Positions 1 to 64,000 of a stretch of 64,000 bases of DNA are shown here, in pieces (positions within the stretch are counted from its first letter, which is position 1; every line of letters begins with the position of its first letter). This stretch comes from Fundidesulfovibrio putealis DSM 16056 (GTDB taxonomy: Bacteria > Desulfobacterota > Desulfovibrionia > Desulfovibrionales > Desulfovibrionaceae). Below the pieces are notes generated by a model. It had not been told where the DNA came from. It saw nothing but the letters and a program-made list of their open reading frames with translations, and ran no database searches. The DNA is taken from assembly GCF_000429325.1 (NCBI RefSeq), contig NZ_KE386885.1, positions 337,958 to 401,957 of the forward strand. Direction: 5' to 3'. The translations under genes and the position numbers were made by a program.

Positions 1-126
1 ATGCCGCCCAGGCGCCAGGGCAGCGACTCAGAGGTCGGCGGGTGTCCGAGGCTGGAAGGAACAGGGCTGAACCGCGTGTCAACGACGCGGCGGCCCTGCG
101 GACGGACAACCCGAAAGCGGCAGTGT

Positions 127-146
127 CCAGGCAAGTCCACGCCTGG
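127..146 (-). terminator. possible hairpin after the glycosyltransferase gene
   Basis: A 6-bp perfect stem (CCAGGC/GCCTGG) with an 8-nt loop lies directly after the stop codon at 148. There is no clear U tract on the minus strand, so termination is only a suggestion. Positions 1-126 hold no gene I can support. Confidence 0.3.
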
Positions 147-147
147 A

Positions 148-2487
148 TCAAAAATCGAGCTCCAGCCGGGTGAAGGCGACTGCGTACGGAGTGGAGTCCT
201 TGTCGTTGAAGACGAACCCGTGTCCATTCTGCATGGAATACGCAAACTCCAGAACGTTCTGCCCCGGTGTTACCGGGATGCGTAATTCCTGTTCCGCGAA
301 TGCGCGCATCCAGGGGTGCGCGGGCAGGTCCTGGAGCGTGGCGGTCCGGACTCCATTCACCAGAACATCGATCTTCTGGCCGGGAATGGGGTTGTTCACG
401 GCGAAGCGCAACGTCATGTGGTCCCTGCCGGGGGGAGCGTCGAAAGAGACGGTGGAGCTCTTTCCCACAGCCCAGCGCCAGTGGTTGTGTTGTTCGGACT
501 CTACGCTGTTCAATCCTGACATGGAAATGGTGGGGTCAAGGCCGACGGGCTTGAAAAGATCGCCATGCAGCGGCGCAGCGTCAATGCGAAGCCCCTTGAA
601 GGCGACGCTCTCCAGGTTGTCGCCGGGATATGACGGGCTCACGGGTACGGCCAGCATGACGACCCGCAGCGCCAGGCGCTTGTAGGGGGAGAACCTCCTG
701 AACGTCAGCACGGCCTGCCCGCTTTTGGTGGGGCCTTCCTGAGTGAACAAGTCCTGCCATTCCTCTGCGTCGAAGCGCCCCTGGAGGCGAAAGGAGTTGC
801 CCTCGCCGTGGTTGTGGAAATTGAGGTCCAGCTTGAGCTGCTGGGTGCGCGAGGCGTTGGCGTTGTCCACCTCGAAGAGCATCATGGTGGGAGCGTTGTG
901 GCGTGAGGGCATGAACTGATAGCCCATGCCGTAGCAGGGGGAGGCGTCCGTGATTTCGCTGGCTTTGGAATAGACGGAATACGGATCGGCATTCAGGGCG
1001 ACGGAGGAGGGCAGCGTAACGATGGAGGGCCGCTCGAAGGGGACCCGAAGACGCGCCGCAGTGACGCCGCGAATGGTGAACTGGTCCAACACTTCCGCAC
1101 GTCCGGCAGGAGCGTCGTCCCGGTAGCCCGCCAGGACGAAGCGGGTCTCCTTGCGGTCCTGGCCTACATGCTGATTGGCCAGTGGGCTCGGCTGGAACCA
1201 TTGGGAGAAGTACCATCCCAGCGCGCTGGACTGGCCCGAGTCGAGACAGGCCAGGGGCTCTCCCGCCACCAGGAAAGATGCCTGCCTGCGCCCCATGGGC
1301 TTCAGATAGCCCCCCTCGATGCCTGAATACTCCGTGTAGTAGGCTTCCCAGTGCTGGGAGGTGATGTGAACCATACCGGAAACCGCCAGCGCGGCAGCGA
1401 AGATGCGGGCTGCGGCAGCGCTGCGCAAAAGCCCGGCAGCGCAGCAGGCCACTGGCATGAGCAGCAGCGGAATGAGGAACACGGCGTTCCAGGGGCGGAA
1501 ATCATAGCCGTATTTGCCCAGAATCAGCACCACCAGCGGGGTGACGATAAGCGCCATTGTGACTGCGGCCACAACCCGGTTCCTGCGCCACAGCAACACG
1601 AATCCCAGCGCGGCCATGCATCCAATCGCCCCAACCAGGAGGGGATTTTCGAAGAAATAGAGCGCCTTGCCGATGTTATCCAGGCTGATGCGGACAGTGT
1701 CCGCTGCCGTGGACGTGAAGGGGTTGATCTCAGCCTTGATGATTGCCGACCTGGACAGGAACGGCCAAAGCACCGGCAGGGACGATGCCACGCCAAGAAG
1801 ACCGTAGAGAAACGACGTGCGAAGCCACGGCCTGGACCGGAGCAGGAGCCCCAAGGCCAGGATGATGGTTTCGCAGAAGACCAGCAGGAAGGACAGGTAA
1901 TTGAGCGAGAACATCAGGAGGTTCAGCGCGAACAGGCCCGCTTGGCGCCTGGAAGTGCTGCGCTCGAACAGGGCAAAATAGACCGGAAGCTTCAGCAGAT
2001 ACAGCAGCATGAAGGGCGCGTAGGGCCGGAGCTGGCGCGACAAGAAGAGATGCAAGGGGTTCACGGCAATGAACGCGGCAAGGACAAGGGCTCCGTTCTC
2101 CCCGAGGATGCCCCTGTAGCCTTTGTAGGCGACCACGATGGCCGCGACGCCGGTCAGTGCCGGAAAGAGGCGCAAGGTGAAGTCGGAGTCGTCCATGAGC
2201 AGGACGAACTTGGTGAACATGTACAGGTAGGGTGGGTGAATCTCGCACAGCCGAGTCCAGTCGAAGATGTAGGCCAGCGGAAATCGGGCCGTGAGGGGTA
2301 CCAGATGCTCGTTCCACCACAGGGAAGGAGTGCCCAGATGCAGGAAGCGCAGCCAGAATCCGCAGGCGATGATGATCCACAGACAGATCAGCGATGCGTT
2401 GCGCTCCGACCATTCCCGGAGGGAGAAGGTCCTGGCGGCTTGGTTCTGCGCGAGTTTGACCGGGCTGGCGTCGGATGCTGGTGTCAT
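148..2487 (-). CDS. GT39/ArnT-like membrane glycosyltransferase with two C-terminal beta-rich tails
   Basis: A 779-residue polytopic inner-membrane protein resembling the PMT/ArnT superfamily, which moves sugars from polyprenyl-phosphate donors to acceptors on the periplasmic side. About ten membrane segments fill residues 30-400, and the RQLRPYA motif in the first third is shared with the glycosyltransferase at 49470. The loop motif that is usually DE reads WNE at residues 58-60. After the membrane part come two soluble modules: roughly 535-650 (shared with the 49470 protein) and 658-779 (shared with the 42748 protein). The start at 2487 is chosen because AGGAGA lies 8-9 nt upstream; a longer frame to 2556 would run into the glnS terminator. 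The acceptor is unknown. Confidence 0.8.
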   Translation of the reverse strand: MTPASDASPVKLAQNQAARTFSLREWSERNASLICLWIIIACGFWLRFLHLGTPSLWWNEHLVPLTARFPLAYIFDWTRLCEIHPPYLYMFTKFVLLMDDSDFTLRLFPALTGVAAIVVAYKGYRGILGENGALVLAAFIAVNPLHLFLSRQLRPYAPFMLLYLLKLPVYFALFERSTSRRQAGLFALNLLMFSLNYLSFLLVFCETIILALGLLLRSRPWLRTSFLYGLLGVASSLPVLWPFLSRSAIIKAEINPFTSTAADTVRISLDNIGKALYFFENPLLVGAIGCMAALGFVLLWRRNRVVAAVTMALIVTPLVVLILGKYGYDFRPWNAVFLIPLLLMPVACCAAGLLRSAAAARIFAAALAVSGMVHITSQHWEAYYTEYSGIEGGYLKPMGRRQASFLVAGEPLACLDSGQSSALGWYFSQWFQPSPLANQHVGQDRKETRFVLAGYRDDAPAGRAEVLDQFTIRGVTAARLRVPFERPSIVTLPSSVALNADPYSVYSKASEITDASPCYGMGYQFMPSRHNAPTMMLFEVDNANASRTQQLKLDLNFHNHGEGNSFRLQGRFDAEEWQDLFTQEGPTKSGQAVLTFRRFSPYKRLALRVVMLAVPVSPSYPGDNLESVAFKGLRIDAAPLHGDLFKPVGLDPTISMSGLNSVESEQHNHWRWAVGKSSTVSFDAPPGRDHMTLRFAVNNPIPGQKIDVLVNGVRTATLQDLPAHPWMRAFAEQELRIPVTPGQNVLEFAYSMQNGHGFVFNDKDSTPYAVAFTRLELDF

Positions 2488-2526
2488 GCGGGTACTCTCC
2501 TGAAAATCGGGGGCGCAGGGCCTGCG

Positions 2527-2568
2527 CAAAACAAGCCCGCGAACCAGACGGTGCATCTGGTTCGCGGG
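2527..2568 (-). terminator. rho-independent terminator of glnS
   Basis: A perfect 13-bp stem (2536-2548 with 2556-2568) with a 7-nt loop is followed on the minus strand by TTGTTTT. It lies 27 nt after the glnS stop and before the start of the downstream glycosyltransferase, so the two are separate transcription units. Confidence 0.88.
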
Positions 2569-2594
2569 TGATCAGTCGCACAGGCGGGAAGGGT

Positions 2595-4286
2595 CTACGC
2601 GCCCTTCTTTTCCTGCTTGGCCCAGGAGTCCCTTAGTCCGACACTCCTGTTGAACACCAGCCGGTCCGGGCCGTGGTCGCGCCTGTCGGCCACGAAATAT
2701 CCCAGGCGTTCGAACTGGAAGAACTGTTCGGGCGTGGCCTGGGCGAGGCTTGGCTCCACCGGGCAGTTGGGCAGCACTTCCAGGGCGTTGGGGTTCACGT
2801 AGTCCTTGAAATCCTTGCCTTCTTCCACTGCCATGGGGTCTGGCTTGGTGAACAGGCGGTCGTAGAGGCGCACTTCGGCCCAGGCCGCGTGTTGTGCGCT
2901 CACCCAGTGGATGGTGCCCTTGACCTTGCGACCGTCATTGGACCAGCCGCCGCGCGTGGCCGGATCGTAGGTGCAGCGGATCTCGGTCACTTCGCCGGTC
3001 TCGGGGTCCTTCAGCACGTCGGTGCAGGTGACGTAATAGGCGTGGCGCAGGCGCACTTCCTTTCCGGGCGACAGGCGGTGGTAGCCCTTGGGCGGCACTT
3101 CGCGGAAGTCGTCCTGCTCGATGTACAGCTCGCGCGAGAAGGGGATCTGGCGCGTTCCCAGCTCGGGCTTCTCGGTGTGGTTGGGGCACTCGAAGATCTC
3201 TTCCTGGCCCTCGGGATAGTTGGTGATGACCACCTTCACCGGGCGCAGAACGGCCAGGGCGCGGGGGGCGCGGTCGTTCAGGTCCTCGCGCAGGCAGGCT
3301 TCCAGCATCTCGATTTCCACGGTGTTGGCGGCGCGGGCCACGCCGATGCGCTCCGCGAACAGGCGGATGGACTCGGGCGTGTAGCCACGGCGGCGAAGGC
3401 CCTGGATGGTGGGCATGCGCGGGTCGTCCCAGCCGGTGACGTGGCCTTCGCTGACCAACTGGATCAGGCGGCGCTTGCTGACAACCACGTAGGTCAGGTT
3501 CAGGCGCGCGAACTCGTACTGGCGCGGGCGCGACGGCACGGGCAGGTTGTCCAGCACCCAGTCGTAGAGCTCGCGGTTGTTCTCGAACTCCAGGGTGCAG
3601 ATGGAGTGGGTGATGTGCTCCAGCGCATCCGAGATGCAGTGGGTGAAGTCGTACATCGGATAGATGCACCACGCATCCCCGGTGCGGTGGTGATGGGCGT
3701 GTCGGATGCGGTACAGGGTGGGGTCGCGCATCACGATGTTGGGCGAGGACATGTCGATCTTGGCCCGCAGCACGCGTGCGCCGTCCGGGAAGTCGCCCGC
3801 GCGCATGCGCCGGAACAGGTCCAGGTTCTCGTCCACGGAGCGGGTGCGGTAGGGGCTGTCGATGCCGGGTTCGGTCAGGGTGCCGCGCGCCTCGCGGATT
3901 TGCTCGGCGGTCTGGTCGTCCACGTAGGCCAGGCCGCGCTGGATAAGCATTTCGGCGAATTCGTAGAGCTTCTCGAAGTAGTCGGACGCGAAATACATGC
4001 GGTCGTCCCAGGAGAAGCCCAGCCAGTTGACGTCGGCCTGGATGGAATCGACGTATTCCTGCTCCTCCTTGGAGGGGTTGGTGTCGTCGAAGCGCAGGTT
4101 GCAGGTGCCGCCGAACTGCTTGGCGATGCCGAAGTTGAGGCAGATGGACTTGGCGTGGCCGACGTGGAGGTAGCCGTTGGGCTCGGGAGGAAAGCGGGTG
4201 GCCACGGAGGCGTACTTGCCGCTTTTCAGGTCCTCGTCGACGATGGTGCGTAGAAAGTCCAGATGCTCTTTGACGGTATCGCTCAT
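2595..4286 (-). CDS. glnS: glutaminyl-tRNA synthetase
   Basis: Charges tRNA-Gln with glutamine in the cytoplasm. The 563-residue length fits the bacterial family (E. coli is 554). The class I HIGH signature appears as HVGH within [14 protein letters not shown] near residue 40, and the KMSKS equivalent is VVSKRR in the middle. The C-terminal anticodon-binding beta-barrels are complete. The start at 4286 has AAGGA seven nucleotides upstream; an in-frame extension further upstream is proline/arginine-rich and looks non-coding. A likely promoter (4323-4351) and a strong terminator (2527-2568) frame it as a single-gene transcript. The Nif11-like gene upstream is on the same strand but 280 bp away. 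Confidence 0.97.
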
Positions 4287-4322
4287 GGTGAATCCTTTTT
4301 CACGAAGTTGCCGAACCAGCCA

Positions 4323-4351
4323 GAAATAGGGAAAAAGCCGAGAACGGTCAA
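4323..4351 (-). promoter_or_regulatory. candidate sigma-70 promoter of glnS
   Basis: On the minus strand TTGACC (4346-4351) and TATTTC (4323-4328) are separated by 17 nt and would give a 5' leader of about 30 nt. Just upstream is a tandem direct repeat of CAGAGCTGGG (4353-4372). The rest of 4352-4568 is GC-rich with short dyads and no gene. Confidence 0.5.
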
Positions 4352-4568
4352 ACAGAGCTGGGCAGAGCTGGGCAGCGCGGGTTGAGCCGGACCGGCAGAG
4401 TAGGACAAAACAGGCCGGAGGGAGGGGAAAGCCGGGTTGAGCGCGTCGGCCGTAACGGTTGAAAGGGCCGGCGCGGCAGGGCGGCCCAGGAGCGCACGGG
4501 CTCTCCCGGGCCGGTACAGCCAACCGGCTGGCCGGGCGCATGGGGAGCCCGGTTCAGCCTTTTTCGCT

Positions 4569-4775
4569 TCAGTCTTTCTTGGGAAGCTGGTCCGTTCCGT
4601 GGGTCTCGTACACGGCTTTCTGGGCCTGCTTGAACTCGTCCACGGTGAAGTCGAAGCCGTTTTCGCGCAGGTAGGCCCAGTTGGCGGCCGCGTCCTGGCA
4701 TTCGTTCACCTTGGCGCGAAATTCGGGGTCCAGGCGCATGCGTTCCATGTATGCAGTTGCGGATTCAATACTCAC
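4569..4775 (-). CDS. Nif11-like small protein
   Basis: A 68-residue protein with the Nif11 pattern: an N-terminal helix ending in a DPEFRAKV segment, then WAYLRENGFDFTVDEF. Nif11 domains occur as leader peptides of RiPP precursors and as stand-alone proteins of unknown role. This copy has no double-glycine cleavage site, no cysteine-rich core and no maturation or export gene beside it, so a stand-alone role is more likely than a bacteriocin precursor. The start is GTG at 4775 with AAGGAGG nine nucleotides upstream. Its neighbours are glnS downstream on the same strand and a divergent methyltransferase gene. Confidence 0.8.
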   Translation of the reverse strand: MSIESATAYMERMRLDPEFRAKVNECQDAAANWAYLRENGFDFTVDEFKQAQKAVYETHGTDQLPKKD

Positions 4776-4870
4776 GGGTGCAACCCTCCTTGGTGAGGCA
4801 TGCCTTGAAGAGTAAGCAATTTGGCAAAAATGGCAAGATGGGCTGTGGCGGTCCAGTGCAATCAGATTTC

Positions 4871-4906
4871 TTGACGATTTAGCGAGGCATTAATAGACTT
4901 AGTCTA
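4871..4906 (+). promoter_or_regulatory. promoter with palindromic operator overlapping the start codon
   Basis: TTGACG (4871-4876), a 17-nt spacer and TAGACT (4894-4899) form a plausible promoter whose predicted transcription start falls on or next to the A of the ATG at 4906. The perfect palindrome TAGACTTAGTCTA (4894-4906) covers the -10 element and the first base of the start codon. No Shine-Dalgarno sequence is visible, so a leaderless mRNA under repressor control is suggested. Confidence 0.5.
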
Positions 4907-5652
4907 TGCAAATAACCACCGAGCAACGCAGCCAGATCGAGGCGTCCATCAGGGACAAGTACCGCAAGGTGGCTTCCTCCGCCGCCGGACTGTTCAGGTA
5001 TCCCACGGGCCAGGCCGGGCTTGACGGCCAGGGCTACGCGCCCCAGTGGCTCAAGCACCTGCCGCCTGCCGTGCTGGAGTGCTTCTGCGGGGTGGGCAAC
5101 CCGTTCTCCATGGGTGTGCCCGCAAAAGGGCAGGCGGTGCTGGACGTGGGCTGCGGCTGCGGCGTGGACACGCTGGTGGCGGCGGAACTGGTCGGTGAGG
5201 CAGGCCGCGCCGTGGGCCTGGAAATGTCTCCCGATATGCTGGGTACGGCCCGCCTGAACGCCCAGGCGGCTGGCGCGCGGAACGTGGAATTCGTGGAAGG
5301 CTCCGCCGAGAAACTGCCTTTTGAGGATGCCGTCTTTGACCTGCTCATCTCGAGCGGGGTCTACAACCTGGTGATCGACAAACAGGCGGCCCTGGCTGAG
5401 GCCTTCCGGGTGCTCAAGCCCGGCGGGAGGCTCCAGATAGCCGACCAGATGCTCACAGGGCCTGCGCCCAGTGCGCCGGGGGACGCCGTAGCCTCCTGGT
5501 TCACCTGACAGGGCGGCGCGATACCGGGAACGGCGTTCCTGGACATGCTCGCTACGGCAGGTTTCGTGAACGCGGCCAGCCACGGTGAGACGGGCTTCAA
5601 GAGCTCTCCCGTGACCATGGGGATGCACTTCAGCGCGCAAAAGCCCCTTTAG
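4906..5652 (+). CDS. ArsM-like SAM methyltransferase, selenoprotein (Sec at UGA 5506-5508)
   Basis: A 248-residue class I SAM-dependent methyltransferase related to arsenite methyltransferases. The SAM motif is [12 protein letters not shown] at about 79-90, preceded by a CFCGVGNP segment (Cys59, Cys61) that matches the Cys-containing GNP region of ArsM. The frame meets UGA at codon 201, but translation past it continues the fold: [18 protein letters not shown] corresponds to the GGAL...L..AGF block that in ArsM proteins directly follows a conserved, metalloid-binding cysteine. The UGA sits exactly at that cysteine, and a bacterial SECIS-like hairpin begins 16 nt later (5524-5542). Reading to UAG at 5650-5652 gives a normal family length. 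The substrate (As, Se, Te or other) is not known, and selA/B/C/D are not in the window. Confidence 0.85.
5524..5542 (+). promoter_or_regulatory. candidate bacterial SECIS hairpin
   Basis: A perfect 8-pair stem (one G-U) CCGGGAAC/GTTCCTGG encloses a GGC loop whose first base is 23 nt past the UGA. Bacterial SECIS elements typically place a small apical loop beginning with G roughly 16-37 nt downstream of the Sec codon, so position and loop both fit. Confidence 0.75.
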
Positions 5653-5660
5653 TGTCGCGA

Positions 5661-5734
5661 TTAAGGAAAACATGAACATGTTTTCCTTAAGCCATAAAAT
5701 GGTTCTCTTTGATTAGCGTCATACATGCTTGAAC
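5661..5734 (-). repeat. dispersed terminator-like repeat, copy a
   Basis: A perfect 14-bp palindromic stem with an AA centre (5661-5690, core ACATG/CATGT) is preceded on the minus strand by an arm containing AGAGAACCATT and, further out, GTTCA. It lies downstream of the minus-strand YibE/F gene and between convergent genes, so it probably terminates transcription from both sides. The same arm and core recur near 11.6, 22.7, 27.8, 54.0 and (degenerate) 61.3 kb. Confidence 0.75.
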
Positions 5735-5755
5735 GATGGAGTGCGGCGAAGCTTT

Positions 5756-6952
5756 TCAGCTGACGACCTCCGGATGCCGGGCCTTGCGCCCGGCCAGCAG
5801 CCACGCCCCCATGAGCGCCGTGAACGGGGCCACCAGCACCAGCCCGAAGCTGCCCACCAGGGTGTTCAGCACCTCGGCGGCCACGTGGTTCATATTGAAC
5901 ACGTTGGCCATGGGCACGCCCTGGGCCATGAACACCATGAAAAGCGCCATGGAACCGCCGGAATAGGCCAGCAGCAGCGTGGTGGTCATGGTTCCCACCA
6001 CCACGCGCCCCACCCGCAGCCCCGAGAGAAAGAGCTTCCAGAAGCCGATGCCGGCCCCTTCTCCGGTATGATGCGCGGACACCTCCTCCATGCTGGCGGC
6101 AACGTCCATGGCCAGGTCCATCACCGCGCCGCTTGAGCCCAGAAACACCGTGGCCAGGAATATCCGCGTCAGGTTCAGGTGCGGATAGCCCGAGTAAAAA
6201 AGCGTCTCGGCGTAGGCCTTCACCGAACCGTGCAGATGAAACCCTTCCGAGAATCCCACGGCCATGGCGCAGGTGGCGGCCACGCCCAGAAGCGATCCCA
6301 GATACGCGGCCAAAGCCTTGCGGTTCACCCCGCCCACCAGGAACAGCACCGAGGCCATGAGCACGGCCAGTACGACAAGGGTCACGCCGATGGGGTCGTA
6401 GTCCTTGAGGAACAGAGGCACCATGACCTTCCAGATGGCCAGGGCGGCGAACAGGAAGCTCAGGAGCGCCTTGAGGCCGGTCCAGCCCGCGTAGGCCACC
6501 AGGAACACCGCGAACAGCCCCATGACCCACAGCTGGATGTCCAGGCGATAATAGTCCTGGGCCACGGCGTTGACCACCTCGCCCCCTGACACCGTCAGCG
6601 CCACCAGGGCCATGTCCCCGACCTTGAACTGCTTGTCCATCTCGAGCTTGCCCAGAAACAGATTGTCCGCCGTGACGGTGCGGCCCTTGAAGGGGCCCTC
6701 CAGCACCAGGGCCTGGACCCGCTGGTCGCCTTCCAGCACCACGCCGTATTGCCGCAGGTTGCTGTTGTCTGTTGCGGTTATCTCGGCCTTCACGGCCTGG
6801 GTGCCTGTGGGCAGGCGGTTCTCGAAGTCTGTTGGCAGGAACCAGAGCGAGACAGTCAGGACTGCGAAAGCGGCAGTGAGTATGATGTCCCTGCGGCGGC
6901 TGGCGGCTGCCGGGGGACCGGCTGGGCCGGGGATGCTGTCGTTTTGGTGCAT
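5756..6952 (-). CDS. YibE/F family membrane protein
   Basis: A 398-residue protein with one N-terminal membrane anchor (about 24-42), a soluble beta-rich segment to about 145 and then seven or so hydrophobic helices to the C terminus. This is the architecture of YibE/F, a multi-pass family of unknown function. The helix sequence VFLGSSGAVMDLAMDVAASM is typical of the family core. No convincing Shine-Dalgarno precedes the ATG at 6952; instead a 28-nt perfect palindrome ends 12 nt upstream. It is monocistronic, with a repeat-type terminator (5661-5734) after it and another hairpin repeat separating it from the phosphatase gene. Confidence 0.85.
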   Translation of the reverse strand: MHQNDSIPGPAGPPAAASRRRDIILTAAFAVLTVSLWFLPTDFENRLPTGTQAVKAEITATDNSNLRQYGVVLEGDQRVQALVLEGPFKGRTVTADNLFLGKLEMDKQFKVGDMALVALTVSGGEVVNAVAQDYYRLDIQLWVMGLFAVFLVAYAGWTGLKALLSFLFAALAIWKVMVPLFLKDYDPIGVTLVVLAVLMASVLFLVGGVNRKALAAYLGSLLGVAATCAMAVGFSEGFHLHGSVKAYAETLFYSGYPHLNLTRIFLATVFLGSSGAVMDLAMDVAASMEEVSAHHTGEGAGIGFWKLFLSGLRVGRVVVGTMTTTLLLAYSGGSMALFMVFMAQGVPMANVFNMNHVAAEVLNTLVGSFGLVLVAPFTALMGAWLLAGRKARHPEVVS

Positions 6953-6963
6953 GGGTGTGAAAG

Positions 6964-6991
6964 CGGGGCGCGCCGCATGCGGCGCGCCCCG
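6964..6991 (-). repeat. 28-nt perfect GC palindrome just upstream of the YibE/F start
   Basis: All 28 bases form one uninterrupted palindrome (core GCCGCATGCGGC), 12 nt before the ATG. It could be a terminator for read-through from the phosphatase gene (only CTTTC follows), an operator, or a hairpin occluding translation initiation. Confidence 0.6.
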
Positions 6992-7042
6992 GAGAAGTGA
7001 CAGGTTGCTGGCTGAGTGCCGGAGAGGTGGTCAGGTCGGAGA

Positions 7043-7080
7043 GCCTCCGGCGGCCAAAGGGCTGCGCCCTTTGGAATCCC
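7043..7080. repeat. GCCTCCGGCGGCC-type intergenic hairpin repeat
   Basis: GCCTCCGGCGG is followed by a 9-bp stem (CCAAAGGGC/GCCCTTTGG, 7054-7074) and AATCCC. Near-identical copies lie at 9842, 11746 and 48283. This one is after the phosphatase gene on the minus strand and probably serves as its terminator. Confidence 0.75.
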
Positions 7081-7146
7081 TTATAACTATTGCGAATGAT
7101 CGTTACTATGCACCATGCGCCGTATTATTGGGAGAACGAAAGGCGA

Positions 7147-8715
7147 TCAGTTCGAGGCCAGCTTCTTCGTGGGGTCCACGATGCTCATCAGGCGCTTGGC
7201 CAGCTCGGTGTTGTCGTAATAGCCCTCGAAGGCCTTGGCGCCGGTTCCCATGGCCGAGGTCATGACCGGCATGCCCGTATGGGAGTAGGTGGTCCAGGCC
7301 AGTCCGGCCTTGGAGTCCAGGATACGGGTCAGGGTGACGGTCAGGGGTTCATAGTCGCCGTAGCGCAGGTATTCGGCGGAGTCCTTGGATTTTTCGCCCT
7401 CGCCGGACAGGGAGCGCTTGAAGGCGTCCTCAACCATGACCAGCTCGTAATCCTTGAGGTACATGCCGTAGGTGTCGGCGGGGGAGGTGACGTCCTCGTT
7501 GGGCTTGGGAGACTTCTTCATCTCTTCCAGGTCGGCGGCGGTGGGGATCACCAGGCCGAAGCCTTCCTTGATGAGCCCGGCCACGTCGGCCAGATTGGCT
7601 TTGTCCGCAGGGGTGTTCTTCTTGTATTCCTTCAGCTTGTTGGAGAAGGCCAGGAAGGAGAGCTTCTGGTTTTTCAGGTAGCTGTAATAGTTGCCGTACT
7701 TGGTTCCGGCGAAGCCCAGGCTCATGCCGCCGCACTCGTGGTCGCCGGTGACCACGATCAGGGTTTCGTCCGGGTGCTTCCTGGCGAAATCCACGGCCTG
7801 GGCCACGGCGTCGTCCAGGGACAGCACGTCCTTGATGGAGGCCACGGCGTCGTTGGCGTGGCAGGCCCAGTCGACCTTGCCGCCCTCGATCATCATGAAG
7901 AATCCCTTGGGGTTGTCCAGCAGTTCGATGCCCTTGGCCGTGAACTGGGCCAGGGTGACCTCCTTGGCCGGATCAACGTCCATGGCGTAGGGCATGGCCT
8001 TGTCGGCGTCCAGCACGGGGTTGACGGCCAGCACTTTCTGTCCGGGCTTGAGGGCCAGGATTTCGTCGCGCGAATTCAGCACCGTGTAGCCCTTGGACTT
8101 GAAGCTCTCCAAGGCGTTCGGCTTGTCGCCTTCCTTCTTGGACTTCTTGCCCTCGGGATCCTTGAAGCCGCCGCCTGCGAAGTAGTCGAAGCCGGAGTCT
8201 GCGGCCTGCATGGAGATTTCGTAGTAGTTGTTGCGGCTGGGCTGGTGGGCGTAGAAGCAGGCCGGGGTGGCGTGATCCAGGGACACGGTGGACACGATGC
8301 CGACCTTCATACCCTTCTGCTTGGCGATCTCGGCCACGGTGGGCACGGATTTCTTCTCGCCGTCCACGCCGATTGCGCCGTTGTAGGTCTTCACGCCGCT
8401 GGCCAGGGCCACGCCCGCTGCGCCGGAGTCGGTGATGATGGAGTTCAGCGAGTAGGTGGTGGTTGCGCCCTGGACCGGGAAGGAGCTCATGGTGAGCTTG
8501 ACCAGGCCGGGCTTTTCCATGCCCTTTTCGGCAGCCAGGTAGTACTCGGCGGCGGTGCGCTGGGCCTGGGCCAGGCCGTCTCCGATGAAGTAGAAGACGT
8601 ACTTGGCAGGTTTGTCGGCAGCGGCGGCGGCAGTCGCCTGGGCCGCGAAGATAAGGGCCAGCGCCAGCCACAGGAGCATGGTCAGGCGGCGGGTGGACGG
8701 TCTTGCCAGGAGCAT
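7147..8715 (-). CDS. phoA: alkaline phosphatase, exported
   Basis: A 522-residue periplasmic phosphomonoesterase of the PhoA family. The signal peptide is residues 1-33 (Arg-rich start, LLWLALALIF core, ATA cleavage region). The mature part opens with a metal-binding FIGDG loop, then carries the nucleophile motif ITDSGAAGVALASGVKTYNG and the zinc-ligand motif TGDHECGG. It is longer than E. coli PhoA (471), partly from a lysine-rich insertion. The start at 8715 has GGAGGG six to seven nucleotides upstream. It is divergent from the superoxide dismutase gene across 226 bp. No Pho box was recognised. It should release inorganic phosphate from organic esters. Confidence 0.92.
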   Translation of the reverse strand: MLLARPSTRRLTMLLWLALALIFAAQATAAAAADKPAKYVFYFIGDGLAQAQRTAAEYYLAAEKGMEKPGLVKLTMSSFPVQGATTTYSLNSIITDSGAAGVALASGVKTYNGAIGVDGEKKSVPTVAEIAKQKGMKVGIVSTVSLDHATPACFYAHQPSRNNYYEISMQAADSGFDYFAGGGFKDPEGKKSKKEGDKPNALESFKSKGYTVLNSRDEILALKPGQKVLAVNPVLDADKAMPYAMDVDPAKEVTLAQFTAKGIELLDNPKGFFMMIEGGKVDWACHANDAVASIKDVLSLDDAVAQAVDFARKHPDETLIVVTGDHECGGMSLGFAGTKYGNYYSYLKNQKLSFLAFSNKLKEYKKNTPADKANLADVAGLIKEGFGLVIPTAADLEEMKKSPKPNEDVTSPADTYGMYLKDYELVMVEDAFKRSLSGEGEKSKDSAEYLRYGDYEPLTVTLTRILDSKAGLAWTTYSHTGMPVMTSAMGTGAKAFEGYYDNTELAKRLMSIVDPTKKLASN

Positions 8716-8941
8716 GGGTTTCCCTCCGGATATTTGGATGTTCAAAATCCTGCATCCTATTGCCGGGCCTGCGTTACGGATTGAATGCATCCCCGCGTCA
8801 AATGGCCGAAACCCGCTGCCTGGATCGACGCCCTCGCTGATTGCTTGACACTCGCGCATGGCGGGAGCAAGGAAGGAGGATCGAAATCCCTTTCCGCCTG
8901 TCGCGTCCTGTCGCGCGGGCGGCACCTCACGGAGGCGCACG

Positions 8942-9664
8942 ATGCAAGATAAGACCGCGAAAGGCATGACCCGCAGGGAGTTTGGCGGGTTGGCGGCGGC
9001 GACCGTCACAGTGGCGGCGGCTGGCGCGCTTGGTTTCCTCTCACCCCAACCCGTCCACGCACAAGGATCACCCATGTTTGCCATACCTGCCCTGCCGTAT
9101 CCCGAAGACGCCCTGGAACCTGTCATATCCGCGAAGACTTTGTCCTTCCACTACGGAAAGCACACCAAGGCCTATTACGACAACATGAACAAAGCCCTGG
9201 AGGGCAAGCACGCCGAGGGGATGACCCTGGAGAAGGTGTTCCTGGACGCGGCCAAGGACCCTGCTGCGGCGGGGCTTTTCAACAACGCGGCCCAGTCCTG
9301 GAACCACACGTTCTACTTTGCGGGCTTGAAGAAGGGCGGGGGCGGCAAGCCCACGGGCAAGCTGGCCGAGGCCCTGAACGCAGCATTCGGCAGCTATGAC
9401 GGGTTCGTGAAGGCCTTCAGCGAGGCTGGCATGACCCAGTTCGGCAGCGGCTGGGCCTGGCTGGTGGCGGATGCGGGTGCGCTCAAGGTGGTGAAGACCC
9501 CCAACGCCATGAACCCCATGGTGAACGGCCAGAAGCCGCTTCTGACCGTGGACGTCTGGGAGCACGCCTATTACCTGGACTACCAGAACCGCCGGGCCGA
9601 CTACCTGAAGGACGTGCTGGAGAAGCTGGTGAACTGGGAGTTTGTGGCCAAGAACCTGGGGTAG
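8942..9664 (+). CDS. sodB: Tat-exported Fe/Mn superoxide dismutase
   Basis: A 240-residue protein that dismutates superoxide to H2O2 and O2. The N terminus has a twin-arginine signal (TRREF followed by a hydrophobic stretch and AQG), so the enzyme is probably folded with its metal in the cytoplasm and exported to the periplasm. Metal-ligand regions are visible: SFHYGKHTKAYYDNMN, AAQSWNHTFYF, and DVWEHAYYLDYQNRR. The first two match the iron-type pattern. The start at 8942 follows GGAG by seven to eight nucleotides; a longer frame from 8858 has no signal-like sequence. A periplasmic SOD fits oxygen defence in an anaerobe. Confidence 0.92.
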   Translation: MQDKTAKGMTRREFGGLAAATVTVAAAGALGFLSPQPVHAQGSPMFAIPALPYPEDALEPVISAKTLSFHYGKHTKAYYDNMNKALEGKHAEGMTLEKVFLDAAKDPAAAGLFNNAAQSWNHTFYFAGLKKGGGGKPTGKLAEALNAAFGSYDGFVKAFSEAGMTQFGSGWAWLVADAGALKVVKTPNAMNPMVNGQKPLLTVDVWEHAYYLDYQNRRADYLKDVLEKLVNWEFVAKNLG

Positions 9665-9841
9665 CGGCGCTGCATTTGGCGGCATGAACGTGTCGCTTCG
9701 GATAGGGGCGGGCTGTTCTCGTCTGGTTCGGATTGTAGGGGCTGGAGCACATCGAACCCAAGACCGTTCCTGATATCCGCGTTGCACTCCAACTGGCCGC
9801 ACCCCTACGCGCAGCCAGACAACGCAGACCCATGAGGGTGT

Positions 9842-9873
9842 CCAGAGGGCGAAGCCCTCTGGCCGCCGGAGGC
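9842..9873. repeat. GCCTCCGGCGGCC-type hairpin repeat (inverted copy)
   Basis: CCAGAGGGC-GAA-GCCCTCTGG followed by CCGCCGGAGGC: the same element as at 7043 in opposite orientation, between the convergent SOD and ABM genes. The remaining part of 9665-9974 holds no gene. Confidence 0.7.
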
Positions 9874-9909
9874 TTTCCTCCACGCATCCCCCCACGCATA
9901 AAACACGAC

Positions 9910-9946
9910 CTGCCGGGGACCGGCATTACGCACCAGTCCCCGGCAG
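9910..9946 (-). terminator. terminator of the ABM monooxygenase gene
   Basis: An 11-bp perfect stem (CTGCCGGGGAC with GTCCCCGGCAG) and 15-nt loop, followed on the minus strand a few bases later by GTTTTAT, 29 nt after the stop at 9975. Confidence 0.55.
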
Positions 9947-9974
9947 TCTCACCTCAGCTCTCAATTCGCAAATT

Positions 9975-10265
9975 CTAGCTGATCTTCTCCAGCAGCTTGA
10001 TCTCCGTGGACTGCGCCAACGGCCCCAGTTTGTCGCGCATATTCAACAGGTGCGGCGTCTCCAGGTGCGCGTCCAGAAGCTCCTTGCTCTCCCAGGTCTC
10101 GTAGAACAGGAAGGTCCCCGGCAGATCGACGGCCCGGTGCAGGTCATACAGCAGACAGCCCTTGTCCTTGCGCGAGGGCTCCACGAGCCCGGTCAGCAGC
10201 GCTTCCACATCCTTCTCGCATCCGGGCTTGGCCACGATGGTGGCCACCACGGTCAGATTCGCCAT
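9975..10265 (-). CDS. antibiotic biosynthesis monooxygenase (ABM) domain protein
   Basis: A 96-residue single-domain dimeric alpha-beta barrel of the ABM/YgiN type. It opens with LTVVATIVAKPG and contains the YETWESKELLDAHLETPH segment that marks these small oxygenases and quinol oxidases. Members oxidise aromatic or quinol substrates without a cofactor; the substrate here is unknown. GAGGAG lies nine nucleotides before the ATG at 10265. It is 165 bp downstream of an FMN flavoprotein gene on the same strand and may share its transcript. A second ABM protein is encoded at 32301. Confidence 0.85.
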   Translation of the reverse strand: MANLTVVATIVAKPGCEKDVEALLTGLVEPSRKDKGCLLYDLHRAVDLPGTFLFYETWESKELLDAHLETPHLLNMRDKLGPLAQSTEIKLLEKIS

Positions 10266-10430
10266 GTTCTCGACTCCTCGATGGTTCGTGTTCGGCCTGT
10301 GGGCCGCCCGGCCTCGGCATACTCCGGGTCGTCGGTCGGTTCCAAGGCCTGCCGGGACGTCAGACGCCGGCCCTTTCGGCATTTGCACGTTGCCCGTGTG
10401 CCAGCCCGCCAGCCTATCGCACTGTCCGGG

Positions 10431-11048
10431 CTATTTCTCGCCAGCTTGGTTCATGGCCGGGTAGCTGCCCATGTTGGGCTTCACGCAGCGGCCCAGCCAG
10501 TCGATGGCGCGGCCCAGGTGGTTCATGTTGCGCATGGCCTCCTCGTCGCCGCTCACCTCGCCGGGGTTCAGGCCGTAGCCGATGTTCCAGTAGATGGATC
10601 CGGGAACGATCATGCCAGACATCAGGTACATGTGGTTGATGGTGTCGTAGGCATGCGTCGCCCCGCCGCGCCGCACGGCCACCACTGCCGCGCCGATCTT
10701 GCCTGCCAGCAGCGATCCGTTGGCGATGGACACCAGCCCCGAGCGGTCCAGCAGCGCCTTGAGCTCGGCGGTGACGTCGGTGAAGTAGGTGGGCGTGCCC
10801 AGGATGATGGCGTCCGCCGCGAACATCTCGGCCAGGCAGTCGTTGGCCACGTCGTTCTTCACGGCGCACTGGCGGTCCTTGTTCTCGAAGCACTTGTAGC
10901 AGGCGATGCAGCCACGGATCTTTTTCGCGCCAAGCTGGATGAAGGAGGTCTCCCAGCCTGCGGCGTCAAGGGGTTTCAGGGCCTCGCGAAGCATGATCTC
11001 CGTATTGCCGCCCTTGCGGGGGCTGCCGTTGATGGCAACTGCTTTCAT
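10431..11048 (-). CDS. flavodoxin-fold NAD(P)H-dependent FMN oxidoreductase
   Basis: A 205-residue flavodoxin-fold protein. The FMN phosphate loop is INGSPRKGGNTE at residues 6-17. A CIACYKCFENKDRQCAVKND segment resembles the cysteine motif of iron-sulfur flavoproteins (Isf type), which would bind an Fe-S cluster next to FMN. GTPTYFTDVTAELKALLDR is the second flavin-contact loop. Such proteins reduce quinones, O2/H2O2 or chromate with NAD(P)H or ferredoxin electrons. The start at 11048 follows GGGAG. It is divergent from an HxlR regulator across a short region with an ATACT/AGTAT dyad, suggesting control by that regulator. Confidence 0.88.
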   Translation of the reverse strand: MKAVAINGSPRKGGNTEIMLREALKPLDAAGWETSFIQLGAKKIRGCIACYKCFENKDRQCAVKNDVANDCLAEMFAADAIILGTPTYFTDVTAELKALLDRSGLVSIANGSLLAGKIGAAVVAVRRGGATHAYDTINHMYLMSGMIVPGSIYWNIGYGLNPGEVSGDEEAMRNMNHLGRAIDWLGRCVKPNMGSYPAMNQAGEK

Positions 11049-11151
11049 GATGTGTTCTCCCGTGAAACGGTTTTTGGGCGCTTGACGTGCCCTCATGCTG
11101 GGTCATATGCAAGGAACAGCCTGCAAGCGCAAGTACTGTCTTCAATGTGCC

Positions 11152-11168
11152 ATACTGACGAATAGTAT
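11152..11168. promoter_or_regulatory. candidate HxlR operator
   Basis: ATACT-7 nt-AGTAT inverted repeat in the 136-bp divergent region between the flavoprotein and HxlR genes, 17 nt before the HxlR start. It is a likely autoregulatory and divergent operator, but this is inferred from position only. Confidence 0.4.
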
Positions 11169-11184
11169 AGTGAGGAGCGAAGCC

Positions 11185-11607
11185 GTGATCACCCCCTGCA
11201 AGACCAAGGAATTGAACGGAAAGACCTACCGCTGCTTCTTCGAGCTGACCCTCCAGATCATGGGGGGCAAGTGGAAGCCGATCATCCTGTATCATCTGGC
11301 AACCGAGGGCGTCATGCGTTTCAGCGACCTGCGCCGCAGCATCGGCGGGGTGACCGAGCGTATGCTGGCCCGGCAACTGCGCGAGCTGGAGGCCGACGCG
11401 GTGATCCATCGCGAGGTGTACCGGGAAGTGCCGCCGCGAGTGGAGTATTCGCTGACAAAGCTTGGTGACGGGCTCGTGCCGATATTGAAGGAACTTCGCG
11501 ACTGGGGCGCGGCCTACGAGCAGAGCATGGGCGGCGCGGAGCTGTACGTTGGCGAAGGATACGAGCCATCGCTGGAACAGGAGTGCGGCAAGGCCAGGAG
11601 CGCGTGA
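11185..11607 (+). CDS. HxlR-family transcriptional regulator
   Basis: A 140-residue winged-helix regulator of the HxlR family. It carries the family core IMGGKWKPIILYHL (about 26-40), RFSDLRRSIGGVTERMLARQLRELEADAVI, then the wing REVPPRVEYSLTKLG. HxlR proteins typically sense redox or electrophile stress, often via an N-terminal cysteine; Cys5 and Cys17 are present. The GTG at 11185 is chosen because GAGGAG lies seven nucleotides upstream, while the longer frame from 11095 has no ribosome site. It is divergently paired with the FMN flavoprotein gene, its probable target. Confidence 0.9.
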   Translation: MITPCKTKELNGKTYRCFFELTLQIMGGKWKPIILYHLATEGVMRFSDLRRSIGGVTERMLARQLRELEADAVIHREVYREVPPRVEYSLTKLGDGLVPILKELRDWGAAYEQSMGGAELYVGEGYEPSLEQECGKARSA

Positions 11608-11631
11608 GGGTGGGGTGAGGCGAGTGTCGCG

Positions 11632-11726
11632 TTTTTGAAAAACATGAATATGTTCTTCAAAATCAAAATAAATGGTTTTGGCTGTTTGTCTTGAAAATCC
11701 GTATGGACGGATTGTGAGGACGCAAC
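11632..11726 (-). repeat. dispersed terminator-like repeat, copy b
   Basis: A stem with one mismatch and one G-T pair around an AA centre (11632-11663) plus a minus-strand arm with GTTGCGTCCTCA, a CCGTCCATACGG mini-hairpin, TTTTCAAGACAAA and AACCATT. The arm matches copy e at 53989-54079 almost throughout. It lies between convergent genes, in the orientation of the minus-strand flavin reductase. Confidence 0.75.
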
Positions 11727-11745
11727 ACTCGGTGAGAGGGAAGAG

Positions 11746-11784
11746 GCCTCCGGCGGCCAAAGGGACAAGTCCCTTTGGAATCCC
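11746..11784. repeat. GCCTCCGGCGGCC-type hairpin repeat
   Basis: GCCTCCGGCGG then a 10-bp stem CCAAAGGGAC/GTCCCTTTGG (11757-11778) and AATCCCC, nearly identical to the copy at 7043. It lies in the 302-bp gap between the HxlR and flavin reductase genes, which otherwise contains no gene. Confidence 0.75.
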
Positions 11785-11858
11785 CTACCGCTTCGCGTCG
11801 TTCCGGTTCGAGAGACGTATTCCAGGCTGGCTCCCGGTGGAGCCGGAGATTTCGCGGA

Positions 11859-11880
11859 CGGAGACGCAAAGCCGTCTCCG
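11859..11880 (-). terminator. possible terminator of the flavin reductase gene
   Basis: An 8-bp perfect stem (CGGAGACG/CGTCTCCG) with a 6-nt loop, 30 nt after the stop at 11910. It lacks a good U tract, so it may only be an mRNA-stabilising hairpin. Confidence 0.4.
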
Positions 11881-11909
11881 CCCGTGATTGAGGCATACTC
11901 GAAAATCGT

Positions 11910-12479
11910 CTAGCCCTTCTTGAGCTTCTTCCCCACGTTCCAGCAGCCGCCCAGCACCGGCCCCAGGCCGTAATAGGACAGCGTCCCCATGTCGAAGAGC
12001 AAAGGCCGAACCTTGGCCGGGTCGATGTGGCCTTTTTCCGTCAGAATGCTCTCGTCCGCCCAGGTCTTCACGATCTCGCCGATGAACACCTCATGCGAGG
12101 GAAAATCCACCACCTGGTGCAGGCGGCACTCCATGCACACCGGGCACTGCGCGATGAGCGGCGCGTGCTGGAGCTCTCCGGTGAACAGCTCGAACAGCGT
12201 GGATTTGTCCGTCTTCTTGCCGGAGACGATGCCCACGTAGTCGGTTTCCGCCATCAGGGCCTCGGAGGGGATGTTCACGCTGAACTCCCGGTGCTCGTGG
12301 ATTCCCGGCCCGCTGTAGTGGGATTTGTTGATGCCAACCGAGATGTACTGCGGCTGCCCGTGGTTCATGATGCCCACGTGGGCCACGGCCAGGAAATTTG
12401 GCCGCCCGTTCACCACTGCGCCCACGATGGTGGTCAGGGAAGGATACATGGCGGTGGCGGGTCCGAGATCCTTTTTCAT
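11910..12479 (-). CDS. flavin reductase domain (FMN-binding split-barrel) protein
   Basis: A 189-residue protein of the flavin reductase / DIM6-NTAB type, a split barrel that binds FMN. The segment SLTTIVGAVVNGRPNFLAVAHVG is the usual N-terminal strand pair, and HREFSVNIPSEALMAETDYVG is the FMN-contact region. In anaerobes related proteins carry electrons between rubredoxin or NADH and other partners. The start at 12479 follows AGGAGA by seven nucleotides. It lies 62 bp downstream of a MarR gene on the same strand, with its own TTGC/GCAA palindrome in between, so it is likely controlled by that regulator. Confidence 0.85.
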   Translation of the reverse strand: MKKDLGPATAMYPSLTTIVGAVVNGRPNFLAVAHVGIMNHGQPQYISVGINKSHYSGPGIHEHREFSVNIPSEALMAETDYVGIVSGKKTDKSTLFELFTGELQHAPLIAQCPVCMECRLHQVVDFPSHEVFIGEIVKTWADESILTEKGHIDPAKVRPLLFDMGTLSYYGLGPVLGGCWNVGKKLKKG

Positions 12480-12500
12480 GGGGTGTTCTCCTGGGTATTG

Positions 12501-12516
12501 TTGCGTGTGCATGCAA
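12501..12516. promoter_or_regulatory. candidate MarR operator upstream of the flavin reductase gene
   Basis: TTGCGTGTGCATGCAA is a near-perfect 16-bp palindrome 21 nt before the start codon. It shares the CATGCAA half-site with the site in the MarR gene's own promoter (12989-13002). Confidence 0.4.
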
Positions 12517-12541
12517 GTGAAAAGGGTAAAAAAAGGGGGCC

Positions 12542-12973
12542 TCAGGATTGGTCCAGAATCTGGCAGGACTGATGGATCACCCGGGTCAGGTCCGTGCCAG
12601 TGTCCTCGCCCAGCACGTCAGAGTAGCGCCGGTGCAGGGATTTCCAGGCGGCGGCGATGGAGGCGCTCATGTCCTTGCCTTGGGCTGTCGGGTGGAAATG
12701 GGCCGCCTTGCCCTGGGAGCGGCGTTCCAGAAGAGTCCGGCGCACCAGTCCGTCCGCCAGTCGGCTTACCGTGGAGGGGGCAAGGTGAAGGCGGGAGGCG
12801 AGTTCTGTGGGGGTTATACCCGGCGACTCCAGGGCCAGCATGAGAAGAAACGCCTGGGAAGGCGACAGGCCAACAGGCGCAAAAGCCTCCTCGGCCAGGC
12901 GCGTGATGGTGCGCGCCAGCGCGTTTGCCGTGAAGTACAGGCAGTTTTCGAGGAGCGTTTTGGAGTCGGCCAT
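12542..12973 (-). CDS. MarR-family transcriptional regulator
   Basis: A 143-residue winged-helix dimer. The DNA-recognition part reads PTELASRLHLAPSTVSRLADGLVRRTLLERRS, with flanking dimerisation helices. The start is uncertain: ATG at 12973 or an upstream ATG at 12997. I prefer 12973 because a consensus TTGACA (13003-13008), a 17-nt spacer and a weak -10 (12980-12985) would put the transcription start at about 12973, and the 12997 codon would then lie inside the promoter spacer. No Shine-Dalgarno is visible for either. It is probably an autorepressor that also controls the flavin reductase gene 62 bp downstream. Confidence 0.88.
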   Translation of the reverse strand: MADSKTLLENCLYFTANALARTITRLAEEAFAPVGLSPSQAFLLMLALESPGITPTELASRLHLAPSTVSRLADGLVRRTLLERRSQGKAAHFHPTAQGKDMSASIAAAWKSLHRRYSDVLGEDTGTDLTRVIHQSCQILDQS

Positions 12974-12979
12974 GGCGGG

Positions 12980-13008
12980 ACTTTGATGTTTGTACATGCA
13001 AATGTCAA
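12980..13008 (-). promoter_or_regulatory. MarR promoter with operator in the spacer
   Basis: TTGACA (13003-13008), a 17-nt spacer and CAAAGT (12980-12985). The spacer carries the imperfect palindrome TTTGTACATGCAAA (12989-13002), nested in a longer ATGTT/AACAT dyad. This layout is typical of autorepression by RNA polymerase exclusion. Confidence 0.45.
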
Positions 13009-13061
13009 CATGTTCCTCTCCCTGAGCCCCGGATGGGGACTCGGGGAGAAGAGGGGAGCGT

Positions 13062-14291
13062 CTAGATTTCCAGCGGAGCGCCAGCGTCGCACTGGCAGCC
13101 GCTCGCAGTTGAGGCGTGGCGGGCCAGCACTTCCTTCAGGCACGCGCCCAGGCGGGTGATGCCTTCCTCGATGCGCTCGGGCGTGGAGTTGGAGAAGTTC
13201 AGGCGGAAGGCGTTGTCCGTGCCGTCCACGTAGAAGGGCAGACCGGGAACAAAGGCCACCTTGCGCTCGATGGCCTTGGCGAAGACCTCCTCCGCGCTCA
13301 CGCCCTTGGGCAGCTCGCCCCACAGGAACATGCCGCCCTCGGGCTCGGTGCAGCGCACCTCCGCCGGGAACTCGCGCTTGATGACCTCCACCATCAGGTC
13401 GCGCCGCTCGCCGTAGGCCTTGCGGATCACCGCGATGTGGGCGTCAAGGTCGTTGGTCTCCAGGAACCGGTGCAGCACGCGCTGGGCGAAGATGGAGGTG
13501 TGCAGGTCCGAGGCCTGCTTGGCGGTCACCAGGGCGTGGAACAGGTCCGGGCCGGCGGCTATCCAGCCGATGCGCATGCCGGGGCTGGCGATCTTGGAGA
13601 AGCTTCCCATGAGCGCGGCCTTGTCCGACCCCATGAAGGCCCGGATGGGCGGCACGTCCTCACCCTTGAAGCGCAGCTCGCCGTAGGGGTTGTCCTCCAG
13701 CAGGATGGTGTCGCTCTCCTCGATCAGGCGGGCCACTTCGCGCCGGGTGTCCGCGTCGTAGGTGGCCCCGGAGGGGTTCTGGAAGCTGGGCACGGCGTAG
13801 AAGATCTTGGGGCGCTCGCGCAGACGCTGGGCCAGCTGGTCCAGGTTCACGCCGCCGGGCACCAGGTCCGCTGTGAGGAACTGCGCGCCCATCAGCGAAA
13901 AGGCCTGGATGGCGCCCAGGTAGCCGGGGCGCTCGATCAGCACCTCGTCGCCCACGTCCAGCATCACCTTGGCCATGAGGTCCAGGCCCTGCTGCGAGCC
14001 GGTGGTGATGAGGATCTGCTCCATGGGGATGTCCAGGCCCCAGGTCTCCTTGTAGCGCCGGGAGATGAACTCGCGAAGGGGCGGGTGTCCCTCGGTGATG
14101 GAGTATTGGAGCGCCTGGGGGCCGCAATCGGTGAGCACCTCGGAAGCCGCCTTGGCGAAGGCTTGTGCAGGAAAGTGGTCGGGGCTTGGGAGCCCGCCCG
14201 CGAAGGAGATGACCTCGGGGTTCTGTGTGACTTTCAGGATTTCACGGATATAGGAGCGGCGAACGCCGGACATTCTGGAGCTGAAACGCAC
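13062..14291 (-). CDS. class I/II PLP-dependent aminotransferase (2-aminoadipate/LysN-like)
   Basis: A 409-residue fold-type I aminotransferase. Visible landmarks are ISFAGGLPSPDHFP near the N terminus, ITTGSQQGLDL (PLP phosphate contact), FYAVPSFQNPSGATY (Asn/PLP pocket), LEDNPYGELRF (Asp and Tyr), and the Schiff-base lysine in MGSFSKIASPGMRIGW. This set is characteristic of the LysN/KAT-II and MocR-related group that acts on 2-aminoadipate, branched-chain or aromatic amino acids; the substrate cannot be fixed from sequence. The GTG start at 14291 has GGAGG seven nucleotides upstream. It is monocistronic and ends in a Cys-containing tail (CQCDAGAPLEI). Confidence 0.9.
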   Translation of the reverse strand: MRFSSRMSGVRRSYIREILKVTQNPEVISFAGGLPSPDHFPAQAFAKAASEVLTDCGPQALQYSITEGHPPLREFISRRYKETWGLDIPMEQILITTGSQQGLDLMAKVMLDVGDEVLIERPGYLGAIQAFSLMGAQFLTADLVPGGVNLDQLAQRLRERPKIFYAVPSFQNPSGATYDADTRREVARLIEESDTILLEDNPYGELRFKGEDVPPIRAFMGSDKAALMGSFSKIASPGMRIGWIAAGPDLFHALVTAKQASDLHTSIFAQRVLHRFLETNDLDAHIAVIRKAYGERRDLMVEVIKREFPAEVRCTEPEGGMFLWGELPKGVSAEEVFAKAIERKVAFVPGLPFYVDGTDNAFRLNFSNSTPERIEEGITRLGACLKEVLARHASTASGCQCDAGAPLEI

Positions 14292-14502
14292 GAGTGGCCT
14301 CCGGGTGTCGAGTGTGTGGCGATGATATGGGTACCTGTATATATTGCGTATTGTAGGCCAGGCGGGCCGTGCGCGCAACCGCAACCGGCAGGGGGCAGGG
14401 CTTGGGTATGGAACGGATGGCCAAAGAGATGCAGCCCCGTCAGCACGTCCGTCCTCCGGCGGGCGCGTACGGCGCAAGCGCCTTCATGAACGAAATTTTA
14501 CG

Positions 14503-14530
14503 TTGACTTGCGATGTCGGGGCTTTACCTG
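14503..14530 (+). promoter_or_regulatory. weak candidate promoter of the M48 protease gene
   Basis: TTGACT, a 16-nt spacer and TACCTG lie 75 nt before the start at 14605. The 313-bp interval 14292-14604 otherwise shows only an AT-rich stretch (about 14325-14355) that may hold the promoter of the divergent aminotransferase gene. Confidence 0.3.
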
Positions 14531-14604
14531 TTTAACTCCAGCTTGGGGCCGGGCAACCGGACCGCCATGCGGGCACAGACGATAATCCGGGGGCTTGCAC
14601 GCTC

Positions 14605-15390
14605 ATGAAAAACATCTTCTCCGCGCTTTTCCTCACACTGACGCTGGCGGCCGCGCTGCTGGCCGCCGGGTGCGACTCCGCACCCTACACCGAGCGCAAG
14701 CAGCTCATCGTCATCCCCCAGAGCCAGGAACGGGCCATGGGCGCGCAGGCGGCGCGCGAGATCCTGGGCACGGAGCGGCTCTCGCGCAACCAGGCCCAGA
14801 TCGAGGCCGTGAAGCGGGTCGGCGCGCGCGTGGCCGCCGCCAGCGGCGAGAAGGGCATGCAGTGGGAGTTCCACGTCATCGACAACGACTCCGTGCCCAA
14901 CGCCTTCTGCCTGCCGGGCGGCAAGATCTTCGTGTATTCCGGGCTCTTCAAGTACGTGCAGGACGACGCTCAGCTCGCCACGGTGATGGCCCACGAGGTG
15001 GCTCACGCCATGGCCAGGCACGGCGCGGAGCGGGCCACCATGGAGATGGGGGCGCAGCTCGGGGGGGCCATCTTGAACTTCGTGCTGAGCGAGGAGGACC
15101 CGCGTCTTGGGCAGATCGCCTCCAAGGTGTGGGGGTACGGGGCGAGCCTTGGGGTCATGCTGCCCTACAGCCGCAAGCACGAGCACGAGGCCGACGCCAT
15201 CGGCCTGCACCTGATGGCCAAGGCCGGGTACGACATGGACGCCGCCGTACGCTTCTGGGAGAACATGCGCAAGAACCCGCAGTCGTCGCGCACCCTGGCG
15301 TTTCTCTCCACGCATCCCGCCGACGAGAAGCGCATCGAGCGCATAAAGAAGACCATCGCGGACATCCGTGCCGGGCAGACCCCGGCCTGA
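14605..15390 (+). CDS. M48-family zinc metalloprotease lipoprotein
   Basis: A 261-residue periplasmic protein, most likely an outer-membrane-anchored lipoprotein: a hydrophobic signal ends in LAAGC with the lipidated cysteine at about 23. The zinc-binding HEVAHAMARHGAER (HExxH) lies near 132-145, and the third ligand is probably the glutamate in HEHEADAIGLHLM. This is the BepA/LoiP-like M48 architecture without the TPR tail, implying a role in outer-membrane protein quality control. Only a weak GGGGG ribosome site precedes the ATG. It is convergent with the histidine kinase gene 46 bp downstream. Confidence 0.9.
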   Translation: MKNIFSALFLTLTLAAALLAAGCDSAPYTERKQLIVIPQSQERAMGAQAAREILGTERLSRNQAQIEAVKRVGARVAAASGEKGMQWEFHVIDNDSVPNAFCLPGGKIFVYSGLFKYVQDDAQLATVMAHEVAHAMARHGAERATMEMGAQLGGAILNFVLSEEDPRLGQIASKVWGYGASLGVMLPYSRKHEHEADAIGLHLMAKAGYDMDAAVRFWENMRKNPQSSRTLAFLSTHPADEKRIERIKKTIADIRAGQTPA

Positions 15391-15436
15391 TTCTCCTGAT
15401 TTGGGGAGCGGCAAAGTTGCCTGCCGCGTGTGTGCG

Positions 15437-18400
15437 TCAGTCTGAAACCGACTCTGAAATATCCAGTGGCAGGCGGATGATGAAGCGCGCCCCGCGTCCG
15501 GGGGACGATTCCACGGCCATGTCGCCGCCGTGGTTCTGGGTGATGATGAAGTAACTCACCGAGAGGCCGAGCCCCGTGCCCAGGCCCGGAGCCTTGGTGG
15601 TGAAGAACGGCTCGAACACCCGCTTGCGGATGGCTTCGTCCATGCCCGGCCCGTTGTCTTCCACGGCTATGCGGGCGGACGCTCCTTCCTCCGACAGGCG
15701 TAGCGCGATGCGCGGGCGCTGGCCTGCGGGTGGGTTGGAGGCCAGCGCCTGGGCCGCGTTCTTGATGAGGTTCAGCACCACCTGCTCGATTTCGGTCTTG
15801 GTGCAGCGGGCGACCAGCGGCGCGTCGGGGAAGTCGCGTATTATCTCGATGCGCCGGAAATCGTACTTGCGCTTGAGGTCGTAGTCGCTTTCGGCCAGCT
15901 CCAGGGCCTTTTCCATAAGCTCCGCCAGGTCCGCCGGGGCCATCTTGGACTCGCTGCGGCGGCTGAACTCCAGCATGTTGGAAACGATGTGCGCGGCGCG
16001 CTTGCCTGCATCCTGGATGGCGTCCAGGAACTTGGGGACCTCGCGTGATTCCAGGTAGCTCGCGATGGCCTCCAGGGAACAGCCCGCCTCCTGCGCGCTC
16101 CGGGAGTTGCCGGGCAGGTCGGAGAACAGGCGGCGCTTCACGATCTGCACGCTCTGCAGGATGCCGCCCAGCGGATTGTTTATCTCGTGGGCCATGCCCG
16201 CTGCCAGCCCCCCCACGCTCATCATCTTCTCGGTCTGGAGGACGAGTTCCTCCATGCGCACCCGCTCGGTGACGTCGTCCAGGCGGATGACCGCGCCGCG
16301 CGTCAGCCCTTCGGCGAGCATGGGGAACACCTGGAGGTCGATGAGCCTTTGGTCCCCGGAGACCGTGAGCCTGACCCTGTGCAGCTGCACGGGGCTCCCC
16401 TGGGCCAGGGCGGAGGAGATGGCGTCCTGGTAGGCTACAAGCGGTGCGAAGGCCTGCGCCAGAGGCAGCCCCACGGCTGCGGCTTCTCCGGATTCTGGCG
16501 ACTCTGGCGCATCTGGCGCGCCCAGCAGCCGGGCGGCGGCGCTGTTCAGGTAGGCCACCACGGCCTGCGCGTCCACGCCGATCACCGGGGAGGGCATGGA
16601 GTCCAGGATGTGCTGCATGGACGTCCTGGCGTGTTCCAGGGCCTCCTGGGTGCGGATGCGCTCGGTGGTGTCGGTGAAGACTGTGGCGAAATGTCCGGGC
16701 CAGGGAGAGAAGGCCGAGATGTGGAAGTGCTTGTTCAGGGGTTCGAAGAACACTTCGAAGGTCGTGGGCATGCCGATGGAGGCCACCCGCGAGTAAATGT
16801 CCAGGAATGGGGCCTGCCCGGTGCCGTAAAGGCGCGATGCCAGCTCCCCCACGGCCTTGTCGCGCGCGATGCCCAGGATGGACTCGAAGGCCGGGTTCAC
16901 GTCCAGGAGCCGGTAGTCTGAAATCTCGCCGGACGGGCTGGTGACGATTTCGTGCAGGCTCACGCCCTCGGTCATGGATTCGAAGAGCGTGCGGAACTTG
17001 CGCTCGCTCTGGCGCAGGCTCTCCTCGGCGTAGCGGCGCTCGGTGACGTCCAGGCTGACCGTGAGCACGCTTGCGGGTTCGTCGCCCAGGCCCGGCAGGG
17101 GCAGGCGGCTGGTGGCGAACAGGCGAAGCCCGGCAAAGGGGCTGTCGAAGGCTTCGGCCTCGCAGAAGCGGGGCTTGCCCAAGCGCAACACCTCATGTTC
17201 CTCGGCGCGGGCGAACTCCGCCCACACGGCGGGTGAGCCCAGCGCCGAGTCGGTGGACCCGATCAGTTCGCTGACGGGGCGTCCCAGCAGGCGTCCCAGG
17301 GCGGGGTTGGCCACGGCGTAGCGTCCGTTCGCGTCCTTGACCGAGATGGGGTGGGGGATGTTGTCGATGAGCAGTTTCTGCAGGCCGTGCTGGCGGTCCA
17401 GCTGTTCGTAGAGGCGGGCCAGGTCGGCCCCGGTGGCGTTCAGGGTCTTGGCAAGAAGCCCGATCTCGTCGTCCCGGTCCAGGACCAGGGCCTTGCCCAA
17501 AGACCGGGAGTCCTTGATGTCCGCGATGTGGCGGGTGACGCGCGACAGGGGGTTCAGCACGAACAGCTGCAAGAGCAGGATGCTCGCGCCAAATGACAGC
17601 GCCCCGGCCAGCCCCACCAGCCCCAGGGCCAGATGCATGGAATGGTTGAAAGCCATGGCGTCGGTGTGCGGGTGCACCACGGTGAGCAACAGGACCGGGA
17701 TGCCCAGGAAATCAGGGTAGGCGCAGTGCACGGTGAGCGATTCCTGGGACTCGGACCCCACGAACGCGTCCTTGCCGGCGCGCATGGCCTCCCTGGCCTT
17801 GTCGGCCAGCAGGCCCGGGGCCTTGGCCAGCGGGATCAGCGAGAATTGCAGGCGCAGCTGCTGGGCGATCTGCCCCACCAGCTTGTCGTCCAGGAAGCGT
17901 CCTGCCAGGAGCGTCCCGCGCGAGGGGCCCCAGCCCAGGGAATTGAGCACGGGCTGGTAGCTTATGAGCATGGGGCCAAGCGGAGTGTTCAGGACTCCCT
18001 TGCCCTGGGCCTTGGCGCCGGGGCCCGCGCCGGCTCCTGGCCGCTTTATCTCGTCGGGCAGGTCCTTCAGCAGGGTGCCCAGGGGGATCGATTCGCGGGT
18101 TTCCAGGTCGAACGCGCCTGCGGCCAGGAGCTTGCCCGCCGGGTCGTAGAGGGCCATCAGGTTAAGCCCCGCGCCCCGCAGGGCCTCCCAGGAGAAGGTG
18201 TCGGAGCCGAGCAGCTTGTCGCGGTCGGCGGCGAAGCGGTAGGTGATGTCCGAGACGCTCTTGAAGCGCAGGGTGGAGTCCAGGTGGGCCAGCTCGTTGT
18301 CCAGTCCGCTGGCGGCGCGTCCCAGGTCGTGGAAGGCCTGTTCCTGGTCCAGGCGCTCGAATCCTTCCAGGCCCAGGTAGCGCACGGCCGCCCACCCGGC

Positions 18401-18472
18401 CAGCAGCGTCACCAGCGACGTGGCGAACAGCACCAGGATGACGGTGCGCTTAATGGACAGGCCGACGTACAT
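15437..18472 (-). CDS. CHASE4-HAMP-PAS sensor histidine kinase
   Basis: A 1011-residue inner-membrane sensor. TM1 lies at about 8-30 and TM2 at about 283-307, enclosing a CHASE4-like periplasmic domain. Then come HAMP (about 305-355), three PAS domains (about 360-480, 490-610, 620-745), HisKA with [15 protein letters not shown] (phospho-His) and HATPase with [24 protein letters not shown] and [11 protein letters not shown]. There is no receiver domain and no response regulator gene nearby. The transmitter is clearly paralogous to those at 23702 and 55911. A periplasmic binding-protein gene lies 50 bp upstream on the same strand, so the pair may form a ligand-sensing unit like LuxP/LuxQ. Confidence 0.92.
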
Positions 18473-18522
18473 GATCTGCTTTTACCGCCCTTGGCGTCCG
18501 GACCGGGAGCGTCGGGGACGGG

Positions 18523-19662
18523 TCATTGTTCCAGCCGGACGACGTCGCCGCTCTGCCAGACGCCCATGGACAGGTTCTCGGCCTTGTAGAGCTCGTGGCG
18601 TTCGCGGCTGAAGGGGCGCACGAACTCCTGGCTTACGCCCTGGAAGCGTTCGATGTTCTCCAGGGCGTCGCGGATTGCCGGTCCCTGGTCGGAGCCGGCC
18701 TCGCTCATGGCCTGGAGGACCAGTCTGGTCCCTTCGTAGGCCGCTTCAACGAACTTGAAGGGGTAGTAGCCCTGGTGGCGGTACTTTGCGCGCACGATGG
18801 CGTCGATCTCGCGTGATTTGGGGCTGTCCTGGGCCGAGGAGCCAAGCACGCCGGTGAGCCCGTTGGAGAGGCGGTCGGGCAGCGCCTTGATGGGATGTAG
18901 GAAGAACGGATACTGCCCGATGAGGCGCGCCTTGAAGCCCACAGCGTCCGCGCCGCGCACGAAGTTGGCGACTTCCCTGCCCAGGCTCAGCACGGCCACG
19001 GCGTCCAGGGGGGTCTTTTGCAGTTCGCGGATCTTCCCGGTCATGTCCAGTTCGCCCAGGTCGAACTCCACCACGGCGGCGGGCTTCAGCCCGCGCTCGG
19101 CCATGAGCTCGGTCAGGTCCTGCCGGGCCAGCTGCCCGTAGGGGGTGGTGTCGCAGGCGATGGCCAGGCGGGGAAAGCGCGGCGCGGCCCAGTCCAGCAG
19201 CTTCTTTATCTGCTCGCGGTCGGGCAGGGTGGCCCGGAAGATGTAGTTCTTCGGGGCGTCCCGGTAGATTGTGGTCAGCTTGGTGGCCGAGGCGGTGAGC
19301 AGCATGAGGGGCTTCTGGGCCTCCTGCATGATGGGGATCATGGCCAGGGCGTTGCCACTGTTGGCCGGACCCAGCACGGCGGCCACGTTTTCCCTGCCGA
19401 TGAGCAGTCGGACGTTATCGGCGGCCTTCTGCGGGTTGGTCTCGTCGTCCAGCACCACTGCCTGGACGGGTCTGCCTGCCACGCCGCCGGAGGCGTTGGT
19501 CTCGGCCACGGCGATCTCCACCCCCCACAACAGGTACTGCCCGATGTCGGCGGCCGACCCGGTCAGGGGGATGTTCACTCCTATCCTTGCCACTTCGGCC
19601 GGGAAGGCCGACGAAGGCAGGCTCAGAAGCAAGACCAGCAGTGCGACTGCGCGCAGACCCAT
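18523..19662 (-). CDS. periplasmic substrate-binding protein (type 1, Leu/amide-binding like)
   Basis: A 379-residue exported protein: signal peptide to about residue 22 (SSAFPAE), then the two-lobed type 1 periplasmic-binding fold with GVNIPLTGSAADIGQYLLWGVEIAVAE and the AVLGPANSGNALAM hinge strand. The closest families bind branched-chain amino acids, amides or short organic acids for ABC import. No permease or ATPase gene is present; the downstream partner is a CHASE4 histidine kinase 50 bp away, so a sensory rather than transport role is inferred. GAGGAG lies five to six nucleotides before the ATG at 19662. Confidence 0.9.
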   Translation of the reverse strand: MGLRAVALLVLLLSLPSSAFPAEVARIGVNIPLTGSAADIGQYLLWGVEIAVAETNASGGVAGRPVQAVVLDDETNPQKAADNVRLLIGRENVAAVLGPANSGNALAMIPIMQEAQKPLMLLTASATKLTTIYRDAPKNYIFRATLPDREQIKKLLDWAAPRFPRLAIACDTTPYGQLARQDLTELMAERGLKPAAVVEFDLGELDMTGKIRELQKTPLDAVAVLSLGREVANFVRGADAVGFKARLIGQYPFFLHPIKALPDRLSNGLTGVLGSSAQDSPKSREIDAIVRAKYRHQGYYPFKFVEAAYEGTRLVLQAMSEAGSDQGPAIRDALENIERFQGVSQEFVRPFSRERHELYKAENLSMGVWQSGDVVRLEQ

Positions 19663-19762
19663 GGCTACTCCTCTGTGCAGAATGCGTGAATGGCGTCTAA
19701 GATGCAGTTCTGTGTATATTCCCCATCGGATGCAGTATGCGCAAGCATGAAATGTCCGATTC

Positions 19763-21220
19763 TCACAGGATGGGAGAAAGCAGCCGCGCCAAGCGGACGG
19801 CGGCCTTGAAGCCCATCCAGCGGTCCTCGTAGTCGGCGGCGGTGGCCGGGGTGCAGCGGGCGAAATCCTCCAGGAGCATGGCCTCCACCTGGGACGCGAA
19901 ATCCTCGTCCGCCACGGCCAGGGTCAGCTCGAAGTTCAGGCGGAAGGACCTGTTGTCGCAGTTGGCGGTGCCCACCGTGGCCAGCCGGTCGTCCACCAGT
20001 ATCACTTTCTGGTGCAGGAAGCCCGGCCTGAAGCGGAAGAATTTGATGCCGAGCTTCTCCAGTTCCGGGAAATACGAGAAGGACGCCAGATACACCATCT
20101 TGTGGTCGGGCTTTTGCGGCAGCATCACCCGCACGTCCACGCCGCGAAGCGCGGCCAGCTGGAGCGCGGTGGTGACTTCCCGGTCCGGCACGAAATAGGG
20201 GCTGACGATCCACAGGCGGGTTCGCGCGGCTTCGACAAGTTGCAGGAAGGCCAGGGTGTAGGTCTCCACGTGGTCCGCCGGGCCGCTGGGGATGGCCAGC
20301 ATGGGCATGGCCGCGCGGGAGACGCCTTCGGGCTCGGCTGGCTGCCAGTTCAGGTCGGGCAGGTCGTGGGTGGCCCAGTACCAGTCTTCGGCGAAGCTCA
20401 GCTGCACCGTGGACACCACCGGGCCGTCGCAACGCAGGTGGGTGTCGCGCCACAGGCCGAAGCGGGAGCTTCGGCCCATGTATTCGTCGCCTACGTTGTG
20501 TCCGCCTACGAAAGCTGTGTTGCCGTCGGTGATGACGATCTTGCGGTGGTTTCGGAAGTTCAGCTGGAACCGGTTGCGCCAGCCCTTGGTGGTGTTGAAC
20601 GCGTGGGCCTTGACCCCGGAGTCCCGCAGTTCGCGCAGGTAGGCTTCGGGCAGGGCGTGGCAGCCGATCTCGTCGTAGAGCAGGAGCACCCGCACGCCCT
20701 GGCGGGCCTTGGCCGTAAGGCGGTCCTTGAATTCGCGCCCGATTTCGTCGTCGTGGATGATGAAGAACTGCACCAGGATGTAGTCCGTGGCGTGGGCCAT
20801 CTCGGCGAAGATGGCCTCGAAGGTGTCCGGGCCGTTCTTCAGGAGCGCAGCGCGGTTGCCGCCGGTGAAGGGCATGCCCGCCAGCTTCTCCAGAACGGAC
20901 AGGGTCCCTCCCAGGCCGGGGCGCAGGCTGGAGATATCCACCAGATTGCGTTCCAGCTCGTGGCGCAGGGCTTCGATCTCGTTTGAGCCTTCGCGCCGGG
21001 CCGTGACGTAGCCGTGGAAGCGGCCACGCCCGAAAATCCAGTACAGGGGCACGGCCACGTACGGAAACACCAGCATGGACAGAACCCAGGCGATGGCCCC
21101 CTGGGACGAACGGGTGGAGAACAGGGCGTTGACCGCCGAGACCGCGCCAGCCGCGTGGAACAGGGCCAGGAGCATCAGGAACGCATGCTCCAGGGTCATG
21201 AAGAGGTGATGTTCGGTCAC
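19763..21220 (-). CDS. cls: cardiolipin synthase (phospholipase D family)
   Basis: A 485-residue membrane enzyme that condenses two phosphatidylglycerols into cardiolipin and glycerol. Two N-terminal membrane helices (about 8-28 and 38-62) precede two PLD active sites: NHRKIVITDGNTAFVGG (first HKD) and HQKVILVDDRLATVGTAN (second HKD), each followed by the expected Gly-Asn/Asp context. Its length matches bacterial Cls (about 480). The GTG start at 21220 has GGAGG five nucleotides upstream. It is monocistronic and divergent from the methyltransferase gene at 21425. Confidence 0.95.
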   Translation of the reverse strand: MTEHHLFMTLEHAFLMLLALFHAAGAVSAVNALFSTRSSQGAIAWVLSMLVFPYVAVPLYWIFGRGRFHGYVTARREGSNEIEALRHELERNLVDISSLRPGLGGTLSVLEKLAGMPFTGGNRAALLKNGPDTFEAIFAEMAHATDYILVQFFIIHDDEIGREFKDRLTAKARQGVRVLLLYDEIGCHALPEAYLRELRDSGVKAHAFNTTKGWRNRFQLNFRNHRKIVITDGNTAFVGGHNVGDEYMGRSSRFGLWRDTHLRCDGPVVSTVQLSFAEDWYWATHDLPDLNWQPAEPEGVSRAAMPMLAIPSGPADHVETYTLAFLQLVEAARTRLWIVSPYFVPDREVTTALQLAALRGVDVRVMLPQKPDHKMVYLASFSYFPELEKLGIKFFRFRPGFLHQKVILVDDRLATVGTANCDNRSFRLNFELTLAVADEDFASQVEAMLLEDFARCTPATAADYEDRWMGFKAAVRLARLLSPIL

Positions 21221-21424
21221 CGACGCCTCCAGGGAAATATGACCTGTTCATAACAGGGCCGGGAGGCGTTTGCCATGGGGAAAAAGCGAAATCCGGCTTG
21301 GCTCGGGACGCGATGTATCGGTCCTGCGCAAGAAGATGATTGAATCGGCGGGAGCGCAGGAGTATTGGGTCGCCAGACCCGCCCGGTCGCGTCCGCGCCC
21401 CGGCCAAAACGCAAGGAGACGCCC

Positions 21425-22471
21425 ATGAACATCGTCATCTGGGGGACAGGCCCAAAGGCCCTGGAATTTGCCGGGCTGTGCGACCCGGCCAAGGTGTCCG
21501 TGCTGGCCTTCGTGGACGAGGACCCGGCCCGCCAGGGTACGACGTTCCTGGGCCGCGAGGTGCTGGCCCCCGGGGTGGTGTCGCGGCTCACCTTCGACGC
21601 GCTGTTTCTCTCCACGCGGGACTGGCAGGCGGACAAGGAGCGCATCGCGCGCGAGTGCGGCATTCCGGGGGAGAAAATCCGGGCCTATTACCAGAACCGT
21701 TTCGCCCTGCTGCGCGAGATCGGGCGCGAGGGGCTCATCCCCGCGACCTTCACCGACGAGGACGTCGCCCGGCTGGACTCCTTTCCCTGGTACCACAGCG
21801 TGGAGGTGTTCCCGGGCGTGTTCACGCCGGGCTGGGCCGAGCTCCAGACCTTCCTCGTCGACCAGCTGGCCCCGGAGCAGGTGGCCGGAAAGAAGGTGCT
21901 GGACATCGGAGCCTGGACCGGGCCGTACACCTTCGAGATGGAGCGCCGGGGCGCGCTCGTCACGGCCTACGACATCCAGGACCCCCAGGCCAGCGGCTTC
22001 AACCTGCTGAAGGGCATCCGGGGGGCCAAGGCCGAATACATCCGGGACAGTGTGTACAACCTGCCGGAGCATTTCGACAAAACCTTCGACGTCATCATGT
22101 TCTTCGGGGTGTACTACCACCTGTTCAACCCCATGCTGGCCTTCACCAACATCCACCAGTCCCTGAAGGACGACGGGATCATGCTCTTCGAGGGCGCGGT
22201 GCTGGAGTACGCCTACGAGATGGACTCGGAGTGGGCTCCCCGCAAGGACCGCATGGGGCCGTACCTGGAGGTCCCCCTGGCATACTTCACCCGGGGCGAC
22301 TGCTACGGCCACTGGAGCAACTGGTATGTGCCCAACGTGCTGTGCCTGCGCGAGTGGATCATGGCCGCAGGGTTCGAGATCCTGGACATGTACCTGGTCC
22401 GGGGCGGCTCCAGGGCCTACGGCATGGCCCGCAAGAGCACCCCGGTGGTCCCTGAGGAGCACAGCAGGTAG
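21425..22471 (+). CDS. CmoB-like (DUF1698) SAM methyltransferase with N-terminal Rossmann-like domain
   Basis: A 348-residue two-domain protein. Residues 1-95 look like a small nucleotide-binding fold (IVIWGTGPKALEFAGL, a second acidic strand, LFLSTRDW), of the kind found on sugar-modifying methyltransferases. Residues 115-335 match the CmoB/DUF1698 class: SFPWYHSVEVFPGVFTPG, then VLDIGAWTGPYTFEMERRGA (SAM site) and DVIMFFGVYYHL. The fusion suggests a substrate other than tRNA, perhaps a nucleotide sugar or surface glycan, but this is inference. AAGGAG lies seven nucleotides before the ATG. A dispersed terminator repeat follows at 22660-22736. Confidence 0.8.
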   Translation: MNIVIWGTGPKALEFAGLCDPAKVSVLAFVDEDPARQGTTFLGREVLAPGVVSRLTFDALFLSTRDWQADKERIARECGIPGEKIRAYYQNRFALLREIGREGLIPATFTDEDVARLDSFPWYHSVEVFPGVFTPGWAELQTFLVDQLAPEQVAGKKVLDIGAWTGPYTFEMERRGALVTAYDIQDPQASGFNLLKGIRGAKAEYIRDSVYNLPEHFDKTFDVIMFFGVYYHLFNPMLAFTNIHQSLKDDGIMLFEGAVLEYAYEMDSEWAPRKDRMGPYLEVPLAYFTRGDCYGHWSNWYVPNVLCLREWIMAAGFEILDMYLVRGGSRAYGMARKSTPVVPEEHSR

Positions 22472-22659
22472 GACGCGTTCTGTCCACTCAAGATCAGAGA
22501 CGTCTGCCAGTCCTGGCCCGTCGGCCCCGCAGCGTCCGTTTCTGGCGCTGCGGCCCCGAACCACAATCACTTAAGCCCCGGCCCTGCCGGAGCCGCAAGG
22601 GCCTCGCCTCCGGCCAGCTGGCCGGGCCAGAACCTGCTCATGTGGCGTACTCAGAACAC

Positions 22660-22736
22660 GTTCATACAATTTACGAACCCAAACCAAGAGAACCATTAAT
22701 TTAATTTTTGAAAAACATGTTCATGTTTTTCAAAAA
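22660..22736 (+). repeat. dispersed terminator-like repeat, copy c
   Basis: Plus-strand arm starting GTTCATAC and including CAAGAGAACCATT, then a perfect 15-bp palindromic stem with TT centre (22705-22736). It is downstream of the methyltransferase gene in the same orientation and 32 nt before the rarD start. The rest of 22472-22659 holds GC-rich short dyads and no gene. Confidence 0.75.
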
Positions 22737-22767
22737 CGCGTCACGAGCGCATCCGAGACACGCCATC

Positions 22768-23679
22768 ATGCTTGAAAACCGTTCCCTGTCCGGCCTGCTG
22801 GCCGCCACCTTCGCCTTCGTCTGCTGGGGGCTTCTGCCCCTGTACTGGAAAGCTCTGGCCGCCGTGTCCGCCCAGGAGATCATCTGCCACCGCATCGTGT
22901 GGTCGCTTGCCTGCACGGGGCTCCTGCTCGTAGCCCAGGGCCGCCTTGCCGAAGTGCGCAAGGCGCTCGGAACACGCCGGGACATGCTGCTCCTGGCCGC
23001 CAGCAGCAGCCTCATCGGCATGAACTGGTTCCTGTATATCTGGGCTGTGAACGCCGGGCATGTGCTGGAAGCGAGTCTTGGCTACTACCTGAACCCGCTG
23101 GTGAACGTGGCGCTTGGGCGGATGGTGTTTCGCGACAAGCTGCGCCGTCCCCAGGCCATCGCCGTGGGGCTGGCAGCCACGGGCGTGGCGGTGCAGCTTG
23201 TGATGCAGGGGCGTCTGCCCTGGATCGCCCTGTGCCTGGCGGTGAGCTTCGGCCTGTACGGCATGGTGCGCAAGCTCATGACCGTGGAGTCCCTGCCCGG
23301 GCTCTTCCTGGAGACCATGATGCTGGCCGGGCCTGCGGCGGCCTATCTTCTGTGGCTGGCGGCGCAGGGCCTTGGAGGCATGGGCCATCTGGGCCTGGGG
23401 ACGGATGCGCTGCTCGTCGGCGCGGGGCTGGTGACCACCGTGCCGCTCCTGGCTTTCGCCTTCGGGGCCAGGCAGATCACCATGACCACGCTCGGGGTGC
23501 TGCAATACCTGGGGCCTACGGGCATGTTCCTCTTGGGCGCGCTGGTCTACGGCGAGCCGTTCGGGACCTGGCAGGCCGTGACGTTCGGCTTCATCTGGGC
23601 GGGGGTGATCCTGTACACGGCGGACGGCGTCCTGCGGCTGCGGGGGATTCCGCTCGGGGGCAGGTCAGCCGGGCGCTGA
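22768..23679 (+). CDS. rarD: RarD-type EamA/DMT permease
   Basis: A 303-residue inner-membrane protein with ten predicted helices, made of two EamA repeats. RarD signatures are FVCWGLLPLYWKAL, the acidic/His segment SAQEIICHRIVWSL, the loop SLIGMNWFLYIWAVNAGHVLEASLGYYLNPL and the late PLLAFAFGARQITMTTLGVLQYLGPT. RarD proteins were named for chloramphenicol sensitivity, but their transported metabolite is unknown. The start is taken at 22768; an in-frame extension upstream would translate the terminator hairpin and is not believed. It ends 22 bp from the convergent PocR-kinase gene. Confidence 0.9.
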   Translation: MLENRSLSGLLAATFAFVCWGLLPLYWKALAAVSAQEIICHRIVWSLACTGLLLVAQGRLAEVRKALGTRRDMLLLAASSSLIGMNWFLYIWAVNAGHVLEASLGYYLNPLVNVALGRMVFRDKLRRPQAIAVGLAATGVAVQLVMQGRLPWIALCLAVSFGLYGMVRKLMTVESLPGLFLETMMLAGPAAAYLLWLAAQGLGGMGHLGLGTDALLVGAGLVTTVPLLAFAFGARQITMTTLGVLQYLGPTGMFLLGALVYGEPFGTWQAVTFGFIWAGVILYTADGVLRLRGIPLGGRSAGR

Positions 23680-23701
23680 GGCGGACGCTGAGCCGGGCCG
23701 C

Positions 23702-25852
23702 CTACCCCTGCGGGCGGGTCAGGGGCAGCCTGACCGTGAAGCGCGACCCCTTGCCCGGCCAGGAATTCACCGAGAGGCTCCCCTGGTGGTTGTTGGCCAC
23801 GATGAAGTAGGACACGGACAGCCCCAGTCCCGTTCCCTCGCCCACCGGCTTGGTGGTGAAGAAGGGCTCGAAGATCTTGCGGGTGAGCTCCTGGTCCATG
23901 CCGCAGCCGTTGTCCTCCACCTCTATCACGGCCATGTCGCCGTCCCTGCGGGTGCGCAGGGTGATGACCGGCGCGGGCTGTCCGGACATGGCGTAGGCGG
24001 CGTTGCCCAGGAGGTTCATGAACACCTGCTGGATCTGGGGGCCTGAACAGGGAACCTCGGGCAGGCCGGGGTCGTATTCGCGCACGATGCGGATGTTGCG
24101 GAAGTCGAATTTCTTCTTCAGGTTGTAGTCGGTGGAGCAGAGTTCCACGGACTTGTCCAGGAGTTCGCCCAGGTCGGTAGGGGCGTTGTTGGAGGTGGTC
24201 CTGCGGCTGAATTCGAGCATGCTGGCCACGATCTGGGCCGCGCGCAGCCCGGCCTCGCGAACGGATTTCAGCGAATCGATGATCTCGCGGTCCTGGGCGT
24301 AGCGCACGATGGACGAGAACTCGCACCCGGCGGCTCTGGCGGCCGTTGCGTTCACAGGAACGTCCTGGGTGAGCCTGCGCACCACCACCTGGACGTTCTG
24401 GAGAATGCCGCTCAGGGGGTTGTTGATCTCGTGGGCCATGCCTGCGGCCAGTCCGCCCACGCTCATCATCTTTTCGGTCTGCACCATCACGTCCTGCATG
24501 CACTTGTGCTCGGTGATGTCGGTGTGGGTGCCGCTCATGCGCAGGGGCTTGCCTTCGGGGTCGCGCCGGACCACCTTGGCCTGGTCCAGTATCCAGCGGT
24601 ACAGGCCGTCTTTTGCGCGCATGCGGTATTCCACCCGGTGCATGGGGGTGAGCCCGGCCAGGTGGTCCTGGATGGATTTCACGGCGCGGCCCCTGTCCTC
24701 GGGGTGGATCAGGTCAGTCCACTCCGAGAGGCTCTGGTTGACCGCGTCCTGGCTGTACCCGAGCATCTGGGTCCAGAAGATGTTTCGTTTCACCGTGTTG
24801 GATTCGATGTCCCAGTCCCAGAGGCCGAGCTGGCTTCCCTCCAGGACCGATTCGAGCCGTTCCTCGCTTTCGCGCAGGGCCTCGTCCGCCAGTTTACGCT
24901 CGGTAATGTCCTCGTAGATGCCGAGCACCCCCACCACGGTGCCGTTCTCGTCGGTCAGGGGCATCTTGCTGGTGTCCAGCCAGAGGCGCTGCCCGTCGCT
25001 TTGCATCTGCTGCTCAATGATGTGGGGCTTGGGCTGGTTGGCGGACATCACGAAGCGGTCGTCGGCGCGGTAGGCTTCGGACTCTTCCGGGAGCCAGGGC
25101 AGGTCGAAGTCGGTCTTGCCCACGATGAGCGCGGGGTCGTCTATCCCGGCGGCCTTGGCGAAGGCCCGGTTGCAGCCCTGGTAGACGCTGTCCCTGTCCT
25201 TCCAGAAAATGGACTGGGGAACGGTGTTCAGGATGGTCGCCAGCACCCGGCGGTTTTCGCGCAGGGCCTCCTCGGCCCGTTCCTTTTCGCGGATGATCTC
25301 GGCCTGGCGCAGGTTCTGGTAGGCCCGCCGGGAAATCTCGTTGGCCAGCAGGTACAAAGCTTCGGCCACCTTCCCGAACTGCTCCTGCGACATGACCGTC
25401 ACCTCGGCCAGGGCCGCCTTGAAGCTGTCCGGGTCTGCGCCGATCTCGTGCGCGTAGCGCAGCATGGTCGCTTCGTCCTGGGCCTCGTTTCGCACCTGTC
25501 CGATAAGCCAGTTGGCCACGTGCCTTCCGCCCACGGTGATGCTCACCCCGGCGTCCCACAGTCCGCCGCTCAGGCAGGGCTGTATGGTGGGGCCGTCCGG
25601 AGTGTAGCGGCCCAGGACCGAGTCGGACGCAAAACAGTTGGCGCGCCCTTTTTCCGTTTTGCGGATGACGTCCTTGCACAGGCGGCAGAAGTTGCTCGGC
25701 TGGGTGATGGGCGTGCCGTCGAGCCGGGTGATGAGCGAGGCCACCTGGCTTGCTCCGGCGAAGGCGTCCTGGATCTTCTGGAGATCGGCAAGATCGAAGA
25801 GATCCTCGAATTCAACCTGGGGGGATCCGGTGGGCGGCTGACGTTCATTCAT
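23702..25852 (-). CDS. PocR-PAS-PAS histidine kinase, cytoplasmic
   Basis: A 716-residue soluble kinase with no membrane segment. Residues about 12-175 form a PocR sensory domain with a conserved cysteine set (NFCRLCKDVIRK, ANCFASD, QPCLSGGLWDAG), which in this family is linked to sensing small hydrocarbons or redox state. Two PAS domains follow (about 200-330 and 335-460, the second PAS_3-like with WDWDIE), then HisKA ([15 protein letters not shown]) and HATPase ([24 protein letters not shown]). The transmitter is paralogous to those at 15437 and 55911. No response regulator is adjacent. The start at 25852 has only a weak AAGG site. Confidence 0.9.
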   Translation of the reverse strand: MNERQPPTGSPQVEFEDLFDLADLQKIQDAFAGASQVASLITRLDGTPITQPSNFCRLCKDVIRKTEKGRANCFASDSVLGRYTPDGPTIQPCLSGGLWDAGVSITVGGRHVANWLIGQVRNEAQDEATMLRYAHEIGADPDSFKAALAEVTVMSQEQFGKVAEALYLLANEISRRAYQNLRQAEIIREKERAEEALRENRRVLATILNTVPQSIFWKDRDSVYQGCNRAFAKAAGIDDPALIVGKTDFDLPWLPEESEAYRADDRFVMSANQPKPHIIEQQMQSDGQRLWLDTSKMPLTDENGTVVGVLGIYEDITERKLADEALRESEERLESVLEGSQLGLWDWDIESNTVKRNIFWTQMLGYSQDAVNQSLSEWTDLIHPEDRGRAVKSIQDHLAGLTPMHRVEYRMRAKDGLYRWILDQAKVVRRDPEGKPLRMSGTHTDITEHKCMQDVMVQTEKMMSVGGLAAGMAHEINNPLSGILQNVQVVVRRLTQDVPVNATAARAAGCEFSSIVRYAQDREIIDSLKSVREAGLRAAQIVASMLEFSRRTTSNNAPTDLGELLDKSVELCSTDYNLKKKFDFRNIRIVREYDPGLPEVPCSGPQIQQVFMNLLGNAAYAMSGQPAPVITLRTRRDGDMAVIEVEDNGCGMDQELTRKIFEPFFTTKPVGEGTGLGLSVSYFIVANNHQGSLSVNSWPGKGSRFTVRLPLTRPQG

Positions 25853-26032
25853 GGCCTTGCCTGTCCGGGGCGCGGCAAAAGAAATCGCGCCCGGAAGTTG
25901 CAGTCGTTGTCCAGCGTCTGGTCCGCGAAGTGTATTTATCTGGCGTATGAAATCTACTGGCCACCAATACACTATCCTGCTTCGCGTGCCAGGACAACCT
26001 GTCCGGCAGGCGCTCCGGGCGGCAAACCCCGG

Positions 26033-26060
26033 AAAAGCCCCGTGCGGCGCGGCGCGGGGC
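26033..26060 (-). terminator. terminator of mltD
   Basis: A GCCCCG/CGGGGC stem (26037-26042 with 26055-26060) followed on the minus strand by TTTTCC, 30 nt after the mltD stop. Confidence 0.55.
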
Positions 26061-26090
26061 CTTTCGGAAAATCTGGGCGCAATACGCGCA

Positions 26091-27614
26091 TCAGGTTCCG
26101 GAGCGCCGGATGATCTTGTAGCGCGGGTTGGGGTTCAGCTCCGGATTCACGGCCTGCGGCTGGACCTGGGGTTGCGCCTGGGGCTTCAGCTGGAGTGCGG
26201 CTTCCTGCACGGGGTTGCCCTTGGCCGGAATCAGCAGGGGGGTTCCGGGGGTCAGGGCGTCCTTGGGGTTGGCCTTGTTGAAGCTGATGAGCTCCTGCAC
26301 GCCGATGCCGGTCCGGTTGGCCACGGACTCCAGGGTGTCGCCGGAGCGCACGATGTAGAGCGTGCTCTGGCCGGAGGCCGGGGGCAGCACGGCCTTTGAG
26401 GATGAGCCTGCCTGGGCGGTCATCACGCCGGAGGCCGGAGCCTTTTTGCCGGGGGCGTAGTCAGCGGGCGAACCGCCGACGTCCAGGGAGCACGCTGCCA
26501 GGGGCACCAGAACGGGCTTGCCCGCCGCAGGGCTGGAGAGGCCCTTGTTCGCTTCCTGGAGCACGTTGGCAGGCACGCCGGTTTCGCGCGACAGGGTCCA
26601 CCAGGTTTCGCCGCCGCGCGCCATGCGCGAGCCGCTGCCGGGCTTTGCGGCGTAGGCCGTGGCGGACTGGGCCAGGCGCTTGGGCACCCAGGCGGCGGTG
26701 GCGCGGTCCGGGGGGCTGACCTGGCGGCGGTAGGCCGGGTTCAGGGCGTGGAACTGCTCCCAGGAAAGGCCCAGGTGGTTGGCCAGCCCGGCGAGGTCGG
26801 TCCCGGCCGGGATGCGCACTTCCTGGAGGTCCTTGGAGGCGCGCATGTCCGGCGCGTCAAAACCCAGTCGCTTGGCGTTCTTGGTGATCTTCAGCATGGC
26901 CAGAAATTTGGGCACGTAGTGGCGGGTCTCGTCCTTGATGGGGGCCGAGGACTTGGCCAGGCTGTTGAAGGACTGCTTGCCCGAGGAGTTCATGGCCCGC
27001 GAGATGGCCCCTTCGCCCGCGTTGTAGGCGGCGAGCGCCAGCTGCCAGTCGCCGAACTGGGAGTGCAGGATCTTCAGGTAGCGCGCGGCGGCCACGGTGG
27101 ACAGGTAGGGGTCGCGGCGCTCGTCCAGCCACCAGTCCACGGTCAGGCCGAAGCGGCGGGCGGTGGCGGGCATGAACTGCCACATGCCCACGGCCCCGGA
27201 GTGGGACACGGCCAGCACGTTGTAGCCGGACTCGATGTAGGGCAGGGCCAAGAGGTCCTGGGGCAGGCGATGGCTGGCCAGCACGGCGCGGACGTATTCC
27301 AGGTGCGGCTCGCTGCGCAGCATCCAGCGGCTTACGGTGTCGCGCTTGTCGCGGGAGAAATACTGGAAAAACAGGCGGACCTCTTCGGTCTCCTCAGGAC
27401 TGAGGTTGAACGCGATGCCAGCCTTGGAATCCAGGGCCTGTCGCTCGGTGGGCGTCAGGGGGCGGCCCCGGCTGTTCTTCAGCGCTTCGAGTTCGGTGAT
27501 CTCCGGCTCCAGGTTGGATGTGGAGCGGTGCGACTGGTCACGGGTCTGGACGGACGGCCCGGCGCATCCGGCGAGGAGCAGCAGGCAGAGCAGGGGAAGA
27601 AGCCGTGTGTGCAT
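26091..27614 (-). CDS. mltD: membrane-bound lytic transglycosylase D with LysM repeats
   Basis: A 507-residue lipoprotein (signal ending LLAGC, Cys at about 17) that cleaves peptidoglycan to 1,6-anhydromuropeptides. The SLT domain shows LLALPYIESGYNVLAVSHSGAVGMWQFMP, with catalytic Glu in IESGYN, and LALAAYNAGEG. After the catalytic part come LysM-like cell-wall binding repeats, the clearest being YIVRSGDTLESVANRTGIGVQ. The tail is Gln/Pro-rich (QPQVQPQ). The start at 27614 follows GAGGAT by seven nucleotides. Confidence 0.93.
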   Translation of the reverse strand: MHTRLLPLLCLLLLAGCAGPSVQTRDQSHRSTSNLEPEITELEALKNSRGRPLTPTERQALDSKAGIAFNLSPEETEEVRLFFQYFSRDKRDTVSRWMLRSEPHLEYVRAVLASHRLPQDLLALPYIESGYNVLAVSHSGAVGMWQFMPATARRFGLTVDWWLDERRDPYLSTVAAARYLKILHSQFGDWQLALAAYNAGEGAISRAMNSSGKQSFNSLAKSSAPIKDETRHYVPKFLAMLKITKNAKRLGFDAPDMRASKDLQEVRIPAGTDLAGLANHLGLSWEQFHALNPAYRRQVSPPDRATAAWVPKRLAQSATAYAAKPGSGSRMARGGETWWTLSRETGVPANVLQEANKGLSSPAAGKPVLVPLAACSLDVGGSPADYAPGKKAPASGVMTAQAGSSSKAVLPPASGQSTLYIVRSGDTLESVANRTGIGVQELISFNKANPKDALTPGTPLLIPAKGNPVQEAALQLKPQAQPQVQPQAVNPELNPNPRYKIIRRSGT

Positions 27615-27807
27615 GGTCGTATCCTCGTCCTTGAGGGTTGATGCCAAGGACTATTGCAATGACCGTGCCGTTATATGTATTTCAGCATGTTGTCTTGTAG
27701 TGCGGGCTGTTTTGGCCCTGTTTGGGCGCTTCGCGTTGGAAATCTGACGGAATGTGAGGGTAATCGAAGGGTTGGCGCTGAGATACGCGCGGGAAACCGG
27801 AGTCGCA

Positions 27808-27870
27808 TTTTAGAAAGACATGAACATGTTTTCTAAAACAAAAAAAAATGATTCTCGTTTTATGCGAGTC
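27808..27870 (-). repeat. dispersed terminator-like repeat, copy d
   Basis: TTTTAGAAA.ACATG-AA-CATGTTTTCTAAAA stem with one bulged G (27808-27838), preceded on the minus strand by an arm with GAGAATCATT and a run of T. It lies about 30 nt after the J-domain gene stop, in the same orientation. The rest of the 287-bp gap 27615-27901 holds no gene. Confidence 0.7.
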
Positions 27871-27901
27871 AGGTCGTGCGGGGGGGGGCGAAGGCGCCTC
27901 G

Positions 27902-29038
27902 TTATGCGGCCCAGGTGGCGGACTTGCCGCGCAGGGGGGAGCACCAGGACAGGGCCAGCTCGTAAGCCTGGTTGATGGATTTCATCATCTCTTCGTTGCC
28001 GCCCAGGTCCGGGTGGTGGCGGCGGGCCTGCTTGCGGTAGGCGGATTTGATGTCGTCTGCGGTGCAGGGGTAGGCGATGCAGAGCAGGGCGCAGGCCTGG
28101 GTGAGGGTCATGCGTCCGCTTCCCAGGGGCGACTTGTGGGTGCGCTGGCGGTAGTCCTGATAGCTGGAGCCGCCGCCTGCGCCGGTGGTCCTGTGGCTTT
28201 GCTGATGGCCCTTGTTGTGGGACTGGCCGCCGCTCTGGCTTCCGGGGCGCTCCTGGCGGGACTGGCTGCCGAAGGAGTCGCGGCTTCCGGCCCGGCTGTC
28301 CGTGCGCTCGCCTGCGCCGGTCCCGGAGCGGGCTTCTCGCTGGGCGCGCCAGTCGTGCGAGGAGGCCTTCTGCTGTTGCTGCGAACCGCCGGTGAAATTC
28401 GAGGAGGAAGACGAGGCGGAGTCTGTGCGGGTGCGCGAACTCCAGGAGAAGCCGTTTCCGGCCTGGCGGTCCTGGGAGGCCCTGGCGCCTGAAGCGCCAG
28501 CCGTGCCCGCCGTTCTGGCCGCGCCTGGGCGGCCTGCGGTTCCGGCGAAGGTCTGGCCGCCTGGGGCGTGCGCCGCGCCTGCATCCGAAGCGCCGAAGTG
28601 GCCCTGGCGTCCTGTTGCGCCGCAAGAGCCCCCCGTGCCCCCCGCGTTCGCCGATGCCGTGCCCGATGCCTTGGGGCCAGCGGACTGGAAGCGTGCGCCC
28701 GCCGCGCCGCCTGCACCGGATGCGCCCGGCCTTGCGTGAGCTTTCGCGCTCCCGCCTGCCTTTCGGGCGTCGGCGGAGCTGGCGGCTCCGTAAGTGTTGG
28801 TCGTCTGGGCGCGTCCGGCTCCTGCGGCGGAGTCTGTCCTGCGCCAGGCGCGTCCGGCGGTCTGGTAGGTGTCGCCCACGGTCTTCAGGTTGTCGAGGAC
28901 CCGGCGGAGATGAAGGAGGATGTCTTGGAGGAGGTCCCTGGTGTCGGAGAGCCGTTTTTCCAGGGCGCCCCAGTCGGCGTCGGAGAAGCCTGTGGCGCGG
29001 TTCTTGTGTTCGGTTGCTGGCTCTTGGCGGCGCTGCAT
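27902..29038 (-). CDS. J-domain protein with long low-complexity linker
   Basis: A 378-residue protein. Residues 15-65 form a short predicted coiled coil (ALEKRLSDTRDLLQDILLHLRRVL). Residues about 70-305 are almost entirely Ala/Gly/Ser/Thr/Gln/Arg and presumably disordered. A C-terminal J domain (about 310-370) has YRKQARRHHPDLGG with the HPD motif needed to stimulate Hsp70. Its C-terminal placement is that of type III J proteins, which recruit DnaK to specific clients. No zinc-finger or client-binding beta domains are present. It is monocistronic, with a GGAT-like ribosome site. The client is unknown. Confidence 0.8.
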   Translation of the reverse strand: MQRRQEPATEHKNRATGFSDADWGALEKRLSDTRDLLQDILLHLRRVLDNLKTVGDTYQTAGRAWRRTDSAAGAGRAQTTNTYGAASSADARKAGGSAKAHARPGASGAGGAAGARFQSAGPKASGTASANAGGTGGSCGATGRQGHFGASDAGAAHAPGGQTFAGTAGRPGAARTAGTAGASGARASQDRQAGNGFSWSSRTRTDSASSSSSNFTGGSQQQQKASSHDWRAQREARSGTGAGERTDSRAGSRDSFGSQSRQERPGSQSGGQSHNKGHQQSHRTTGAGGGSSYQDYRQRTHKSPLGSGRMTLTQACALLCIAYPCTADDIKSAYRKQARRHHPDLGGNEEMMKSINQAYELALSWCSPLRGKSATWAA

Positions 29039-29386
29039 CTTTTTATCCGCCGCGAGGTCCAGACCGGGAGGGCGTACTTCGTTTCCGGCCGCCCAGCGCG
29101 ACCCGGTGTCGTGTCCTGCCCGTGATGCTCTTCCCGGCCCCCATGCCTGCGGCGTCTGGCAAGGGCCTACAACACCCAGGAGGAAATGGCAAGGAAACGA
29201 GGAATGGCGTTTGATCTCGAAATCACGACTTTTTTGCCATTTGTATCGTATTAGGAAAAAGACCTTGAAAGCCTATGGGGCAGACGCTACTAGGTATTTC
29301 TCAAAGGGTGGGAAGGGGTGCAGTCCAGCATATGGGCCACATGTATTTTCCCGCCTCAATTCCATATTTGATGTCAAGGACCGGAC
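29039..29386. other. intergenic region, no supported gene
   Basis: 348 bp between divergent J-domain and cheX genes. The right two thirds (29190-29386) are more AT-rich than the surroundings and presumably hold the cheX promoter. A 22-codon frame at about 29189 has its ribosome site too close to the ATG and is not supported. Confidence 0.4.
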
Positions 29387-29854
29387 ATGAACTCCACCGA
29401 CGCTGAAATCGCCAAGCCGTTCGTGCAGGCCGCCAAACACGTGCTCTCCACGATGGCCATGCTCGATCCCACCCCCGGCAAACCCTACGTGAAGAAGAAC
29501 AACTCGGCGGCCGGGGATGTATCCGCCATAGTGGGTCTCACAGGCGACAAGCGCGGCAGCATTTCGTTGTCGTTCACCAAGAAGTGCGCGGTGGCCATCG
29601 TGAAGAACATGCTGGGAGACGACGTGGGCGACATCATGCAGGACGCCAAGGACGCCGTGGGCGAGATCACCAACATGATCTCGGGCCAGGCCAGGGCCGG
29701 GCTCGCCCAGATGGGGCTGTCCATGCAGGCCTCCACCCCCACCATCATCTTCGGCGACAACCACACCATTTCCCACGTCACCTCAGGCCCGGTCATCGCC
29801 ATTCCGTTTACCTCCCCTCAGGGTGATTTCACCGTCGAGTTCTGTTTCGACTAA
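29387..29854 (+). CDS. cheX: CheX-family CheY-P phosphatase
   Basis: A 155-residue cytoplasmic protein of the CheX fold. The catalytic ExxN signature is in DAVGEITNMISGQA (Glu93, Asn96); in CheX these residues position water to hydrolyse phospho-CheY. Only one such motif is present, as expected for CheX rather than CheC. AAGGA lies seven nucleotides before the ATG. The stop is 8 bp from a Na+/H+ antiporter gene, so the two are almost certainly co-transcribed, an unusual pairing. No other chemotaxis gene is adjacent. Confidence 0.88.
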   Translation: MNSTDAEIAKPFVQAAKHVLSTMAMLDPTPGKPYVKKNNSAAGDVSAIVGLTGDKRGSISLSFTKKCAVAIVKNMLGDDVGDIMQDAKDAVGEITNMISGQARAGLAQMGLSMQASTPTIIFGDNHTISHVTSGPVIAIPFTSPQGDFTVEFCFD

Positions 29855-29862
29855 GGCATCCC

Positions 29863-31131
29863 ATGCAGTCCTCCTGGCTTGTCACCGTCCTTGGCACGGG
29901 CGCTTTCGCCGCTGCCGTGGCCCACACGTTCCTGGCGGGGCAGGTTCTGAAGCTGGCCCGAAAGGGCGGACCGCACCAGGGGTTGTGGCACCTCCTGGGC
30001 GAGGTTGAAGTCGTCTTCGGCTTCTGGGGCGCGGTCTTCCTGACGCTCCTGGGCCTGTTCAGCGGTCCCGGCGCTGCCGTGGCCTACATCGAGTCCATCT
30101 CCTTCACGGAGCCGGCCTTCGTGTTCGCCATCATGATCGTGGCCTCCACCAAGCCCGTGGTGTCCATGGCCACCAGGCTCATCGTGGGGATCGCCTCGCG
30201 CCTGCCCGTGCCCATGAGCATGGCCGTGTGCGTCACGGCGCTCACCGTGGGGCCGCTGCTGGGTTCGTTCATCACCGAGCCTGCGGCCATGACGGTCACG
30301 GCGCTGATCCTCTATGCGGTCTTCTTCACCCAGCCCCTGCCGAACGTCCTGAAGTACGCCATGCTGGGCACGCTCTTCGTGAACATTTCCATCGGCGGCG
30401 TGCTGACTCATTTCGCCGCCCCGCCGGTCATCATGAGCGCCCCCAAGTGGGGCTGGGGCCTGTGGCACATGTTCGCGCACTTCGGCTGGAAGGCGGCCAT
30501 TGCCGTCATAATCAACGCCACGCTCCTGACCGCAGTATTCTCCGGGCCGCTCCGGCGCATGACCGTGCACATCCCTCCCGAGGCGCGGGAAGACATCCCC
30601 GCCTGGATATGCGCCGTACATCTGGCCGCGCTGGGGGTGCTGGTGATGCTCCTGCACCACCCCGTGGCCTTCCTGGCGGTGTTCGTGGTGTTCGTGGGCT
30701 TCGTGGCCGCCTACGAGGAGCATCAGTCCGAGCTGATGGTGCGCTCCAGCCTGCTGGTGGGCGTGTTCCTGGCCGGACTCGTGATCCTTGGCCCGCCGCA
30801 GCGCTGGTGGGTGCAGACGCTGCTTGAAAGCATGGACGCCGTGGCCCTGTTCTACGGCTCGGTCGCCCTGACGGCGATCACCGACAACGCCGCCCTGACC
30901 TACCTGGGGACCCTGGTGGAGAACCTCTCGGACCAGAGCAAGTTCTCCCTGCTGGCCGGAGCCGTCACCGGCGGCGGCCTGACCGTCATCGCCAACGCCC
31001 CCAACCCGGCGGGCTATTCCATCCTCAAGCACGGCTTCAGGGACGGGGTCATAAATCCCCTGTGGCTCTTCGTGGCTGCGCTCGTACCCACTGCTGTGGC
31101 AGCGTCGGCCTTTCTGCTCTTTCCGAATTAA
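29863..31131 (+). CDS. putative Na+/H+ antiporter (PF07399-like)
   Basis: A 422-residue inner-membrane protein with about eleven hydrophobic helices. It resembles the putative Na+/H+ antiporter family of the ion-transporter superfamily. Supporting segments are EVEVVFGFWGAVFLTLLGLFSG, TKPVVSMATRL, FITEPAAMTVTALIL and the late AITDNAALTYLGTL / GGGLTVIANAPNPAGY pair, the last being the re-entrant loop signature common to NhaD-like carriers. Probable role: sodium extrusion or pH homeostasis. It starts 8 bp after cheX. Ion specificity is inferred from the family only. Confidence 0.85.
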   Translation: MQSSWLVTVLGTGAFAAAVAHTFLAGQVLKLARKGGPHQGLWHLLGEVEVVFGFWGAVFLTLLGLFSGPGAAVAYIESISFTEPAFVFAIMIVASTKPVVSMATRLIVGIASRLPVPMSMAVCVTALTVGPLLGSFITEPAAMTVTALILYAVFFTQPLPNVLKYAMLGTLFVNISIGGVLTHFAAPPVIMSAPKWGWGLWHMFAHFGWKAAIAVIINATLLTAVFSGPLRRMTVHIPPEAREDIPAWICAVHLAALGVLVMLLHHPVAFLAVFVVFVGFVAAYEEHQSELMVRSSLLVGVFLAGLVILGPPQRWWVQTLLESMDAVALFYGSVALTAITDNAALTYLGTLVENLSDQSKFSLLAGAVTGGGLTVIANAPNPAGYSILKHGFRDGVINPLWLFVAALVPTAVAASAFLLFPN

Positions 31132-31175
31132 ATCCGACGGCGTCCTCGCAGTGTGTCTGCGGGAGTGTTTTGGGG

Positions 31176-31203
31176 CACCATTGACAACCGGTTGTCAATG
31201 GTG
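31176..31203. promoter_or_regulatory. 28-bp perfect palindrome, probable MarR operator
   Basis: A perfect 28-bp palindrome centred on TTGACAACCGGTTGTCAA. It lies 50 nt before the MarR start and contains a TTGACA -35-like hexamer in each arm, so a bound dimer would block the promoter. Confidence 0.7.
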
Positions 31204-31252
31204 GCATCCAGTGGCGTCCGCGCCTCAGCCGTGTGCGGGCAGGAGGAGCTTC

Positions 31253-31735
31253 ATGCCTTACGAGGTCAATGGAAGTCTGACGAGGGTCTGTCTGGCGGTG
31301 TTCCGTTTGAACGGGGCGCTGCTCGAGGCGGGGGACGAGCTGGGCAAGCCCCTGTTGCTGACCAGCGCCCGTTGGCAGGTGCTTGGAGCGTTGGCCCTGT
31401 CAGACGTGCCGTTGACCGCGCCGCGCATTGCGCAGGCCATGGGGCTCACGCGTCAGGGAGTGCAGAAGCAACTGAACGCGCTTGCGCCGCTTGGGTATCT
31501 CGAAAAACTGGAGAACGACGACAACCGACGTTCTCCCCTGTTTCGACTGTCGGATTCAGGCAGGCGGACCTACCAGGAGATGGACGCACTGTATCGCTCC
31601 TGGGCCACGGAGCTGGTCCAGGGGCTGTGCGGGGAAGATCTCGCCCGTGCGGCGCGTACACTGGAGGAGCTTGCAGACCGGGTGAAATCCGGGTGCGCAA
31701 GCAATGCGCCTTACCGAGGGAGGAGTGAATCATGA
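31253..31735 (+). CDS. MarR-family transcriptional regulator
   Basis: A 160-residue winged-helix regulator: TAPRIAQAMGLTRQGVQKQLNALAPLGYLEKLENDDNRRS is the recognition helix plus wing. AGGAGGAG lies four nucleotides before the ATG at 31253. It is the first gene of a three-gene operon, overlapping the next by four bases (ATGA). The 28-bp palindrome upstream is its likely autoregulatory site. The small-molecule signal is unknown. Confidence 0.9.
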   Translation: MPYEVNGSLTRVCLAVFRLNGALLEAGDELGKPLLLTSARWQVLGALALSDVPLTAPRIAQAMGLTRQGVQKQLNALAPLGYLEKLENDDNRRSPLFRLSDSGRRTYQEMDALYRSWATELVQGLCGEDLARAARTLEELADRVKSGCASNAPYRGRSES

Positions 31736-32238
31736 GCATACGCCTTGGTCCTGTCGGACAGAAGTGGCTCAAGTCCTTGCATATTTTGTTTGGGGGGTCG
31801 TGGGTGGCCAGCGGGGTCTGCATTACGGTCATGGGTGCGTTCCAGGAACCTGGAAACGGCGCGGTCCTGCACGGCTTCGACCTTTCCAGGAAATTCATTG
31901 ATGATTTTCTGGTCATCCCCGCAGCGGTCGGATGTCTGCTGACCTCCGTGGCGTATTCGCTTTTCACTGGCTGGGGCTGGTTCAGGCACCGATTCGTGAC
32001 GGTGAAGTGGTGCATCTGCATCTTCGGAATAGTGTTCGGGACATTCTGGCTTGGCCCGTGGTTGAACGCGCTGCCGCCACTTTCCGGGACCGAGGGGCTT
32101 GGGGCTCTGTCGAACAGGGCCTACGCCGAGGCCCGGACCCTGAACTTCTGGGGTGCGCTGTTCCAGAATGCCACGCTGGTATTCGCCCTGTTCATCTCCA
32201 CGCTCAAGCCCTGGGGAAGAACCAAGACCGGCGGATGA
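31732..32238 (+). CDS. DUF2269-like four-helix membrane protein
   Basis: A 168-residue integral membrane protein with four hydrophobic segments (about 12-32, 58-78, 88-108, 138-158). The N terminus (KWLKSLHILFGGSWVASG) resembles DUF2269/predicted integral membrane proteins with a conserved His in the first helix, sometimes compared with small heme- or quinone-linked proteins. Its function is unknown. It starts inside the MarR stop (ATGA overlap), so expression is coupled to the regulator, and it is followed by an ABM oxygenase gene. Confidence 0.75.
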   Translation: MSIRLGPVGQKWLKSLHILFGGSWVASGVCITVMGAFQEPGNGAVLHGFDLSRKFIDDFLVIPAAVGCLLTSVAYSLFTGWGWFRHRFVTVKWCICIFGIVFGTFWLGPWLNALPPLSGTEGLGALSNRAYAEARTLNFWGALFQNATLVFALFISTLKPWGRTKTGG

Positions 32239-32300
32239 ATCCGGCGCGCTGGCCGGCGAGCGGCGCGGAGGTCGGCGAGATGTCAAACAGGGAGGGAACC

Positions 32301-32669
32301 ATGCTGCAATTCGCGGAAATGGACGAGCGCGTGAGCATCCGGGAGCAGATGACCCTGGAGACCGGGCCGGTGGTCCTCATCAACACGTTCACAGTGCAGC
32401 CCGAGGAGGCAGACCATCTGCTGGCCGCCTGGACGGCGGACGCCGAGGTCATGAAGCGCCAGCCTGGGTTCGTGTCCACGCAGCTGCATCGCGGCATAGG
32501 GGGCAGCTGCGTCTTCCTGAACTACGCCGTGTGGGAGTCGGCCGGGCACTTCAGGCGCGCCTTCCAGAACCCGGAGTTCCAGGCGCACCTGGGTGCCTAT
32601 CCGCCGAGCACGGTTGCCTCGCCGCATCTGTTCCAGAAGGTGCCGGTGCCTGGCATTTGCGGGGAGTGA
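32301..32669 (+). CDS. antibiotic biosynthesis monooxygenase (ABM) domain protein
   Basis: A 122-residue ABM protein: VLINTFTVQPEEADHLLAAWTADAEVMKRQPGFVSTQLHR and NYAVWESAGHFRRAFQNPEF are the two typical beta-alpha segments. The start at 32301 is preferred because GGAGGG lies five nucleotides upstream; ATGs at 32280 and 32235 are alternatives. It is the third gene of the MarR operon, ended by a strong terminator at 32702. A quinone- or aromatic-stress function together with its regulator and membrane partner is inferred. Confidence 0.85.
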   Translation: MLQFAEMDERVSIREQMTLETGPVVLINTFTVQPEEADHLLAAWTADAEVMKRQPGFVSTQLHRGIGGSCVFLNYAVWESAGHFRRAFQNPEFQAHLGAYPPSTVASPHLFQKVPVPGICGE

Positions 32670-32701
32670 CGCCACCTTGCGGCGGAAATATCACCAGGAG
32701 A

Positions 32702-32733
32702 GGGCCTGCGACGCGCGTCGCAGGCCCTTTTGT
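32702..32733 (+). terminator. rho-independent terminator of the MarR operon
   Basis: A 12-bp perfect stem (GGGCCTGCGACG/CGTCGCAGGCCC, tight turn) followed by TTTTGT. Confidence 0.9.
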
Positions 32734-32762
32734 CTGGCTGATGCAGGGCAGGGAAGCCGGGC

Positions 32763-34385
32763 CTAGAGCAGAAAATCTGTCGACAGGAAGCTGGAGCGCC
32801 GCTCACGCAGGATGTCCGAAAGGAGCGCCTTGTTGCCGGGCGTGCCCTTGGCTGCCACCAGGGTCCGGATGGAGAAGCAGCGCAGGGCGTCGGTCACCGA
32901 CAGGGTGCCCTCGGCGGAGTCCTTGCGTCCGGTGAACGGGAAGGTGTCCGGCCCGCGCTGGCACTGGCTGTTCAGGTTCACGCGGCACACCTGGTTCACC
33001 ATGGGGTCCACGAGCTCCGCCACTTTTACCGGGTCGGAGCCGAAGATGCTCATCTGCTGGCCGTAGCCGGAGTTGATGATGGCCTGGATGGGCTCTTCCA
33101 TGTCCGAGAACGGGACCACCGGCACCACCGGCCCGAACTGCTCCTCGTGAAAGAGCCGGGCGTCCGCTGCCACGGGGTAGAGTAGCGCCGGGCGGAACAG
33201 CGACATTGCGGTCTCTCCGCCTCCCGGATTGGCTACGGTCGCCCCATGTGTTTTGGCGTCTGCGATGATCTCCGTGAGATAGGCGGTCTTGCCGGGCTCG
33301 GGCAGCGGGGTGATCTTCGCGCCCTCGTCCCAAGGCATGCCCAGGGGCAGCGCGGCCATGGCCGCGCCCAGGCGCTCGACCAGCTCTTTGGCGCGGCTCT
33401 CGTGCACGAAGACGATCTTGATGGCTGTGCAGCGCTGCCCGTTGAACGATAAGCTACCGGAAAGCAGCTCCTGCACGGTGAGGTCCATGTCCGCGCTTTC
33501 CATGACGATTGCCGCGTTTTTGGCGTCCAGGCCAAGGATGCAGCGCAGGCGGTGCGGGTGGGGATGCTGCAGGCGCAGCGCGTCGGCTGCCTTGCTGGAG
33601 CCGATGAAGGCCAGCACGCCGATCTTGCCGCTCTTCATGATTGGCCCGAGGATGCGGCGGTCGCCGTAGGCCACGTTCACCACGCCCGGGGGGAAGGCCT
33701 CGAGGAAGGCCTGCGCGAGCGGTCCGTACAGGAGCTTGCCCATGCGCGGCGGCTTCACGATCACCGGGTTTCCCATGATGAGCGCGGGGATGAGCGTGGT
33801 GAAGGTCTCATTCAGGGGATAGTTGAACGGCCCCATGCACAACACCGGGCCAAGCGGGGCGCGACGAATCTGGGCGTAGATGCCTTTCTCGATGACGAAG
33901 CGCGAGGAGGCCCGGTCCAGGTCCTTGAGGGCGTCCACGGTGTCGTGGATGTACTCCACGGTGCGGTCGAACTCGGCGCGCGCGTCCGGCAGGGTCTTGC
34001 AGATCTCCCACATCATCAGGCGCACGATCTCGTCGCGCTTTTCGGACATGCGGTGCGCGAACTCCTCCACGCAGCGGATGCGCTCGTCCACGCGCATGGT
34101 GGGCCAGAGGCCGCGCCCGTGGTCCCAGGCGCGGCTTGCGGCGTCCACGGCGGCCAAGGCGGCTGCTTCGTCCAGCATGGGGCAGGCCCCGAGCACCCGG
34201 GGGGCCGGGCCGGAGCCGGTATCCACGTGGATGGGGGAGGTGACGGTCTGCATCTCGCCCGTCCAGGGCTCAAGGCGTCCGTCCACCAGCCAGTTCTCGA
34301 TCACGACCGGGCCGGGCAGGTCGAATTCGGGCGGAACCGGCCCGGTGGGCGTGTACAGGGAGGGGATGTCGGGGACAATGGTCAT
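32763..34385 (-). CDS. gapN: NADP-dependent non-phosphorylating glyceraldehyde-3-phosphate dehydrogenase (GapN-like ALDH)
   Basis: A 540-residue aldehyde dehydrogenase. GapN oxidises glyceraldehyde-3-phosphate directly to 3-phosphoglycerate with NADP+, yielding NADPH and no ATP. The oxyanion-site motif is GPFNYPLNET, and the catalytic cysteine lies in SFNGQRCTAIK. QCQRGPDTFPFTGRKDSAEGTLSVTDALR near the C terminus is typical of the GapN branch. The usual ELGGK general-base segment reads GLDAKN, so the canonical glutamate is not obvious. The start at 34385 has AGGAG seven nucleotides upstream. It is a single gene, with EVE-domain and operon neighbours unrelated. Confidence 0.85.
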   Translation of the reverse strand: MTIVPDIPSLYTPTGPVPPEFDLPGPVVIENWLVDGRLEPWTGEMQTVTSPIHVDTGSGPAPRVLGACPMLDEAAALAAVDAASRAWDHGRGLWPTMRVDERIRCVEEFAHRMSEKRDEIVRLMMWEICKTLPDARAEFDRTVEYIHDTVDALKDLDRASSRFVIEKGIYAQIRRAPLGPVLCMGPFNYPLNETFTTLIPALIMGNPVIVKPPRMGKLLYGPLAQAFLEAFPPGVVNVAYGDRRILGPIMKSGKIGVLAFIGSSKAADALRLQHPHPHRLRCILGLDAKNAAIVMESADMDLTVQELLSGSLSFNGQRCTAIKIVFVHESRAKELVERLGAAMAALPLGMPWDEGAKITPLPEPGKTAYLTEIIADAKTHGATVANPGGGETAMSLFRPALLYPVAADARLFHEEQFGPVVPVVPFSDMEEPIQAIINSGYGQQMSIFGSDPVKVAELVDPMVNQVCRVNLNSQCQRGPDTFPFTGRKDSAEGTLSVTDALRCFSIRTLVAAKGTPGNKALLSDILRERRSSFLSTDFLL

Positions 34386-34497
34386 TGCGTGCTCCTGGGC
34401 ATGCACCGGGCTTGTTCCGGGATGCGTGCGCGACCGGATAATGTGTCAGATCTGGCATGTTCAGCTTGCCAGGGTTCACCACGCGCGGCTGCGTCTG

Positions 34498-34974
34498 TCA
34501 AGCCGGAAGCTGCCCTCCCATGGCGCGCACGGTTTCGAACTCCTCACGGGTGAGAGGCATCACCGAGAGCCTGGAGCCCTTGCGCAGAAGCTCCATCGAG
34601 GCCAGGGCAGGGACCGCGCGCATGGCCCCCAGCGGCACAGGCTGGGCGAATTTCTCCACGAAGCGCACGTCCACAGCGAACCACAGGGGCTTATCCGGGG
34701 TCGATTTGGGATCGAAGTGCTGGTCGTCCGGGTCCCAGGCGGTTTCGTCGGGATATCCGGCGCGCACGATCCGGGCCACGCCAACGGCGGAAGGCCCGGT
34801 AACGCTGTGGTAAAAGAGCGCCAGGTCGCCCTCGGACATCTGGTCGCGCATGAAGTTCCGGGCCTGGAAGTTGCGCACCCCGCTCCAGCGGGTGGTCTGG
34901 TCCGGTTCGGCGGCCAGGTCGTCGATGGAGTAGCAGCCGGGCTCGGTCTTCAGGAGCCAGTATTTCGTTTCCAT
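34498..34974 (-). CDS. EVE-domain protein
   Basis: A 158-residue single EVE domain (PUA-like fold). It begins KYWLLKTEPGCYSIDDLA and contains TTRWSGVRNFQARNFMRDQMSEGDLALFYHS and the VGVARIV strand, hallmarks of the family. EVE domains bind modified bases in DNA or RNA; stand-alone bacterial copies are often near chromosomal housekeeping genes and may read modified cytosine. AAGGAC lies nine to ten nucleotides before the ATG. There is no restriction or modification gene in the window. Confidence 0.9.
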   Translation of the reverse strand: METKYWLLKTEPGCYSIDDLAAEPDQTTRWSGVRNFQARNFMRDQMSEGDLALFYHSVTGPSAVGVARIVRAGYPDETAWDPDDQHFDPKSTPDKPLWFAVDVRFVEKFAQPVPLGAMRAVPALASMELLRKGSRLSVMPLTREEFETVRAMGGQLPA

Positions 34975-35197
34975 GCGGGCGGTCCTTGGTTTGGGTGTTC
35001 GCGCCAGTCCGGCAACAGGTGGTGCCGGGCGGTTCGGGAGGGCGCGGAAATACCATGCCCGCGACTCCGCTGTCGAGGCGGGGTTTCAGGCTAGGCTCCG
35101 TTCGCGTCCTTCACGCATTTTTCAGCGCGTCGCTCTGCCAGAAAGTGCCAAAAATCAAGGATGTTATCCTATGGACTGCGACTCAATTGCACATCGT

Positions 35198-35226
35198 TTG
35201 ACACACAACAGATTTCTCCATAGAGA
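35198..35226 (+). promoter_or_regulatory. candidate promoter of the response regulator gene
   Basis: TTGACA, a 17-nt spacer and TAGAGA lie 39 nt before the ATG at 35265, in an AT-richer stretch. The remainder of 34975-35197 shows nothing. Confidence 0.45.
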
Positions 35227-35264
35227 CTGGAACTATCTCTTTACTCTGGCGAAGCGGGTGGGTC

Positions 35265-35666
35265 ATGCGCATATTGATTGTCGAGGATGATATCTCCAAC
35301 CGTCTTATGCTTTCGGAGTGCCTGCGGCGGACACACAAAGCCGATGTGGCGGTCAACGGACAGGAGGCTGTCCTGGCCTTCCAACTGGCACATATGGAGA
35401 ACGACCCGTATCAGGTCGTTCTGCTGGATATCGAGATGCCGGTGATGGACGGCCAGGAAACCCTGAAGACCATCCGGGAGATGGAGGCCGGGATGGGGGT
35501 CAAAACCGGCCAGGAGGCCAAAGTCCTCATGATCTCGGCCCATGGCGACCAGCAGAACATGTTCGACGCTGTTTTCAAGGGGGGAGCCAGCGGCTATCTG
35601 GTGAAGCCGGTGTCGTGCGAGGCGCTTCTGGAAACCATCTCCAACGTGGTGAAGCGCAAATCCTGA
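35265..35666 (+). CDS. single-domain response regulator (CheY-like)
   Basis: A 133-residue receiver domain with no output domain. The acidic pair EDD (8-10), phospho-acceptor Asp in LLDIEMPVMDG, the Ser/Thr switch in LMISAHG and the Lys in YLVKPVS are all present. It is orphan: no kinase shares its operon, but a broken GGDEF gene fragment lies directly after it on the opposite strand and several orphan kinases are in the window. The ribosome site is weak (GGGTGGG). Confidence 0.9.
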   Translation: MRILIVEDDISNRLMLSECLRRTHKADVAVNGQEAVLAFQLAHMENDPYQVVLLDIEMPVMDGQETLKTIREMEAGMGVKTGQEAKVLMISAHGDQQNMFDAVFKGGASGYLVKPVSCEALLETISNVVKRKS

Positions 35667-35677
35667 AGGCCTTGTCG

Positions 35678-36105
35678 TCAGGAGCCGAGTGCGGAGCCGG
35701 TGGCCGCGAAGCCGTCGCGGCCCGCGTGCTTCACCTGGTAGAGGGCTTCGTCGGAGCATTTCAACAGCATATTCAGATCCTGGCCGTTGTCCGGGTAGAC
35801 GGCTACCCGATGCTGGCCGAGATGGCCAAGGAAGCTCCCTGCACGTCAAAGGGGAGCCTGAACTCCTGCACGATCTTTTCGGTGACCCGGCTGGCGTCGT
35901 CGATGCCGACGACCTCCGTCAGCAGGATCACGAACTCCTCGCCGTTTATGACCAGGGTCTCCGAGGACAGCTGGCCCACCATGGGGTCCCCGGACTTGCG
36001 GGCCACGTGGATTTCCGCCTCTTGCCGGCGTCGGTGGCCGTGAGCTCGTACCCGTCCGCCTGCGGCGGGCTGCCGGGCGGCATCTCCGGGCCTGCCTGAC
36101 CGCAT
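35678..36105 (-). pseudogene. decayed GGDEF-domain fragment
   Basis: The minus strand encodes the C-terminal half of a diguanylate cyclase domain: NGEEFVILLTEVVGIDDASR, then SLAISASIG, then in the next frame VAVYPDNGQDLNMLLKCSDE through an intact tail ending at a TGA (35678-35680). A single-base loss in a G run at about 35806 creates the TAG at 35803-35805. The active-site GGDEF is degenerate (INGEEF) and the N-terminal half plus any sensor domain are missing; sequence upstream of about 36020 is not recognisable. It is probably a relic left by a deletion between the response regulator and purU genes. Confidence 0.75.
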
Positions 36106-36139
36106 GGATTTTCAGACCGGGATTGTCTATAGGGATTCG

Positions 36140-37033
36140 ATGAACGGAACGCATATCCAAGACGACGCCTGCGGCAACATCGCCCGCCTGCTCATCACCT
36201 GTCCCGACCGGCCCGGCATCGTAGCCGCCGTGAGCCAGTTCATATTCTCCCACGGCGCGAACATAACCCACCTGGACCAGCACTCCACCGACCCCGAAGG
36301 CGGCAAGCTGTTCATGCGCCTGGAATTCCAGACCCCGCACCTGGACCTGGGCCTGGAAGCCTTCGTGGCCGCCTTCCGCCAGGTGGTCGGGGCTCCCTTC
36401 GAGATGCAGTGGGCCATCCGCGCGGCGCTCCCGCCCAAGCGGCTGGCCCTTTTCGTGTCGCGCCACGAGCACTGCCTGATGGAGATCCTGTGGCGCTGGT
36501 CGCGCGGGGAGCTGCCCTGCGAGGTGGCCATGGTCATCAGCAACCATCCCGACCTCAAGGAGCCGGTGGAGCGCTTCGGTGCGCCTTTCCACTGCATACC
36601 GGTGCCCCCCATGGACGACGAGGGCAAGGCCGCCGCCGAGAACGCCGCCCTGGAACTGCTTCGGGACCGCGCCGACGCGGTGGTGCTCGCCCGCTACATG
36701 CAGATCCTCTCGCCGGAGTTCATCACCCGCTCAGCCGTGCCCATCATCAACATCCACCATTCGTTCCTGCCCGCGTTCGTGGGGGCCGATCCCTACCGCC
36801 AGGCCTTCGAGCGCGGCGTGAAGATCATCGGGGCCACAGCCCACTACGTGACCGCAGAGCTGGACGCCGGCCCGATCATCGCCCAGGACGTGGCCCACGT
36901 GTCCCACCGTCACGGCGTGGAGGACCTGAAAGAGCTGGGGCGCGACCTGGAGCGCCAGGTGCTGGCCAAGGCCGTCCGGGCGCACCTGGAGGACCGCATC
37001 ATAGTCGACGGCAACAAGACCGTGGTTTTCTAG
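36140..37033 (+). CDS. purU: formyltetrahydrofolate deformylase
   Basis: A 297-residue cytoplasmic enzyme that hydrolyses 10-formyl-THF to THF and formate, balancing one-carbon pools. An N-terminal ACT domain ([27 protein letters not shown]) is followed by the formyltransferase-like catalytic domain with [19 protein letters not shown], the catalytic [12 protein letters not shown] and [20 protein letters not shown] at 36140 follows AGGGAT and is preferred over an in-frame ATG at 36104. The length is typical. Monocistronic. Confidence 0.96.
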
Positions 37034-37143
37034 TCGGCGTATCGCTCCCATGTGAGGGGCATCCCCGCTTCCCGGCGGGGACCTGATGAAGGCAGACTTG
37101 GCGCGCTGTGGCAGTCCCGGCGGCGTCAGGCGCGGAGCCACCG

Positions 37144-37434
37144 ATGGGCCGTCTCGCTCCTGCTCTCTCTCCTCGGATGATCAGCCTGCTGCTTGCTGCG
37201 GCATGTGCCGTCACGCTGGCCGGGACCGTTGCCTTGGCCTGGGACCTTTACTCCGGCTTGTCCGGAGGGACGTTCCAACTGGTCAGGCATCCCGTGGGCC
37301 GGGAGAGCGGTGGCCGTTACGTGGCGGTTGCGGTCATGGAGGCGCTGGCGGTCTTGGCATGCATCGGGGTCGCTGCGCTGGAGCTCCGTCTCTTCCTGGT
37401 ATTCCGGAAGCGGGCCGCAGGGGAACACACATGA
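37144..37434 (+). CDS. small two-helix membrane protein, unknown
   Basis: A 96-residue protein with two hydrophobic helices (about 12-34 and 60-84) and basic ends, not recognised. GGAG lies six nucleotides before ATG 37144; an internal ATG at 37177 is the alternative start. It ends 16 bp before the HisKA_2 kinase gene, so the two probably share a transcript, and the protein might modulate or anchor the soluble kinase. That role is speculation. Confidence 0.55.
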   Translation: MGRLAPALSPRMISLLLAAACAVTLAGTVALAWDLYSGLSGGTFQLVRHPVGRESGGRYVAVAVMEALAVLACIGVAALELRLFLVFRKRAAGEHT

Positions 37435-37450
37435 TGGGGGGTACTCCGCT

Positions 37451-38971
37451 ATGGGAAGTGAACCGATGAGCCAGACGCAGGCAGCCCTGGCAGCCGGGGA
37501 ATTGCCGTATCGCAGGCTGGCGTCGCTGGCCTCGGACTTCATCCACAGCTGCGTGAGGTTGGGACTCGAACCCTACCGGGTGATCTGGCTCGGAGGCGCG
37601 GTGGAAAGCGTGACCGGGTACACTGTCGGGGAGATGAGCGCCCAGGGGTGCTGGATGGACCTGGTCCACCCGTCGGACCAGCCCCGCATCGGCATGCACC
37701 TGCTGGCCCTTAAGGCGGGCGACAGCGGGGAGATTGAGTTCAGACTCAACCACAAGGACGGCTCGGTTCGCTGGGTGCGCGAAGTCTACAGTTGCGAACA
37801 GGGCGCTTCGCCGCATGAACTGCGCCTGCACGGCGCCGTCCGGGACGTGACCGAGCGCAGGACGCTGGACGAGGTGCTCACGGTTCTGGCCACGGGCGGG
37901 GTGGGGCGTTCAGGGCACACCTTCTTTCAGTTCCTGGCCAAGTATCTGGCGGAAATCCTGGACATGGAGTTCGTGTGCATCGACCGGCTGGAGGGCGACG
38001 GGCTCACCGCGCGGACCCTGGCCGTCTATCATGACGGCCACTTCGAGGACAACATAAGCTACGCCCTGAAAGACACGCCCTGCGGGGACGTGGTGGGCAA
38101 AGCCATCTGCTGCTTCCCCCGCGACGTCAGCGCCCTGTTCCCCAAGGACGCCGTGCTCCAGGAGATGGGCGCAGAGAGCTATCTGGGCGTCACCCTCTGG
38201 GACGGGGCGGGGCTTCCCTCCGGCTTGATCGCCGTGATCGGCAGGCGTCCCCTGGAAGACTCCCGGATGGCCGAGAACATCCTGCGCATGGTCGGCGTGC
38301 GCGCCAGCGGCGAGCTGGAGCGCCTGCTGGCCGAGGAGGCCATGGCCGCCTCGCTGCGCGAGAAGGAGGTTCTGCTGCGCGAGGTCCACCACCGCGTGAA
38401 GAACAACCTCCAGATAGTCTCAAGCCTTTTGAGCCTTCAGGAAGAGAAGGTGGACAACCCCGTGGCGCTGGCGATCCTGGCGGAGAGCCGGGGGCGGGTG
38501 ACGTCCATGGCTCTCATTCACGAACAGCTCTACCGTTCGCGTGATTTCTGCGACATCGACGCGCAGGACTACCTGCGCCAGTTCCTCTCCCGGCTGGTCT
38601 CCGCCTACTCGGCCGGGCGCGAGGTGGCGCTGTGCCTGTCGCTGTGCCCCATGCACCTGAGCCTGGATCAGGCAGTGCCTTTCGGGCTCATCATGAACGA
38701 GCTGGTCACCAACGCCCTCAGGCACGGATTCAAGGACAGGAGCCGGGGAGAGGTGCGCGTGGAGATGGTCCGCGAGGACTCAGGGGTGTCCATCATCGTG
38801 GAGGACGACGGCGTCGGGCTGCCTGAGGGCTTCGACCTGGACCGGGTGGCGACCCTGGGGCTTCAGATCGTGGCCATGTTGGCCAAGCAGCTGCGCGGCG
38901 GGTTCACCGTGGAGTCCGCGCACCCGGCGCGCTTTCGCCTTCGGCTCCCGCTGGCCGCGTCCGGGGCGTGA
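37451..38971 (+). CDS. PAS-GAF HisKA_2-type histidine kinase
   Basis: A 506-residue soluble kinase. A PAS_3-like domain (about 45-140: GGAVESVTGYTVGEMS, VHPSDQPRIGMHL, FRLNHKDGSVRWVREVY) is followed by a GAF domain (about 150-300) and a HisKA_2 transmitter with LREVHHRVKNNLQIVSSLLSLQ (phospho-His), then HATPase with IMNELVTNALRHGF and VEDDGVGLP. HisKA_2/HWE kinases often signal to general-stress or light/redox response regulators. The start at 37451 has a G-rich ribosome site about nine nucleotides upstream; 37466 is an alternative. No cognate regulator is adjacent. Confidence 0.9.
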   Translation: MGSEPMSQTQAALAAGELPYRRLASLASDFIHSCVRLGLEPYRVIWLGGAVESVTGYTVGEMSAQGCWMDLVHPSDQPRIGMHLLALKAGDSGEIEFRLNHKDGSVRWVREVYSCEQGASPHELRLHGAVRDVTERRTLDEVLTVLATGGVGRSGHTFFQFLAKYLAEILDMEFVCIDRLEGDGLTARTLAVYHDGHFEDNISYALKDTPCGDVVGKAICCFPRDVSALFPKDAVLQEMGAESYLGVTLWDGAGLPSGLIAVIGRRPLEDSRMAENILRMVGVRASGELERLLAEEAMAASLREKEVLLREVHHRVKNNLQIVSSLLSLQEEKVDNPVALAILAESRGRVTSMALIHEQLYRSRDFCDIDAQDYLRQFLSRLVSAYSAGREVALCLSLCPMHLSLDQAVPFGLIMNELVTNALRHGFKDRSRGEVRVEMVREDSGVSIIVEDDGVGLPEGFDLDRVATLGLQIVAMLAKQLRGGFTVESAHPARFRLRLPLAASGA

Positions 38972-38984
38972 CGCCGCCTAGTAA

Positions 38985-39024
38985 AAGGGGTGCCCCTGAA
39001 ATACAGTTCCTGTTGTTCAGGGGC
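38985..39024 (-). terminator. terminator of the rubredoxin gene
   Basis: A 9-bp stem GCCCCTGAA/TTCAGGGGC (15-nt loop) followed on the minus strand by ACCCCTTTTAC, immediately after the rubredoxin stop. Confidence 0.5.
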
Positions 39025-39033
39025 GCGGAATCA

Positions 39034-39264
39034 TCAGTCGTCCCGGCGGGCGAAATAGGTCTGGTCCTTGCCGCAGGTGGGGCAGCACCAGTCGTTCGGA
39101 AGGTCGTCTCCCGAGGTGCCGGGCTCTATGCCGCCCTTGGCGTCCCCGCGCTTGGGGTCGTAGGTGTAGCCGCAGGTCAGGCACATGTAGCGCGCCAGGG
39201 CGCGGTCGGTCCCGGCCACGCGGCTCTCCACGATGGCCCGGATGATGGCTGTCTCTTTGCTCAT
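39034..39264 (-). CDS. rubredoxin with N-terminal extension
   Basis: A 76-residue electron carrier. The C-terminal 50 residues are rubredoxin: YMCLTCGYTYDPKRGD, GIEPGTSGDDLPNDWCCPTCG, giving four Fe ligands in two CxxCG-type loops. Residues 1-26 are an extra helix (SKETAIIRAIVESRVAGTDRALA) absent from classical 52-residue rubredoxins, possibly a docking element. In sulfate reducers rubredoxins feed superoxide reductase and rubredoxin:oxygen oxidoreductase. GGAGGA lies seven nucleotides before the ATG, with a good promoter at 39291-39320 inside the divergent ABC gene start. Confidence 0.92.
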   Translation of the reverse strand: MSKETAIIRAIVESRVAGTDRALARYMCLTCGYTYDPKRGDAKGGIEPGTSGDDLPNDWCCPTCGKDQTYFARRDD

Positions 39265-39290
39265 TGGTGTTTTCCTCCGCTGCTCCTTGG

Positions 39291-39320
39291 TCTATAGCAA
39301 AACAATGCGCATCGCTTCAA
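39291..39320 (-). promoter_or_regulatory. candidate promoter of the rubredoxin gene
   Basis: On the minus strand TTGAAG (39315-39320), an 18-nt spacer and TATAGA (39291-39296). It overlaps the first codons of the divergent ABC transporter gene, so the two promoters must interfere. Confidence 0.5.
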
Positions 39321-41071
39321 GCTGGGCACTGTCCCGACTCCTTCCGTTCGTGGCCCCGTACCGCAACCGCTTCCTGCTGGGAATCGGCACCAACGCCGCT
39401 GCCCGCGCCTGCGACCTGATCCCCATGATCCTGGTGGGCAAGGCCGTGGACGCCATCAACGCCTCAAAATCCGGGCTGATTCCCGGGCTGGACACGCTGC
39501 TGCTCTACGGGGGGGGCGTGCTGGCGTCCTTCGTGTTCCTGGCCGTGTTCCAGTCCGTGAGCGACTATTCCCTGGACTCCATGGCCCAGAAGGTGCGCCA
39601 CGACCTGCGGAACGCCCTGTACCGGCATCTCCAGCGCCAGGACATGCACTTCTTCGAGGAGCGACAAAGCGGCGACCTCCTGAACGTGGTCTCCTCGGAC
39701 GTGGACAACCTGGAGAACTTCCTGGCCGACGCCACCACCTCCACCATCCGGCTGGTCATCACCTTCCTGGGCACCTTCGCGGTGCTGTTCTGGATCGACT
39801 GGCGTCTGGCCCTTTTGCTGCTCGCGCCCATGCCCTTCGCCTTCGCCGCAGTGCGGACCTTCTCCACGCGCATCCGCCCCCGCTACCGCGAGGCTCGCGC
39901 CGCCGTGGGGCAGGTGGCGGCCATCATCGGCAACAACCTGCGCGGCATGGGGGTCATCCAGGCCTTCACCGCCGAGGAGGACCAGGCCCGGCGCGTGGAC
40001 GTGCAGTCCGCCCGCTACCGCGACGAGGCCATCGGCGCGGCCATGGCCCGCGCGCGCTTCATCCCGGTGCTGTACATCGTGGCCGGAGCGGCCTTCGCGC
40101 TGCTGATCTCGGGCGGCGGGTGGCTGACGCTCTCGGGCAACGGGCCGACGCTCGGCGACTACGCCACGTTCATCCTGCTGGCCACGCGCATGATCCTGCC
40201 GTTGTTCGTCTTCGGGATGCTCATCAACCAGTTCCAGCGCTCGGAAGCCTCGGCGCAGCGCATCTGGGGCGTGTTGTCGCTGGAACCAGCCATCGCGGAC
40301 AAGCCCGGCGCGGTGGCCCTGGACGAGACGCCGCAGTCACTGCGCTTCGAGGACGTTCGTTTCGCCTACCCGGAGCGAGAGCCCGTGCTTTGCGGCCTGA
40401 GCCTGACCATGGAGCGCGGCAAGGTGATCGGCGTGGTCGGTCCCACGGGGGCCGGCAAATCCACGCTGGTGAAGCTTTTGCTGCGCCACCTGGACCCGCA
40501 GTCCGGGCGCATAACGCTCAATGGGCGCGATCTTGCGGACTTCACCCTCATGAGCCTTCGAAAGCGCATGGGCTACGTGTCCCAGGATGCGTTCCTGTTC
40601 GCGGGCAGCGCGGCAGAGAACATCAGCCTTGGCGCGCCGGACACCACGCCGGAGCAGCTGGAGGAGGCCGCGCGCATAGCCGGGGCGCTGGAATTCATAC
40701 GGGAGCTGCCTCAGGGCTTCGACACCCCCATCGGAGAGGGAGGCGTGAAGCTCTCCGGCGGGCAGCGCCAGCGCATCTCGCTTGCGCGCGCGGTGCTGCG
40801 CCGCCCGGACATCCTGGTGCTGGACGAGGCCACGTCCGCCGTGGACACCCGCACCGAGGAGATCATCCAGCAGAACCTGCACGCCTTCCGGGGCGACCGC
40901 ATGACCCTGGCCGTGGCGCACAGGCTGTCCACGGTGAGGCTTGCCGACGAGATCATCGTGGTGGTGGCGGGCGTCATCGTGGAGCGAGGCCGCCACGATG
41001 AACTGCTGGCCCAGAAGGGCGTGTACTCGGGCCTGTGGGCCGTGCAGAGCGGGGAAGGGCGGGGGGAGTAG
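39305..41071 (+). CDS. ABC exporter, fused membrane and ATPase domains
   Basis: A 588-residue half-transporter. Six membrane helices span residues about 15-310 (type IV exporter fold), followed by the nucleotide-binding domain: Walker A GPTGAGKST, Q-loop in GYVSQDAFLF, signature LSGGQRQRISLARA, Walker B ILVLDEATSA and switch His in VAHRLS. It resembles the MsbA/multidrug/lipid exporter class; the substrate is not deducible. The start at 39305 has no Shine-Dalgarno and is only 40 bp from the divergent rubredoxin start, so initiation may be leaderless or the true start slightly downstream. Confidence 0.9.
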   Translation: MRIASSWALSRLLPFVAPYRNRFLLGIGTNAAARACDLIPMILVGKAVDAINASKSGLIPGLDTLLLYGGGVLASFVFLAVFQSVSDYSLDSMAQKVRHDLRNALYRHLQRQDMHFFEERQSGDLLNVVSSDVDNLENFLADATTSTIRLVITFLGTFAVLFWIDWRLALLLLAPMPFAFAAVRTFSTRIRPRYREARAAVGQVAAIIGNNLRGMGVIQAFTAEEDQARRVDVQSARYRDEAIGAAMARARFIPVLYIVAGAAFALLISGGGWLTLSGNGPTLGDYATFILLATRMILPLFVFGMLINQFQRSEASAQRIWGVLSLEPAIADKPGAVALDETPQSLRFEDVRFAYPEREPVLCGLSLTMERGKVIGVVGPTGAGKSTLVKLLLRHLDPQSGRITLNGRDLADFTLMSLRKRMGYVSQDAFLFAGSAAENISLGAPDTTPEQLEEAARIAGALEFIRELPQGFDTPIGEGGVKLSGGQRQRISLARAVLRRPDILVLDEATSAVDTRTEEIIQQNLHAFRGDRMTLAVAHRLSTVRLADEIIVVVAGVIVERGRHDELLAQKGVYSGLWAVQSGEGRGE

Positions 41072-41110
41072 GCCGCACGAATACGGGTTGTGAGGCTATC
41101 GAACAAGGCT

Positions 41111-41130
41111 GAGGGCGAGGCGCTCTTTTG
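41111..41130 (+). terminator. probable terminator of the ABC exporter gene
   Basis: A 7-bp stem with two G-T pairs (GAGGGCG/CGCTCTT, 3-nt loop) running into TTTTG, 40 nt after the stop. Confidence 0.45.
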
Positions 41131-41197
41131 TGTAACAGATTGCAGCAGTGATGAATTCAAAGTGTAATTTCGTCCAAGCCAAACACGTCAGACAGAT

Positions 41198-42676
41198 CTA
41201 AAACTGGAAGTACAGAAACTCTGCATTGCTCCCAAGAGAAATTGTAACATAACAAAAGATCAAAACCGTTATGATCGCGTAGAAGGGGGTCGGCTTCCAC
41301 GAAATGAAAGATTGACCAGTCCATGTTGCGCGCTCGGAAAGATAGTTTTCAATGCATGGCTTGAATTTACACATGATTTGTTGCGTGTTGGGGAAGAACC
41401 AGGCCACCAGACAACATATTACGATGATGAGCGTCGCGCGCGGATCAAAGCTTCCAATGTCACTGGTAATCACAAACATTGATTTATAATAGGTTGTCAT
41501 GGCTTGAAGGTCTACAGCCCTGAAGGGGACCCAGGCCAGACAAACGAGTAAGAACGTCGAAAGACGGGCAAATGCAAGAGAGTATGCCCCGATTGATGCG
41601 GGTTTTGTTGACTCCCAAGCGTGGGTGGCTACCAGGAGGAGGCCATGGACACCTCCCCACACCACGAAAGTCCACCCGGCCCCGTGCCAGAGCCCTGCCA
41701 GCAGCATGGTGATCAACAGATTGATGTACTGATGGGCGCGCCCTTTCCGGTTCCCTCCCAGCGGGATGTAAATGCATTCCCTCAGGAACCAGGAGAGGGT
41801 GATGTGCCATCGCCGCCAGAAGTCAACGATCGACGTGGCTTTGTACGGAGAGTTGAAGTTTACGGGTAATTCGATTTTGAAGAGCAGTCCCAGGCCGATG
41901 GCCATGTCCGAGTATCCGGAAAAGTCGAAATAGATCTGGAAGGCGTAGGCCAAGCAGCCGGTCCAGGAGCTTATAAGAGAGATCACATGCCCGTCGGCCA
42001 CAGCTTGAAAAGCTTGGCTGGCGTAAGGGGCGAGGTTGTCTGCTATGATGACCTTTTTGAACAAGCCTAAAGTGAGCCATGTGAATCCGGTAGCCAGGTA
42101 AACTGGGGAATATGTGAAGAATGCTCTGGAATACAGCTGTTTGAGAATATGCTTGTACTTTATTATTGGGCCGGCAATGAGGTGCGGAAAAAAAGTGACA
42201 CAGAAGAGGTATTTTCTGAATGAGAAAAGCGTCACATCTTTCGACATCAAGTCTTTGAGGAAAATGATCTGCTGGAAAGTAAAAAAAGAAATTCCAAGAG
42301 GAAGAGCGATGTCGTGTACTTCGGAATGAATGCCAAAATGTGAGAGGATGTCCCGCAGGAAGAAATTCGTATACTTGTAGTAAGACAAGACAGCCAGATT
42401 TGTGATGACTCCAAACGCGAAATAATACCTTGGGCCTTTCTCAGTGTTTTTGTGGTTGTGGTGAGCATGGATTGCTTTGGCCACCAGATAGTTGAAGAGA
42501 ACGGAAAGAGAGATGATCGCAGTGTTTGTGATGTCAAACCAGCTGTAAAAGATCAGTGAGCACCCGATGACCCACCATTCCAGCCAGTGCCTGCCCAACC
42601 TGTCTGACAACAGAACAAAGGGCGTAAGCGCGAACGGGAGGAATACGAAAAGAAAAACATATGAATTGAAGAGCAT
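41198..42676 (-). CDS. MBOAT O-acyltransferase (AlgI-like)
   Basis: A 492-residue inner-membrane protein with about eleven helices that passes acyl groups across the membrane to a periplasmic glycan acceptor. MBOAT hallmarks: FFPHLIAGPIIKY (164-174), YFDFSGYSDMAIGLG (249-263), DFWRRWHITLSWFLRECIYIPLGGNR (285-310) and the active-site His331 in LLAGLWHGAGW. It is the last gene of a three-gene minus-strand operon with an SGNH/AlgJ-like gene and a one-TM gene. Base composition is clearly lower in GC than the flanking genes, and rare-for-this-genome A/T-ending codons are common, suggesting acquisition by transfer. The ribosome site is weak. Confidence 0.93.
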   Translation of the reverse strand: MLFNSYVFLFVFLPFALTPFVLLSDRLGRHWLEWWVIGCSLIFYSWFDITNTAIISLSVLFNYLVAKAIHAHHNHKNTEKGPRYYFAFGVITNLAVLSYYKYTNFFLRDILSHFGIHSEVHDIALPLGISFFTFQQIIFLKDLMSKDVTLFSFRKYLFCVTFFPHLIAGPIIKYKHILKQLYSRAFFTYSPVYLATGFTWLTLGLFKKVIIADNLAPYASQAFQAVADGHVISLISSWTGCLAYAFQIYFDFSGYSDMAIGLGLLFKIELPVNFNSPYKATSIVDFWRRWHITLSWFLRECIYIPLGGNRKGRAHQYINLLITMLLAGLWHGAGWTFVVWGGVHGLLLVATHAWESTKPASIGAYSLAFARLSTFLLVCLAWVPFRAVDLQAMTTYYKSMFVITSDIGSFDPRATLIIVICCLVAWFFPNTQQIMCKFKPCIENYLSERATWTGQSFISWKPTPFYAIITVLIFCYVTISLGSNAEFLYFQF

Positions 42677-42747
42677 AGCGAAGGTCTCAGCTGTCGGAGG
42701 TTGCTGGCTCCGCCTGGATGGCCTCAAGCGTAAGCATGATTGCTACG

Positions 42748-43722
42748 TTACTTTCCTGCATTAGGGGTCAATTTATGAGTGGTGAGTTCGAGTCGCTTGA
42801 ATGCAACCGCGTATTGGTTCGGGTCGTCAGGTGCAAACACGATGCTTTTGTAGTTCCAATCAGCATACGCTATGGAGAGCGTGTTTAGCCCTTGCACACC
42901 TTTGAAGGTGAATGTCAGCTCTGAATTTGCCTGAGGCCAGGGGGCAGGGTGTTCGATAGTGAAGGATTGAAGTGCCCCGTTGCCGTTGAAGGTCACGGTT
43001 TGTCCGGCAATAGGATTGTGGATCGTGCAAGAGACTGTGACTTCAAGAGGTTTATGTAGGACAAACGCGATCAATGTCTTGGGTCCCAGGCCCCAGCACC
43101 AATGAAGTGCACCATCTCTTTCAGGGGGCAACAGTCCGCCGACCTTGAAGTGAGGAGGAAGGATATGGCCTGGGCTGGCAAGGTCTACGGTAAATTGCGA
43201 CTGACGCTCCAGTTCAATTTTTTTGAAATGTAAGCTGACTGCGGAATCGACAGCGAAGTATATTCCAGCCACTAGCACAATTCCAACGAGATACACCGCA
43301 AGGGCGCGCATTCTGTAGCTGTTTAAGTGGCGTGCCGTTGTCCATGCGCGAAGTGCCTGCCGAGCCCAAAGTTTTAGCGTGGAAATCGTTTCTGGCATCG
43401 ACAACCGAATGTTGTCGTCGTGGTGGTTGAGCAGTCTTTGCGCGAACGTTCTTGCTTCGAGTTCGTGCTTGTTGTTCCCCATGCCCACGAGGTGAGGCGC
43501 TTGGCCATGGTCTGCATCAAGTCTCGCCCCAAATGTGATCCCCAGTTCGCCGAGTTCCACCGCCTTGATTGTTGCCTGGTCGAGTTCGTCACAGTCCAAC
43601 AATGCCTGCAACTCGGATGCTGCGTTAAGCAATGACTCAAGTGTCTTTTGTCGCTCCAGGTACCCTTGGCGAAGTTCTGGTGGGGCGAAGAGTGTGAGCA
43701 GAGGGTGCATGGCGCGCTTCAT
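42748..43722 (-). CDS. one-TM protein with C-terminal beta module shared with the glycosyltransferase
   Basis: A 324-residue protein, not recognised as a named family. Residues 1-135 are soluble and helical, residues about 137-165 form one membrane helix (MRALAVYLVGIVLVAGIYF), and residues 195-324 form a beta-rich domain exported to the periplasm. That domain aligns with residues 658-779 of the glycosyltransferase at 148-2487: HWxW near its start, NPIxGQ, a PGQNVLEFAY/LNTLSIAYADW strand and a shared YAVAFxRLEL ending. It sits between the SGNH-like gene (5-bp gap) and the MBOAT gene, and is likely an accessory or glycan-binding component. GC content is low, as for its neighbours. The start could be 43722 or 43710. 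Confidence 0.75.
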   Translation of the reverse strand: MKRAMHPLLTLFAPPELRQGYLERQKTLESLLNAASELQALLDCDELDQATIKAVELGELGITFGARLDADHGQAPHLVGMGNNKHELEARTFAQRLLNHHDDNIRLSMPETISTLKLWARQALRAWTTARHLNSYRMRALAVYLVGIVLVAGIYFAVDSAVSLHFKKIELERQSQFTVDLASPGHILPPHFKVGGLLPPERDGALHWCWGLGPKTLIAFVLHKPLEVTVSCTIHNPIAGQTVTFNGNGALQSFTIEHPAPWPQANSELTFTFKGVQGLNTLSIAYADWNYKSIVFAPDDPNQYAVAFKRLELTTHKLTPNAGK

Positions 43723-43727
43723 TCTCG

Positions 43728-44930
43728 CTATTGAGCGGTATTCCGAAGACGTTGAGGCTGGCTGAAAAGCATGTTGAAGTAGGCTGAGTTCTTAGAAGAG
43801 TGCAGTTCTCGTTCCCGGTGCAGATCGGACAGGCGGTTTTCTATATTTTCAGATGTGAGTAAAACGCCAAAATCTTGTACAGAGGAAGTCCCTGTGAGTA
43901 CTGTTTCGAGCATGATACTCCCTACTATTCTTTTGTAGTGAAATGGATCAGCGTAGTACTCGTTGGGTGTATACTTATTATTGTCGTTATAAACCTGGGT
44001 TGTCGTGATCGAATTGTACCCGGAGAAATCCCACAAGACAAAAAGCGGGCTTGGCAAGCTGGCGTTAGCGGTGGCTATCATGGTGGCCAACGCTCTTTCC
44101 CATTGGAAGTAGTGGGTCCAGAGGTTGTGCTTCTTAAAGATGTCGAGCATTATCGAGTGCACTGGGCTTATAAAAAAGTACACTTGGATATTCTCTTGCA
44201 TGCAATACATTAAAAAAGAGTGAAAATATTCCAGGGAAGAAGGTTTTCCCTGTGATCCGGAAAAAGAGTAATTCTGGTAATAACTGAGCACGCCAGGATA
44301 AAACGACAAGAAGATTTTTCCCTGGGCTTCTTGCGGAGTTGTTGTTGCTGTGGGTGCGCCATGTGCAATTGATGCGGTCTGAATACTCCCCTTGAGGCTG
44401 TTGATGCTGAGTTCTGTTGTCCCAGAAGCGAACATTTGTCGTAAGACGTCATTGATGAGCGTTAAATCTGACTTCCCAGGAACATTCAGAAGACGTTCTT
44501 CGTCCGCAGGGTTGAACACGCCCCCTGTCATGTTGAACCCAAAGAAATCGAGTCCAAAAACGATGCGTTTGACAGGGCGGATTCTGTTGGCGTGGCGCAC
44601 CAGATTTACAAGCCATGGGAAATACGCATGAGGCGTACTGACATTGATGCAATCAGCGTTGAGTTCAGGTGCGATGGCTGTGACATCCTCGCAAAAAATG
44701 GCCTGAACACGCGAAGATCCAACGATCAAAGTATCGTAACTCTTTGCAAATAATCGATATGGCTCTGTTATGTGAGCTCTCTCGTTTTTATAGTCGTTGA
44801 TGCCTTTGATGACAGGGGTTCTGAAAATGTTATATGGATCGATTAGTATGTTGAATCCGCCAAGAATCGCAAGACAGAAGGATAACAAGAGAGCTACTAC
44901 TGCAAGGTAGCGGGTGTATCGAGATTTCAC
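43728..44930 (-). CDS. SGNH-hydrolase-like (AlgJ/AlgX-type) periplasmic protein
   Basis: A 400-residue protein with an N-terminal membrane anchor (about 8-30) and a periplasmic SGNH-like domain. The nucleophile block is IVGSSRVQ (Ser72/73), a middle block is GLDFFGFN, FISPVH lies at 254-259 and the catalytic DxxH is DPFH (Asp328, His331). Proteins of this type partner MBOAT acyltransferases in alginate, cellulose or peptidoglycan O-acetylation and perform the final acyl transfer. It is the first gene of the operon; the start is GTG at 44930 with a GAGGTGA site. Low GC. The target glycan is unknown. Confidence 0.82.
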   Translation of the reverse strand: MKSRYTRYLAVVALLLSFCLAILGGFNILIDPYNIFRTPVIKGINDYKNERAHITEPYRLFAKSYDTLIVGSSRVQAIFCEDVTAIAPELNADCINVSTPHAYFPWLVNLVRHANRIRPVKRIVFGLDFFGFNMTGGVFNPADEERLLNVPGKSDLTLINDVLRQMFASGTTELSINSLKGSIQTASIAHGAPTATTTPQEAQGKIFLSFYPGVLSYYQNYSFSGSQGKPSSLEYFHSFLMYCMQENIQVYFFISPVHSIMLDIFKKHNLWTHYFQWERALATMIATANASLPSPLFVLWDFSGYNSITTTQVYNDNNKYTPNEYYADPFHYKRIVGSIMLETVLTGTSSVQDFGVLLTSENIENRLSDLHRERELHSSKNSAYFNMLFSQPQRLRNTAQ

Positions 44931-45026
44931 GATAAGGTCACCTCAGAGCGATATGCCTGTAGGCGTCGGGCAAGAGGTGTCTCTTGCCCGAATCAATATG
45001 ATAGGAAAACGTTGCTCAGTGCCGGA

Positions 45027-47267
45027 TCACAACTTCCGATATTTACACGTCTTCACCGGGCAGGCCAGGTGTTCGCCGTGGGTCTTGGTGGTCTTGCGCA
45101 CCAGGATGGGCGAGTCGCACTCGGGGCAGGGTTCCAGCACGGGCCAGTCCCACACCGCCATGTCGCAGTTGGGGTACTTGGAGCAGGAGTAGAACAGCTT
45201 GCCGAAGCGCGAGCTCTTCTCCACCAGTTCGCCGTCGCAGCCCTCGCGGGGGCAGGCCACGCCCGTGGTGAAGGGCTTGGTGTACTTGCACTTGGGGTAG
45301 CCCGAGCAGGCGATGAAGCGGCTGCCGGTGCGGGCCTTCTTCAGGTGCAGGTCCTTGCCGCATTCGGGGCAGGTGCCCACAACCTCGGGCGGAACCTCGG
45401 CGGGTTTTTCCGCGAAGGAGTACTTGCCCTCTTCGTCGCGGGTGAAGTTGGAGGTGGACTTGCACTCCGGGTAGCCCGAGCAGGCCAGGAACTCGCCATT
45501 GCGCCCGAACTTCACCATCATGGGCTTGCCGCAGGCGGGGCAGGGGAGGCCGGAGTCCAGCACCTGCTTCTCCATGTCCTTGGCGGCCTTTTCCAGGGCC
45601 GGGTAGAACCCAGCCGTGAACTCGGCCAACAGCACGTGCCAGTCCTTCTGTCCCTCGGCCACCTGGTCCAGGGCTTCTTCCATGCCCGCGGTGAAGCCCA
45701 CGTCCATGATGGTCTGGAAGTGCTCCGAGAGCTTGTCGGACACGATGGTGCCGAGCTCCGTGGGGGCGAAGTGCTTCTCTTCCATGCGGGTGTAGTCGCG
45801 GTCGATGAGCGTGGAGATGATGGCCGCGTAGGTGGAGGGGCGTCCGATGCCCTTCTCTTCCAGCTCGCGCACCAACGACGCTTCCGTGTAGCGCGGCGGC
45901 GGCTGGGTGAACTTCTGCTCCTTGCGGATCTCCAGAAGCTTCAGGATTTGGTCCTTGGTGAGCGGCGGCAGGGCCTTGGATGCTCCGCCTTCCTCCTCGG
46001 TATCCTGCCCGTAGACCTTCAGGTAGCCGGGGAAGATGAGACGCTCGCCCTTGGCCTTGAATTCGGCGCCCGCGCACTCGATGACAGCCGCCGTGTCCCA
46101 GAACTTGGCCACGGCCATCTGAGAGGCCACGAAGCGCTCCCAGACCAGCTTGTAGACCTGGAACTGGTCCTTGGGCAGAAGCCCGGCCACGTCCTTGGGC
46201 GTGATGTTCACGTCGATGGGGCGGATGGCTTCGTGCGCGTCCTGGGCTCCGGCCTTGGTCTTGAAGTGGCGGGCCTTGTCGGGGTAGTATTCCTGGCCCA
46301 GCGTCTCCACGATGTACGCCTTGGCCGCGTCGCGCGCTTCGTCGGCGATGCGCGTGGAGTCGGTACGCATGTAGGTAATGAGCGCCGTGGTGCCGCGCTC
46401 GGCCAGCTCCACGCCTTCGTAGAGCTTCTGGGCCGCGCCCATGGTCTTCTTGGCTGCGTAGCCCAGGCGCTGGTTGGCGGCCTGCTGCAAGGTGGAGGTG
46501 ATGAAGGGCGGCGGCGGGGACTTCTTGCGCTCCTTCTCGGCCACGGAGGTGACCACGAAGGGCTGGCCCTGAAGCTGCGCGGACAGGGCCTCGGCGGCCT
46601 CGGCGCTGCCGATGTGGGCCTTCTTGCCCCCGACCTTGGCCAGTTCGGCCTCGAAGGGCGGCGGGGCCGAGCCCTCCAGGCGGGCGCGGAACAGCCAGTA
46701 CTCCTCGGGCTTGAAGGCCAGGCGCTCCTTCTCGCGGTCCACGACGATTTTCAGCGCCACGGACTGCACGCGTCCGGCGCTGATGCCCTTGCGGACCTTT
46801 TTCCAGAGCAGCGGCGAAATCTTGTAGCCCACCAGGCGGTCCAGGATGCGGCGCGCCTGCTGGGATTCGAAGAGCTTCTCGTTGATCGGGCGCGGATGTT
46901 CAAGCGCTTCGCGCACGGCCTTGGCCGTGATCTCGTTGAACTGGATGCGCACGATGTCCGAGTTGGTCTCTTTGAGAATCTCGGCGATGTGCCAGGCGAT
47001 GGCCTCCCCCTCGCGGTCGGGGTCGGGGGCCAGGAAGATGGTCTTGGCCTTGGCCGCCACCTTGGTGAGCTGGTCCACCACCTTCTGTTTGCCGGGAATG
47101 ACCCCGTATTGCGGCTCAAAGCCGTTGGCTTCGTCCACACCCAATTTTTTCTGGGGCAGATCGCGTACGTGACCAACCGAAGCTTCCACGTAGAATTTTT
47201 CTCCGAGGAACTTCTTGATGGTCTTTACCTTGGCCGGGGACTCGACAATTATGAGGTCTTTCGCCAT
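45027..47267 (-). CDS. topA: DNA topoisomerase I
   Basis: A 746-residue type IA topoisomerase that relaxes negative supercoils. The N-terminal TOPRIM domain has IVESPAKVKTIKKF and DPDREGE; the active-site tyrosine is in ALITYMRTDSTRI; QQARRILDRLVGY and the RPSTYAAIISTL segment complete the core. The C terminus carries four cysteine zinc-finger repeats (CPACGKPM, CPECGKDL, CPREGCDGEL, CPECDSPI). ATG 47267 is the conserved start (MAKDLIIVESPAK); an upstream in-frame extension is not conserved-looking. It is divergent from era. Confidence 0.97.
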   Translation of the reverse strand: MAKDLIIVESPAKVKTIKKFLGEKFYVEASVGHVRDLPQKKLGVDEANGFEPQYGVIPGKQKVVDQLTKVAAKAKTIFLAPDPDREGEAIAWHIAEILKETNSDIVRIQFNEITAKAVREALEHPRPINEKLFESQQARRILDRLVGYKISPLLWKKVRKGISAGRVQSVALKIVVDREKERLAFKPEEYWLFRARLEGSAPPPFEAELAKVGGKKAHIGSAEAAEALSAQLQGQPFVVTSVAEKERKKSPPPPFITSTLQQAANQRLGYAAKKTMGAAQKLYEGVELAERGTTALITYMRTDSTRIADEARDAAKAYIVETLGQEYYPDKARHFKTKAGAQDAHEAIRPIDVNITPKDVAGLLPKDQFQVYKLVWERFVASQMAVAKFWDTAAVIECAGAEFKAKGERLIFPGYLKVYGQDTEEEGGASKALPPLTKDQILKLLEIRKEQKFTQPPPRYTEASLVRELEEKGIGRPSTYAAIISTLIDRDYTRMEEKHFAPTELGTIVSDKLSEHFQTIMDVGFTAGMEEALDQVAEGQKDWHVLLAEFTAGFYPALEKAAKDMEKQVLDSGLPCPACGKPMMVKFGRNGEFLACSGYPECKSTSNFTRDEEGKYSFAEKPAEVPPEVVGTCPECGKDLHLKKARTGSRFIACSGYPKCKYTKPFTTGVACPREGCDGELVEKSSRFGKLFYSCSKYPNCDMAVWDWPVLEPCPECDSPILVRKTTKTHGEHLACPVKTCKYRKL

Positions 47268-47354
47268 GACAGGGCGGCTATAGCCATCGTCAAGCACTAA
47301 GGCAAGGGGGCAAGGCCTCCGGCCACGCAAATTCAACACACGGAGGGCACACAC

Positions 47355-48272
47355 GTGAACGCCACTCGTTTCGGCCATGTGGCCCTGATCGGACCCCCCA
47401 ACGCGGGCAAGTCCACATTATTGAACGCACTTCTGGGACAGAAGCTGGCCATCGTCAGCCCCAAGCCCCAGACCACCCGCAACCGCCTGGCGGGAATCCT
47501 GAACGTCGAGGACGCGCAGATCGTCCTGCTCGATACTCCCGGAGTGCACATCCCGCGCGGCTCGCGCCTGAACAGCCGCCTGGTGGAGGCCGCCTGGCAC
47601 GCACTGGCCGAGGCCCAGGCCATTGTCATCGTGCTGGACGCGATTTTTTATTCGAAAAAGCCCGACATGCTGGAAAACGACATCAAGCTGCTCTCGCGGC
47701 CTGTGGAGCGCTCCGGCCTGCCGGTGATCATCGCCCTGAACAAGACCGACGCCATGCCGGACATGCCCTCCCTGCTGCCGGTGATGGCGCGCCTGGGCGA
47801 AGCCTGGCCCGGAGCGGCCATCGTGCCGGTGTCGGCGCTCAAGAAAAAGGGCCTGGACGAACTGACCAAGGTCATGGTCTCGCACCTGCCCGAGGGCGCG
47901 GCCTACTACCCCGAGGACCAGCTCTCCACCGCGCCCATGCGCTTTCTGGCCTCGGAGATCATCCGCGAGAAGCTCTTCCTTCAGCTCTCGCAGGAGCTGC
48001 CCTACAACACCGCCGTGGCCATAGAGCACTGGCAGGAGACCGCCAAGGGCGCGCGCATAAGCGCCGTGATCTACGTCTCGCGCGACCGCCACAAGGGCAT
48101 GGTGATCGGCAAGGGCGGCGCGGTGCTCAAGGAAGTGGGCACCAAGGCCCGCCACGACATCATGGAGCTGACCGGGGCGCCCGTGCACCTGGAGCTTTTC
48201 GTGAAGGTGCGCGAGGACTGGACCGAAGACGAGTTCTTCCTGAACGAGCTCGGCGAAGAGCACGGATCGTAA
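47355..48272 (+). CDS. era: GTPase Era
   Basis: A 305-residue essential GTPase for 16S rRNA and 30S maturation. G1 is GPPNAGKST, G2/G3 regions KPQTTRNRL and LLDTPGVH, G4 ALNKTD, G5 VSALKKKG, and a C-terminal KH domain contains VIYVSRDRHKGMVIGKGGAVLKEVGTKAR. The GTG start has GGAGGG seven nucleotides upstream. A long composite inverted-repeat element follows its stop, probably acting as terminator. Confidence 0.97.
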   Translation: MNATRFGHVALIGPPNAGKSTLLNALLGQKLAIVSPKPQTTRNRLAGILNVEDAQIVLLDTPGVHIPRGSRLNSRLVEAAWHALAEAQAIVIVLDAIFYSKKPDMLENDIKLLSRPVERSGLPVIIALNKTDAMPDMPSLLPVMARLGEAWPGAAIVPVSALKKKGLDELTKVMVSHLPEGAAYYPEDQLSTAPMRFLASEIIREKLFLQLSQELPYNTAVAIEHWQETAKGARISAVIYVSRDRHKGMVIGKGGAVLKEVGTKARHDIMELTGAPVHLELFVKVREDWTEDEFFLNELGEEHGS

Positions 48273-48282
48273 GGCAGGAAGA

Positions 48283-48455
48283 TGCCTCCGGCGGCCAGGG
48301 GGAGAAGCCTCCCCCTGGACCCGGCTATTAGCTTCGCATCTGAATCCGACGACGTTGTCGATTCACGACGCGAAGCTACCTGAAAGTTTTTGAAGGAGAG
48401 TCCAGAGAGGAAACTTTTTTCAAAAAGTTTCCTCTCTGGCCGCCGGAGGCATCTC
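48283..48455. repeat. composite nested inverted-repeat element between era and hisG
   Basis: The outer arms GATGCCTCCGGCGGCCA and TGGCCGCCGGAGGCATC face each other about 140 nt apart. Inside are a 10-bp GC hairpin (48295-48318), a TAGCTTCGC/GCGAAGCTA pair (48329-48337, 48370-48378) and an 18-bp perfect stem (48402-48419 with 48422-48439) with an AAACTTTTT tip. Parts match the 7043, 9842 and 11746 repeats. It resembles a REP/BIME-like mosaic and supplies a strong terminator. Confidence 0.75.
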
Positions 48456-48505
48456 CCGTTCCCATCTTAGCTTTCCGTTCCTGTAACAGGACCGCCGCTT
48501 GCAAA

Positions 48506-48533
48506 CCGCTTCAAAGCGGGCTACCAAGCCCGC
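48506..48533 (+). promoter_or_regulatory. two mutually exclusive hairpins upstream of hisG
   Basis: CCGCTT-CA-AAGCGG (48506-48519) and GCGGGCT-ACCA-AGCCCGC (48516-48533) share bases and cannot both form; CTTTTG follows about 8 nt later. This could be a simple attenuator or just a terminator. No leader peptide rich in His codons was found. Confidence 0.35.
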
Positions 48534-48584
48534 TCATCACTTTTGTACATATCCCGCAAATCGGGAGCATATAGGAGGCCGTCG

Positions 48585-49463
48585 ATGTCCACTCCCAAAC
48601 TGAAATTGGGAATCCCCAAGGGGTCTTTGCAGGAAGCCACGATCAAGCTGTTCGACAAGTCCGGCTGGAAGATCAAGGAGCATCACCGCAACTACTTCCC
48701 CGAGATCGACGACGACGAGATCACCTGTTCCATGTGCCGCGCCCAGGAGATGAGCCGCTACGTCGAGACCGGCCTTCTGGACTGCGGCCTGACCGGCAAG
48801 GACTGGATCCTGGAGAACGAGTCCGACGTGGAGATCGTGGCCGACCTGATCTATTCCAAGGTCAGCTCGCGTCCGGCCCGCTGGGTTCTGGCCGTGGCCG
48901 GGGACTCCCCCTTCAAGCGCCCCGAGGACCTTCAGGGCAAGCGCATCTCCACCGAGCTCACGGGTTATACCAAACGCTACTTCCAACAGGCTGGCGTGGA
49001 CGTCGACGTCGAGTTCTCCTGGGGCGCCACCGAGGCCAAGGTCGTCGAGGGACTGGCCGACGCCATCGTGGAAGTCACCGAGACCGGCACCACCATCAAG
49101 GCCCACGGCCTGCGCATCATCGCCGAAGTGCTGGTGACCAACACCCAGTTCATCGCCAACAAGAAGGCCTGGGCCGACCCCTGGAAGCGCCGCAAGATCG
49201 AGAACATGATCATGATGCTCCAGGGAGCGCTGCGCGCCGAGAAGCTCGTGGGCCTGAAGATGAACGTGCCCAGCGCCGCCAAGGATTCCGTGCTGGCCCA
49301 GCTGCCGAGCCTCAACTCCCCCACCGTGGCCCACCTGCTCAACTCGGACTGGCTGTCCGTGGAGATCGTGGTGGCCGAGGCCGTAGTGCGCGACCTGATC
49401 CCCAAGCTCAAGGACGCCGGAGCCGAGGGGATCATCGAGTACGCGCTGAACAAAGTCGTCTAG
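48585..49463 (+). CDS. hisG: ATP phosphoribosyltransferase, long form
   Basis: A 292-residue enzyme for the first step of histidine synthesis (PRPP + ATP to phosphoribosyl-ATP). It has the long-form layout: two periplasmic-binding-like lobes with LKLGIPKGSLQEATI, DCGLTGKDWI and the PRPP-binding stretch VEVTETGTTIKAHGL, then a C-terminal ACT-like regulatory domain (about 220-292) for feedback inhibition by histidine. The long form works without HisZ. AGGAGG lies six nucleotides before the ATG. It is followed after 6 bp by a glycosyltransferase gene, with no other his gene nearby. Confidence 0.96.
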   Translation: MSTPKLKLGIPKGSLQEATIKLFDKSGWKIKEHHRNYFPEIDDDEITCSMCRAQEMSRYVETGLLDCGLTGKDWILENESDVEIVADLIYSKVSSRPARWVLAVAGDSPFKRPEDLQGKRISTELTGYTKRYFQQAGVDVDVEFSWGATEAKVVEGLADAIVEVTETGTTIKAHGLRIIAEVLVTNTQFIANKKAWADPWKRRKIENMIMMLQGALRAEKLVGLKMNVPSAAKDSVLAQLPSLNSPTVAHLLNSDWLSVEIVVAEAVVRDLIPKLKDAGAEGIIEYALNKVV

Positions 49464-49469
49464 ACCGGC

Positions 49470-51281
49470 ATGGCGGACGTTTCAGGTGCCCCTTTCACGT
49501 CAACGTGGAAGGGGCGTTTGTGCTTGTGGGCCATCCTGGCCGTGGCTGCGGCGCTTCGGCTGTGGCGGCTGGAGATCCCTTCACTGTGGTTCGACGAGAT
49601 CCTGGTGGCCATGGTGGCCAAGCTGCCGGTCGCGACCATCGTTCACAGATCCCTGACCGAAGATTTCCATCCGCCCCTTTTTTACCTGCTGGCAAAGGCC
49701 GTTGGTGAGGTCGGACTATCCGAAGCGGTTCTTCGTCTTCCCCTGGTCGTTTTCGGGGTGGCCGGGGTGTGGCTGTCCTGGCGGGCCGGCCGGGAGCTTC
49801 TTTCCGAGCGGGCCGGGCTGTTGCTGGCCGCCGTCGTCACCCTTCAGCCCTGGCATCTGCTCCTGTCACGCCAGCTGAGGCCCTATGCGGTCATCTTCTT
49901 CTTCAGCCTGCTGGCTTTCCTTTTCCTGTACCGGGCGCTCCGGGACGGCCGCAGGCGGGACTTCGTGCTGGCCGCATTCTCGCTCTGGCCTCCGCTTCTT
50001 TTGCATTTCTCTGGGCTTCTGGTCATGGGAGGCGCCGGACTCCTGACGCTGTGCGCTTGGGCCAGGGGACGGGCCACCCGGTCGAACGTCGCCTGGTTCA
50101 GCCTGACCTGCCTGGGTGCGGTGGCCCTGGCGCTTCCGTTCCTCTGGATGCTCTTCACCCGTGAAAGCGCCATAAGCGGGGCGCAGGGGTACGGCACCGT
50201 GGCCAGGGTCTGCCTGGACAAGCTCAAGGAACTGCTGACCCGGGAGAACTTTCCGGATGTCCGGCTCGGCCTCGCAGCCTTGTCGCTCTGGGGATGGATC
50301 GGCCTTCTGCGAACCAACCGCCTGCTCGCGCTGACGTCGCTGGGCTGGTTCGTATTTCCCCTGGCCGCTTTGGTGGCCGCCCGCTACAGCACCTACTTCA
50401 ACCCCTGGCACCTGATGTTCCTCTTGCCTGTGCTGCTCCTCTGGCAGACCCACGGCATCAGGATGCTCGTCGGGGACCGTGCGCTGCCCTGGTGTGCCCT
50501 GGCGCTGCTGGGGGCGGGCCTGGGCGTGTACGTGACCAGCGGGGAGAAGCACTACTATTCTGGCGACAGCCATAACGGGGAATACCGGCAGCAGGCTCAG
50601 GCCCTTCTCGGGAGCGGTTCTTCCGCAACGGTCTTCGTGTACCCGGAGAGCGGCATCCTGAGCCCGCTCAACTGGTACCTGGACCAGTTCGCGCAGCCCA
50701 ACCCGGTGCGCGCCCAACGCCTTGGCCCGCAGGACGCGACGGCCCGGGTCGCGGTTCCGGGGACCGGCCAGCCGGAGTGGAGCATCGCGCGCACCCCGGT
50801 GATCCCAATGGAGAGCCTGCCCTACCGGCACAGAGTGACTTCCCGTCCCGAGGACCTGCTGGCCCAGGTCAACCGGCTGGAGTATCTCGCCTGCCAGCCC
50901 GTGCTGGAGGAAATCCTCATCGCCACCCAAGCCGGGAGGACGGGCTTCGCCGAGTTCGTGTTCGAAGCCGGTCCCGCCCTGCTGGCCGCCCCGGAGAAGC
51001 TCGTCATCGTGCACTTCGGGTATTCCAACCGCCTGCCCGGCAACCGCTTCGCGGTGTCCTGCCGCTTCGACGGCGAGCCCTGGGCCGCCGCGTTCGAGAG
51101 CCTGGGGCCGGACACGCGCGGGCACGACAAGCTGGAACTGCGCCGGGCCGAACCCTTCGAGCGCCTGACCGTGCGCCTGGAACTCCTGCGCGACGGGCGC
51201 TCCCCCGCGTTCACCGGCGAGGACCTGGAAGCCGTTCGGTTCCTTGATTTCAAAATTGAGGTCCGGGCGGAAAATAATTGA
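49470..51281 (+). CDS. GT39/ArnT-like membrane glycosyltransferase with C-terminal beta tail
   Basis: A 603-residue polytopic protein homologous to the one at 148-2487. It keeps the catalytic-type acidic pair in SLWFDEILVAM (FDE at 41-43) and the LSRQLRPYA motif. About ten helices fill residues 17-350; the remainder is periplasmic. The last 110 residues match the first tail module of the 148-2487 protein (CRFDGEPW against GRFDAEEW; FERLTVRLELL against YKRLALRVVML; EDLEAVRFLDFKI against DNLESVAFKGLRI). It is 6 bp after hisG and probably co-transcribed by position only. The lipid-linked sugar and the acceptor are unknown. Confidence 0.82.
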   Translation: MADVSGAPFTSTWKGRLCLWAILAVAAALRLWRLEIPSLWFDEILVAMVAKLPVATIVHRSLTEDFHPPLFYLLAKAVGEVGLSEAVLRLPLVVFGVAGVWLSWRAGRELLSERAGLLLAAVVTLQPWHLLLSRQLRPYAVIFFFSLLAFLFLYRALRDGRRRDFVLAAFSLWPPLLLHFSGLLVMGGAGLLTLCAWARGRATRSNVAWFSLTCLGAVALALPFLWMLFTRESAISGAQGYGTVARVCLDKLKELLTRENFPDVRLGLAALSLWGWIGLLRTNRLLALTSLGWFVFPLAALVAARYSTYFNPWHLMFLLPVLLLWQTHGIRMLVGDRALPWCALALLGAGLGVYVTSGEKHYYSGDSHNGEYRQQAQALLGSGSSATVFVYPESGILSPLNWYLDQFAQPNPVRAQRLGPQDATARVAVPGTGQPEWSIARTPVIPMESLPYRHRVTSRPEDLLAQVNRLEYLACQPVLEEILIATQAGRTGFAEFVFEAGPALLAAPEKLVIVHFGYSNRLPGNRFAVSCRFDGEPWAAAFESLGPDTRGHDKLELRRAEPFERLTVRLELLRDGRSPAFTGEDLEAVRFLDFKIEVRAENN

Positions 51282-51289
51282 TGTGTTCT

Positions 51290-51777
51290 CCCTTGCCACC
51301 GAGCGAAGGGTGTTTACTTTCTTTCTTACGAGCGAACGGACAGCGGACTTGGCCAACCTGAAAAGGAGGGACACCCGAACCGCTTCCGCAGCAGGGCCGC
51401 GAGGCCCACGCAGTCGGGAGGAGAAAAACCTCCGGGAACTGCGGGGACAAGCCCGCAAGCCCGGACCAGGCGCACCAGAGGTGGCCTGAGACTCCCGGCC
51501 CCGGTTTTTCGGCAGGCACTGGACTCAGTCAACCGAGCAACCAACCTGATACGGAGTGCAGGTAGACTCCAAGGATTCCGGGCGCGAGCCTGAGGAAACC
51601 CCGTCTGATGACGGCCCGTCAGGTTCCAGGTCGATTGAAACAGCCCGGTAGGGTTCTTCGGAAAGGCACTGGACACCGTCAACCGTTCAACCAAACCGAA
51701 ACGCCTCCGGCAAGCGCCTCATGCGCAAGCCAGTTCTTTGCCCCCCTCCCCCTTGGGAGGGGGGCTTCTTGTTTTGT
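51290..51777 (+). ncRNA. candidate structured non-coding RNA
   Basis: The 691-bp interval between the glycosyltransferase and response regulator genes has no credible protein frame. It does show RNA-like order: GGGCC-GCGA-GGCCC (a GNRA tetraloop hairpin on the plus strand, about 51394-51407), GGAGG/CCTCC, GCGGG/CCCGC and CAGGC..CACC/GGTG..GCCTG hairpins enclosed by a CGGGAG/CTCCCG closing stem, CCGTC-TGAT-GACGG (about 51601), and a final strong terminator. A motif GGCACTGGAC..C.GTCAACCG occurs twice (about 51516 and 51666), and CCAACCTGA.A.GGAG links the first two of three degenerate tandem units. I do not recognise a known RNA family; it could also be a structured 3' UTR. Confidence 0.45.
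51740..51777 (+). terminator. strong rho-independent terminator
   Basis: An 11-bp perfect stem GCCCCCCTCCC/GGGAGGGGGGC with a CCTT loop, followed by TTCTTGTTTTG. It ends the hisG/glycosyltransferase transcript or the candidate RNA. Confidence 0.88.
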
Positions 51778-51972
51778 ATTGTCCGCGAGCCCGCCGGACG
51801 CCACGGGTGACGACCTCGCAGAAAGCGCATGCGTTGGGTACAACATGCTAAAATGATGTTGTTTGTCCGGAGACGCATGCGCACGTGTCACCGGGTTCGA
51901 CCCGCGCGGTTTCCGTTGCCGCCCGGAGCCGGGATGCGTACCATGCCCCGAAACGACGTGAGCGAGGTTTTC

Positions 51973-52332
51973 ATGGCTTTGGTTCTCATTGCCGACGATT
52001 CCATGTTCCAGCGCTTCGTGCTGGGAAAGATCGTCTCCAGCCTGGGTCATCAGACCCTGGATGCAGCCGACGGAAGGCAGCTTGTCGAACTGGTGCGTGA
52101 GCGGCGGCCCGATCTCGTCCTCATGGACATCAACATGCCGGAGCTTTCCGGCATCCAGGTCCTGGAGTTGTTCCGGGACCAGGGCCTGGAGGTCAGGACG
52201 GTGGTTGTCACGGCAGACATCCAGCACACCACCAGGGCCAGATGCCTGGAGCTGGGCGTGGCCCAGGTGCTGAACAAGCCCCTGGACGAGGACGTGGTGC
52301 GAGACCTCCTGGCCGGGCTTCTTCCCGCCTGA
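51973..52332 (+). CDS. single-domain response regulator (CheY-like)
   Basis: A 119-residue receiver domain: LIADDSMFQRF (acidic pocket), phospho-Asp in LVLMDINMPELSG, VVTADIQ switch residue and LNKPLDE lysine. It has no output domain. GAGG lies six to seven nucleotides before the ATG. It ends 20 bp before a CheA-like kinase gene, so the two form a minimal CheY-CheA pair without receptors, CheW, CheR or CheB in the window. Confidence 0.9.
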   Translation: MALVLIADDSMFQRFVLGKIVSSLGHQTLDAADGRQLVELVRERRPDLVLMDINMPELSGIQVLELFRDQGLEVRTVVVTADIQHTTRARCLELGVAQVLNKPLDEDVVRDLLAGLLPA

Positions 52333-52352
52333 CGCGCGCAGCCCCCACGGAC

Positions 52353-53987
52353 ATGACCGACGCAGCCCTGTTGGAAATATTCCGGGTGAGCACCCTGGAT
52401 CAGCTGGCCCGTGCGGAAGCCGCCGCCCTGGCCCTGGAGCGTGCGTCTCCCGAGGAAGTCACGTCGGGCATGGAGGCGGTGTTCCGCTGCATCCATACCG
52501 TCAAGGGCGACGCGGCCACGCTCCAGTTCGACGGCCTGGCCGGGTGCTGCCACGAGCTGGAGACCGCCCTGGACGGCCTGCGCGGGAGGGACGAGCGCCC
52601 CGCCCCCGAAGTGGTCGGGAGCCTGCTGGCGGCCATAGACTGCCTGCGGGAGGGCCTTGACGATCCGGCCTCTTCTTTCATTCCGGGCATTCCGGGCATC
52701 CCTGGCGCGCTTGACCCCATCGAGTCCCTGAAGGGCCTGCTGGGCCGGATATCCCAGGCGACCCTGGGCGCGCAGCCCCCGCAGTGCGCACCCCCCGAAT
52801 CTTCTCCGCCGAACGCGGTGGCCGACACGCCGGAGCTTGGCTACAGCGTGCGGGCCGCGCATCTGGACACACTCCTGGAGAACCTGAGCGAACTGATGAC
52901 CACCCGTGAGGCCCTGGCCGCCCAGGCACGGTCCGAAGGGCGCTTCGACTACCTGCACTTCGCCGTGGAGCTGGAGCGCCAGCTGGCCCTGCTTGGGCAG
53001 TCCATCCTGTCCATGCGCCTGTTGTCCCTCCAGGCGGTGATCCCCAAGTACCGCAGGCTGGTGCGCGATCTGGCGGCACAGTCCGGCAAGGAGATCGATT
53101 TCCAGGTCAGCGGCGAGATGTTCGAACTGGACAAGACGCTCATCGAAAAGCTCAACACCCCGCTGGTGCACCTGCTGCGAAACGCGGTGCGCCACGGCGT
53201 GGAGCCTCCCGCAGACAGGCTGCGCGCGGGAAAGCCCTCCACCGGCGTAATCCGCCTGGACGCCTGGCAGGACGGCCCCGAGATCGTGCTCAAGGTGAGC
53301 GACGACGGCGCGGGCATCGACACCGCCGCCGTCCTGGCCAAGGCCGTGCAGGCCGGGTTGGTGGAGTCTGGCGATAAACCGGACGAGGCCGGGCTGCTGG
53401 CCATGGTGTTCACGCCGGGGTTTTCCACGTCGCAGAGCGTGGACGGCGTGTCCGGGCGCGGGGTGGGGCTGGACGCGGTCAAGGACGGCATCGAGCGGCT
53501 TGGCGGCGAGGTACGCGTGGAGACCGTCCCTGGCCAGGGCTCGGCGTTCGTCCTGCGTGCGCCGCTTCCCCTCTCGCTGCTGGACTGCCTGCGGGTGGGC
53601 GTTGGCGGGGAGCGCTATTTCCTGCCCATCGAATGCGTGGAGCACTGCCTGGAGGGTTTCCCGGCCAGCGCGGGCGCAGGTCCGGTTTCAACCGTTCCCG
53701 TGCAGGGAGCCGTGTTGCCCTGTTTTCTGTTGAGCGGGTTGTTCGAGCTGTCCGCCGCGCAAATGAAGGCAGGGCATCTGGTGGTGGCCCGGCACGGCGG
53801 CGAGCGCTTCGTGCTGGCCGTGGACGAGGTGCTTGGGCTGGCCCAGGTTCTGGTCAAGCCGCTCAAGGGGCGGATGGTGGAGCAGGAGTGCTTCATCGGG
53901 GCCGCCCCGGACGAGGACGGCAGCATGAGCCTGATCATGGCTCCGGGGTTCTTCTCGAAGCTGGTGCGGCAGGGCGGGGCGGGCTAG
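52353..53987 (+). CDS. CheA-like histidine kinase (Hpt-dimer-HATPase-CheW)
   Basis: A 544-residue hybrid of the CheA type. An N-terminal Hpt domain carries the phospho-His48 in FRCIHTVKGDAATLQF. A Pro-rich linker replaces P2 (about 115-165). Then come the P3/P4 kinase core with LVHLLRNAVRHGVE, VSDDGAGID and GRGVGLDAVKDGIERLGG, and a CheW-like P5 (about 400-540). It is shorter than classical CheA (about 650-700) because the CheY-docking P2 domain is absent. The partner receiver is encoded just upstream. It may control an output other than flagella, since no chemoreceptors are nearby. Confidence 0.9.
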   Translation: MTDAALLEIFRVSTLDQLARAEAAALALERASPEEVTSGMEAVFRCIHTVKGDAATLQFDGLAGCCHELETALDGLRGRDERPAPEVVGSLLAAIDCLREGLDDPASSFIPGIPGIPGALDPIESLKGLLGRISQATLGAQPPQCAPPESSPPNAVADTPELGYSVRAAHLDTLLENLSELMTTREALAAQARSEGRFDYLHFAVELERQLALLGQSILSMRLLSLQAVIPKYRRLVRDLAAQSGKEIDFQVSGEMFELDKTLIEKLNTPLVHLLRNAVRHGVEPPADRLRAGKPSTGVIRLDAWQDGPEIVLKVSDDGAGIDTAAVLAKAVQAGLVESGDKPDEAGLLAMVFTPGFSTSQSVDGVSGRGVGLDAVKDGIERLGGEVRVETVPGQGSAFVLRAPLPLSLLDCLRVGVGGERYFLPIECVEHCLEGFPASAGAGPVSTVPVQGAVLPCFLLSGLFELSAAQMKAGHLVVARHGGERFVLAVDEVLGLAQVLVKPLKGRMVEQECFIGAAPDEDGSMSLIMAPGFFSKLVRQGGAG

Positions 53988-53988
53988 C

Positions 53989-54079
53989 GTTGCGTCCTCA
54001 AAAGCCGTCCATGCGGATTTTCAAGACAAAGTCATAAGCCATTCATATACCCTAAAAAAACATATTCATGTTTTTCTAG
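53989..54079 (+). repeat. dispersed terminator-like repeat, copy e
   Basis: Starting two bases after the kinase stop: GTTGCGTCCTCA, a CCGTCCATGCGG mini-hairpin, TTTTCAAGACAAA, GCCATT and a final AAAAACAT/ATGTTTTT stem (54052-54079). The arm is nearly identical to copy b (11632-11726), with the mini-hairpin preserved by a paired change. It lies between convergent genes. Confidence 0.75.
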
Positions 54080-54119
54080 TGTGGGATATTTGCGTTGCGA
54101 TCCTGAAGTTCGGGCCTGG

Positions 54120-55118
54120 TTATTCAGGCAGGACACACTGGGAGCAGCTCCCGCCCGGAGCCTCCTCCAGGCGGTCGCGCCCGAGAAGCTTGGCCTGGTA
54201 CATGGCCCGGTCCGCGCGCAGCAGGAAATCCTTCAGCTCCTCGTCCGGCTCGAGGCAGGCCAGGCCGATGCTGGCGGTCATCCTCAGCACGGAGCCGTCG
54301 TAGCGCACGGCCAGGTTGCGGATCGCCTTGAGGAGTCTTTCCCCCACCACCCGTGCGCCGTCCGGCGTCGTTTCGGGCATGATCACGCCGAACTCCTCGC
54401 CGCCGAGGCGTCCGATGTGGTCGACGTCGCGCAGGGCGCCCTGACAGACCGTGGCAAAGATCTTGAGCATCTCGTCGCCCGCCAGATGGCCCCAGGTGTC
54501 GTTCAGGCGCTTGAAGTGATCCAGGTCCAGGGCCATCAGGCAGAGCGTGTGCCCGTAGCGTCTGGCGCGCCGGATCTCGCGGCCCAGCAGCCCGAGGAAG
54601 GACCGCCGGTTGATGAGCCCCGTGAGCATGTCCCTGGTGGCCAGTTCCCGAAGCTTCAGTTCCACCTTTTTGCGCAGCCTGTTCTCGCGCTCGAGGTCTT
54701 TTCTCACGCGCAGGTTTTCGCGCAGCCGGGAGTGGATCTCCGTCACGTCCTGCAGGGAGAGCACCACGTGGGAGATGTCGCCGTCCGGTCCGCGCAGGCC
54801 GTAGGCCATGGAATGCTGGAGCCGCATGGATCCGTCGGGCAGGCGCGCCGGGATGAGGTGGTTGTGCAGGTGGTAGGAGAAGACGGCCGGAGGTGCGCCG
54901 TCGAACAGGTCCTTCAGGCGCGAGACCACCAGGGAGCGCCCCAGTTGCGGGAAGAGCTCCCCCGAGTCCCGGCCCAGGATGTCCTGGCGGGAAAAGCCGG
55001 TCCAGGACTCCAGGCAGGCGTTCCAGAAGCAGACGCGCAGCTGCCTGTCCAGCACCATGATGCCCATGGGCAGGCAGTCCATGTTCAGGAAGACGTTTTC
55101 ACAACTGGACGGATTCAT
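54120..55118 (-). CDS. PAS-GGDEF diguanylate cyclase
   Basis: A 332-residue soluble enzyme making c-di-GMP from two GTP. A PAS domain (about 10-125) and a charged coiled coil (130-160) lead into a GGDEF domain with DMLTGLINRRSF, the active site RLGGEEF (residues 239-243) and an intact allosteric I-site RDVD (230-233) exactly five residues before it, so product inhibition is expected. Its ATG overlaps the stop of the CheC-like gene by four bases (ATGA), giving translational coupling. It is convergent with the CheA-like gene. Confidence 0.93.
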   Translation of the reverse strand: MNPSSCENVFLNMDCLPMGIMVLDRQLRVCFWNACLESWTGFSRQDILGRDSGELFPQLGRSLVVSRLKDLFDGAPPAVFSYHLHNHLIPARLPDGSMRLQHSMAYGLRGPDGDISHVVLSLQDVTEIHSRLRENLRVRKDLERENRLRKKVELKLRELATRDMLTGLINRRSFLGLLGREIRRARRYGHTLCLMALDLDHFKRLNDTWGHLAGDEMLKIFATVCQGALRDVDHIGRLGGEEFGVIMPETTPDGARVVGERLLKAIRNLAVRYDGSVLRMTASIGLACLEPDEELKDFLLRADRAMYQAKLLGRDRLEEAPGGSCSQCVLPE

Positions 55119-55729
55119 GCAGATGCGTTTCCGAGAAGGCGGTCCAGCGCGGCCAGCATGTCCTGGAAGGTGTCCACGTGGAAGAGGATCAGGATGTCGC
55201 CCTCGGCGGCTTCGTTCTCCAGCCGGAAGCGGGCCTTGATGAGCAGGACCACGCGGGCCGTCGTCTCGTCGGCGGCGAACAGGCCGCTCAAGCCGGTTTC
55301 GAAGTAGTCCGGGGGGAAATAGTCCACCGAGACCCCCAGGATGTTGACGATGGAGCCCATGATCCCGTTCAGGACGATGTTGCCGACCTCCTGGATGGTC
55401 CCGATGCGCAGGGAGTCCAGGTCCATGGAGGCGGCGCCCAGCTCCTGGCCGATCAGCTGGGAAACGAGCCAGGAGGCGGTGGGTTTGGGAAAGACCAGCC
55501 CCGTCCAGCCGGAGAACGCGCCCCGGAACGCCAGGCGCACCGTGGAGAGTATCTCCTGGCCGCTGCGCCCGAGGTATTCCGCCATGTCCTCGGCGCCCAG
55601 CAGCCGCACCTCGGGCAGCTCGAGCTGCACGTGGGTGCTGACCATTTGGTTGATCAGCCCGGCGGCCTTGCCGACGCCGATGTTGATCAGCTCCTTGAGG
55701 AGGTCGTGCTGTGCCGGGGTGATGTACAT
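55115..55729 (-). CDS. cheC: CheC-like CheY-P phosphatase
   Basis: A 204-residue protein of the CheC/FliY fold with two ExxN catalytic motifs: KELINIGVGKAAGLIN (Glu13, Asn16) and IQEVGNIVLNGIM (Glu114, Asn117). Two motifs indicate CheC rather than CheX. It should dephosphorylate a CheY-like regulator, possibly the ones encoded at 51973 or 35265. It is translationally coupled to the diguanylate cyclase gene, linking receiver dephosphorylation and c-di-GMP synthesis. The ribosome site is weak; the ATG at 55729 is chosen by homology of the first helix. Confidence 0.88.
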   Translation of the reverse strand: MYITPAQHDLLKELINIGVGKAAGLINQMVSTHVQLELPEVRLLGAEDMAEYLGRSGQEILSTVRLAFRGAFSGWTGLVFPKPTASWLVSQLIGQELGAASMDLDSLRIGTIQEVGNIVLNGIMGSIVNILGVSVDYFPPDYFETGLSGLFAADETTARVVLLIKARFRLENEAAEGDILILFHVDTFQDMLAALDRLLGNASA

Positions 55730-55852
55730 GGGGTGGTGCTCTGCCGCTTTGCGAATGCCGAGGCGCAAAGCGCTACCACGCCGAGGCCCGGAGTTCAATG
55801 CTCCTCTCAGGGAATTGTCCCTGGAAATGAAGTTTTGAGCTAAATATATGGA

Positions 55853-55876
55853 GCGGATACCGGAGTCGGTCTCCGC
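55853..55876 (-). terminator. probable terminator of the dCache kinase gene
   Basis: GCGGATACCG paired with CGGTCTCCGC (one mismatch, 4-nt loop), then an AT-rich TCCATATATTTA on the minus strand, 35 nt after the kinase stop. Confidence 0.45.
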
Positions 55877-55910
55877 CTCATCCGGTCGGGTCCCTGACGC
55901 GGATTGCCGG

Positions 55911-58172
55911 CTACGCCTCCGCCTTCAGGGGCAGCCGGATGATGAAGGTGGTCCCCTGGCCGGGGGCGGACGCCACGTCGATGGTGCCGTGGTGGTGAGT
56001 GGAGACGATGAAGTAGGACACCGACAGCCCGAGCCCGGTCCCGGCCCCCACGGACTTGGTGGTGAAGAACGGCTCGAAGATGCGCTTGCGGGTCTCCTCG
56101 TCCAGGCCGGGGCCGTTGTCCTGTATCTCGATGCGCACGAAGTCGTTCTCCTGGCGGGTGCGCAGGGTGATCGTTGGGGCGTCCTGCCCTTCCTGTCCGG
56201 CCATGGCCTGGGCGGCGTTGCGCAGCAGGTTTATGACAACCTGCTCGATCTGCGACACGCTGCAGGGCACGAGTGGAATATCGGGCTGGTAGTCGCGCAC
56301 GATCTGGATGCGGCGGAAATCGTATTTTTTCTTGAGGTTGTAGTCGTTGTTGCAGAGGGTCACGGCCATATCCAGTGCCTGGGCCATGTCCGCCTGGACC
56401 ATTTCGGTCTCCTGGCGGCAGAAGGAGAGCATGTTCTGCACGATCTGGGAGGCGCGCGCGGCAGCGGTCCGCACCTCGTCCAGCAGCAGGACCACATCGC
56501 GTTCGCGCAGATAGCCGTGAATGTTATCCAGCGGGCATCCGGCCTTTTGCGCGGCGGTCCTGTTTACCGGGGTGTCCTCCTGGAGACGCTTCAGCACCAC
56601 CTGGGTCCCCTGCAGGATGCCCCCAAGAGGGTTGTTGATCTCGTGGGCCATGCCCGCCGCCATTCCTCCCATGGAGATGATCTTCTCGTTGTGGACGATG
56701 GATTCCTGGAGGCGGCGGCGATCCGTGATGTCCGTGTGCGCTCCCGCCATGCGCACCACCTGTCCGGACTCGTCCTTGAGCGAGGCGCCCCTGCCGAGCA
56801 CCCAACGGTAGCTGCCGTCCTTGTGCAGGAGGCGGTACTCCACCTCGAACCAGGGCACTTCGCCCCGCATGCACCGGCCGTTCTCCCGCATGACGCGCTC
56901 AAGGTCCGAGGGGTGGATGCGTTTTTCCCATTCCTCCACGTCGTCGGACATCTCGTCGGGCTGGTAGCCCAGGATGTTTTTGTAGCGCTCGGAGAAGTAG
57001 ACCTCCCCGGTCTTCATGTCCCAGTCCCAGATGCCGTCGTTGGTCCCCCGGACGGCCAGGGCGTAGCGCTCTTCGCTGGCCTTGAGCTTTTCCTCGGCCC
57101 TGGCGCGCTCCTGCGCCATCTGGTCCAGCGCGCCTGCCAGCAGGCCGAATTCCCCTGCGTCGTGGTCGATCCCTGTGGGCTGGCTGAAGTCGCCCTTGCC
57201 GAAGCGGGCGGCCGCCTGCATCAGGCGGCTCACCGACGGGGCCAGCAGGAAACGGCTCGCCGTCCAGCAGAGTCCCAACGCCAGCACGGCGGCCAGGGCC
57301 GTCAGGGCGAGATTTCGCCTCAGGGCCGCAGTGGCTTCGGCGGTGACGATGCTTTCAGGCACGGCCACGAACACGTACATGTAGGGAGGCTCTTCCGGGT
57401 GCAGACGGAGTTTGGTGAATGCGGTGATGCGCCGGATGCCGTCGGAGCCCGCCCGGGTCACGTAGCCTGAATCCGTGGCGGAGGCCTGGGCGGCCTTCCA
57501 AACGCCCTGGGCGATGGGCACGCCAAGGGGTGTGTTCTCGTCCGGGGGCGTCCTGTAGATCCGGTTGCCGTTGCGGTCTGTCAGGCCGACGAAGGAGCCG
57601 GGGGAAAGCTGATCGAGTTTGTAGATGCGGTCGTACTGGTTGAGCTGAATCGCGCAGGTCAGCACGCAGAGCACCTCTCCGGACTGGCCCAGGACCGGCA
57701 GGGCAAAGGGGAACGAGGGAAGGCCCGAGGTCCTGCTGATGATGAACTCCCCGGAGGTGAACCGGCGCAGGCGTATGGCGTCCTGGAAGTGCTTACGGTC
57801 GGCGATGTTGAGGGTTCCGATGGGCAGGGACGAGGCCACGACATCCCCGTCGGGGTTCGCCACCAGGATGTTCGTGAAGGACGTGTTGTCCGCGTGGACT
57901 CGTTTCAACAAATCGGTGGCGCCTTTGGCGTCCAGGTTGCGTATCTCGGGCATGAGGGCCAGCGTGACCATAAGCTGCTTCGTGGACGTGGTGATGCGCT
58001 CCTGCATGGAGGCAAGGTTCGCGTTCAGAAGCAGGACGTTGTTCTCGGCCTTGCGCTGGAACGTGTCGCGGACTTCCCAGCCGGAGAAGAGGATGATCGC
58101 AAGGGAAGGGACTATGGAAATGATGACCAGAAAATACATGGTCGCCCAGATTGATTGAACTTTCCGCTGCAT
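55911..58172 (-). CDS. dCache-HAMP-PAS sensor histidine kinase
   Basis: A 753-residue membrane sensor. TM1 (about 12-32) and TM2 (about 288-308) bracket a double-Cache ligand-binding domain (NILVANPDGDVVASS, RKHFQDAIRLRRFTSGEFIISRTSG). HAMP follows, then a PAS_3-like domain (WDWDMKTGEVYFSERYKNILGY), HisKA ([15 protein letters not shown]) and HATPase ([24 protein letters not shown]). The transmitter is paralogous to those at 15437 and 23702. GAGG lies nine nucleotides before the ATG. It is orphan: the nearest receivers are 3.6 kb and further away. Confidence 0.92.
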   Translation of the reverse strand: MQRKVQSIWATMYFLVIISIVPSLAIILFSGWEVRDTFQRKAENNVLLLNANLASMQERITTSTKQLMVTLALMPEIRNLDAKGATDLLKRVHADNTSFTNILVANPDGDVVASSLPIGTLNIADRKHFQDAIRLRRFTSGEFIISRTSGLPSFPFALPVLGQSGEVLCVLTCAIQLNQYDRIYKLDQLSPGSFVGLTDRNGNRIYRTPPDENTPLGVPIAQGVWKAAQASATDSGYVTRAGSDGIRRITAFTKLRLHPEEPPYMYVFVAVPESIVTAEATAALRRNLALTALAAVLALGLCWTASRFLLAPSVSRLMQAAARFGKGDFSQPTGIDHDAGEFGLLAGALDQMAQERARAEEKLKASEERYALAVRGTNDGIWDWDMKTGEVYFSERYKNILGYQPDEMSDDVEEWEKRIHPSDLERVMRENGRCMRGEVPWFEVEYRLLHKDGSYRWVLGRGASLKDESGQVVRMAGAHTDITDRRRLQESIVHNEKIISMGGMAAGMAHEINNPLGGILQGTQVVLKRLQEDTPVNRTAAQKAGCPLDNIHGYLRERDVVLLLDEVRTAAARASQIVQNMLSFCRQETEMVQADMAQALDMAVTLCNNDYNLKKKYDFRRIQIVRDYQPDIPLVPCSVSQIEQVVINLLRNAAQAMAGQEGQDAPTITLRTRQENDFVRIEIQDNGPGLDEETRKRIFEPFFTTKSVGAGTGLGLSVSYFIVSTHHHGTIDVASAPGQGTTFIIRLPLKAEA

Positions 58173-58418
58173 CGTAGCTGGCCTCTACTGGCGTTTGAAA
58201 TGGCAGGCCCATCCCCGTGCTGACCGGATGCGTCGGGCGAAAGTAAGGAAGAATCGATCCCTCGTCGAGAAGAGAAAATACCGGGTCACGGGCGCACCGG
58301 CAGCCTCCGCCGGAGTGTGCGGGGGCGCGTCCGGCCCGGCCCTGGAGTCGCGCACGGCGACGTTGCGTCCGGCGGCCGGAGCGTCAAAGCCGCTACTGGT
58401 CGGGACGATGTCGTCGGG

Positions 58419-58874
58419 TCAGTGCGCTCCGCGCACATGCGGCCCGCCGGCCTGTGCGGTGCGGGCCTGGCAATCGGTATCCGGGCTCTCGGCCAGTTCG
58501 CGAAGGATCGCGCAGGAATCAACGGATTCGATGCGGCTGCACAGCCGCCTGAGCGACACCAGCTGCTCCTGCAGCTGGTGCAGCTGGGCGAGCCGCTCGG
58601 CCACGTGCTCGATGTGCTCGTCCAGGATGATGTTCACCTCGCCGCAGTCCTGGCCGGACATGCCCTTGAGCCGGAGCAGCGTGCCGATTTCGGCCAGGGA
58701 CATCTCCAGGGCGCGGCAGTTGCGCACGAAGCACAGGGTCTCCAGGTGGGAGGCGTCGTAGAGCCGGTAGTTGTTGGCGCCGCGCTCGGGCCGGGGCAGC
58801 AAGCCCTCGCGTTCGTAGTAGCGCACCGTCTCCACGGTGCAGCCAGCCCGTTTGGCCAGGTCTCCAATCTTCAT
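58419..58874 (-). CDS. MerR-family heavy-metal regulator (CadR/PbrR-like)
   Basis: A 151-residue MerR protein: winged helix MKIGDLAKRAGCTVETVRYYEREGLL, then a long dimerisation coil. Metal-binding candidates match Cd/Pb sensors: Cys77, Cys112 and Cys121, plus a Cys135 and a His-containing tail (HVRGAH). It should bend and activate the divergent promoter at 58898-58928 when Cd, Pb or Zn is bound. GGAGG lies five to six nucleotides before the ATG. It is divergently paired with the P-type ATPase gene. Confidence 0.92.
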   Translation of the reverse strand: MKIGDLAKRAGCTVETVRYYEREGLLPRPERGANNYRLYDASHLETLCFVRNCRALEMSLAEIGTLLRLKGMSGQDCGEVNIILDEHIEHVAERLAQLHQLQEQLVSLRRLCSRIESVDSCAILRELAESPDTDCQARTAQAGGPHVRGAH

Positions 58875-58897
58875 CGAAACCTCCGACGCGAAATGTC

Positions 58898-58928
58898 TTG
58901 ACCCTGTAGTTACTCCAGGGTGTCTAGT
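58898..58928 (+). promoter_or_regulatory. MerR-type promoter/operator of the P-type ATPase gene
   Basis: TTGACC (58898-58903) and TCTAGT (58923-58928) are 19 bp apart, the stretched spacing of MerR-activated promoters. The spacer holds the dyad ACCCT...AGGGT (58901-58905, 58917-58921), close to known CadR/PbrR operators. Confidence 0.85.
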
Positions 58929-59025
58929 TCTTCAAGGGGCGGGTCCGCCGCGCGACGAGGCGGCCATCCAGATCGTTCGGATGGCTCCGGCCCGGTCATA
59001 AAGCCCGCAATCCCGAAGGAATACC

Positions 59026-61215
59026 ATGAGCTCTCTGACGTTTCGCGTAAAGGACATGGACTGCGCAGATGAAATCGCCATACTCACCCGGGCGCTCCTG
59101 CCCCTGGTGGGGGAGGAGTCCAGGCTCGGTTTCGACATCATGGCGCGCAGGCTGAAGGTTGACGCCACCGGCCTTCTGGTGGGCGAGAAACAGATAACCA
59201 AGGCCATCGAGGCCACGGGGATGAAGGCTGAGCCAGTGGCCGAGGCCATCGGAGCCTGCGCCTGCTGCGGTGGCTCGTGCTCCGAAAGGGGCAGCTTCTG
59301 GGAGCGCCGGGGGCGCGAGGTGCTCTGCGCTGTCAGCGGGCTTCTCTGGGCCGCAGGACTTGGCCTGATGATGGCGGAGCACGGCTCCGCGCTGGCCGCG
59401 TTCCGGGAGAGCGCCTCCGCGCCGCTGGCCGCCAAGGCCCTGTGGATTCTGGCGGCGCTGTGCGGCGTGTGGCACGTGCTGCCCAAGGCCGCCTATTCGC
59501 TGCGCACGCTCCGGCCAGACATGAACCTGCTCATGGTGCTGGCCGTGTCCGGGGCAATGGTCATCGGTGAATACTCCGAAGGGGCCTCCGTAGCCTTCCT
59601 GTTCGCCCTGGCCAACCAGCTGGAGGCCTGGAGCGTGGGCCGCGCCCGCAATGCGGTCCAGGCGCTCATGAGCCTGGCCCCGGACAAGGCGCTGGTGCTC
59701 GCGCCGCTTACGACCACCCCGGTGGAGACGCCGGTGGAGGCCGTGCCCGCCGGAACGCGCATCCTGGTGCGGCCCGGCGACCGCATCCCCCTGGACGGCG
59801 TGGTGCGCTCGGGCGCTTCCGCCGTGGACCAGTCGCCCATTACCGGCGAGTCCATGCCCGTGGCCAAGGCGGCCGGGGACGAGGTCTTCGCGGGCACGAT
59901 AAACGCCGAGGGCGCGCTGGAGGTGGAGACCACCCGGCCCGCGTCCCAGTCCACCCTGGCCCGCATCATGCGCATGGTGGAGGACGCCCAGTCCAGGCGC
60001 GCCAAGGCCGTGCAATGGGTGGAGAAGTTCGCCGCCGTGTACACGCCGGTGATGGTTGGAGTCTCGTTGCTGTTCGCTGTGGTTCCGCCGCTCTTTTTCG
60101 GCGGGGCCTGGGACAAGTGGTTCTACGAGGCGCTGGTGATCCTGGTGATCTCCTGCCCGTGCGCCCTGGTGATCTCCACCCCGGTGAGCATCGTGGCGGC
60201 CCTGGCCTCGGCGGCCCGCAATGGCGTGCTGGTCAAGGGCGGGGTGTTTCTGGAGGTGCCGGCCACGCTTACCGCGCTGGCCCTGGACAAGACCGGGACG
60301 CTCACCCACGGCAGGCCCTCCGTCACCGGCGTGATCTCCCTGAACGGCACGACCGAGCAGGAGTTGCTGGGCATCGCGGCGGCCCTGGAGTCGCGCAGCA
60401 GCCATCCCGTGGCCCAGGCCGTGATGCGCCACGCCGCCGCCAATGGCGTGTCTTTGGCCCAGGTGGAGGACGCCCAGGCCAGGCCGGGGCTTGGCGCGCA
60501 GGGCGTCATCGGCGGAGCGGCGCACTTCATCGGCAACCTGCGCTTCCTGGAGGAATCCGGCAACGCACCCGGCACGCCCGAGCTTGCGCAGGCCCTGGAG
60601 CGTCTCGACCGCTCCGCCGCCACCGTGGTGCTGGTGTGGACCGGGGGCAGGGTGCTTGGGCTCATGGCCGTGGAGGACAAGGTGCGCCCGCAGGCTAAGG
60701 CCGCGCTGGCGGAGCTTCAGAGCCTGGGCGTGGACTCCATCGTCATGCTCACCGGGGACAACGCCAGGACCGCCGCGAAGATCGCCGCGCAGACCGGGGT
60801 GACCGGGTACCGCTCTGATCTTATGCCCGAGGACAAGACCCGCGTGGTGGAGGAGATGGTGGCATCAGGCAGGCGGGTGGGCATGGTGGGCGACGGAGTG
60901 AATGACGCCCCGGCCCTGGCCGCCTCGCACCTGGGCATCGCCATGGGCTCCATCGGCACGGACGTGGCCATCGAGACCGCCGACGTGGCGCTCATGTCCG
61001 ACGACCTCTCCAAGCTGCCCTGGCTCATCCGGCACTCGCGCCGCACCATGGGGGTCATCAAGGCCAACATCTGGTTCGCCCTGGGGATCAAGGGGGTGTT
61101 CCTGGCCATGGCCGTGTTCCAGGTGGCCACGCTCTGGACCGCGATCCTGGCGGACCTGGGCACGTCGCTGCTGGTGATCTTCAATGGGCTGCGCCTGTTG
61201 CAGATCAGGCGTTAG
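59026..61215 (+). CDS. zntA: Zn/Cd/Pb-exporting P1B-type ATPase
   Basis: A 729-residue inner-membrane pump. An N-terminal heavy-metal-associated domain has the variant motif MDCADE (11-16), followed by a Cys cluster ACACCGGSC (77-85) that can bind metal. Eight helices are expected. ITGES lies in the actuator domain, the ion-path CPC motif at 377-379, phospho-Asp in DKTGTLTHG (421-429), SSHP nearby, GDGVNDAP in the P domain, and a late Asp in LADLGTS typical of the Zn/Cd/Pb subgroup. AAGGAA lies six nucleotides before the ATG. Expression is from the MerR promoter upstream. Confidence 0.95.
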   Translation: MSSLTFRVKDMDCADEIAILTRALLPLVGEESRLGFDIMARRLKVDATGLLVGEKQITKAIEATGMKAEPVAEAIGACACCGGSCSERGSFWERRGREVLCAVSGLLWAAGLGLMMAEHGSALAAFRESASAPLAAKALWILAALCGVWHVLPKAAYSLRTLRPDMNLLMVLAVSGAMVIGEYSEGASVAFLFALANQLEAWSVGRARNAVQALMSLAPDKALVLAPLTTTPVETPVEAVPAGTRILVRPGDRIPLDGVVRSGASAVDQSPITGESMPVAKAAGDEVFAGTINAEGALEVETTRPASQSTLARIMRMVEDAQSRRAKAVQWVEKFAAVYTPVMVGVSLLFAVVPPLFFGGAWDKWFYEALVILVISCPCALVISTPVSIVAALASAARNGVLVKGGVFLEVPATLTALALDKTGTLTHGRPSVTGVISLNGTTEQELLGIAAALESRSSHPVAQAVMRHAAANGVSLAQVEDAQARPGLGAQGVIGGAAHFIGNLRFLEESGNAPGTPELAQALERLDRSAATVVLVWTGGRVLGLMAVEDKVRPQAKAALAELQSLGVDSIVMLTGDNARTAAKIAAQTGVTGYRSDLMPEDKTRVVEEMVASGRRVGMVGDGVNDAPALAASHLGIAMGSIGTDVAIETADVALMSDDLSKLPWLIRHSRRTMGVIKANIWFALGIKGVFLAMAVFQVATLWTAILADLGTSLLVIFNGLRLLQIRR

Positions 61216-61236
61216 GGTCGAGCAAGCACAATGAGG

Positions 61237-61280
61237 GCATGCGGCTTCCGGGCTTGGCCTGGAAGCCGCATGCTTGTTTC
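61237..61280 (+). terminator. terminator of the P-type ATPase gene
   Basis: A 13-bp perfect stem GCATGCGGCTTCC/GGAAGCCGCATGC with an 11-nt loop, followed by TTGTTTC, 22 nt after the stop. Confidence 0.85.
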
Positions 61281-61300
61281 GAACACGCGCCCTGGCGGAT

Positions 61301-61366
61301 GTTCATACCGTTCGTAAGTTTGGTAATGATGTGTTTTGTTTGAGAAAAAAATGTTCGTATCTTTTC
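61301..61366 (+). repeat. degenerate copy f of the dispersed terminator-like repeat
   Basis: The arm begins GTTCATAC as in copy c and ends in an imperfect AT stem with a TT centre. It is downstream of the ATPase gene in the same orientation and just before the convergent HD-GYP gene. Several mismatches make it uncertain. Confidence 0.35.
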
Positions 61367-61386
61367 GGCGCGCTACGCCGGAGGCG

Positions 61387-62358
61387 CTACCCTGCGACGA
61401 TCTGTCCTTCCGTGAGGATCAGCATGAACTCCTTGCAGACCTCCTTGTCCAGGCGGCCCGCTTCGGCGTCCTTGGTGATGATCTTGAAGGCTTCGAAGGC
61501 GTTGTAGGCCCTGCTGTAGGGGCGGGTGGAGGTCAGCGCGTCGTAGATGTCGGCCACGGTCACGATGCGCACGTGCCGGGGCACGCGCACGGCCTGCCCC
61601 GGATAGCCGGAGCCGTCCAGCTTCTCGTGGTGTTGCAGGATGCAGTCGATGCTGGCGTCGTCCAGGTCCATGTCGCGGCAGATCTCGTAGCCGTCGATGG
61701 GGTGCTGGTTTATGATGTCGCGCTCTTCCAGGGTGAGCCGTCCGGGCTTGTCCAGGATGGCCGCCGGGACGCGGGATTTGCCGATGTCGTGCAGCGCCGC
61801 CCCAACGCCCACTGCCCTGGAGGCGCGCTTGTCGAAGCCGAGCTTCACCATGGCCAGCATCACGTAGATGGAGACGTTGATGCAGTGGCTGTACGTTTTA
61901 TAGTTGTGCGAGAGCAGCCCGGCGATGCTCTTGGACGCGCCCTTGCGCCGCGCGATGAACTCGAAGGTGCTGTCCGCCAGCGCCAGCAGCTTGTCGCGGT
62001 GCTCCGCTCTGGGCTGCACCATGCCTTCGTTCTGCAAGAGTCCTTTGCCCAGGCCCAGGGAGTAGCTGTAGAGGAGCTCGGAGCGGTCGTCGATGGGGAT
62101 GGCGTCGTCTTGCAGCAGGTTGGAGAAGTTCTGTTCGATGTAGGCGTCGTAGCTGGGCAGGTCGTCTGAGTGGATGTACAGGGTATCCACGTTGTGTTCG
62201 GTCAGGCGGTGCTTGTGGGCGTCGGTCAGCTCGCCGTGGCGGGCGAAGAGGAAGAAGTTTCCGCCCTTGCGGATATAGACGTCGAACTTGATGCCGCAAT
62301 CGTAAGATACCAGCATTGTTGGAATTGAAATGAAACTGCCGGAATTCAGCCGTAACAT
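61387..62358 (-). CDS. HD-GYP domain c-di-GMP phosphodiesterase
   Basis: A 323-residue protein. Residues 1-125 are an N-terminal region typical of this group (FISIPTMLVSYDCGIKFDVYIRKGGNFFLFAR). The HD-GYP domain has HDIGKSRVPAAIL (His190-Asp191 metal site), NQHPIDGY and the signature HHEKLDGSGYPG (243-254), plus VADIYDALTSTRPYS. All metal and GYP residues are present, so c-di-GMP hydrolysis to GMP or pGpG is expected. AAGGGG lies six to seven nucleotides before the ATG at 62358. It opposes the cyclase at 54120 biochemically. Confidence 0.92.
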   Translation of the reverse strand: MLRLNSGSFISIPTMLVSYDCGIKFDVYIRKGGNFFLFARHGELTDAHKHRLTEHNVDTLYIHSDDLPSYDAYIEQNFSNLLQDDAIPIDDRSELLYSYSLGLGKGLLQNEGMVQPRAEHRDKLLALADSTFEFIARRKGASKSIAGLLSHNYKTYSHCINVSIYVMLAMVKLGFDKRASRAVGVGAALHDIGKSRVPAAILDKPGRLTLEERDIINQHPIDGYEICRDMDLDDASIDCILQHHEKLDGSGYPGQAVRVPRHVRIVTVADIYDALTSTRPYSRAYNAFEAFKIITKDAEAGRLDKEVCKEFMLILTEGQIVAG

Positions 62359-62563
62359 GAAAGCCCCTTCGCGATACGAATGTAAGGGAAGTGCACATGG
62401 CGAGCCAGCGCAGGGGCGGAAGCCATGAGAGCACCATCGGGGCGGCGCGGGGCCGCATGCCCTCCGCCACCTATGGGGGGCGGGTCCGCCCGGAGTCAAG
62501 GGCGCGGGTCTCTCATACCTTGGGGCCGTGGTCAAATGGCTTCGAAGGGAGAGCCCGACGTCA

Positions 62564-62884
62564 TCAGAAATTCGGGCTCAGGGGTTCCTGCTTCTGTGCG
62601 GGGCCGGGCGTCTCCTGCTCCGCAGCTTCTTGCGGCGCGGCCCCGGCTGATACCACGCCGGACTGGCTGAGTTTGAGCATGATCTGGGTGAACACGCCGT
62701 ACGCCTCGGCAAAGCCCTGGGGAGTCATGACCAGCCGCTGCAGAAACTGCTTCGTTTCCTTTTCGGAAGGCTCGGCAGGCGCTCCCGCCCTGGTTTCCGG
62801 GGCGAGGGTGAAGAGGTCTATGCGGAGCATCCCACGCTTGAAAACAGCACCCAGCACTCCGTCCACGTAGATTTCATCATGCAT
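62564..62884 (-). CDS. small acidic/Gln-rich protein linked to the secretion adaptor gene
   Basis: A 106-residue protein of unknown family. Residues 1-30 are beta-like (HDEIYVDGVLGAVFKRGMLRIDLFTL), residues 45-75 helical, and the tail is Ala/Glu/Gln/Pro-rich. It looks cytoplasmic (no signal peptide). GAGGAGG lies six to seven nucleotides before the ATG, 28 bp after the HlyD-family gene, so it probably belongs to the same secretion operon. Confidence 0.65.
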   Translation of the reverse strand: MHDEIYVDGVLGAVFKRGMLRIDLFTLAPETRAGAPAEPSEKETKQFLQRLVMTPQGFAEAYGVFTQIMLKLSQSGVVSAGAAPQEAAEQETPGPAQKQEPLSPNF

Positions 62885-62912
62885 GTCTCGTCCTCCTCGC
62901 GGGTCTGCGGGC

Positions 62913-64000
62913 TCAGGGCTCCCGCATGGTTTCGTCCAGCGACCGGATGATGGGGTAGAGCAGGTACGTGATCACCCGCCGGTCGCCGACCTTGATCTCG
63001 GCGGACAGGCCCATGCCAGGCAATACCCGGAAGTCCTTGGGCACGGCCCGAAGCTCAGTTGAGTCTGCGGTCACCCGGATGCGGTACAGCAGCCGTGCGC
63101 CCTCGGCGGTGTTCTTCTCGAACGCGTCAGGGCTTATGCTGCGCACGCTCCCGTGGACAAGCCCGTGGCGCTGGAACGGGAACGCGTCCAGCTTGATGCG
63201 CACGGGGTCGTTCTCGCGGATGAAGCCGATGTCCGCCGCCGCCACCTCGGCCTCGGCCTCCAGGGTGGAGTCCAGGGGCACCAGGGTGACCAGGGGCTCG
63301 GTTTTGTCGGCCACGGACCCCACGGACTTGCGCGCCAGATCGAGCACGATGCCGGGGGCGGGAGCCCTCAGCGTCACCAGTTCCTTGATGCGGGCCGCCC
63401 TGCGGGTCCGCTCCCCGGTCTGGTCCAGCTCGCGCCGGGTTTCCACCAGCTCCTTCATGGCCGCCCCGCGCCAGGCGTTCACGTAGCCTTCCCGCTCCGC
63501 CACGGCCTTGCCCAGCGACTGCTGGACCTCCAGCGCCTCGTTGCCCAGTTGCAGCAGCTGGGATTCGGCCTCGATGCGGGCGCTCTGGGCACGCATGAAC
63601 TCCAGCCGGGAGCTGGCTCCTTTCTCGAAGACTTCCCGGAACATGTTCTCCATGTCCTGGGCAAGGCGGATCTGCTTGCGGGCCTGAGCCATGGCCGAGG
63701 CGTTGGTGTTCAGTCTGGCCTGAAGCTCCCTGACGGACTGGTCCAGCACGGAGAGCCTGGAGGCGCGTTCCTCACTGCGCCTGTCCAGGAGGGCCTGCTG
63801 CGCGGCGATCTCTTCCTGTGGGACGTCCGGGGGCGGCGGATTGAGGCCGGAGGTCTCGCGCTCCAGCCGCCACACCGCAGCCTGGAGACTCTGGTGGCGC
63901 TTGGCCTGCTCCTCGAGCCCCGCCTCGGCGAAGGTGGGGTCCAGGGTCACCAGGACCTGCCCCGCCTCGACGCGCTGCCCGAGGCTGACGTGAATTTCCT
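62913..64000 (-). CDS. HlyD-family type I secretion periplasmic adaptor (5' end outside window)
   Basis: 362 residues are visible; the N-terminal cytoplasmic stretch and membrane helix lie beyond 64000. The visible part starts in the lipoyl half-domain (SLGQRVEAGQVLVTLDP), runs through a long alpha-helical hairpin (about 200 residues, RARLNTNASAMAQARKQI and similar), returns through the second lipoyl half (LRAPAPGIVLDLA) and ends in the beta-barrel and membrane-proximal domain (IRENDPVRIKLDAFPFQRHGLVHGSVRSISPDA). Such proteins link an inner-membrane ABC exporter to TolC to secrete RTX-type proteins. The partner ABC gene is presumably upstream, outside the window. Confidence 0.9.
   Translation of the reverse strand, partial: EIHVSLGQRVEAGQVLVTLDPTFAEAGLEEQAKRHQSLQAAVWRLERETSGLNPPPPDVPQEEIAAQQALLDRRSEERASRLSVLDQSVRELQARLNTNASAMAQARKQIRLAQDMENMFREVFEKGASSRLEFMRAQSARIEAESQLLQLGNEALEVQQSLGKAVAEREGYVNAWRGAAMKELVETRRELDQTGERTRRAARIKELVTLRAPAPGIVLDLARKSVGSVADKTEPLVTLVPLDSTLEAEAEVAAADIGFIRENDPVRIKLDAFPFQRHGLVHGSVRSISPDAFEKNTAEGARLLYRIRVTADSTELRAVPKDFRVLPGMGLSAEIKVGDRRVITYLLYPIIRSLDETMREP

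Follow-up and report, generated by a model that had tools for sequence, protein, structure and literature searches.

A gene in the 64,000-nucleotide stretch of Fundidesulfovibrio putealis DSM 16056 DNA analyzed here (the window) probably encodes a genuine selenoprotein, an ArsM-like methyltransferase in which selenocysteine 201 (Sec201) would serve as the ligand for one soft substrate and in which that substrate would have changed from As(III). The protein belongs to a selenoprotein group that is already known, in which it represents a stand-alone form with one Sec. Sec-containing ArsM-like proteins and the fused relatives in the clade are already known and, as the original prediction noted, appear in published lists: a Sec-containing arsenite methyltransferase had been listed by 2008 (available text of PMC2398784) and was listed again in 2022 (available text of PMC9312934). 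A review, in its available portion, lists an "arsenite methyltransferase" selenoprotein with the motif UxxG, citing Fomenko 2007, an entry that may represent either of the two Sec types described below, and three fused families, ArsM-AhpD, ArsM-DUF2284 and MTase-UXPK-star, with Haft and Tolstoy 2025 as the source (PMC13188914). In our literature search, the coverage of which did not extend to Haft and Tolstoy 2025 and Haft and Gwadz 2023, we found nowhere stated the loss of arsenic ligands in the Sec clade, its near-exclusive use of Sec or the two origins of Sec in the sampled tree. According to the available text of PMC2398784, selenoproteins whose function has been established are for the most part oxidoreductases. 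The presence of Sec at a substrate-ligand position, with no Cys form among the best 80 relatives, suggests ligation of a soft metalloid or chalcogen rather than a redox function.

Conventional gene calling truncates the protein immediately upstream of its key residue: the standard open reading frame that starts at 4906 ends at 200 residues, as had been predicted. The reading frame also bears out the in-frame UGA of the original prediction, after which it stays open as far as a TAG codon (Table 1). The 248-residue read-through product matches the Pfam family Methyltransf_31 (6.8e-29), a SAM-dependent methyltransferase family. Eight window ORFs that end in TGA, picked by composition, are open for at least 30 codons further, and the extension of the methyltransferase gene has the clearest coding-like composition of the eight, with a GC content of 0.81 at codon position 3 and 0.53 at position 2; the corresponding values for the runner-up are 0.75 and 0.64.

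Table 1. Positions in the window of the predicted selenoprotein gene, its principal sites and the neighboring Nif11 ORF.
Feature	Position	Strand	Remarks
Gene for the putative stand-alone Sec methyltransferase	4906..5652	+	248 residues when the UGA is decoded as Sec201; ATG at 4906, TAG at 5650-5652
Cys61 codon	5086..5088	+	Aligned to CmArsM Tyr70 / AS3MT Tyr59
Val63 codon	5092..5094	+	Position of CmArsM As(III) ligand Cys72
Gly151 codon	5356..5358	+	Position of CmArsM As(III) ligand Cys174
In-frame UGA, predicted Sec201	5506..5508	+	Motif WFT-U-QGGA; equivalent of CmArsM Cys224
47 post-UGA codons	5509..5649	+	Amino acid constraint resembling that of the upstream part
Bacterial SECIS-like hairpin	5524..5542	+	8-bp stem (5524-5531/5535-5542), 3-nt loop GGC (5532-5534); CCGGGAAC-GGC-GUUCCUGG
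Nif11-domain ORF	4569-4775	-	68 aa; Pfam PF07862, 53.8 bits

The gene and its in-frame TGA are present in all seven genomes of the genus. A search of 59 genomes of relatives gave 12 best places, at 43-100% identity, with TGA at the Sec position in every one. Among 297 genomes of the phylum, TGA was found in 17/17 places scoring at least 270 bits (the window's own included) and a single TGA in each of the 19 places above 203 bits; the next 14 fetched below these (L148-L161) are Cys types, and lower in the list ten places at 159-173 bits again have one TGA each. A GTDB-wide scan matched 228 stretches, from which came 206 relatives, and the best 80 of these were retained, a few of them from genomes already in the 59-genome search. 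The scan used two patterns, of which one, [FY]CGVGNPF, covers positions 61 and 63; positions 34, 151 and 201 lie outside the patterns. The codon at the Sec position in the best 80 of the 206 relatives is TGA in 79 and encodes Gly in one; no Cys form was found there inside the clade among these 80, and homologs with Cys at this position were found across the wider ArsM family only. The Gly form (L104, isolate MASpbin.1) belongs to the clade, with GGA in place of the Sec codon and DUF2284 fused as a tail, and the same isolate carries a Sec copy (L130) besides it.

Amino acid constraint persists past the UGA and stops after the TAG. Homologs run past the UGA rather than ending at it, and the persistence of both similarity and constraint upholds the view that the 47 downstream codons continue the domain. 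An alignment of 11 sequences contains no internal gaps between the UGA and the C-terminus and has ten invariant positions after Sec. Across 14 pairs from the genus (L005-L006 was set apart because the two differ too little throughout to be informative), pN is 0.11-0.22 and pS is 0.33-0.71 over 46 post-UGA codons, and pN is lower there than over 100 pre-UGA codons in 13 of the 14 pairs; past the TAG stop, pN is 0.59-0.79. In the G006 MAG (L002/L052, 89-90% identity), 40 nt across the SECIS hairpin are missing, which results in a frameshift after the UGA, and L002 has a second in-frame TGA because this copy is frameshifted past the first. The 40-nt loss may mark a true pseudogene or may be an error of assembly at the hairpin.

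A hairpin with a 3-nt loop had been predicted at SECIS distance from the UGA, and such a hairpin is found there, its loop starting 24 nt past the last base of the UGA. It is kept far beyond the demands of the encoded protein. Of 88 distinct sequences, 85 retain at least seven of the eight stem pairs at the equivalent position, whereas 200 synonymous redraws gave 18.8 such sequences on average and never more than 29, a comparison that counts related sequences as independent. Synonymous codons were redrawn according to each gene's own usage, which separates RNA constraint from protein constraint. When the 3' arm is slid by 1-3 bases, 0-22 sequences pass instead of 85, and 87 of the 88 have a GGN loop. 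The 88 distinct sequences derive from 104 loci, L144-L147, whose hairpin has a different register, having been dropped beforehand, and include the Gly-bearing L104; the three exceptions are L002, from which the hairpin is missing, L012 and L123. The folding energy of the single sequence is unremarkable (z -0.81; 39/200 shuffles fold equally well), and folding energy alone was discarded as evidence for a SECIS.

The Sec machinery that the original prediction would require is present in the genome: a tRNA-Sec (83.9 bits, UCA anticodon) and SelA, SelB and SelD, with scores of 588, 366 and 335, respectively. The selD gene (L048) itself has one in-frame TGA. The tRNA-Sec is encoded elsewhere in the genome; ARAGORN found no tRNA in the 64-kb window, and an Rfam scan of the same 64 kb gave no family at the gathering score. 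Co-occurrence with SelA was dropped as a test for Sec, being non-discriminating: SelA was found in 22/24 carriers of the gene and in 23/24 non-carriers, the genomes without it (carriers G032 and G053 and non-carrier G063) being 79-85% complete assemblies. Because SelA is common to nearly all genomes tested, we regard its presence as only permissive. As judged from the sequence features described above, the UGA is very probably read as Sec to give a full-length methyltransferase.

The profile alignment, an AlphaFold2 model (mean pLDDT 96.2) and a Foldseek search with that model, in which the top match was an ArsM (E 7e-17) and ArsM structures came first among PDB entries, all identify the ArsM-type SAM-dependent methyltransferase fold. 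The window protein shares this fold, the SAM motif and the position of the last As ligand with canonical ArsM and AS3MT (PRK11873/NF008823; CmArsM 4FR0, CrArsM 5EVJ and human AS3MT 8XT7). It differs from them in the replacement of Cys72 by Val, Cys174 by Gly, Cys224 by Sec and Tyr70 by Cys, according to the profile alignment to CmArsM (4FR0), and in the replacement of Cys44 by Thr34, within an F-x-YPTG segment, according to one pairwise alignment; its score against the arsenite methyltransferase family NF008823, 174 bits, is below the cut-off of 263. The original prediction therefore stands in part. Its Sec insertion, as read from sequence, its fold and the alignment of Sec with the catalytic Cys of ArsM homologs are sustained, whereas an arsenite enzyme with a single Cys exchanged finds no support: Val63, Gly151 and Thr34 occupy the other ligand positions, and within the clade the exchanged position is Sec in 79/80 and Gly in 1/80.

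These replacements are general among the best 80 of the 206 relatives. Position 151 is Gly in 80/80 and position 34 is Cys in none; position 63 is Val in 79 and Pro in one, and position 61 is Cys in 79 and Val in one, although the scan pattern partly selected for the residues at 61 and 63. Unlike the window protein, 14/80 of the retained relatives have Cys29, five residues upstream of the position of Thr34. Some Sec members lack Cys61: L011 and L055 have Val there, and the residue in L146 and L147 is Val or Ala. One of the four conserved ArsM Cys residues (44, 72, 174 and 224) is kept, as Sec, and we have therefore filed the protein as ArsM-like rather than as an established arsenite enzyme; a survey of ArsM genes, in the available part of its text, accepted only proteins with at least three of the four (PMC5552862). 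In human AS3MT, C156 and C206 (the equivalents of Cys174 and Cys224) are needed for both methylation steps, and C156S and C206S are inactive on iAs and MMA; C61, the equivalent of Cys72, is required for the first methylation step, a requirement that is disputed because rat AS3MT is reported not to need it (available text of PMC3877260). In CmArsM, both Tyr70 and Cys174 are in contact with the SAM methyl; the AS3MT variant Y59A lacks activity (available text of PMC3790734). Since Cys72, Cys174 and Cys44 are replaced and human AS3MT needs the Cys174 equivalent, arsenite methylation by the known mechanism appears unlikely in the Sec methyltransferase, and so does the three-thiolate methylation of inorganic arsenite.

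It is doubtful, given the same replacements at Cys72, Cys174 and Cys44, that the protein is an arsenite methyltransferase in which Sec improves As(III) binding, although the ArsM fold, the nearest PDB relatives and the alignment of Sec with Cys224 would all fit with such an enzyme. Two of the three closest NCBIfam families are even named "arsenite methyltransferase/... selenoprotein", but the score against the arsenite methyltransferase family itself and the survey's threshold of three Cys residues both argue against such an enzyme. The reported dispensability of the Cys72 equivalent in rat AS3MT speaks for this reading, and the need for the Cys174 equivalent in human AS3MT speaks against it. 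The TsoR-like ArsR/SmtB-type regulators found near some relatives are compatible with a metal(loid) role, arsenic included. However, the genome also encodes a canonical Cys ArsM (L164:4785-5579, 344 bits, cut-off 263), which lies close to genes for an ArsR-type protein, a DGC protein and an Fe-S protein; from this setting we infer that arsenic is probably handled by the canonical ArsM and not by the Sec enzyme.

A comparison of 70 sequences separates two types. The 42 Gly-type sequences, 38 of which were chosen by hand from the clade with L104 not included, all have Sec and all lack Cys at the Cys72 position; all 28 Cys174-type sequences keep Cys72, and in three of them (L015-L017) the Cys224 position is occupied by Sec. 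In the tree, the Gly-type rows are on one side of a single branch (100/96), and two Sec/Cys changes are needed, so that Sec would have been acquired twice separately in this sample; the bootstrap was short of full convergence, and the alignment still included the Cys/Gly174 column. L015-L017 form a second Sec branch, with an LCCU pattern, inside canonical ArsM, and L015 is over the NF008823 cut-off (289.6 bits). They resemble the window protein in having Sec at the Cys224 position, but unlike it they keep Cys72 and Cys174, lie on a separate branch and have their own Sec origin. We regard as evenly balanced the wider proposal that the whole Gly174-type Sec clade consists of enzymes other than arsenite methyltransferases, in which Sec would be the sole essential substrate ligand and another soft nucleophile, such as a persulfide, a methylated arsenical or a species of Sb, Se or Te, would be methylated. 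Under that proposal, the arsenic site would have been dismantled to one ligand, which became Sec and was then retained. The automatic name "arsenite methyltransferase" may be wrong for this clade.

The closest named families are NF041537, NF041536 and NF047649, against which the window protein scores 328, 305 and 293 bits, below their cut-offs of 510, 575 and 460 because it lacks the second part of these proteins. The methyltransferase domain and the UxxG Sec motif are shared; the window protein differs in having no second Sec and no AhpD, DUF2284 or UXPK part. Two fused proteins above the NF041537 cut-off, L062 and L117, have Val/Gly replacements identical to those of the window protein. By simple pattern rules, the architectures of the best 80 of the 206 relatives are stand-alone in 49, a UXPK tail in 12, a DUF2284 fusion in ten and an AhpD fusion in nine, where stand-alone takes in the frameshifted L052, L119, which is cut by a contig end, and L124, which has an in-frame extension of ~260 residues that is membrane-like by eye.

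We propose a mechanism for the preferred reading, that of a selenoprotein with an altered soft substrate. The post-UGA hairpin would recruit SelB with Sec-tRNA, as suggested by its conservation and by the machinery in the genome, to give the 248-residue methyltransferase. Sec201 takes the position of ArsM Cys224, a metalloid ligand adjoining the SAM methyl. In place of the two other As(III) ligands the protein has Val63 and Gly151, and in place of the Tyr in contact with the SAM methyl it has Cys61. The Sec201 selenolate, together with Cys61 where it is present, would then most likely bind one soft substrate, for which a methylated arsenical, a Se, Te or Sb species, or a persulfide or perselenide are plausible candidate classes, and the lone pair of the bound substrate would be presented to SAM. 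By analogy, the chemistry is likely to be ArsM-like, with the lone pair of a soft atom attacking SAM. Methylation of mercury by a SAM methyltransferase is unlikely, because Hg(II) lacks a lone pair with which to attack the methyl group.

It is improbable that Sec201 instead has a redox or regulatory role, such as in a Cys61-Sec201 selenenylsulfide, with an unrelated substrate being methylated. Such a role would fit with the AhpD-type CxxU fusion in 9/80 of the retained relatives and with the DsbD- and thioredoxin-like genes near some of them, but some Sec members lack Cys61, and homologous enzymes have a metal ligand at the Sec position, adjoining SAM. Nor does the genus of the window supply the partner modules in trans: in its seven genomes, TsoB and GSU3128-type AhpD were each found over the cut-off in 0/7, and DUF2284 at E <= 0.001 in 0/7. 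That the UGA is a true stop, leaving a 200-residue protein or a pseudogene, is scarcely credible, since the standard ORF call that ends there and the close MAG frameshifted just past it are set against a conserved in-frame tail, UGA and hairpin, purifying selection after the UGA, the presence of Sec machinery and the fact that the residue matching the catalytic ligand would go missing.

The Sec gene is divergent from the Nif11 ORF and glnS, an order that is kept in 6/6 relatives from the genus. The Nif11 ORF lies between the Sec methyltransferase gene and glnS and is in the same place in all six, with 71-97% identity. DsbD-like, ArsR-like and rhodanese-like genes recur near relatives, by a loose neighborhood search (tblastn 1e-8) that would also match generic DsbD and ArsR; none of them flanks the window gene.

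A dispersed palindrome, AAAACATGAACATGTTTT, occurs at window positions 5661-5690, 11639, 22712, 27815 and 54057, five sites that give nine strand matches compared with 0.01 expected. Its flanks vary yet are self-complementary at most sites. Four of the window sites are between composition-picked ORFs, and that at 22712 overlaps one predicted start. Genome-wide, there are 38 forward and 39 reverse matches with up to two mismatches and none for a reversed-pattern control; among the other genomes of the genus, G006 has 31 forward and 38 reverse, and the remaining five have only 1-14 per strand. The palindrome may act as a terminator in both directions or belong to the REP-like elements. A low-GC island at 41000-45000 of the window (0.43-0.57, compared with 0.62-0.69 around it) contains what we take to be MBOAT-like and other cell-surface-type genes. 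At 58419-61215, a MerR-family regulator is divergent from a P-type ATPase, as assigned by Pfam, and the two are likely to be a metal-efflux pair.
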